From Candidatus Peregrinibacteria bacterium CG2_30_44_17 (lineage in GTDB: Bacteria; Patescibacteriota; Gracilibacteria; UBA1369; UBA12470), in assembly GCA_001873565.1 (NCBI GenBank), contig MNZJ01000003.1, forward strand, positions 1 to 33,875: a stretch of DNA of 33,875 bases. Direction: 5' to 3'. The notes under the pieces were generated by a model, which did no database searches, was not told where the DNA came from, and was given only the letters and a program-made list of their open reading frames with translations. Shown in pieces: positions 1 to 33,875 of the stretch (position 1 is the stretch's first letter; every line of letters begins with the position of its first letter). The position numbers and the translations under genes are program-made.

Positions 1-813
1 GTCGAACATGTCGATTCCTCTGTCTACCGCTTCCAGTAGGTCTTCCGGCGTGCCAACGCCCATTAAATATCTTGGTTTGTCCTCATTGGTGTGAGGGATT
101 ACGGTCTCCAGTATTCTGTGCATTGTCTCTTTTGGTTCTCCGACGCTTAGTCCGCCTATCGCTGTGCCCGGTAAATCCAAATCTGTAATAAATTTGGCTG
201 ACTCTGTGCGCAAATCGTCGTATGTCACTCCCTGTATGATAGGGAATAAGGCTTGTGCGTTTTTCCTCCGGCTTTTTAGATTCTCGTGTGCGGATTTGCA
301 TCTGATTGCCCACTTATGTGTTCTTTCCATCGCTTCTTTCGCATAAGATTTGGTCGATTTGCCCGGTGCGCATTCATCAAAAGCCATGATTATATCTGCT
401 CCTATGTCGGTTTGTATCTCTATCGCTTTCTCTGGAGTAATGAAATGCTTAGATCCGTCCAGATAGCATTTGAACTCCGCTCCTTCGTCGGTGACCTTGG
501 TCATATCTTTTAGTGAAAAGATCTGGAATCCTCCCGAGTCTGTGAGTATTGGATGGCTCCATCCCGACCACTTGTGAATGCCGCCCATTTTTTTTATCAG
601 TTTCTCTCCCGGTCTTAGCATTAAATGATATGTGTTTGCCAAAATGATTTCGGCTCCAACATCTGTTAAATTCTGTGGAGTCATTGTTTTTACAGTAGCT
701 TTTGTGCCAACAGGCATGAAAACAGGAGTGTTAATCTCTCCATGAGGAGTTTTCAAAGTACCTGTGCGTGCCCTGCTACCTTCTTGCCTGCCGTGTATTA
801 CAAATTCGAACAT
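1..813 (-). CDS. tgt: queuine/preQ1 tRNA-ribosyltransferase, 3' part cut by window edge
   Basis: Manual translation from the ATG at 813: [70 protein letters not shown]...[13 protein letters not shown]...[17 protein letters not shown] family motifs. Absent from the ORF track because the frame is open at the edge. Confidence 0.95.
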
Positions 814-1682
814 CTAGAAGTTCTGTTTCTTAAAAAGTGATCTGCTATTACGATTGCTACCATTGCTTCTGCTACCGGTGTTACTCTTGGGACGATACAT
901 ATGTCGTGTCGTCCTTTGATGCCAACCGATGGTGTCGGTTTGATTGCTATTTTTATCCTTATTTCGTTGCCTGTTGAAATGCCACCTAATGTGCCTTTCT
1001 TGCGCTTGTTGTTTTCGCTGCCGCTGGCTTCCGCTTCTTCGAATCCAAGGTCTATCTCGAACGCTTTTGTTGCACCTATCGACATGATGGCTTTTGCAAG
1101 GTCTGCCTCCAGTTTGTCGAATACAGGTTCCCCCAAGTTCTTTGGAGGGTTCTTAATCGTTATTTCGATGTGTCCTCCAGAGGAATCTTTCTTTGCCGGT
1201 GTCTTGTAGTCGTAAGTCGAAGTGATTTTTGTTTTTGGCGATACTTCTTTTAAAAGCAGTTTTGCTATTGCTCCTGCCATGACGCGTGATGCTGTTTCTC
1301 GTCCAGAAGCTCGTCCGCCACCTCGATAATCCCTGTGGCCATATTTGTCTTGATAAGTTTGGTCAGCATGACCCGGTCTTATCAGCTTCGGGTCGTAATC
1401 TTCCGACTTGGCGTCTTTGTTCCATATTTCCATTGCTATCGGAGTACCTATCGTTTTTCCTTCGAAGACTCCTGATAATATGCAGGCTTTGTCCTCTTCT
1501 TTGCGCTTTGTACTCATTTTGCTGCTACTGTCCGGTTTTCTACGATCTAGCTCTTTTTGGATGAATTTTTCGTCTATTTGTAGTCCTGCAGGGCATCCGT
1601 CTATAACAACTCCAATAGCAGGGCCGTGTGATTCACCCCAAGTCGTGATTCTAAAAAGTTGTCCGAAAGTGTTTCCAGCCAT
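798..1682 (-). CDS. aroC: chorismate synthase (compact, 294 aa)
   Basis: [74 protein letters not shown]; overlaps the tgt start by 16 bp. Confidence 0.95.
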
Positions 1683-1719
1683 AATCTTAAGTAGGTTATT
1701 GCTGCTTTCATTCTAAGAT

Positions 1720-1748
1720 ATAAAAAGACCTGCCGCAATGGCAGGTCT
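1720..1748 (-). terminator. intrinsic terminator of rpmE
   Basis: Minus strand AGACCTGCC-ATTGC-GGCAGGTCT followed by TTTTA; perfect 9-bp stem. Confidence 0.85.
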
Positions 1749-1776
1749 TCTGTAGTTCGGCTATAAGTGTTGTGTT

Positions 1777-2091
1777 TTACTCTTCTTCTTTTGCCAACTG
1801 ATTGGAAATCTTCTCGTTGAAACGCTCTTCCATGGTCTTCTTGCGCTTCTTAGGTTCTTTCTTTTGCGCCGCTTCCTGTTTCTTTTGCGCCGCTTCCTGT
1901 TTCTTCTTGAATTTGTCTACACGACCTGTTGTGTCTACGAGCTTCTGTTGTCCTGTGTAGAATGGATGACATTTCGAGCAAAGCTCTGTTTCCAATCCTT
2001 CCTTAGTGGATCCAACGATAAATTTGGCTCCGCATGAACAGGTTATAGTTGCTTCCTCGTTGTATTTAGGATGTGTGTCGTTTTTCTTCAT
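1777..2091 (-). CDS. rpmE: ribosomal protein bL31 with Lys/Gln-rich C-terminal extension
   Basis: [64 protein letters not shown]; CxC/CxxC zinc motif. Confidence 0.93.
1858..1899. repeat. two exact tandem copies of a 21-bp unit inside rpmE (KKQEAAQ)
   Basis: TTTCTTTTGCGCCGCTTCCTG x2. Confidence 0.9.
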
Positions 2092-2123
2092 AATAGGAAT
2101 AGGGTTTTGTAGGGTTGCAATGC

Positions 2124-3431
2124 TTAGGCCTTTTTCTTCTTTTTAGCTGGTGCCTTCTTAGTAGCTTTTACCGCTTTTACTACCTCTGTCCTGATCGGTT
2201 TGGCCTGTTTTGCTCGAGGACTATACCTAGAAATTATATAGAATGCAAGACAAAGTAAGATTATGATAAACAGTCCGAGGGATATAATGAACCCCTTTGA
2301 ATATACTCTGATATCTACTTCTGCTGTTCTTGTTTCTCCCTGGTCGTCAGCAACTGTTAGAGTCAGTGTCCTTTTGCCGCTTTCCAGTGAGGTCATTTCG
2401 TATATCCCTTCCGTGCTGATTGTCTCCTCGCCCTCTCTCCATTCAAACTCTCCGATTTGACCATCCTCATCGTACGAATTTGTCGCATCTATTGTTATGG
2501 TTTGACCTGTTAAGTGGATGGGGAATCCTTTGTCTATTCTTATAATTGGTCCTTTGTTAGTGGCGTACTGATCTTCGTCGTCATTAAGTCCATCATTGTC
2601 ATCATCTGGATCGGCATTGTTGCCCACTCCATCGTTGTCATAATCGGCCCATTCTTCACTGTCTAACGGGAAGGCGTCTTCGGAGTCCGATATGCCGTCA
2701 TGGTCCGAGTCTTCGTCGAGAGGATCGGTATAAACTTCTTCCGAGTCAGGAATGCCGTCGCCATCATCATCGGAATCGGCATTGTCTCCGACGCCGTCTC
2801 CATCTGTATCCAATGTCTCGTTGTAATCGGTTGGCATTTCGTCCTCAGTATCTAGAGTGCTATCATTGTCATCATCGGTATCGGCGTTATTGCCGACGCC
2901 ATCTCCATCGGTGTCGATCCATTCCCCGCTATTAAGAGGGAAGGCGTCTTCGTAATCTGGGGTCCCATCATTGTCATCATCGGTATCGGCGTTATTGCCG
3001 ACGCCATCTCCATCGGTGTCATAGTCTACTGTGACGGTTCTGTATATAGTATTGTTGCTGCTATCATCGCCTGTATAGTCCCATGGATATACAGTAATAG
3101 ATATTTGTTGAGTCCCTGCCGGAGGTGTCCAGCTCACAAAAACTGTGTCTGTTGCTCCTGCTAGCACGGAGATCGGTTGGTCTGACGAAATCTGTGTTCC
3201 TGTTGTGTTATTCCAGAATTGAATTGTTCCAAGCAGATCCGCATTAGAATCGTTTCCTGCTGTGGCGTAGATCATGACGGGAATATTTTCTACAAAATAC
3301 TCTGTAGAAAAATAGGCACTGCTATCTGACAGGTATAGATCACTGCCTGCGGCTATAGCGTTTAACGGGAGTAATAGTGATGTTAGCAAAGCTAGCATGC
3401 ACATACTGAAAGATGCTTTGAATTTTGCCAT
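2124..3431 (-). CDS. secreted, membrane-anchored thrombospondin type 3 (calcium-binding) repeat protein with PKD-like domain
   Basis: Signal peptide, repeated [22 protein letters not shown] units, PKD-like C-terminal domain, C-terminal TM helix and Lys-rich tail. Confidence 0.85.
2862..3020. repeat. 54-bp exact direct repeat (2862-2915 and 2967-3020) encoding TSP3 units
   Basis: ATCATTGTCATCATCGGTATCGGCGTTATTGCCGACGCCATCTCCATCGGTGTC occurs twice, offset 105 bp. Confidence 0.9.
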
Positions 3432-3452
3432 TTTTTTGTTTTTTAATGTTGT

Positions 3453-6203
3453 TTAAACCGGCAATTGATTCGCCTCAACAGTCTGTTCTTCGGATGTCTC
3501 GGCACTCTCGTCCACGTCTTCATCTGTTTTCACCTTCTCTATAACTGAGATTGAGGCTACTTGGTCGTCTCCTTTCAGTCTCATTAAATACACTCCTTGT
3601 GTGGCACGTCCTCTAGAAGGGATACCATTAAGTGGCATTCTTATTATTTGGCCTTGTCTTGATATGATGATTAAATCTGCATCTGTACCTTCTTTTATCA
3701 CGCTTGCACCCAAAACTTTGCCTGTCTTTTGAGTTATGTTGGCAGTTTTTACTCCCGAACCTCCTCTGGATTGGAACCTGTAATTGACCAGAGATGTCCT
3801 TTTGCCAAGGCCGTTACCCATAACTACCAAGAGATCTTCTTCGTCACTCTTAACAACGTCCATTTGTACACAGTAGTCACCTGGCTTTACTCTTATGCCT
3901 CGCACTCCCATGGATGCGCGTCCCATAGCTCTTGCGTCGGCTTCGTCGAATTTAATACACTTGCCTTCATGAGTGACGATGACGACCCTGTCTCCAGGGT
4001 TTGTTTGGCGTACCCATTCAAGGCTGTCGTCTTCTCTGAGTTTGATTGCTATGAGTCCTGTTTTTCTGATGTTCTTAAAGTCTTCGATAGGTGTTTTCTT
4101 GATCGTTCCTTTGTGCGTAGCCATAATCAGATATTTTCCTGTTCGTTCTTCGTCGGCTGTTAGGATAGAAGTTATGTCTTCTCCTTCGCCCAATTGTAAC
4201 AAGTTGACGATAGGAGTGCCTTTTGCTTGTCTGGCGGCTTGTGGCAATTCGTATACAGGCAGTTTGAATACGCGACCTTTGCTTGTGAAAAACATGATGT
4301 CGTCGTGGTTCATTGCCGCCTTAATGATTGCTATTTCGTCTTCTTCTTTGGTCGACATCCCTATTACTCCTTTGCCTCCACGTTTTTGTACCTTGAATGA
4401 AGATGGAGGTAGTCTCTTGATGTAGTTCTCTTTCGTGAGACTTATTACCATCGGTGCATTAGGAATTGTATCTTTTTGAGATATTTGTCCTACTGCATGA
4501 GGAATGACCTCTGTTCTTCGTTCGTCAGCGTATTTTTCTTTGATTTCCGCAAGCTCGTCTTTCATGATTTTGATGACTTTCTCCGTGTCAGCAAGTATGC
4601 CTTCCAGCTCCTCTATTAGTGCTAATTTTGCTTTGTATTCATCCTCTATCTTTTTTCTTTCGAGTCCTGCTAAAGTCTGCAGTCTCATTTCCAGAATAGC
4701 GCTTGACTGGAGTTCGGATAGCTTGAATTTCTTCATCAAAGCAGCATGTGCATCCTCCTTTGTAGGCGATTTCCTGATGGTCTCGATGACTGCGTCAATG
4801 TTGTCTAGGGCGATAGTTAGCCCTTCCAATATGTGAGCTCGTGCTTTCGCTATTTTGAGTTCGTATATAGTCCTGTTTGTGATGACATCTTTGCGATGTG
4901 CTATGAAGTATTCGAGTACCTGTTTAAGGTTCAATAGTCTTGGCTGTATGCCGTCTACCAATGCGATCATGTTCATGTTGAAGCTTGTCTGCATCGGAGT
5001 TAATTTGTACAGCTGGTTGAGTATCTTTTTTGGGTATGAATCTTTTTTCAGTTCTATTGATACACGAATTCCCTCTCTGTTTGATTCGTCACGTATGTCT
5101 GTAATGCCTTTTATCTTCTTGTCTCTGACCAAATCAGCAATCTTTGTGACAAGAGTTGCTTTGTTCACTTGGTAAGGGATCTCGGTAATGATGATTTGGA
5201 ATCTGCCTCCTTTTTTCTCTTCGATATCGGCCTTAGCTCTCATCACTATGCCTCCGCGTCCATTTGTGTACATCGCTTTGATCGCCTCTGTATCATAAAT
5301 CATGCCTGCGGTAGGGAAGTCAGGTCCTTTTATAAACTCCATTATATCGTCGATTGTGCACTCGGGGTTGTTTGATAGATGGATTGTCGCGTCTATGACC
5401 TCCCCAAGGTTGTGTGGAGGTATATTTGTCGCCATACCTACGGCTATACCCATGGTTCCGTTGAGCAGAAGTTGTGGCACTCTTGTTGGCAGAACTTTTG
5501 GTTCCTTGAGTTTTCCATCATAGTTTGGAGCCCAAGGTATTGTCTCTTTCTCTATATCTGCGAGTAACTCTTCTGCCATCTTCTCCATTTTTGCCTCTGT
5601 ATAACGCATGGCTGCAGCACTATCTCCATCAATTGATCCAAAGTTACCCTGTCCGCGTACAAGCATGTATCTCATCGAGAAATCTTGTGCCAAACGTACC
5701 ATGGAGTCGTATACGGCGCTGTCTCCATGTGGATGATATTTACCAAGTACGTCACCTACGACAGTAGCTGATTTCCGGAAGGATGAAGTAGGTCTTAGTC
5801 CAAGTTCGTGCATTGAGTATAAAATACGTCTGTGTACCGGCTTGAGACCATCTCGTACGTCCGGCAGGGCGCGGGATACGATGACGCTCATCGCATAATC
5901 CAGGTAGCACTCCTCCATTTCATCTGAAATGTTGCGGAGTGAGCCTGATAACATCTCCATCTGCGATGGGGTGCCTCCATCATCGCCTTCATCTGCGCTC
6001 GGTTTTTCTTCTTCTGCGTCAAACAGCGCTGGTTCCTCGTCGTTATCAGTTTCTTGTTCATTGATTTCTATGTCTTTGCTCTTAGTATCTTCTATCTTTT
6101 TAGGAGCTTTGCTTTGTTTTTTCTCTTCAGTTCCAGGTTTTTTAGGTGCTGATTTCTTTTTGATTTCTTTGTTGTTTTCATCGTTTTTCTTTTTCGGTGC
6201 CAT
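3453..6203 (-). CDS. gyrA: DNA gyrase subunit A with charged N-terminal extension
   Basis: [85 protein letters not shown]; GyrA-box-like QKRGGKG. Confidence 0.97.
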
Positions 6204-6304
6204 ATTTCAAGATTAACTTTATATTTTCACAACCGTTAATTTATCAGAAAACCGTTTGTGTGGGAAGGGGAAGTGAATATATGTGTTTTTGTGTGATTCG
6301 GGTG

Positions 6305-6333
6305 TTGACAATTCGCTTCAAGATGTTAGAATT
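6305..6333 (+). promoter_or_regulatory. promoter TTGACA-17-TAGAAT for the GGDEF gene
   Basis: TTGACA 6305-6310, 17-bp spacer, TAGAAT 6328-6333. Confidence 0.7.
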
Positions 6334-6361
6334 GATTTCTGCAAATTATAATATATTAAAC

Positions 6362-7630
6362 ATGGGTTTAGATAATGATAATGAGGGGCCTGTAGATCAT
6401 ATGCGTCTACCGCTTCGGCCTGATGTTATGCGGGATGCTATGGCTCGTTTTATGGATCTTAAGAGTGATGCGTCAGATAGATTACTGCAAGATGTTTTTG
6501 CTGGTGGTGTTGAGGAGCAATTATTGCCGTTTGAGAGTGGTGTCTTGAAGCCTGCCGTAATGCATCGCATGATCCATACGTTGTCTGATGAGCTTAGTGC
6601 TATGATTACGCTTAGGGATGCCGGTGACTCATTTGATAGTGATAGGGCTGCTACGCTACTGCGTAATCTTGGTGTGCTTATCGGTTGTTTCGAGGGTTAT
6701 TTGGAACAGTACTATGATGAGACTGAAGCTCGTAAGTTTGTTGAGAGGCTTATTGACATATTGGTGAGGTTCCTTTCCGATTATGCCAAAATTGATGTTA
6801 CTGAGGTCGGTGAGGATTTCCGAAGCAGATTGGCTGGCGTATCAAGTGTTTTGGGTATTGAGCGAAATGTTGCCGACACCGGAGATCTGCTTAAGACGGA
6901 TGTGGCTAGGAAGTTCCATCAGTGGTTCGCCGATTTAGTGGCAGCCAGGTTGCAGAAGAAAGTTGCCGAAGAGAGTAGAGACCTCTCGATGACTGATCAG
7001 CTCACAGGTTTGCTGAATAGGCATGGTGCTGAAATCTATAACAGAAGGATCTTCATGGAAGCCAGATTGGCTTCAGGAGGGCAGAGGGCATCCGATATTT
7101 TAGACAACAAAGGTTGTGCAGTGATTTTCTTGGATATTGATCATTTTAAGCGTTTCAATGACGAGCATGGTCATGCTTCCGGAGATGCTGTTTTGAAGCA
7201 TTGCGCGAGAATCATATCCATGTTATCTCGCGACGGTGATGTTGTGTCCCGTCGCGGCGGTGAGGAGATTGTTGTTACTCTATCCAATGTCTCCGAGGAA
7301 GAGTCGCTGTTGATTGCGGAAAGGTTCAGATCTCATGTTGAGGAGGAGGGGTCTAGTATCCAAGAAGGATTACCTCCTGTCACCGTTTCGGTTGGTGTTT
7401 TTCATTGTTCCGGAGATGCCGTGCCTCATGAGCCTGATACAGCTATTAACTATGCTGATCGAGCTATGTATGGAGCTAAACAGCAAGGCAGAAACAAGGT
7501 TGTGTATTACGATCATCAGGCGCAGAGGTATAGGACTGTCGAATCTGTCAGCAAAACAGAAGGCGATTCTCCCAGTGATTACACGATTGCTGTTGTATCT
7601 TCCGATCCATTCTCTGTTGATGTGAATTAG
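6362..7630 (+). CDS. GGDEF-domain diguanylate cyclase-like protein (start re-assigned from 6197)
   Basis: DQLTGLLNRHGAEIYNRR...CAVIFLDIDHFKRFNDEHGHASGDAVLKHCARIISMLSRDGDVVSRRGGEEIVVTL; promoter at 6305-6333 lies downstream of the 6197 ORF start. Confidence 0.88.
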   Translation: MGLDNDNEGPVDHMRLPLRPDVMRDAMARFMDLKSDASDRLLQDVFAGGVEEQLLPFESGVLKPAVMHRMIHTLSDELSAMITLRDAGDSFDSDRAATLLRNLGVLIGCFEGYLEQYYDETEARKFVERLIDILVRFLSDYAKIDVTEVGEDFRSRLAGVSSVLGIERNVADTGDLLKTDVARKFHQWFADLVAARLQKKVAEESRDLSMTDQLTGLLNRHGAEIYNRRIFMEARLASGGQRASDILDNKGCAVIFLDIDHFKRFNDEHGHASGDAVLKHCARIISMLSRDGDVVSRRGGEEIVVTLSNVSEEESLLIAERFRSHVEEEGSSIQEGLPPVTVSVGVFHCSGDAVPHEPDTAINYADRAMYGAKQQGRNKVVYYDHQAQRYRTVESVSKTEGDSPSDYTIAVVSSDPFSVDVN

Positions 7631-7658
7631 CGCGGCGTATATCTTGACTGCTTAAGCA

Positions 7659-7687
7659 TTGATTCTTTTCGGCTTTTTTGGTATAAT
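7659..7687 (+). promoter_or_regulatory. promoter TTGATT-17-TATAAT for the virB4-like gene
   Basis: TTGATT 7659-7664; TATAAT 7682-7687. Confidence 0.6.
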
Positions 7688-7710
7688 TATCAGATATAAA
7701 TTTGATATAA

Positions 7711-10155
7711 ATGCCAAATCAGACGGACACAGACAGCAAGGTGCAGACGGTAGATAGCAAGACGCAGACAGCAGATGTGGCTTCTGTAAGCGAACTTCAA
7801 AAAGTCGACGCGACGGCTAATATTGTCCAGGTGACGCCCGGCAAGACTGCTCTGGTGCAGCAAAAACCTGCTGCAAAACCTTCAATTCTAGACAATATCA
7901 AAGGTTTGTTTGGTAAAAAAACAGCGGATGGCAAGGCTCAGATAGCAGGTAGCAATACACAGACAGCAGATGGGAAGGAGCAACCTCTCACTGCAGAAGA
8001 GCGCAAAGAGATATTGGAAACAGAGAAACTTTACAATGAAGGTTTGACCTCTATCAGGGATATTATCGCCCCCGCTTCTTATGAAGTGTTTTATGATCAT
8101 ATCAATGTCGAGGGGCTTTATGCGCAGAGTTATTATGTATATGCTTATCCTCGTTATCTCGAAACGAACTGGCTTTCGCCGATAGTGAATTTTGAGGTTA
8201 CGATGGATGTTTCGCAGTTCATATATCCTGTTGGATCCGCTCAGATTATGCGTACTCTTAAGAGAAAAGTTGCGCAGTTCCAAGCTTCACTCCGTATGAA
8301 TCGTGAGAAGGGAAATGTAAGTGATCCTGCTCTTGAGACAGCTCTCGAAGATGCTGAACAACTCCGTACAGAACTTCAACGCGGACAAGAGAAGTTCTTC
8401 CAGTTTGGGATGTATATGACTATATATTCCGATGACATGAAGAAGCTCCAGAAAATTACAAAGCAGCTTGAAAGTCTACTTGGAGGCAAGTTAATTCTCA
8501 CTAAGAAGGCTAATCTTCAACAGGAGTACGCTTTTAATTCTACAATACCTATCTGTTTGGATGAGCTGCAGGTTAATTCGAATATGAATACATCTCCGCT
8601 TTCCAGTACATTCCCGTTCATCAGTTCCGAATTAACGTCGAATGACGGTATTCTTTACGGTCTTAATAGGCATAACGAGAGTCTTGTTGTTTTTGACAGG
8701 TTCTCCCTTGAGAATGCCAACTCTGTCGTTTTTGCCAAGTCTGGTGCCGGTAAATCTTATGCTATTAAACTTGAGGTACTCAGATACCTGATGATGGGTG
8801 TCGATGTGATTGTTATAGATCCTGAGAATGAGTATGAGTCACTTGCTGAATCTGTTGGTGGTAGTTATTTGAGAGTGTCTTTGAACTCTGACAAAAGAAT
8901 TAATCCTTTTGATCTGCCCGCGCCTGTAGATCAGGCCGAGCTTAAGCCTGGAGACCTTCTTAGATCAGCTATTATCGATCTAACAGGTTTGATGAAGCTT
9001 ATGATGGGCGACATGACTCCTACCCAAGAAGGTATTTTGGATAGAGCTTTGATTGACGTATATGCGACAAAAGGTATCACGATGGATACACCTAATCCTT
9101 CACAGTTCAATCCGCCTACTATGGAGGATTTCCATGCGGTTCTCTCTTCAATGGACGGAGCTGAGGATATGGCTCAAAGAATTCAGAAATTCACTACAGG
9201 TACTTACTCCGGTGTTTTCAACAAGCCTACCAATGTGAATCTAGACAAAGGTCTTGTGGTTTTCTCGGTACGCGACCTTGAAGATCAGCTTAGGCCGATC
9301 GCTATGTATATTATTTTGAGTTATATATGGAATAGAGTAAGAAGCGAGCTTAAAAAGAGGATTCTCGTGATTGACGAGGCATGGTCTATGATGCAGCATG
9401 ATGATAGTGCCAAGTTCTTATTCGGGCTTGTTAAGAGAGCTCGTAAGTATTATTTGGGCGTCTCTACGATTACTCAGGACGTTGAGGATTTTATGAGGAG
9501 TGATTTCGGCAAGCCGATCATTACGAACTCGTCTATGCAGATTCTCTTAAAACAGTCTCCGACTGCGATGGAGATGCTACAAAAAGTTTTCAATCTAACA
9601 GAAGGAGAAAAGTACATGCTTCTCAATAGTGGAGTCGGTCAAGGGCTCTTCTTTGCGGGACTTAAGCATGTGGCGCTCCAAATCATAGCCTCTTATACCG
9701 AAGACAAGATTATTACTACAAATCCCGAAGAGATTCTCAAGGGTAGGAGTGAGCGCATTTTTGAAAATGCTGAAAAGGAGCAGAATGCAGATGACAAGGC
9801 ACAGACAGCAGATGACAAGACACAGACAGCAGATGACAAGACACAGCCAGCAGAGGGTGATACTCAAAACGTTGAGAGTGCGGATTATACATTCGACAAT
9901 ACGAGCCAGCTTCTCGGTAATTTAGAGCAGACCAAAGAGGTCGCCGAAGCTAGAATCGAGAGTCAGGACGTGATGCAGACAGCAGATAACAAGACACAGA
10001 TGGTAGAGAGTGATAGTCAAGAGTTAGTAGTAGGTAGTAGTGTTGCAGTCCCTACGGATCAGCCAGTTATGCGGCCTGTTAGTTCGGAGATAGTTTCTCC
10101 GCAATCAGAGAATACCCAGCCAGCTGAAGTTACACCTGAGCCTCCCGTATCTTAA
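7711..10155 (+). CDS. virB4: VirB4-family type IV secretion/conjugation-like ATPase with DDKTQTA repeat tails
   Basis: VVFAKSGAGKSYAIKLEVLRYLMMGVDVIVIDPENEYE (Walker A and downstream), KKRILVIDEAWSMMQHDDSAKFLFGLVKRARKYYLGVSTITQDVEDF. Confidence 0.85.
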   Translation: MPNQTDTDSKVQTVDSKTQTADVASVSELQKVDATANIVQVTPGKTALVQQKPAAKPSILDNIKGLFGKKTADGKAQIAGSNTQTADGKEQPLTAEERKEILETEKLYNEGLTSIRDIIAPASYEVFYDHINVEGLYAQSYYVYAYPRYLETNWLSPIVNFEVTMDVSQFIYPVGSAQIMRTLKRKVAQFQASLRMNREKGNVSDPALETALEDAEQLRTELQRGQEKFFQFGMYMTIYSDDMKKLQKITKQLESLLGGKLILTKKANLQQEYAFNSTIPICLDELQVNSNMNTSPLSSTFPFISSELTSNDGILYGLNRHNESLVVFDRFSLENANSVVFAKSGAGKSYAIKLEVLRYLMMGVDVIVIDPENEYESLAESVGGSYLRVSLNSDKRINPFDLPAPVDQAELKPGDLLRSAIIDLTGLMKLMMGDMTPTQEGILDRALIDVYATKGITMDTPNPSQFNPPTMEDFHAVLSSMDGAEDMAQRIQKFTTGTYSGVFNKPTNVNLDKGLVVFSVRDLEDQLRPIAMYIILSYIWNRVRSELKKRILVIDEAWSMMQHDDSAKFLFGLVKRARKYYLGVSTITQDVEDFMRSDFGKPIITNSSMQILLKQSPTAMEMLQKVFNLTEGEKYMLLNSGVGQGLFFAGLKHVALQIIASYTEDKIITTNPEEILKGRSERIFENAEKEQNADDKAQTADDKTQTADDKTQPAEGDTQNVESADYTFDNTSQLLGNLEQTKEVAEARIESQDVMQTADNKTQMVESDSQELVVGSSVAVPTDQPVMRPVSSEIVSPQSENTQPAEVTPEPPVS
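9787..9849 (+). repeat. three tandem 21-bp units within the virB4-like gene; related units at 7729-7776, 7921-7976 and about 9970-10000
   Basis: gcagatgacaag(g/a)cacag(a/c)ca x3. Confidence 0.88.
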
Positions 10156-10195
10156 GCGGTTGCAATTTGGTTCTTTCGCATATTTAATATGAGCC

Positions 10196-10594
10196 ATGCG
10201 TGATAATAAATGGCTCGAAAATTTGTTTGATGAGATGTGGGAGAAGTATTTTTTTGATGTGAGAAGGGCTAATCAAATCGAGGTGAAGTTCTCGCGTAAA
10301 GCTAGGACAAGACTTGGTTCTATTCGGATGACTCGTGATAAGAAGAAGTCGATAATACTGCTTAACGGTCTTTTCAGAGATTCGCTTATTCCAACTCAGG
10401 TTGTTGAGGGTGTTTTGGCCCATGAAATTGTTCATTACGCTCATGGTTTTTGTTCTCCGTTAAAAAGGCAACATAGGCATCCACACAAAGGTGGAGTTGT
10501 TAAAAACGAGATGGTCTCCAGAGGGCTTGAGCATCAATACCGCATTGAGAAGGCTTGGACCAAAGATAATTTTGTTAAGGAAGTTTCGTTGTGA
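10196..10594 (+). CDS. SprT/YgjP-like zinc metalloprotein
   Basis: VVEGVLAHEIVHYAHG (HExxH) ... KNEMVSRGLEHQYRIEKAW. Confidence 0.6.
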   Translation: MRDNKWLENLFDEMWEKYFFDVRRANQIEVKFSRKARTRLGSIRMTRDKKKSIILLNGLFRDSLIPTQVVEGVLAHEIVHYAHGFCSPLKRQHRHPHKGGVVKNEMVSRGLEHQYRIEKAWTKDNFVKEVSL

Positions 10595-10628
10595 TAGAAT
10601 CCGCTTCCTAATTCCATATTTCAACCCT

Positions 10629-10988
10629 ATGCCTGAAGTCCGAGGACAATCTGATGATGATGATGATCTGTCTGAGCTTGATCTTGAACTGGTGGAATGC
10701 TCTGAAGACAGAGTCCATGGTGCTATTTCTCAAGTGCGTCAGGAACTTATCGCTAGTGATGGAGGGGCTATGTATCGCCATATTGTGAACCGATATCTTG
10801 TGAATGCAGATTTGCAAACAAGCCAGCAGTGGATGCTATTAATAAGCACTGGGTTAACTCGTGATCAGTTGATGCGTTTGATAGCGTATATAGGTAGCAG
10901 CATTAATAAAGATCCCGCTTATGCCCATATGGGGACGGCCTTTGCTCAGTCTTTTATCAATGGGATGCGAAATAAACTTGAGGTCTAA
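10629..10988 (+). CDS. hypothetical protein, 119 aa (start re-assigned from 10491)
   Basis: MPEVRGQSDDDDDLSELDLELVECSEDRVHGA...; the upstream part overlaps the preceding CDS. Confidence 0.6.
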   Translation: MPEVRGQSDDDDDLSELDLELVECSEDRVHGAISQVRQELIASDGGAMYRHIVNRYLVNADLQTSQQWMLLISTGLTRDQLMRLIAYIGSSINKDPAYAHMGTAFAQSFINGMRNKLEV

Positions 10989-12709
10989 TCCATCATAGTC
11001 ATGATCTCGTTGATGGCGTCTTCCAAGGCTTCGTCTTCTTCTGTAGTTGGATCATCTTCCGTCATGATATCAGGTGTTACTCCAATACCGTTAAGGTCTT
11101 TCCATGTCGGAGTTTGCCAATGAGAAGTCGTGATTTTTAATGAAGATCCGTCGTAGTAGTTGTAGATGTCTTGTGCGCTACCTTTTCCAAAAGACTGTGT
11201 CCCCATAATTGTTGCATATCCATAAGCTTGTAATGATGATGCTGTGATCTCTGATGCCGATGCGCTGTATCCGTTAATCAGGATTACGGTAGGGTAGTCC
11301 ATGAGTTCTCCGGGTCCATTGGATATGTACATTGTATTGATGTTTGTGCCGGATATCATGAACTCTATGCTTCCATGAGGCAAGAAGTGATCCAGTATCT
11401 GGGCTGTAGTATTTACGTATCCTCCGCCATTGTTTCTCAGGTCTAGGATTATGCCTGAAATGTCGCTACTTTCCAGTACCTCCTTTGTTAGTTCTGCGAA
11501 TTCATCGCCGGTATTCTCGCCGAAGCTTAGCAGGTTGTAATACAGGATATTATCTTCCAGGACTTCGGTTGTTATGTATGGAATTACAAAGTCCGCTCTT
11601 GTGATTGTATATGTCGAATATCTCGTTTTGCCGTTTTCCGTTCTGCTGATTGTTATATCTACGTCAGTTCCATCTTCTCCTTTGATTAGGCCGATAACTG
11701 TTTCCAAATCCATTCCTTCTATCTCTGCTCCATTGACCTTAACTATTATATCGTTGACTTGTAAATTTGATGATGCAGCAGGGCTGTCGTCGACAAAACC
11801 TGTTATCAGTATTGTTCCGGCGTCGTTTTGGTGCACATATGCTCCTATACCTTTCATCTCGCCACTAAGATTGTTGTAAAAAGATTCTGACTCGGTTGGG
11901 TCCATGAATACTGTGTACTGATCTCCCGCGGCTTCGGTCATTCCTTTGATCGCTTCGTATATAAGGTCTTCGCCGTATATGTCTTCTGAGCTGTAGTACT
12001 CGGAAGTCAGCCTGTTGTATACATCCTCAAGAATCAGGATTAGAGGTACATCCAAGTCATCTCTTATTTGGCTTGCTACTATCTCCATGTATGCGTCTGT
12101 CAGAGTGTAAGCTTCCATATTGTATATAGCGAGAGCTGCTTGGCCTCGTGATAATTTCTTGTACGTACCGAAATACTTCGTGTTTTCAGGCGCTATGATC
12201 CCAAGATCGACAACTTTTTTGACATATGGGGCGTAAATGTGAGTCGGAGAAATGTCGTTGTAATCAAGGTTCCACTCCTCTTCATCTATATATAGTGCCG
12301 ATGCGATTCCTCCCCATCTTAATATGAATTTTGCCGCTTCTGCTTTTGTGAGGCTGTTTCCTCCGTTAAATTCCGGATGTTCTCCTGACGTGTCTATGAG
12401 TCCAAGTTCTGCTGCTTTGTTGGCGTAAGGTGCGTACCATTCGTCTCCGGTAAGGTCGCCGAAATAATTTATTTGATCCTCTTCTGGCTGAAATCCTGAA
12501 TTTGCAAGAAGCATCTTGAAAAATGCAGCTTTTGTGACAGATTCTTCTGGGTTAAAGTTGGTGCCTGATACGATGGCTCCGGTGTTTTCGAGATAATAGA
12601 TAGCATCATAATATTCGCTTTCTTCCGGTACGTCTTCGAAGCTAGCTAATGCTTGAATAGGCATCAATAATAGTGCGCCGAGGACTAATATGGATATTGT
12701 TTTTTTCAT
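10985..12709 (-). CDS. secreted C-terminal processing peptidase (S41/CtpA-like) with N-terminal S-layer-homology repeats and PDZ domain
   Basis: Signal peptide; SLH-like FEDVPEESEYYDAIYYLENTGAIVSG; PDZ; ILDLRNNGGG; SASASEI; GTQSFGKGSAQ. Confidence 0.9.
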   Translation of the reverse strand: MKKTISILVLGALLLMPIQALASFEDVPEESEYYDAIYYLENTGAIVSGTNFNPEESVTKAAFFKMLLANSGFQPEEDQINYFGDLTGDEWYAPYANKAAELGLIDTSGEHPEFNGGNSLTKAEAAKFILRWGGIASALYIDEEEWNLDYNDISPTHIYAPYVKKVVDLGIIAPENTKYFGTYKKLSRGQAALAIYNMEAYTLTDAYMEIVASQIRDDLDVPLILILEDVYNRLTSEYYSSEDIYGEDLIYEAIKGMTEAAGDQYTVFMDPTESESFYNNLSGEMKGIGAYVHQNDAGTILITGFVDDSPAASSNLQVNDIIVKVNGAEIEGMDLETVIGLIKGEDGTDVDITISRTENGKTRYSTYTITRADFVIPYITTEVLEDNILYYNLLSFGENTGDEFAELTKEVLESSDISGIILDLRNNGGGYVNTTAQILDHFLPHGSIEFMISGTNINTMYISNGPGELMDYPTVILINGYSASASEITASSLQAYGYATIMGTQSFGKGSAQDIYNYYDGSSLKITTSHWQTPTWKDLNGIGVTPDIMTEDDPTTEEDEALEDAINEIMTMMD

Positions 12710-12736
12710 GTTGTTTTGTAGTTAGTGTGCTTAAGG

Positions 12737-12765
12737 CTTATATATTATTCGGGCTTTTTCTGCAA
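12737..12765 (-). promoter_or_regulatory. promoter TTGCAG-17-TATAAG for the S41 peptidase gene
   Basis: Minus strand TTGCAG 12765-12760; TATAAG 12742-12737. Confidence 0.5.
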
Positions 12766-12805
12766 TGAAGCACAAAAAAATTTATGTACTATGCTTCTTC
12801 GGTGT

Positions 12806-12811
12806 TATAAT
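12806..12811 (+). promoter_or_regulatory. -10 element TATAAT for the 12843 gene
   Basis: TCGGTGTTATAATTCG, 31 bp upstream of the ATG. Confidence 0.5.
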
Positions 12812-12842
12812 TCGCCAGAGAATAAAATAAAAATATAAATGT

Positions 12843-15155
12843 ATGGCTGACGATTTGTCTCCTCAGGTCCCTGGGCGCAGTTTTAATTGGTCACTACTTG
12901 TCAGATTTTTAATGTTCTTTGTTGTTGCTGGATTTTTATTCGTCTTGTTCTTTTGGGTTACGTTCTTGAGGGCTATAGATGTCGATACTGAGCTGAAAAC
13001 TGAGGCCACTATGAGCAATGGGGAAAAATTTTCCACTCAGAGTTATGATGTTGCCGGTGATGATCTTGAAATAACTTTTGATGGTGTTGATGTGATGCGT
13101 TTTGTCTCCGGTAGTTCATTCGATGTCTTGGAGATTTCAGAAGAGGATGGTTTTTATACAGTGTCACTAAATCTTGTCGATGGTGGTGTGTGGGTCGCTA
13201 ATATGGGCGGCGTTCTTGATGTTATGGTTATTGCCGGTGATTTTATGTTTAGGAATATTGATGGTTATTACTATATAGGCAAAGTTGATAGCGATGTTTT
13301 CGCTTATTCATACAGGCATCATTTAAGTGTTCATTTTCTGGACGGCGAGAATAATTCCCTGAACAGTTATTCATTGCCAGAAGGGTATTATGTCCAGCTG
13401 GAAGATGGGACAGTCTCTTCTGTAGTCTCTGGGCTGCGTTATGCCAAATTGGTCAAAGAGTATCCTTTCTATAGTATTACTGACGATCAGTCGCTTGCTT
13501 TCTGGGGTGGTTATGCTGCAGAAGACGACTCAAGGTATAGGAATTTATTGTCCGACTTTGAATCTTTGGTTAGGCAGCATTATGGATCTTATATGAGTGA
13601 TTCCGATGGTTACTCTTTTGTTGATGGAATAGTGTCATTTTTGCGCGAATATTTGACTTTTTCTGATGCAAAGAAGCAGGAATGGGCTGAACAAGATACG
13701 CTTACTTATCTTAACCAAGCTTTGTATCTGAGTGTTAAGGGTGAGCAAGACGATGCTTTGGAGAAGTTGGTGCTTCTGGAACAAGGTAGTATCATTTCTG
13801 ATGAATACGCGTCATATCTTAATTATTTGAACGTTGTTTTGAATAATTCACTTTATGGCGATGATCTATATCCAGTTAAAAGTTATTTGCGCAATCTTCT
13901 TTATGGAAATACGGATGAAGGCAATATTATTGTTTTAAGCCAGATGCTTGCCGAGATGTATGATCTGGTTGGAAATGGTGATGTTGCTTCAGCTAAGCAG
14001 GCTTTTGCTGAGTATGAGAGGGGATGGTGGGATTTCTTGGGTATGTCTGTGACGGATTTGAGTCAGTTCCGTACAGATATTAGTGAAGAGAGGGAGCTTT
14101 TGTCTGTTCTTTTGCTTCAGGAAGATGGTTTCTATGATGCTACTTATTTTTCTCTTCTTGGTGAATTTGAGCAGGCTATTTTCCGAGTCGCTATTTCCGG
14201 GTCTGACTTGGACGAAGAGAGGCAGGCTTTTGTTTCTAGCAAAATCAAGGTAGTGAATCAGCTTGAGTCTTTGCTTGCCGTTAACGGTATAGATGTTGAT
14301 GATGCTACTGATCTGATGATTCTGCTTCTTGATGACGCGGAAGCTCTTATGGATGAAATAACTTCAGAGGCTGCAATACTTTCGTATTTTGAGTCTGAGA
14401 TTGATGAAGGGTGGCTGGTGACTCAGTTTATTAACTCTGTCGAATATTCCAGTTTAGGTGGTAGTTTTGATGAGAAGTTTTCTGAATTCTTGAAAAAGGA
14501 GCAGGATATAGAGGAGCTCAAGTCTTATTTGCAAAGCCTGCACCTCGGATCTTCCGAAGATGGTGAGTTGACTCTTAGTGAGGCGAAAAAGCTTGTCTAT
14601 GCATCTTTTGATGCTGCCGGAGTCTCTTACACGGCTATTGTATCTGTTGGAGACAGCGGTTATAGGCTTTTTGAAATACAAGGAGGCGAGGTTTCCGGCA
14701 TCTCATTTTCGGCGAAATATGACAGGGAGAGTGAGCTTATCTACGATCTGCAGGCTGAAGGTATCAGTTTTACGACCGGTGTTCATTTGAATAGTTTGGG
14801 TGAAGTATTATTCGGACTCACTGACTTCGGCAACAGCAGCGATATTGAAACTGAGAGTAGCACTGGTGATAATCCGAGTGACTGGAGTTATTCCGAGGAG
14901 GTTGCAATTTCTCTTCTCGTAGATTATTTGGGTGAGTTTGGTATAAAAATTTCTGATGCAAATGTTGTGTCTGTTGATGTAGAGGGAGATTTATTCTCTC
15001 TGGAAGGAGTAGATTTGGCCGGTTCCCAAGTTGACTTTGTCGTGTGGGCTGGCGAAGACATAGTTACATACGTGAGCGTTGATGGAGTTTCTATTGATGG
15101 TGAATACAAGACTTTCGAGCTCGAAAGTCTTGTCAAAGATTCTTTATCTAACTAG
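12843..15155 (+). CDS. uncharacterised 770-aa N-terminally anchored extracytoplasmic protein, possible FecR-like N-terminal segment
   Basis: One N-terminal TM helix (LLVRFLMFFVVAGFLFVLFFWVTFL); long acidic exterior; no Cys seen by eye. Confidence 0.75.
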   Translation: MADDLSPQVPGRSFNWSLLVRFLMFFVVAGFLFVLFFWVTFLRAIDVDTELKTEATMSNGEKFSTQSYDVAGDDLEITFDGVDVMRFVSGSSFDVLEISEEDGFYTVSLNLVDGGVWVANMGGVLDVMVIAGDFMFRNIDGYYYIGKVDSDVFAYSYRHHLSVHFLDGENNSLNSYSLPEGYYVQLEDGTVSSVVSGLRYAKLVKEYPFYSITDDQSLAFWGGYAAEDDSRYRNLLSDFESLVRQHYGSYMSDSDGYSFVDGIVSFLREYLTFSDAKKQEWAEQDTLTYLNQALYLSVKGEQDDALEKLVLLEQGSIISDEYASYLNYLNVVLNNSLYGDDLYPVKSYLRNLLYGNTDEGNIIVLSQMLAEMYDLVGNGDVASAKQAFAEYERGWWDFLGMSVTDLSQFRTDISEERELLSVLLLQEDGFYDATYFSLLGEFEQAIFRVAISGSDLDEERQAFVSSKIKVVNQLESLLAVNGIDVDDATDLMILLLDDAEALMDEITSEAAILSYFESEIDEGWLVTQFINSVEYSSLGGSFDEKFSEFLKKEQDIEELKSYLQSLHLGSSEDGELTLSEAKKLVYASFDAAGVSYTAIVSVGDSGYRLFEIQGGEVSGISFSAKYDRESELIYDLQAEGISFTTGVHLNSLGEVLFGLTDFGNSSDIETESSTGDNPSDWSYSEEVAISLLVDYLGEFGIKISDANVVSVDVEGDLFSLEGVDLAGSQVDFVVWAGEDIVTYVSVDGVSIDGEYKTFELESLVKDSLSN
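15106..15133. repeat. 28-bp perfect palindrome at the 3' end of the CDS
   Basis: ACAAGACTTTCGAG|CTCGAAAGTCTTGT. Confidence 0.95.
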
Positions 15156-15183
15156 CTTTTTGTTTTTTTAGCTACTGTGCTAG

Positions 15184-17130
<1,947 letters not shown>

Positions 17131-17194
17131 TTGCCCAAGTCCTTCGCACATTGCTACTTTGAAAAAATAAATATTTTTTAACACTGTCTCCAGT

Positions 17195-17593
17195 ATGAAT
17201 AGAATTTTAAAATCAGGGTTTGTAGTCATTCTCATTGCGAGTCTATTGCCTCTTGCGGGTTGTTTCGGACTAGGGGAAACGCCAGATCTTGCTCGTAGCT
17301 TTTTTCAAATGATTGCAGATGGCGATATGGAAGGGGCGTACGACTCTACAGGTGATATGTTCAAAGAGTATACATCTTATGATGATTTTGTGGTTCTTTC
17401 CGAAACGGCTGAACTTGCCAGTTATCTTGATTTCCAATCTAGTGGGTTTGAGTATAGCACCGAAGATGGTTACACAATTCAGACTTTGACGGGTGATTGG
17501 TATGATACGGATGGATACTATTACCCTTTAGAAGTGTATTTTGTTGAGGTTGATGATGAGTGGACGCTGGTTGGGTTTTACTTCACGGAATAG
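17195..17593 (+). CDS. lipoprotein, NTF2/DUF4878-like
   Basis: Lipobox LLPLAGC; ARSFFQMIADGDMEGAYDST; C-terminal DEWTLVGFYF. Confidence 0.6.
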   Translation: MNRILKSGFVVILIASLLPLAGCFGLGETPDLARSFFQMIADGDMEGAYDSTGDMFKEYTSYDDFVVLSETAELASYLDFQSSGFEYSTEDGYTIQTLTGDWYDTDGYYYPLEVYFVEVDDEWTLVGFYFTE

Positions 17594-17622
17594 GTATTAA
17601 GTCGCCTTGATTATGATTCTCT

Positions 17623-17651
17623 AAGAAGCCCCGCTTGAAGCGGGGCTTCTT
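17623..17651 (+). terminator. intrinsic terminator hairpin after the lipoprotein gene
   Basis: AAGAAGCCCCGCTT-G-AAGCGGGGCTTCTT, perfect 14-bp arms, followed by T. Confidence 0.8.
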
Positions 17652-17663
17652 TAATGGTATAAT
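17635..17663 (+). promoter_or_regulatory. promoter TTGAAG-17-TATAAT nested in the terminator hairpin
   Basis: TTGAAG 17635-17640; TATAAT 17658-17663. Confidence 0.6.
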
Positions 17664-17685
17664 TATAGGATATAAAAATCATGTA

Positions 17686-17994
17686 ATGGATATCTTTTGT
17701 AACATAAATGATGATGATGAACTCTCTTTCGAAAGTGTTTTAGAGCCTTCGGAAGACCTGTTTGTTGCAACTTTGAAGGAGTTTCGGAAGACGATTAGCC
17801 TCCTTAATGAGAAAGCTTCAGGTGTTGCTACTTATATCTTTCAAAAGATGGAAGGTGATCATTGGGTTCTCCAAGAGGATATACATGATGACGATGAGTT
17901 CGATTGTGCTATCTTTCGTGTCATCGAGGGTAATGTTTATGCTTTGTCGATGGATGTGATGAAATTCTTCAAGAAAGCGCTTAAGAAGTTTTAG
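17686..17994 (+). CDS. hypothetical protein, 102 aa (start re-assigned from TTG 17635)
   Basis: MDIFCNINDDDELSFESVLEPSEDLFVATLKEF...; ATG 22 nt after the -10. Confidence 0.65.
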   Translation: MDIFCNINDDDELSFESVLEPSEDLFVATLKEFRKTISLLNEKASGVATYIFQKMEGDHWVLQEDIHDDDEFDCAIFRVIEGNVYALSMDVMKFFKKALKKF

Positions 17995-18063
17995 CGATTT
18001 TGTTGACATTCGAGGTTATTTCAGTAGACTTGCTCTGTTTTTTATAAAACTTAATATGAATAG

Positions 18064-18071
18064 AAAGGAGG
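18064..18071 (+). promoter_or_regulatory. strong Shine-Dalgarno AAAGGAGG of rpsU
   Basis: AAAGGAGG, 10 nt before the ATG at 18082. Confidence 0.9.
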
Positions 18072-18081
18072 CTAGTTTACT

Positions 18082-18294
18082 ATGATTGGTGTACAGAAGC
18101 ATAAAAACAATAAGAAGGTTTCTAACGATAGACTTGTTAATATTTTCAACAAAGTTGTCTCGAAGAGTCGTGTTCTTATGGAATCTAAGAAACGTAGATT
18201 CAGAGCTAAAGATAAGAGCAAGATACAACAGAGAGAATACGCTGTTGTAAGCGATCGTTACAGAACTGAGAGAGCTAAGAAGAAGCATTATTAG
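18082..18294 (+). CDS. rpsU: ribosomal protein bS21-like
   Basis: Small very basic protein NDRLVNIFNKVVSKSRVLMESKKRRFRAKDKSKIQQREYAVVSDRYRTERAKKKHY. Confidence 0.65.
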   Translation: MIGVQKHKNNKKVSNDRLVNIFNKVVSKSRVLMESKKRRFRAKDKSKIQQREYAVVSDRYRTERAKKKHY

Positions 18295-18333
18295 CCATTA
18301 GGAATAAGTTATTATTCAGTAGCAGCTGATGTT

Positions 18334-19170
18334 ATGCGTATTTTTGATGTTCTCAGTAAGGCTAAGAATGATAAGAAGCTTCTTGAAGCGGAGCTTCTTT
18401 TGGCTTATATACTCGGCAAAGGTAAGGAGTGGGTTATTGCGCATAGCGATGACGACGTATCCGTTGATGATATGAAGAAGTTCCATGATTTATGGATCAG
18501 GCTTGCTGCTGGCGAGCCATTGGCTTATATAGTCGGCTGTAAGGAGTTCTATGGTTTGAATTTTCTGGTTGATAATCGCGTCCTAATACCACGTCCTGAG
18601 ACAGAATTCTTGGTCGAAGAAGTCCTTAGACTTAGCCGGCTAGATCGTTTTGCGAGTAAAAAAAGTGTTCAAGTTGTTGATGTTGGGACAGGGTGTGGTG
18701 CTGTAGCGTGTTCGCTTGCTAAATCGTCAGATGTCTTAGCTGTGTGTGCGGTCGATGTGAGTCAGGATGCTTGTGATGTTGCACTTAAGAATGCTTCTAA
18801 CCTTGGTTGCAAGATTGATGTTATATGTGGCGACTTACTTGGACCTGTAAAAGACAGGAGTTTCGACATCATTGTTGCGAATTTGCCTTACATTGGGATT
18901 GAGAAATTCGATTTTGTCGCTGATGATGTTGCTAAATATGAGCCTGATGTCGCGCTCTATGGTGGAAGTGATGGTCTTAGGCTTTATGAAAGAATGTTTG
19001 CCCAAATATTGGAGTATGGGATGGCACCTAGGTATATTCTTGGCGAGTTTGGGTTTCTTCAAGCGGAAGCTTTGAGGGAGCTTGTAATTCGATTTTTTCC
19101 GAATTCTAACCTTGAGATCAAACAGGATTTGTCAGGACTCGATCGTAACTTTATAATTACATCACTATGA
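18334..19170 (+). CDS. prmC: peptide chain release factor N5-glutamine methyltransferase
   Basis: [56 protein letters not shown]; 4-bp overlap with prfA. Confidence 0.92.
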
Positions 19171-20240
19171 TAGACGAAGCACAAAAGTCGAAATTGCAAG
19201 GCATTGAAGATCAATCTATTGAGATAGAGGGCAAGCTTGCTGATCCTAACGTGATTTCTAATCAGGTGGAATATACAAAATTGGCTCGCAGGAGGAAGGA
19301 GCTTTCCGCCGTAGTTGCCTTGTTCCGTGAGTTCAAAGAGGTTTGTAAGATCATTGAAGATTCAGAAGAGATGCTTGAATCTGAGGCTGATGAAGAGATG
19401 CGTGAAATGATAAAGGAGGAACTTAAGTTGGCCAAGGAGCGTATTGTCGGCTTGGAGGATGATCTAAGAGTTGAGCTTTTGCCTAAGGATCCTAACGATT
19501 CCAAAAATTGTATTATGGAGATTAGAGCTGGTGCCGGAGGAGAGGAAGCTTCGATTTTTGGTGAGGAGCTCATGCGTATGTATATGAAATTTGCTGAACG
19601 TGACGGATTTAAGATTGAACTGCTTTCGAAAAACGAGAGCGATCATGGTATCAAAGAGGCTACCTTCAAAATTGATGGAGATGGCGCTTACGGCAGAATG
19701 AAATATGAGAGTGGTGTTCATCGTGTTCAACGTATACCTGCTACTGAGAGCCAGGGGAGGGTGCATACTTCCGCTGCTTCAGTCGTTGTCCTGCCTGAAG
19801 CCGAGGAGGTCGATATTGAGGTAAAAGACGAAGATTTGCGTATTGATGTCTTCCGTGCACAGGGTTGTGGTGGTCAAAGCGTTAATACTACCGATTCCGC
19901 TGTTAGGATTACCCATATGCCTACAGGTGTTGTCGTCTCGTGTCAGGATGAAAAGTCTCAGCTCAAGAATAAGATTAAGGCTATGAGTATTCTAAGGTCA
20001 CGTCTATATGCTGCCGAAGAAGAGAAGCGTTCCAAAGAGCTTGGAGAGGCGCGTCTGGCGCAAATAGGTAGCGGAGATCGTAGCGATAAAATCAGAACTT
20101 ACAATTTCCCTCAAGACAGGGTTACCGATCATCGTATTAAGGCTAATTTCAGTAATTTGCCAAAGATTATGGATGGTTATATCGAAGAGATCATCGATAA
20201 GCTTACTCTCGAGGATCAGGCGATGAGGATGAGAGGGTGA
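19167..20240 (+). CDS. prfA: peptide chain release factor 1
   Basis: [23 protein letters not shown] (PAT); [36 protein letters not shown] (GGQ). Confidence 0.95.
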
Positions 20241-20242
20241 CG

Positions 20243-20389
20243 ACGGATATATGATTTGTCTCTCAAACGGCTTCGCTTACTCATTATTTCGCGCTAGCAT
20301 GTACGCGCTCAATAAATGTGTAGCGCTGCAGATGTTTGATCGACAAATCATATATCCGTTTTATTGTTTGAATTCTCTCAAACGGCTTC
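20243..20389. repeat. intergenic element: 18-bp inverted repeat plus 16-bp direct repeat
   Basis: ACGGATATATGATTTGTC (20243-20260) / GACAAATCATATATCCGT (20342-20359); TCTCTCAAACGGCTTC at 20259-20274 and 20374-20389. Confidence 0.9.
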
Positions 20390-20392
20390 ACT

Positions 20393-20749
20393 TTATTTTC
20401 CTGCGGATTTGAAGGCTTGTTCCCACTCTTCGTATTTGGATGATAGTGCGAATTTCAGGTCTGTGCCGTCCCTGAGCTTGATGCCTAATACTTTTTTGTT
20501 TAGGCCGTATTGAGCATTTTCGTAACTTGCAATGTCGTTTAATGGTATGTCGAATACCACTCCTCCTCTTAATGCTTGAAACAGCATGCCTATTAATCCG
20601 AAAAATATATTCGGATTCTTTGACCAAACCAATCGCTTGGTGGTCAGATACATCTGTCCGAACTGCACGTGCAATTTGCTTTTGATGTAGCTTACCATCT
20701 CTTCCCGAAGCAGATTCTCGTCTTGTTGTAGCTCGAATTTTGTAGCCAT
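20393..20749 (-). CDS. bacterial PH-like/GRAM-like domain protein
   Basis: QMYLTTKRLVWSKN...FDIPLNDIASYENAQYGLNKKVLGIKLRDGTDLKFAL...EEWEQAF. Confidence 0.6.
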   Translation of the reverse strand: MATKFELQQDENLLREEMVSYIKSKLHVQFGQMYLTTKRLVWSKNPNIFFGLIGMLFQALRGGVVFDIPLNDIASYENAQYGLNKKVLGIKLRDGTDLKFALSSKYEEWEQAFKSAGK

Positions 20750-20768
20750 AGATATGTTTATTATGATT

Positions 20769-21920
20769 TCAGAGAGTCCTTAGTTCTTTCGGCATATCCA
20801 TTGTAGTTGCTATAGCCTCCAAAAGCGAGTTGGATGCCAGTCTGTTAGCTCCGTGGAGACCTGTTCTTGCTGTTTCTCCGTAAGCGTATAGTCCCGGCAA
20901 AGATGTTCTGCCGCAAATATCTGTTGCAATTCCTCCGCATAGGTAATGAGCTGCTGGTTCTATTGGTATCGGTTCTTTTGTAAGATCGAACCCGTATTTT
21001 TTTAGAGTACTGTATACGTGGGAAAAAGTTGCTTTGGTTTTTGCCTTGTCTTTGTGAGTGAAGTCTAGGAATACTTTGTGTCCTGAATTCCGTTTCTTGT
21101 TGATTGCGGAGCAAACGATGTCTCTTGGTGCGAGTTCGTCTATGAATCTGGCACCGTTCTCGTCGATTATGCGTGCTCCTTCGCCTCTGAGGGCCTCTGT
21201 TAGTAGAAATGTTGGTTTTCCCGGCGCACTTAGAGCTGTAGGGTGAAACTGGATGTATTTCATGTCCATGAGTTTGGCGCCTACAGCTTTGGACATGTCT
21301 ATGCCATCTCCTGTTGAGACTTCCGGGTTTGTTGTTGCTTGGAATTTCCTCCCTATGCCGCCTGTGGCGAGAATAGTCGCTTTTGCGGCGATTCGCAGTG
21401 TGCAATTTTTTTGTTCACAAATTGCGTGGCAGCCTGTGATCTTGCCATTTTTCTTGGTTAATTTTGTGGCGCGTGTGTGCTCAAGGATGTGGATGTTTTT
21501 GATTTTGCGCACTTGCTTTATGAGTGCTTTTTCTATTGCATCTCCGGTGTGGTCGCCGACATGACTGATACGTCTTTCGCTGTGGCCACCCTCTCTGTGT
21601 AGAGTTTTGTCAAAATTCACTCCGATCGAAGCGAGGTGTCTTATGACCGCAGGGCCTTTTTCTATTATATACTTTACGGCAGACTTCTTGTTCGTGTAGT
21701 GGCCGGCTTTGAGAGTGTCTTCTATGTGCTTGCCTACGCTGTCTTTTTTGCTTGTGACTGCTGCTACTCCGCCTTGTGCCATCTCCGTTGCGCTGTCTGA
21801 GATTTTTTTCTTTGTAATCAAAAGGACTTCCCCATATTGAGATGCTGTGATGGCGAAGTTCAGTCCTGCTGCGCCAGATCCTATGACTAAAAATTTAACG
21901 GATCGTGATTCCGATTTCAT
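20769..21920 (-). CDS. nadB: L-aspartate oxidase, short form without C-terminal helical domain
   Basis: VIGSGAAGLNFAI; EMAQGGVAAV; HSERRISHVGDHTGDAIEKAL; EALRGEGARIIDENGARF; AAHYLCGGIATD; GLHGANRLASNSLLEA. Confidence 0.88.
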   Translation of the reverse strand: MKSESRSVKFLVIGSGAAGLNFAITASQYGEVLLITKKKISDSATEMAQGGVAAVTSKKDSVGKHIEDTLKAGHYTNKKSAVKYIIEKGPAVIRHLASIGVNFDKTLHREGGHSERRISHVGDHTGDAIEKALIKQVRKIKNIHILEHTRATKLTKKNGKITGCHAICEQKNCTLRIAAKATILATGGIGRKFQATTNPEVSTGDGIDMSKAVGAKLMDMKYIQFHPTALSAPGKPTFLLTEALRGEGARIIDENGARFIDELAPRDIVCSAINKKRNSGHKVFLDFTHKDKAKTKATFSHVYSTLKKYGFDLTKEPIPIEPAAHYLCGGIATDICGRTSLPGLYAYGETARTGLHGANRLASNSLLEAIATTMDMPKELRTL

Positions 21921-22194
21921 GGTAGTAAGGGAAGTATTTTTGAACCTCGGCTAAAAATTTATCTGCAAGCTTGGCTGAATATGCGTTGTTTTGACCTTTT
22001 TCCATCTGATTACATAGTTTTGATGTCCAATCTTCTACTATGTGTTGAATCTCTTTCCCCTCATTATCAAATAGTGATTTGTGTTTCCTCTTATCTTGTC
22101 CGTAATCTTGGTTGAGTAGCATGAATTTCATCATTTTCTCCTGATGCGTCTGAAACATTTCTTCGACATATTTTTTGTATTTCGGAGTTGCCAT
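21895..22194 (-). CDS. hypothetical protein, 99 aa, overlapping nadB start
   Basis: MATPKYKKYVEEMFQTHQEKMMKFMLLNQDYG...; 26-bp overlap. Confidence 0.6.
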   Translation of the reverse strand: MATPKYKKYVEEMFQTHQEKMMKFMLLNQDYGQDKRKHKSLFDNEGKEIQHIVEDWTSKLCNQMEKGQNNAYSAKLADKFLAEVQKYFPYYHEIGITIR

Positions 22195-22300
22195 GAGTTT
22201 TCCTGAAGTTAGATTTTTTACTTTCCTGTTTGAATTATAGCTTTTTCAGATTTCTTTTGGTAGTCTTTCTTTCGATTTACTTGGAATAAATCTAAACAAT

Positions 22301-23572
22301 ATGAATTTACCTGTACTGGTCGCCCCTGGTGGCGACTTTCAGAAGCTGCGCTATGCTTTCACTTATGGCGCCGATGAGGTCTATGTTGGCACGTCCGCTT
22401 TTTCACTCAGGTCTAAGACGTCTAAGATGCAACAAGAAGAGATCCTAAAAGGTAAGGCTTATGCAGATAAGATAGGCAAGAAGCTTAATATTGCTGTAAA
22501 TATCTATCCGCGTAACAACAAAATAGCTGGGATTTACAAGCACATAGAGTGGCTTCGTGATGAGGTTAAGCCTCATGCCATTATTGCCGCTGATGCTGGT
22601 GTTATTTCGATAATAAAAGAAGTCTGGCCCGATGCTAGGATCCATCTTTCCGTTCAAGCCAATAATGTCAACTGGAAGAGTGTTGAGTTTTGGCATAAGC
22701 AAGGCGTTAAGCGTGTCATTCTCTCCAGAGAGCTGCATATTGATGACATTCGTGAGATCAAGAAGAGAGTTCCTACAGTCGAGATCGAGGTGTTTGTCCA
22801 CGGAGCTATATGTATGGCTTATAGTGGGCGATGTTTGATTTCGAATTACATGACGTATCGAGACCCAAACCAAGGAGCTTGTGCGCATTCTTGCAGGTTT
22901 AAATATAAACTGCTCGAAGAGCCGAATAATCTAGGCGTTCTGGAGGATTTGAATGAGAAAAATCTTGTGGCAGAAGAGAGCTTGCGACCCGGAGAATATA
23001 TGCCAATTACAGAGGACGAGCATGGTACATACCTGATGAATTCGCGTGATATGTGCCTTCTTCCTTACTTGAAAGAGCTTATTGATGCAGGTGTAGATGG
23101 ACTTAAAATCGAAGGTCGCAGTAAGACAGTATACTATGCTGCTTGTGTTGTGCGTCTCTATAAGCAGGCTCTTAATGATATAGCTGCTGGTAAACCTTTT
23201 GACGAGTCGTTGATGGAAGAGGCTTATAAGATATCTTCTCGAGGTTATACTCCCGGATTTTTGTTTGGTGACTTGAAAGAGTATTCAATGCGTTACGAGG
23301 CTAACTCTTCTATAGCTAAGGCGAAATTTATTGGCATTATTGGAGAAGAGGTCGCTCCCGGTGAATACTTGGTAAACATCAAGAATCGTCTTGAAGTTGG
23401 TACTGATATCGAAGTCGTCATGCCTGATCGTATAGTTAGTACTAAGGTTACTACTTTCCGCAAAGAAGACGGCTCAGAAGTTGATACCGTACATGGTGGG
23501 GCAGGGGATAGAGTGTTTGTACTCGGCGAGAAAGGGCTTAGTGGAGGTTTGGCGCGGGTACTCTCTCAATAA
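22301..23572 (+). CDS. U32-family peptidase/RNA hydroxylation protein (TrhP/RlhA-like)
   Basis: LVAPGGDFQKLRYAFTYGADEVYVG; EVFVHGAICMAYSGRCLISNYMTYRDPNQGACAHSCRFKY; MNSRDMCLLPYLKELIDAGVDGLKIEGR. Confidence 0.92.
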   Translation: MNLPVLVAPGGDFQKLRYAFTYGADEVYVGTSAFSLRSKTSKMQQEEILKGKAYADKIGKKLNIAVNIYPRNNKIAGIYKHIEWLRDEVKPHAIIAADAGVISIIKEVWPDARIHLSVQANNVNWKSVEFWHKQGVKRVILSRELHIDDIREIKKRVPTVEIEVFVHGAICMAYSGRCLISNYMTYRDPNQGACAHSCRFKYKLLEEPNNLGVLEDLNEKNLVAEESLRPGEYMPITEDEHGTYLMNSRDMCLLPYLKELIDAGVDGLKIEGRSKTVYYAACVVRLYKQALNDIAAGKPFDESLMEEAYKISSRGYTPGFLFGDLKEYSMRYEANSSIAKAKFIGIIGEEVAPGEYLVNIKNRLEVGTDIEVVMPDRIVSTKVTTFRKEDGSEVDTVHGGAGDRVFVLGEKGLSGGLARVLSQ

Positions 23573-24059
23573 TCTCATCAGCTTTTGAAGTTGGGTCTAG
23601 ATCAATGCTGTTGTCGTAAGTTAGGTCTGCATTTGCAAGGTAAATATCTTTTCGTTCGCTCCAAAGAGTCTCGAGTTCTTCCTTGAGGCTCTTAAGGTTT
23701 GTTAGTGGTGGGCGATTTTTGTCGAATGCAATCCGTTCTTCGAGTTTTTCTATGGTTGCCGTTAGGAGTATGACGAATCCAGTGCTTTTTAATTTCTTTG
23801 CGTTCTCATGGTCTATAAAAGTCCCTCCGCCGGTTGCGATTACGAGGTTGTTTTTTTTGCTGATTTCTTCGGCAGCCTGTGATTCGAGATCTCGGAAATG
23901 CGACCATCCGTGTTCGTCGACTAGTTGTGCAATTTTTTTGTTCGCTAATCGTTCGATGTAGCTATCCAGGTCAACAAACTCGCGTCCCAGTTTCGTTGCT
24001 ATGAGTTTCCCGAGTGTGCTTTTTCCGCTACCCCTCATACCTGTTAATATAATGTTCAT
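23538..24059 (-). CDS. aroK: shikimate kinase
   Basis: IILTGMRGSGKSTLGKLIATKLGREFVDLDSYIE; ATGGGTFID; FDKNRPPL. Confidence 0.93.
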   Translation of the reverse strand: MNIILTGMRGSGKSTLGKLIATKLGREFVDLDSYIERLANKKIAQLVDEHGWSHFRDLESQAAEEISKKNNLVIATGGGTFIDHENAKKLKSTGFVILLTATIEKLEERIAFDKNRPPLTNLKSLKEELETLWSERKDIYLANADLTYDNSIDLDPTSKADEIIERVPAPNLH

Positions 24060-25173
24060 ATGCTTTTAGTAAAATTATTGCTAATAATGTCGTGATAGCT
24101 CCTATGATAATTGGTATCTGATGTCCGTAAGCTTCTCCCAGTGGGCCAAACACAAACGAACTTAGTGCCATTGCTGATGTTTGAGTGAGCGTTATTAGTC
24201 CGGAATTGCCGCCTATTCTTTCTTTCTTGAAGAATTGGGAAACCCCTGTATAGAGGAATACGAACATGAATGCGTCTCCTGCTTCGTGTACTGCTCTTCC
24301 TATGAACGATATAGCGACTAGTGGATATAGCATGACTAAATATCCTACTGCCGACATAAGTAGTCCGATTGTCACTATTTTTCGCATTTTTACTCCATTT
24401 TCTATCATCCTGTTGGCGATTCTGACAGATATGAACATGAACACTATAGCTGATCCGATGTACAGCCCCATTTGAGGGAATGAGAGTCCTAGTACTTCTT
24501 TGAGGAATGGTCCATATGAGGTGAATTCGGATCCCATGTGTATTGCAAATGAGAATATGATTGCCATGAAAAGCAAAACGTGTGGCCTGCATATGTCTTT
24601 GCCGTAAGTTTTTGTGTCGAATTTCCATGTCTCGGTATTTGGAAGGAAGGTAGATAAGATAAGTAGGGTCACCAGCATGCCGCATATGACGATTAAGTAT
24701 TTTTGGAAATCCATATAGCCGAGCAGATTGCCACTGAATATAGCTCCTAGGCCTGCTCCTAGCAGAGAGTAGCTTACATATGTCTTGATTCTGTGCGTGG
24801 GGCTTTCTTCGCCTGATGTTTTGTAAAACAAGCTGTCTATCGAGATACCATGTAGATTGCCTCCCAGTCCTCCTATGAAAAACAGTATTAATATGAATGG
24901 AAAGTGTTGCGTTTGGCTTAGCAGTGCCATCTCTATGATGAGAAGCATGAGTCCGATTTGAATGATGCGTTTTGATGTCATTCTGTCGTTGCTGAGTCCG
25001 GTTGGCAGTGTTACGAATAGTCCTGTGATCGTAACGACTGCGAATAGTAATCCTATTTGCGAGCCTGATAATCCTATGCTTGCAAAATATATTGCCCAAT
25101 AAAAAGCCACTGAGTTCATTATGAACTTGTATATTGTCTGAATGACTGTAATGAGCGTGAGTGAGCTTTTCAT
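24028..25173 (-). CDS. MFS transporter inside the shikimate operon
   Basis: Roughly 10-12 predicted TM helices, MFS-like repeats; overlaps aroK by 32 bp and abuts aroA. Confidence 0.85.
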   Translation of the reverse strand: MKSSLTLITVIQTIYKFIMNSVAFYWAIYFASIGLSGSQIGLLFAVVTITGLFVTLPTGLSNDRMTSKRIIQIGLMLLIIEMALLSQTQHFPFILILFFIGGLGGNLHGISIDSLFYKTSGEESPTHRIKTYVSYSLLGAGLGAIFSGNLLGYMDFQKYLIVICGMLVTLLILSTFLPNTETWKFDTKTYGKDICRPHVLLFMAIIFSFAIHMGSEFTSYGPFLKEVLGLSFPQMGLYIGSAIVFMFISVRIANRMIENGVKMRKIVTIGLLMSAVGYLVMLYPLVAISFIGRAVHEAGDAFMFVFLYTGVSQFFKKERIGGNSGLITLTQTSAMALSSFVFGPLGEAYGHQIPIIIGAITTLLAIILLKAYEHYINRYEG

Positions 25174-26346
25174 CTATGAGGTGGCTTTTTGAAAATCTTC
25201 CCAGAAGTTCTTGTAAGTTTTTGATACGCACTGTGGACCTGCGATCTCTATCTCAGGTATGCGTGATTTTAGGACTGCGGCGCACATTGCCATGCGATGG
25301 TCGTCATAAGTTTCGATTGTGGCTCCGTGCAGATCATTTCTGCCGTGGATTATGAGTCCGTCTTCGGCTTCTCGAACTTTTGCTCCTGTCTTTGATAGCT
25401 CTTTTGAAAGTGCAGCGAGCCTGTCAGTTTCTTTGTATCTTAGGTTGTGTAGGCCGGTTAGAGTGCTTTGCCCATTAGCGAAGCAGCATAATGTTGCCAG
25501 TGTCATTGCCGAATCAGGGAGCTCCTTTAGATCAACATTGCCAAGTGGTTTTAGCTCTTTGGGACCTATCACTTGTATTCCTTCTTGGTCTTCTATGACC
25601 CTGCATCCCATCTTTGCCATATAATCCAGGGCTAGTATGTCTGCTTGCAGGCTTTTACGGGTTAGATTGAGTACTTTGACGTCAAATCCCAGTGCTCCCA
25701 GTGCAAAGAAGTAACTTGCGCTGGATGCGTCGGTTTCGATTGCGTATGGACTCGCGAAATTCTCTATCATGCTCTTCGTCATCTCTATGTAAGGCTCTGA
25801 TACTGTCTGTCTTGTGATGATAATCTCCGGATTGCCGAGTAGGGGAGAGGCGAGCATGATTGCCGATATGTATTGACTGCTTATTTCCGATGAGATTTCT
25901 ATCTTTTGTGGTTTTATGCTTGGATCTCCGTGGACTATCAGTGGAGGGCAGTAGTCATTTGATTCTATGTCAAAGCCAATAGAAGTAAGAGCTTCTATTA
26001 AGTCTTTCATTGGTCTTTCTTGCATTCTTTTGTTCCCTGTAATGATCGACGTAAATGGTTGAGTCGCCAGTATGGGTGTCAAAAATCGCATGGCTGTTCC
26101 TGCCAGTCCGATGTCTAGCGTTTTCGAAGGCTTTGCAAAGCGGCCTCCAGAGCCTTGAATTACGATTTCTGTGCTATTTTTTTGTTCAATAAGTACCCCT
26201 AGTTCTCGTAGTGCATTTATGAGATTACGGCTATCATCACAGTCCAGAATGTTAAGTAGCCTCGTTTCTCCTTCCCGTAAAGCCGCAAGAATCAATGCTC
26301 TGTTCATGTAACTCTTAGATGATGGTACGTTGATCTTATTAGTCAT
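25174..26346 (-). CDS. aroA: 3-phosphoshikimate 1-carboxyvinyltransferase (EPSP synthase)
   Basis: VPSSKSYMNRALILAAL; GLAGTAMRFLTPIL; LPDSAMTLATLCCFANGQSTLTGLHNLRYKETDRL; DDHRMAMCAAVL. Confidence 0.96.
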   Translation of the reverse strand: MTNKINVPSSKSYMNRALILAALREGETRLLNILDCDDSRNLINALRELGVLIEQKNSTEIVIQGSGGRFAKPSKTLDIGLAGTAMRFLTPILATQPFTSIITGNKRMQERPMKDLIEALTSIGFDIESNDYCPPLIVHGDPSIKPQKIEISSEISSQYISAIMLASPLLGNPEIIITRQTVSEPYIEMTKSMIENFASPYAIETDASSASYFFALGALGFDVKVLNLTRKSLQADILALDYMAKMGCRVIEDQEGIQVIGPKELKPLGNVDLKELPDSAMTLATLCCFANGQSTLTGLHNLRYKETDRLAALSKELSKTGAKVREAEDGLIIHGRNDLHGATIETYDDHRMAMCAAVLKSRIPEIEIAGPQCVSKTYKNFWEDFQKATS

Positions 26347-27319
26347 ACTTCAGCTTGTTTGTTGTTTGTGCTTTCCCGATTTCATTGACTATGACGAATG
26401 TTGTCTTTCCGCTTATGTTTTTTTTGTCGCGCGCTATGAGTTCTTTTACTTTCTCTCTGCTGATGTTTCGTGGAATCTGTGTTGGCAAACCGTACAGTTT
26501 AAGTAGTTCTGCGATTTCCTCTGTATTTTTGGCTTTGGAGAGGAGGTTGACTTGATGCATCCCTATGGAGACAGCTTCGCCATGACTTATCTTGTAATTT
26601 GATGCTTGCTCTATGGCATGGCCGATCGTGTGACCGTAGTTAAGTAGCATGCGTAAGCCTTTTTCTTTCTCGTCTTTTTCTACTATGGCGATTTTGACCG
26701 CCGACGACTGAGTAATTAATTTGTTCAAGATGGCGGTGTCTTTTGCAAGGATTTTCTTGCGATTTTTCTTGAGGAAATCGAATAGCTTTGGATCTCTGAT
26801 GCATGCATGTTTGATTGATTCCGCTACGCCGTTTAGGAGCTCTTTCTTGGGTAGGGTATTCAGGAATTCAGGGTCAATTAGTGTGGTTATAGGCTGCAAA
26901 AATGTGCCTACGAGGTTTTTCCCGTTTGGAAGGTTGACTCCTGTTTTGCCGCCGATACTTGAGTCGACCATCGATAGCAGTGTAGTTGGCATTTGGATGT
27001 ATGGAATCCCTCTCATGTAAACAGAGGCAAGGAATCCTGTGAAATCTCCTATTACGCCTCCGCCCAGAGCAATGAGACAGCTTCCGCGGTCAAGACCTAG
27101 ATTAGCAAGTCTTTCTGCTGCTATTTCGATATTTTTGAGCTTCTTTAGGTCTTCTCCTGCCGGTTTGACTATGACGTCTATATCGTCAGGTAGATCTTTT
27201 CCGTAATGTTTGTAAACATTCTCATCCGTGATGATACAGTACCAATTTCTGCCAAGTTGTTTTAAAACTTGTTTGAGATCTTTAAGTAAACCTGTTTTTA
27301 TTTGGACTGTGACTTTCAT
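26339..27319 (-). CDS. aroB: 3-dehydroquinate synthase
   Basis: ALGGGVIGDFTGFLASVYMRGIPYIQMPTTLLSMVDSSIGGKTGVNLPNGKNLVGTFLQP; MLLNYGHTIGHAIE; SHGEAVSIGM. Confidence 0.97.
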   Translation of the reverse strand: MKVTVQIKTGLLKDLKQVLKQLGRNWYCIITDENVYKHYGKDLPDDIDVIVKPAGEDLKKLKNIEIAAERLANLGLDRGSCLIALGGGVIGDFTGFLASVYMRGIPYIQMPTTLLSMVDSSIGGKTGVNLPNGKNLVGTFLQPITTLIDPEFLNTLPKKELLNGVAESIKHACIRDPKLFDFLKKNRKKILAKDTAILNKLITQSSAVKIAIVEKDEKEKGLRMLLNYGHTIGHAIEQASNYKISHGEAVSIGMHQVNLLSKAKNTEEIAELLKLYGLPTQIPRNISREKVKELIARDKKNISGKTTFVIVNEIGKAQTTNKLKYD

Positions 27320-28342
27320 TTAATTAGTATTAACTGTTCTTCCGACTGCTGCAGCTACCGGACCCATCTTGAGAATTAAATCCGAGAACTCTTCAGGTGT
27401 AATAGATTGATCTCCATCAGATAGTGCTTCCTCTGGGTTTGGATGGACTTCTATTATGAGACCGTCAGCTCCTGCGGCTATCGATGCAAGGGATGCCGGT
27501 TTGACCAAGCTGGCTATACCTGTTGCGTGACTAGGGTCTACTATAAGCGGCAAATGGCTTAGTTCTTTTATGCGTGCTACTGCCCCTATGGAAAGAGTAT
27601 TTCGCATATCGTCTTCGTAAGTCCTGATTCCACGTTCGCATAATATCACTTCGCCGTTTCCTCCTGATAGTAAGTATTCCGCCGCAAGCAAGAATTCTTT
27701 CATAGTTGCACATAGTCCTCGTTTGAGCATTACGGGTTTCCTGATTTTGGAAAGCTCTCTGAGGAGTGTGAAATTCTGCATGTTGCGTGCGCCAATCTGA
27801 AGTATGTCTGTGTATTTCATTACTGTGTCGATATGGCGTGCGTCCATGATCTCCGTAATCATTATCATGTTGTTGGCGTCTGCCGCTTTGCGCATCATCT
27901 TGAGTCCTTCCTCTTTGTGTCCTTCGAAAGAGTATGGCCCTGTCCTGGGTTTGTAAGCTCCTCCTCTGAGGATTTTTGCTCCGGCTTTTGATACCGCCCT
28001 TGCGGTTACGTCCATCTGTTCCTGGCTTTCGACACTGCAAGGTCCTGCCATGATGGCGATCTCTTCGCCTCCGATTTTTACTCCTTTGACGTCGATTATT
28101 GTCGCTTCCGGTTTGCTCTCTCGTGATGCGAGTTTATAGGGTTGGAGGACAGGCATAACTTGTCCTACGCTTGGCATTGCACGTAAGTGACCGATGTCGA
28201 GTTTGCGTTCGTCTCCGATTACGGCGATTACAGTACGTTCGACGCCGTATAGTGGCACCGGTTCGAAACCTTGTTTTTGCAGCTCTGTAATAATATGGTC
28301 TGCGTGCTCCCTTGGAGCGTATCTTTTCATTACGATAATCAT
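27320..28342 (-). CDS. aroF: type I-beta 3-deoxy-7-phosphoheptulonate (DAHP) synthase with N-terminal ferredoxin-like domain
   Basis: [79 protein letters not shown]. Confidence 0.96.
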
Positions 28343-28349
28343 TTTAGTA

Positions 28350-28380
28350 GGGGATAGGGTATAGGGTATAGGGTGTAGGG
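28350..28380 (+). repeat. G-run repeat (G-quadruplex motif) immediately 5' of the DAHP synthase start
   Basis: GGGGATAGGGTATAGGGTATAGGGTGTAGGG: five G-runs, loops of 3-4 nt. Confidence 0.75.
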
Positions 28381-28476
28381 ACTGGTGGGGCGATTTTCAA
28401 AATACCTTCAGAAGGGGCCTTTAGCAAACAGATTGCCGTCTATGGTTTCATCCATTTTCGTTGTTTTTTAAGGAAT

Positions 28477-28508
28477 AAAAAAAGTCCTCATAAATTCTTA
28501 GCATGAGG
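28477..28508 (-). terminator. attenuator terminator of the shikimate operon leader
   Basis: Minus strand CCTCAT-GCTAAGAATTT-ATGAGG-AC-TTTTTTT. Confidence 0.75.
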
Positions 28509-28545
28509 GTTGGCGGAGCGGTATAAAGTCGTTACCCTATGCTAA
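28498..28545 (-). promoter_or_regulatory. antiterminator stem competing with the terminator
   Basis: TTAGCATAGGGT (28545-28534) pairs with ACCCT-C-ATGCTAA (28510-28498): 12 bp, one bulged nt. Confidence 0.75.
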
Positions 28546-28604
28546 AAATTAGTAAAATAAAAGTAAGCCCAGACGAACGGCAAATTTTGACTTACTTTTT
28601 GCAT
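28542..28604 (-). CDS. aromatic amino acid leader peptide MQKVSQNLPFVWAYFYFTNF*
   Basis: ATG CAA AAA GTA AGT CAA AAT TTG CCG TTC GTC TGG GCT TAC TTT TAT TTT ACT AAT TTT TAG; 7/20 aromatic codons, 17-20 nt after the expected TSS. Confidence 0.8.
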   Translation of the reverse strand: MQKVSQNLPFVWAYFYFTNF

Positions 28605-28627
28605 GAGGTTTTGATAAATTCGATAAG

Positions 28628-28656
28628 ACTTTACCGCTGAAATTTTTAATTGTCAA
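28628..28656 (-). promoter_or_regulatory. promoter TTGACA-17-TAAAGT of the shikimate operon leader
   Basis: Minus strand TTGACA 28656-28651; TAAAGT 28633-28628. Confidence 0.65.
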
Positions 28657-28660
28657 ATTC

Positions 28661-29368
28661 ATGGTTATAGATACGCATGCTCATCTTGATTTCCATCAGT
28701 TTGACGAAGATCGTGACGAAGTGATTAAGCGTGCAATTGATGCAGGAGTTGAGAGGATTGTTTGTTGTGGTTGCGACACAGAGTCGTCTAAGAGATGTAT
28801 CGATTTGGCGAAGCAGTATGACCTGATTGATGCGACTGTCGGGATTCATCCGAGCGACGCAGATCAATGGAACGATGAAGTTGCGAACAATTTTGTTGTT
28901 CAAAGTGCTCTAAGTGAGGTGGTTGCGATAGGGGAGATAGGGCTTGATTATTACCGTATGAGGCATTCTGAAGATATGCAGAAGAAGGCTTTTCGCGAGC
29001 AGCTTGCTTTGGCCAAGGAGGTCGGTTTGCCTGTTATTATCCATACGAGAGACTCTGCTCGTGATGTGTATGATTTACTCATTGAGTCAGGTTTGGAGCG
29101 TGTGACGTTGCACTGTTTTAACGAATCTCTTGAGTTCGCCGAAAAAGCGTGGGCCAGAGGCTGGAAGCTCGGGTTTGGTGGTACTATCACTTATCCGAAG
29201 AACGAAGAGCTGCGCAAGGTTGTTGCTGCCGCGCCCGAAGGCTTGTTTGTGCTTGAGACCGATTGTCCTTTCTTGCCTCCGCAAAGTCATCGAGGCGAGA
29301 GAAATGAGCCTGCGTTTATTACTGAAGTTGCTGCGGTCGTTTCCGATATTAGGCGTTATCAAGAGTGA
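28661..29368 (+). CDS. tatD: TatD-family metal-dependent hydrolase
   Basis: MVIDTHAHLDFHQFDEDRDEVI; ATVGIHPSDA; AIGEIGLDYYRM; PVIIHTRDS; LHCFNES; LETDCPFLPPQSHRGERNEP. Confidence 0.95.
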   Translation: MVIDTHAHLDFHQFDEDRDEVIKRAIDAGVERIVCCGCDTESSKRCIDLAKQYDLIDATVGIHPSDADQWNDEVANNFVVQSALSEVVAIGEIGLDYYRMRHSEDMQKKAFREQLALAKEVGLPVIIHTRDSARDVYDLLIESGLERVTLHCFNESLEFAEKAWARGWKLGFGGTITYPKNEELRKVVAAAPEGLFVLETDCPFLPPQSHRGERNEPAFITEVAAVVSDIRRYQE

Positions 29369-29370
29369 TT

Positions 29371-30687
29371 TTATCTGTTTCCTGAATCTGCCACCTGAAA
29401 TGCGTCGGATAGATTGCTGGTCAAAACCCTTCGTGTCATCTCTTTGCCTTGGGCGTCTTTGTATTGTTCATGTGGTGCTATGATGCCGTTGTTTGTGTGC
29501 GCTTCCAGGTATAGAAATTGAAATTCCACTGGGAAAGACAAGATAGCTCCGTCATCTGTTTCTATTGGCATATCAAATGTAATGTGAATTGCCGTGTACC
29601 CCCCAAATGAATAAGGGTTATCGTCATCCTGTGTCATTTCGCTTGATAATTGGTTGAACATCTCTTCCGCTTCTTCTGTATCTCCTTCAAAGATTATGGA
29701 TTCAAGCGCCTTTGCGTCGATCATCTTGTTTTTGCCTTCGCCGACATCGATATTGATTGACGGCAAAGGTGCATTACCGTGAAAGAACATCTTGTGTATG
29801 AGTCTTAATACATCAAGTGCTGTGCGTGTTATAAATCGTCCGCCTATGTGATCCGTGACTTCATTTGCTCTGTTACTGGGTTTTATCAGTAGTTTTGTAA
29901 CAGTGCTGTCTTGTGTCTTCGGACGAGTGGTGTACTCCACTAAGTTGACCGCTTCGTCTCCAGGATGTCCGGTTTGGAATATGAATCCATGTCCTTTTGT
30001 TTTAGTTTTGATATGTTTGTTTGCAAAATCATCCAGTGCTCGATTCGCGTTTGGAATCAATGACAATTTCGGATCTGTTTTGATGAAATTTATTACTGCC
30101 ATTATACGCAATAATCCGCATGCTTGAGGTACAAGTAATTTCCTGTCTTGTCCGGCCGCTACTTTGAATAAAGTGTGGACTCCATCCATTGATCTTTTTC
30201 TAAGATTCGCATGTACTGTTTGACTACTTCTCCCTACATTTCTATCGAAATAATCAATCGCTTCTTGCATGATTTGTATTATAAACTCCGCATGTTTCTC
30301 GTTTGATGGATCTCTCTTAAGGCTTCTTAAAAACTGATCTATCTCCTGATCCGTTGTGCGTCCCAGAGTTGTGGCATCTAGCATGGAAATAGTATTCGGA
30401 TCCTCTTTTGTTACGATATCGTCCGCTGCGTTCATGGCTCGATCTGCTGTTTCTTGTATTGCTTGTCTTAATGAGTCAATCTTGTCTGGATCTATCTCCA
30501 TTATATCTTGTATAGCAGGCAGTAACGCGTCGCTTAGCAGATCTCTTAATGTTTGCCTGGTCGCTGCAACATCGGTACTTCCGGTGTCTCCAAGTGCCCT
30601 TCTAAACAAAGTGCCTCTGACTGCTTTTGCGTTTTCGTTTCTCGCGAATTCCTCGAAACGTTCTTGAGTTGATGGTTTTTTGCCCAT
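29371..30687 (-). CDS. divergent RelA/SpoT-synthetase-fold protein with helical N-terminal region
   Basis: EVTDHIGGRFITRTALDVLRLI; GGYTAIHITFDMP; FPVEFQFLYLEAHTNNGIIAPHEQYK, in the order of RSH synthetase motifs. Confidence 0.6.
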   Translation of the reverse strand: MGKKPSTQERFEEFARNENAKAVRGTLFRRALGDTGSTDVAATRQTLRDLLSDALLPAIQDIMEIDPDKIDSLRQAIQETADRAMNAADDIVTKEDPNTISMLDATTLGRTTDQEIDQFLRSLKRDPSNEKHAEFIIQIMQEAIDYFDRNVGRSSQTVHANLRKRSMDGVHTLFKVAAGQDRKLLVPQACGLLRIMAVINFIKTDPKLSLIPNANRALDDFANKHIKTKTKGHGFIFQTGHPGDEAVNLVEYTTRPKTQDSTVTKLLIKPSNRANEVTDHIGGRFITRTALDVLRLIHKMFFHGNAPLPSINIDVGEGKNKMIDAKALESIIFEGDTEEAEEMFNQLSSEMTQDDDNPYSFGGYTAIHITFDMPIETDDGAILSFPVEFQFLYLEAHTNNGIIAPHEQYKDAQGKEMTRRVLTSNLSDAFQVADSGNR

Positions 30688-30779
30688 GTGTATTATGGTC
30701 GTGATTATGTATTGAAAGTTTTATTGCCGAAGAAGCATATTAAAACAGAAGATGCGAAGTGTGTCAATTCTTTGGCGTA

Positions 30780-32027
30780 CTATTTAAGTCCCATCTTCTC
30801 GACTTGTTTTGTTATGTCGGAAAGGCGCTTGTTCTCGATGATTTCGCCAGTTAGGCTCATCTCTCCTACTGCAATGCGGCTCTTTGGTATTGGAAGGCGT
30901 CTGTATGATGATATTAAGGCTTCTATGACCGCTTGGTCCGTTATGGGGTCTCTTACTCGTATACCCTCTGTTATGTTGATGTAGACGTCATAATTGCTCA
31001 GGTCTGTTTTGAAGTGTTTTTGCAGTACTGCTATTAGGAGGTTAAGACGGTTTAAGTCATATCCTGATGTTGTGCGTTTCGGGTATCCGAAATGGGTTTG
31101 GTTCACAAGTGCCTGTATTTCTACGATGATTGGGCGTGTGCCTTCGACTATTATGCTTAGGATTGATCCGACCTTGTCGTCTTTTCTGTGAGCAAGAATT
31201 TCTGCTGATGGGTTCGGGCACTCTGTGAGTCCTTTTGGTGTCATCTTGAAGATGCCGATTTCGCTTGTCGAGCCAAATCTGTTCTTATAAGTGCGTAATA
31301 TACGCAAGTCATGGTATCTGTCGCCTTCGAAGTGCAAGACTGCGTCTACGAGATGTTCGAGAGTTTTTGGTCCTGCCAGTGTGCCGTCCTTGGTGACGTG
31401 TCCTACTATTATTGTTGTTACGTTGTTCCTCTTGCAGTAACCGAGCAACTCTTCTGTGCAGTATCGCACCTGCGAGGTTGAGCCCGAAGTGCTCATAATA
31501 CCGTCTGTGCTAATGACTTGGATCGAGTCGATTATTAGGAAATCAGGTTTCTCTGCTTCTATTGTGGCAAGAATTTTCTCAAGATTGGATTCGTTGACTA
31601 TCTGTATGTTCTTTGATGTTGTGCCAAGTCGATTGGCCCTCTCTTGAAGTTGATATTCAGACTCTTCGCCTGAAATTATTAGTGTTTTCTTTTCTTGCTC
31701 TGCTACTGATTGTGCTATTTGAAGAGTTAGAGTCGATTTCCCGATTCCGGGTTCTCCTGTGAGTAAAGTGAAGCTGTCACGGAGAAATCCGTCGCCAAGT
31801 ACTCGGTCCAGTTCTTCGATGTTAGTCTTGAGGCGGTTTTCAGATGTACGTTGGAATTGGCGAATAGATGTTGTTTTTGTAGGACTTTGCTTGATACTTC
31901 CTTGTTTGCGTGTTGTTTTTTCTATGATGTGTTCTTCCAAAGTGTTCCACTCCCCACACGATGGGCATTGACCAGACCACGCTGGGCTATTGCCGTTACA
32001 ACTTGTGCATGTGTATGTTTTTTTCAT
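30780..32027 (-). CDS. radA: DNA repair protein RadA/Sms
   Basis: YTCTSCNGNSPAWSGQCPSCGEWNT; LLTGEPGIGKSTLTLQ; RTYKNRFGSTSEIG. Confidence 0.96.
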   Translation of the reverse strand: MKKTYTCTSCNGNSPAWSGQCPSCGEWNTLEEHIIEKTTRKQGSIKQSPTKTTSIRQFQRTSENRLKTNIEELDRVLGDGFLRDSFTLLTGEPGIGKSTLTLQIAQSVAEQEKKTLIISGEESEYQLQERANRLGTTSKNIQIVNESNLEKILATIEAEKPDFLIIDSIQVISTDGIMSTSGSTSQVRYCTEELLGYCKRNNVTTIIVGHVTKDGTLAGPKTLEHLVDAVLHFEGDRYHDLRILRTYKNRFGSTSEIGIFKMTPKGLTECPNPSAEILAHRKDDKVGSILSIIVEGTRPIIVEIQALVNQTHFGYPKRTTSGYDLNRLNLLIAVLQKHFKTDLSNYDVYINITEGIRVRDPITDQAVIEALISSYRRLPIPKSRIAVGEMSLTGEIIENKRLSDITKQVEKMGLK

Positions 32028-32127
32028 AATAGGCTGTAGTTAGTAAGAAGTAGAGAGTAGGGGATGGTATTTGCTTCATAGTACGTTGTGAGTTTCTTTT
32101 ACAGCAAACATTTAACCTTTTTTTAAC

Positions 32128-32156
32128 TTGCAAGGTTGGGCTTCAGGTGTTAATTT
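32128..32156 (+). promoter_or_regulatory. promoter TTGCAA-17-TAATTT of tRNA-Lys
   Basis: TTGCAA 32128-32133; TAATTT 32151-32156. Confidence 0.45.
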
Positions 32157-32173
32157 ATTTCCGCTTTTTTTGT

Positions 32174-32250
32174 GGGCCACTAGCTCAGTTGGTTAGAGCG
32201 ACGGACTCTTAATCCGCAGGTCCTGGGTTCGATTCCCAGGTGGCCCACCA
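32174..32250 (+). tRNA. tRNA-Lys (CTT), CCA encoded
   Basis: GGGCCAC...ACGGA-CTCTTAA-TCCGC...CTGGGTTCGATTCCCAG-GTGGCCC-A-CCA. Confidence 0.97.
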
Positions 32251-32429
32251 TCAAAATAAGATCCCGCCAACGGCGGGAGCGTATTTTGATTGAGTACCTA
32301 GATTCATAGAACCCAAGGGTTCGTGCTCCGAGGATAGCGAGTGTCGCAATGAAACGAAGTTTCAGTATGACCGAGCGACGCAGGGGTCTAGCCCCGCTAA
32401 GCGGGGCGTCTTCCCAGGTGGCCCACCAT
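32233..32429. repeat. 19-bp att-like direct repeat of the tRNA-Lys 3' end (32233-32251 and 32411-32429)
   Basis: TTCCCAGGTGGCCCACCAT, exact, offset 178 bp. Confidence 0.93.
32251..32289 (+). other. post-tRNA hairpin element (Lys)
   Basis: TCAAAATA-AGA-TCCCGCC-AAC-GGCGGGA-GCG-TATTTTGA. Confidence 0.85.
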
Positions 32430-32438
32430 AGGAAACAC

Positions 32439-32467
32439 TTGTTACGCGTGTTTGTCTTTGGTATAAT
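32439..32467 (+). promoter_or_regulatory. promoter TTGTTA-17-TATAAT for the lipoprotein gene
   Basis: TTGTTA 32439-32444; TATAAT 32462-32467. Confidence 0.6.
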
Positions 32468-32499
32468 CCACTCCCTATCTATCTCTAAATATCAACAGT

Positions 32500-32919
32500 A
32501 TGCCTGAACAACCTTCTTATGCCTCTTCGTTGCGGTCACTGCTCGTTTCTACAGCATTAACCTTGAGCGGATGCGTGACGAGTGGGAACTGTACTGATGA
32601 TAATGGTGGGAGTGTTAATAGTTATGAGCTTGATGATACAATGGGTGTTTGTGGTGACATTCTGTATGATCCCAAATTGGTTCCCCAAAAAGAATTACAA
32701 ACTACTCGTATGGCTGATGCTGGAATTGCAGGCGAAAGGGCTACTGCCGCTGCGAGGATGAATTTTTGTGTGGAACGTGGTGTCGGCTACCCTGTTGATT
32801 GTGAGCTTGTTTCGCTCTACGAGACATTTTTTGGTATAGGCGAAGGACAGTATTCCAGTGTCGATACTGCTACTACGGTTCCTGTGCAATGGTCTTGTAA
32901 ACCTGAAAATCCACAGTAA
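32500..32919 (+). CDS. small Cys-containing lipoprotein
   Basis: Lipobox TLSGC; four further Cys-containing segments. Confidence 0.65.
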   Translation: MPEQPSYASSLRSLLVSTALTLSGCVTSGNCTDDNGGSVNSYELDDTMGVCGDILYDPKLVPQKELQTTRMADAGIAGERATAAARMNFCVERGVGYPVDCELVSLYETFFGIGEGQYSSVDTATTVPVQWSCKPENPQ

Positions 32920-33041
32920 AAAGGCAGTAAATTCCAAAGGTTCTTTTGCTATATTGCTTCGTTATCAAAAGCCTCAAATTTGATGCCTTTCTATATGACA
33001 AAACAGTCTCTGTTGGTCATGCCTTTTTATTGTTGTTTGGC

Positions 33042-33047
33042 TATAAT
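33042..33047 (+). promoter_or_regulatory. -10 element TATAAT upstream of the tRNA-Cys/Trp pair
   Basis: TTTGGCTATAATACG. Confidence 0.5.
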
Positions 33048-33123
33048 ACGTCTTGAGTCGATAAAACTTCTTGAAACTTTGTTTGCGAGGTGATAGGTTT
33101 TCCGTTGCTTTTTGAAAAATCGA

Positions 33124-33199
33124 GGCGACGTAGCCAAGTGGTTAAGGCAGCGGTTTGCAAAACCGCCATTCGTGGGTTCGATTCCCACCGTCGCCTCCA
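33124..33199 (+). tRNA. tRNA-Cys (GCA), CCA encoded
   Basis: GGCGACG...CGGTTTGCAAAACCG...CGTCGCC-T-CCA. Confidence 0.96.
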
Positions 33200-33206
33200 A
33201 AATCTT

Positions 33207-33281
33207 AGGGGCGTAGTGTCAGTGGTAGCACGTTGGTCTCCAAAACCAAAAGGTCGGGTTCGAGCCCTGACGCCCCTGCCA
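33207..33281 (+). tRNA. tRNA-Trp (CCA), CCA encoded
   Basis: AGGGGCG...TTGGT-CTCCAAA-ACCAA...CGCCCCT-G-CCA. Confidence 0.95.
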
Positions 33282-33285
33282 AATT

Positions 33286-33360
33286 AATTTTTTTCTATTG
33301 CTTCGTTCATGGCATCGGCTCTTTGAGCCTGCTGATATTCTCTCAGCAATAGAAAAAATT
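33286..33360 (+). other. long hairpin after tRNA-Trp, with nested hairpin
   Basis: AATTTTTTTCTATTGC / GCAATAGAAAAAATT (one bulge); nested GGCTC-TTT-GAGCC. Confidence 0.75.
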
Positions 33361-33435
33361 ATATGTAGCGGAGTTGTGTTATTCGCTATCCTTGGAGCAG
33401 CGAACTTTGGTTCTTATTCCTTTCCTTGAGCAAGT

Positions 33436-33473
33436 TCAAGATGCGTCCCCGCAAATGCGGGAACTTATCTTGA
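33436..33473 (-). other. post-tRNA hairpin element (Leu)
   Basis: Minus strand TCAAGAT-AAGTT-CCCGC-ATTT-GCGGG-GACGC-ATCTTGA. Confidence 0.85.
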
Positions 33474-33560
33474 TGGTGCCCAGGGCGGGAATCGAACCCG
33501 CACTCCGTAAACGGAACAGGATTTTAAGTCCTGCGTGTCTACCAATTCCACCACCTGGGC
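33474..33560 (-). tRNA. tRNA-Leu (TAA), CCA encoded
   Basis: Minus strand GCCCAGG...GGACTTAAAATCC, variable arm, GCGGGTTCGATTCCCGC-CCTGGGC-A-CCA. Confidence 0.96.
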
Positions 33561-33699
33561 ATTTCAAATAAGTCCGATAAGAATTTTATCAGACGTTTAT
33601 TTCAACTCCAAGTGATAAGTTTTGTTTGGAGTCTCTCTCTCGTGCCTAATCGGTCAAGGTCGTTCAAATCTAAGCACAGCCTATTAATCGAAAGAATTC

Positions 33700-33807
33700 C
33701 CCGTAGCTTGCTACGGGTGTAAGATGTTCGCGTGAGCGAACACATTTACAAAAGCCATAACAAGAATATGATATTGTACCACTTGGTTTGTCCTGCTAAA
33801 TGCAGGA
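33700..33807. other. string of three short-loop hairpins
   Basis: CCCGTAGC-TT-GCTACGGG (33700-33717); TGTTCGC-GTGA-GCGAACA (33725-33742); TCCTGC-TAAAT-GCAGGA (33791-33807). Confidence 0.8.
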
Positions 33808-33875
33808 GGAAGGTTTTTACGAAAGAAGTGGAGTTAACTTTGAAGAAGGTGTGTGTGGGAATAAGTGAGAGGTTT

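What the first reader, a model, noticed from the sequence alone, without database searches (positions are those of the whole stretch)
28542..28604. Unannotated aromatic leader peptide (MQKVSQNLPFVWAYFYFTNF*) upstream of the shikimate operon
Seen directly: in the divergent gap between the DAHP synthase gene and tatD, a minus-strand promoter (TTGACA-17-TAAAGT) is followed by a 20-codon ORF. It carries F, W, Y, F, Y, F, F, five of them in a run of eight residues (FVWAYFYF). The first downstream gene is DAHP synthase, the committed step to Phe, Tyr and Trp. Established: trpL and pheL leaders use clustered codons for the regulated amino acid to stall ribosomes. Inference: this leader senses all three end products at once and controls DAHPS-aroB-aroA-MFS-aroK. 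It is below the ORF-track length cutoff. I know of no description of such a mixed Phe/Tyr/Trp attenuator in CPR-type bacteria, but could not search.
Basis: partly seen in the sequence, partly recalled or inferred. Interest (0 to 1): 0.96.

Follow-up and report, generated by a model that had tools for sequence, protein, structure and literature searches.

The report
Aromatic leader-peptide attenuator before shikimate operon
A 20-codon mini-gene rich in phenylalanine, tyrosine and tryptophan codons sits in front of the shikimate operon of a Peregrinibacteria-type (CPR/Patescibacteria) bacterium and most likely works as a ribosome-driven on/off switch that lets the cell make aromatic amino acids only when they run short; the same device recurs across its class, and a related one turned up in Woesearchaeota archaea.

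Summary
A minus-strand ORF (28604..28542, MQKVSQNLPFVWAYFYFTNF*) lies between a TTGACA-17-TAAAGT promoter and the DAHP synthase-aroB-aroA-MFS-aroK operon. The cluster holds six aromatic residues in eight, not five. Comparative evidence is strong. Among 95 DAHP-synthase upstream regions of the class, 41 carry a short ORF with at least 6 aromatics in 8, against 0.3 expected from shuffles. Each antiterminator strand matches its own terminator arm far better than another genome's (0 of 20,000 permutations, n=50). Antiterminator position tracks the last aromatic codon (r=0.88). Trp codons are largely missing from leaders of genomes that lack Trp biosynthesis (Fisher p=0.0007). The mechanism is known (trpL/pheL; C. 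glutamicum aroR before a DAHP synthase gene). New are the mixed Phe/Tyr/Trp sensor and its spread through a Patescibacteria class. Unexpectedly, Woesearchaeota DAHP-synthase operons carry aromatic mini-ORFs too (18 of 40 against 0.26 expected), followed at once by a covarying hairpin: a candidate archaeal counterpart. No expression data exist for either.

The parts
28628..28656 (-). sigma-70-type promoter, TTGACA (28656-28651), 17-nt spacer, TAAAGT (28633-28628); implied 5'UTR about 16 nt, no Shine-Dalgarno
   Evidence: relatives: 28 of 50 leaders have a promoter of at least 10/12 just upstream against 1.7 expected
28542..28604 (-). leader ORF MQKVSQNLPFVWAYFYFTNF*, aromatic codons F10 W12 Y14 F15 Y16 F17 F20
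28559..28599 (-). possible 1:2 (pause-type) hairpin inside the ORF, AAAAGUAAGUC (28599-28589) with GGCUUACUUUU (28569-28559)
   Evidence: fold; not tested in relatives
28534..28546 (-). antiterminator 5' strand UUUAGCAUAGGGU, overlapping the leader stop codon
28497..28510 (-). antiterminator 3' strand ACCCUCAUGCUAAG, which contains the terminator 5' arm
28477..28508 (-). intrinsic terminator: CCUCAUG (28508-28502), loop, UAUGAGG (28492-28486), then AC and UUUUUUU (28483-28477)
   Evidence: similar place after the stop in relatives.
27320..28342 (-). DAHP synthase, type I-beta with ferredoxin-like N-terminal domain; first structural gene
26339..27319 (-). aroB, 3-dehydroquinate synthase
25174..26346 (-). 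aroA, EPSP synthase
24028..25173 (-). MFS transporter
23538..24059 (-). aroK, shikimate kinase

Best explanation
A ribosome-mediated transcription attenuator that reads the charging of tRNA-Phe, tRNA-Tyr and tRNA-Trp together. When all three are plentiful the ribosome reaches the leader stop codon and covers the antiterminator 5' strand, so the terminator forms before DAHP synthase and transcription stops. When any of them runs short the ribosome stalls in the FVWAYFYF run, the strand stays free, pairs with the terminator's 5' arm, and RNA polymerase reads on into DAHPS-aroB-aroA-MFS-aroK. Shown by sequence: the ORF, the mutually exclusive stems, their covariation, the codon-stem spacing and the link between Trp codons and Trp synthesis. 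Inferred: translation, stalling, termination and the direction of the response.
For: Leader density across the class 41/95 against 0.3 expected, while 67 DAHPS upstream regions kept from the genome-contig search, mostly of other phyla, show 2. Of the leaders, 52 have a hairpin plus U-tract beginning within 45 nt of the stop. Antiterminator strand pairs with its own terminator arm at -13.6 kcal/mol against -7.8 for permuted partners, 0/20,000, n=50; at least half the arm is paired in 46 of 52. Antiterminator start follows the last aromatic codon of the cluster by 11.7 nt (sd 3.4), r=0.88 over 43 hand-transcribed pairs, about the distance from an A-site codon to a ribosome's leading edge (general knowledge). 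Trp codons against Trp pathway: 20/7/1/9, Fisher p=0.0007; in the window's own family G002 lacks trp genes and its leader reads FAFYFYF where G000 and G001 read WAYFYF. Leader ORFs of close relatives change mainly at synonymous sites, pooled ratio 0.39. Prephenate dehydratase and dehydrogenase are in 33 of 37 leader genomes each.
Against: No RNA-seq, ribosome profiling or reporter data. Of 95 class members with this DAHPS, 38 show no ORF with even 5 of 8 aromatics within 350 nt. Seven genomes keep the Trp codon without detected Trp genes (G034 and G036, and G046, G048 and G049, are congeners of Trp-making genomes; G041 is an 89% complete MAG; G085 is unexplained), and G017 has Trp genes but no Trp codon. 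The window's own terminator stem is modest (-5.8 to -7.3 kcal/mol). Related genomes are not independent, so permutation and Fisher values overstate significance somewhat.
Confidence: 0.9

Rival explanations
1. An arrest (nascent-chain) peptide: the conserved [WF]-[AG]-[FY]-[YF]-F stretch stalls the ribosome by binding a free aromatic amino acid in the exit tunnel, as TnaC does with Trp.
For: The core is more uniform than codon counting alone demands, with a recurrent small residue (A or G) in the middle, and some families keep an N-terminal motif such as SKVKIAVLKNP.
Against: Order and number of aromatics vary freely between families; Trp mostly drops out where Trp is not made; arrest on excess product would switch a biosynthetic operon on at the wrong time.
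Confidence: 0.06
2. A chance ORF beside a DAHP-synthase gene controlled in another way (repressor, riboswitch or T-box).
For: Taken alone, 0.3% of shuffles of this region give such an ORF; this genome does hold a TrpR-type repressor, beside trpE.
Against: Class-wide recurrence, covariation and spacing; no Rfam family matches.
Confidence: 0.02
3. The leader acts on translation of DAHP synthase, or its peptide acts in trans (peTrpL-like), rather than on transcription termination.
For: A leader peptide acting in trans is described in Sinorhizobium meliloti (PMC7298713, abstract read only).
Against: Hairpin plus U-tract shortly after the stop in most relatives, well upstream of the DAHPS start in the window (134 nt); that the DAHPS start itself is not sequestered was not tested in the bacteria.
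Confidence: 0.02

Closest known systems
Corynebacterium glutamicum aroR leader before aroF (DAHP synthase), Neshat et al. 2014 as cited in PMC11802643; PMC4046766
   Same: Leader peptide with clustered aromatic codons upstream of a DAHP-synthase gene; ribosome-mediated attenuation
   Different: aroR has Phe-Tyr-Phe and, per the review, responds under Phe limitation; no Trp codon is mentioned. Here Phe, Tyr and Trp are mixed in one run, in a distant phylum, and the antiterminator spans the stop codon. Homology not tested.
Enterobacterial trpL and pheL attenuators (Rfam Trp_leader, Phe_leader)
   Same: Leader codons for the end product, competing terminator and antiterminator, control by ribosome position
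   Different: One amino acid each, controlling a terminal branch; no Rfam match to this region
Multivalent leaders of branched-chain and thr operons (general knowledge; C. glutamicum ilvBNC, PMC11857589, abstract only)
   Same: One leader can report on several amino acids
   Different: Different pathway and amino acids; not aromatic

Membership tests
Ribosome-mediated transcription attenuator (trpL/pheL type) | Short ORF with clustered codons for the pathway's product between promoter and first gene | tested here: met
Ribosome-mediated transcription attenuator (trpL/pheL type) | Intrinsic terminator between leader ORF and first gene | tested here: met
   in silico
Ribosome-mediated transcription attenuator (trpL/pheL type) | Antiterminator mutually exclusive with the terminator | tested here: met
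Ribosome-mediated transcription attenuator (trpL/pheL type) | Antiterminator strand free when stalled at control codons, covered at the stop | tested here: met
   spacing 11.7 nt sd 3.4; footprint length is general knowledge
Ribosome-mediated transcription attenuator (trpL/pheL type) | Starvation for the amino acid relieves termination | not testable with these tools
   no expression data
Rfam leader families, T-box, known riboswitches | Covariance-model match | tested here: not met
   cmscan of 28200-28800, E up to 1, no hit
C. glutamicum aroR | Leader before a DAHP-synthase gene with aromatic codons | tested here: met
   description of aroR from PMC11802643
C. glutamicum aroR | Common descent of leader or RNA | not tested
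   sequence of aroR not fetched
Arrest peptide (TnaC type) | Stall depends on peptide sequence, not codon charging | tested here: inconclusive
   conserved core, but variable order and Trp loss

The most novel reading that the evidence does not exclude
Aromatic leader ORFs control the shikimate operon in both a Patescibacteria class and Woesearchaeota archaea. In about half of the archaeal cases examined the ORF starts where the TATA box would set the transcription start; it ends in an F/Y/W run, and a covarying hairpin begins at its stop codon, with no bacterial-type terminator evident so far: a ribosome-mediated amino-acid attenuator in Archaea, apparently not described before.
Probability: 0.6. 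Interest if true: 0.92.

Novelty: new variant of a known kind. Interest (0 to 1): 0.74.

Why it matters
It extends ribosome-mediated attenuation to ultra-small, uncultured Patescibacteria, as a single sensor for all three aromatic amino acids at the committed step, and the loss of the Trp codon with the Trp pathway is a natural experiment on how such sensors evolve. The archaeal mini-ORFs, if functional, would open a mode of regulation not known to me in Archaea to direct test.

Tried and rejected
Rfam scan of the region gave nothing. A strict WA[F/Y]4 DNA pattern over the window's genome found only this leader and what reads as the terminator of a cold-shock-type gene, no second aromatic leader. 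The trp operon of this genome has no Trp leader but a TrpR-type gene before trpE. The idea that the archaeal hairpin sequesters the DAHPS ribosome-binding site was tested and not supported. The idea that archaeal leaders came over with a CPR-derived operon is not favoured: Woesearchaeota DAHPS with leaders fall in several separate clades (FastTree, some weak supports). Misbinning was checked by reading contig neighbours: Pelota or replication factor C small subunit on L244, L245, L246 and L060; other archaeal contigs were not checked this way. Literature: no CPR or archaeal aromatic attenuator found in the held PMC library, which lacks most subscription journals.

Full report
What is there. 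The window is contig C35 of a 1.17-Mb genome whose nearest named relative is a Peregrinibacteria MAG, RIFOXYA2_FULL_41_18 (DAHPS 76% identical). On the minus strand, between divergent tatD and DAHP synthase, lie a promoter (28656-28628), a 20-codon ORF (28604-28542), an antiterminator (28546-28534 with 28510-28497), a terminator (28508-28477) and, 134 nt further on, the DAHPS start. The leader RNA folds better than 200 dinucleotide shuffles, z -3.96. The antiterminator's 3' strand contains the terminator's 5' arm, so the two stems exclude each other.

Conservation. I took the DNA upstream of relatives of this DAHPS in 353 genomes of the class. Scored as the densest 8-residue window of any short ORF within 350 nt, 41 of 95 regions reach 6 aromatics, against 0.3 expected from dinucleotide shuffles scored the same way. 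Examples: WAFFYFYF, FWGFYFYP, WGFFYFYF, FWAFYYFP, YFFGFYF, WFAFYFFYF. In 67 DAHPS upstream regions drawn from the genome-contig search, mostly Omnitrophota and other phyla, 2 reach 6. In close relatives the ORF changes mainly at synonymous sites; the group labelled WAFFYF there is misaligned by an indel and is not informative.

Switch anatomy. In 52 leaders a hairpin followed by a U-tract begins within 45 nt of the stop; in 46 at least half of its 5' arm can pair instead with the stop-codon region. In the 50 used for the partner test, each stop region pairs with its own terminator arm at -13.6 kcal/mol on average, against -7.8 (sd 0.40) with arms of other genomes, 0 of 20,000 permutations as low. 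That is covariation without needing an alignment. Seven of the 50 were not entered; I chose the entries after seeing the table, dropping rows with a weak antiterminator or an ill-placed cluster and near-duplicates, so r is somewhat flattered. A ribosome with that codon in its A site reaches about 12 nt downstream (general knowledge), so stalling in the run leaves the strand free and arrival at the stop covers it.

What it senses. Order-wide, leaders with and without Trp codons were compared with presence of trpC or trpD: 20 with both, 9 with neither, 7 with the codon only, 1 with genes only; Fisher p=0.0007. The labels were set by hand from the listings and relatives are not independent. Two close comparisons: G000 and G001 make Trp and read WAYFYF, family member G002 does not and reads FAFYFYF; G029 reads LQWLVDFYFYF and has trp genes, G030 reads FQFMADFYFYF and has none. 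This genome has a fused TyrA-PheA protein and a trp operon.

Archaeal counterpart. Some Woesearchaeota loci had similar ORFs, so I searched their class and order. Of 40 archaeal DAHPS upstream regions, 18 reach 6 of 8 aromatics against 0.26 expected, and 10 reach 7 against 0.00. Among 20 leaders examined, a TATA element is centred 26-29 nt before the ATG in ten: L204, L205, L208, L209, L210, L221, L225, L227, L228 and L231, where a leaderless transcript would put it. In L232, L235, L237 and L240 it lies 53-56 nt before the ATG shown, for which an upstream in-frame ATG is an alternative start; in L222 it is at -49, in L223 at -22 of the peptide segment used there, and in L213, L214, L234 and L236 none matched. 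A hairpin starts at the leader stop: stop region against downstream DNA -15.6 kcal/mol own, -9.5 permuted, 0 of 20,000, n=17 (one of the four near-identical leaders kept); a control region before the stop shows nothing, nor does pairing with the DAHPS start. Contig neighbours are archaeal where checked: Pelota on L244, L245 and L246, RfcS on L246 and L060. Leader-bearing archaeal DAHPS fall in several clades. I could not say what the hairpin does: no terminator of the bacterial kind was evident in the sequences, but none was searched for systematically there.

Prior knowledge. C. glutamicum aroR is the closest precedent (PMC11802643, PMC4046766). [quoted passage not shown] I found no report for CPR or for archaeal aromatic genes in the held library.

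Limits. All evidence is comparative; genomes are MAGs; leader choice in relatives takes the densest ORF (matched in the shuffles); promoter matches are consensus only, though 28 of 50 leaders have one of at least 10/12 against 1.7 expected from mononucleotide shuffles, the start codon being chosen for the best promoter in the real sequences only, which favours the observed count.

Noticed in passing
L204, L205, L208-L210, L213, L214, L221-L223, L225, L227, L228, L231, L232, L234-L237, L240 (Woesearchaeota): Aromatic mini-ORFs before DAHP synthase in archaea, with a hairpin beginning at the stop codon in most; TATA centred 26-29 nt before the ATG in ten of the twenty
   Followed up: partly
G000:C28, L196:2383-2649: A TrpR-type repressor gene (PF01371) directly before trpE in this genome, so the trp operon and the shikimate operon seem to be controlled by different devices
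   Followed up: partly
28343-28376: A short tandem repeat on the minus strand (CCCTATA units; three matches to TACCCTATACCC with up to one mismatch, 0.03 expected in the window) just before the DAHPS start; its TACCCTAT could pair with AUAGGGUA of the antiterminator strand
   Followed up: partly
L008, L029, L119, L123, L127 leaders: A conserved N-terminal stretch (KVKIAVLKNP-like) in leaders of several genera; perhaps RNA pairing with the aromatic codons, not tested
   Followed up: no
L201 (G001:C8): A second DAHP synthase lies inside a trp gene cluster in a family relative
   Followed up: no
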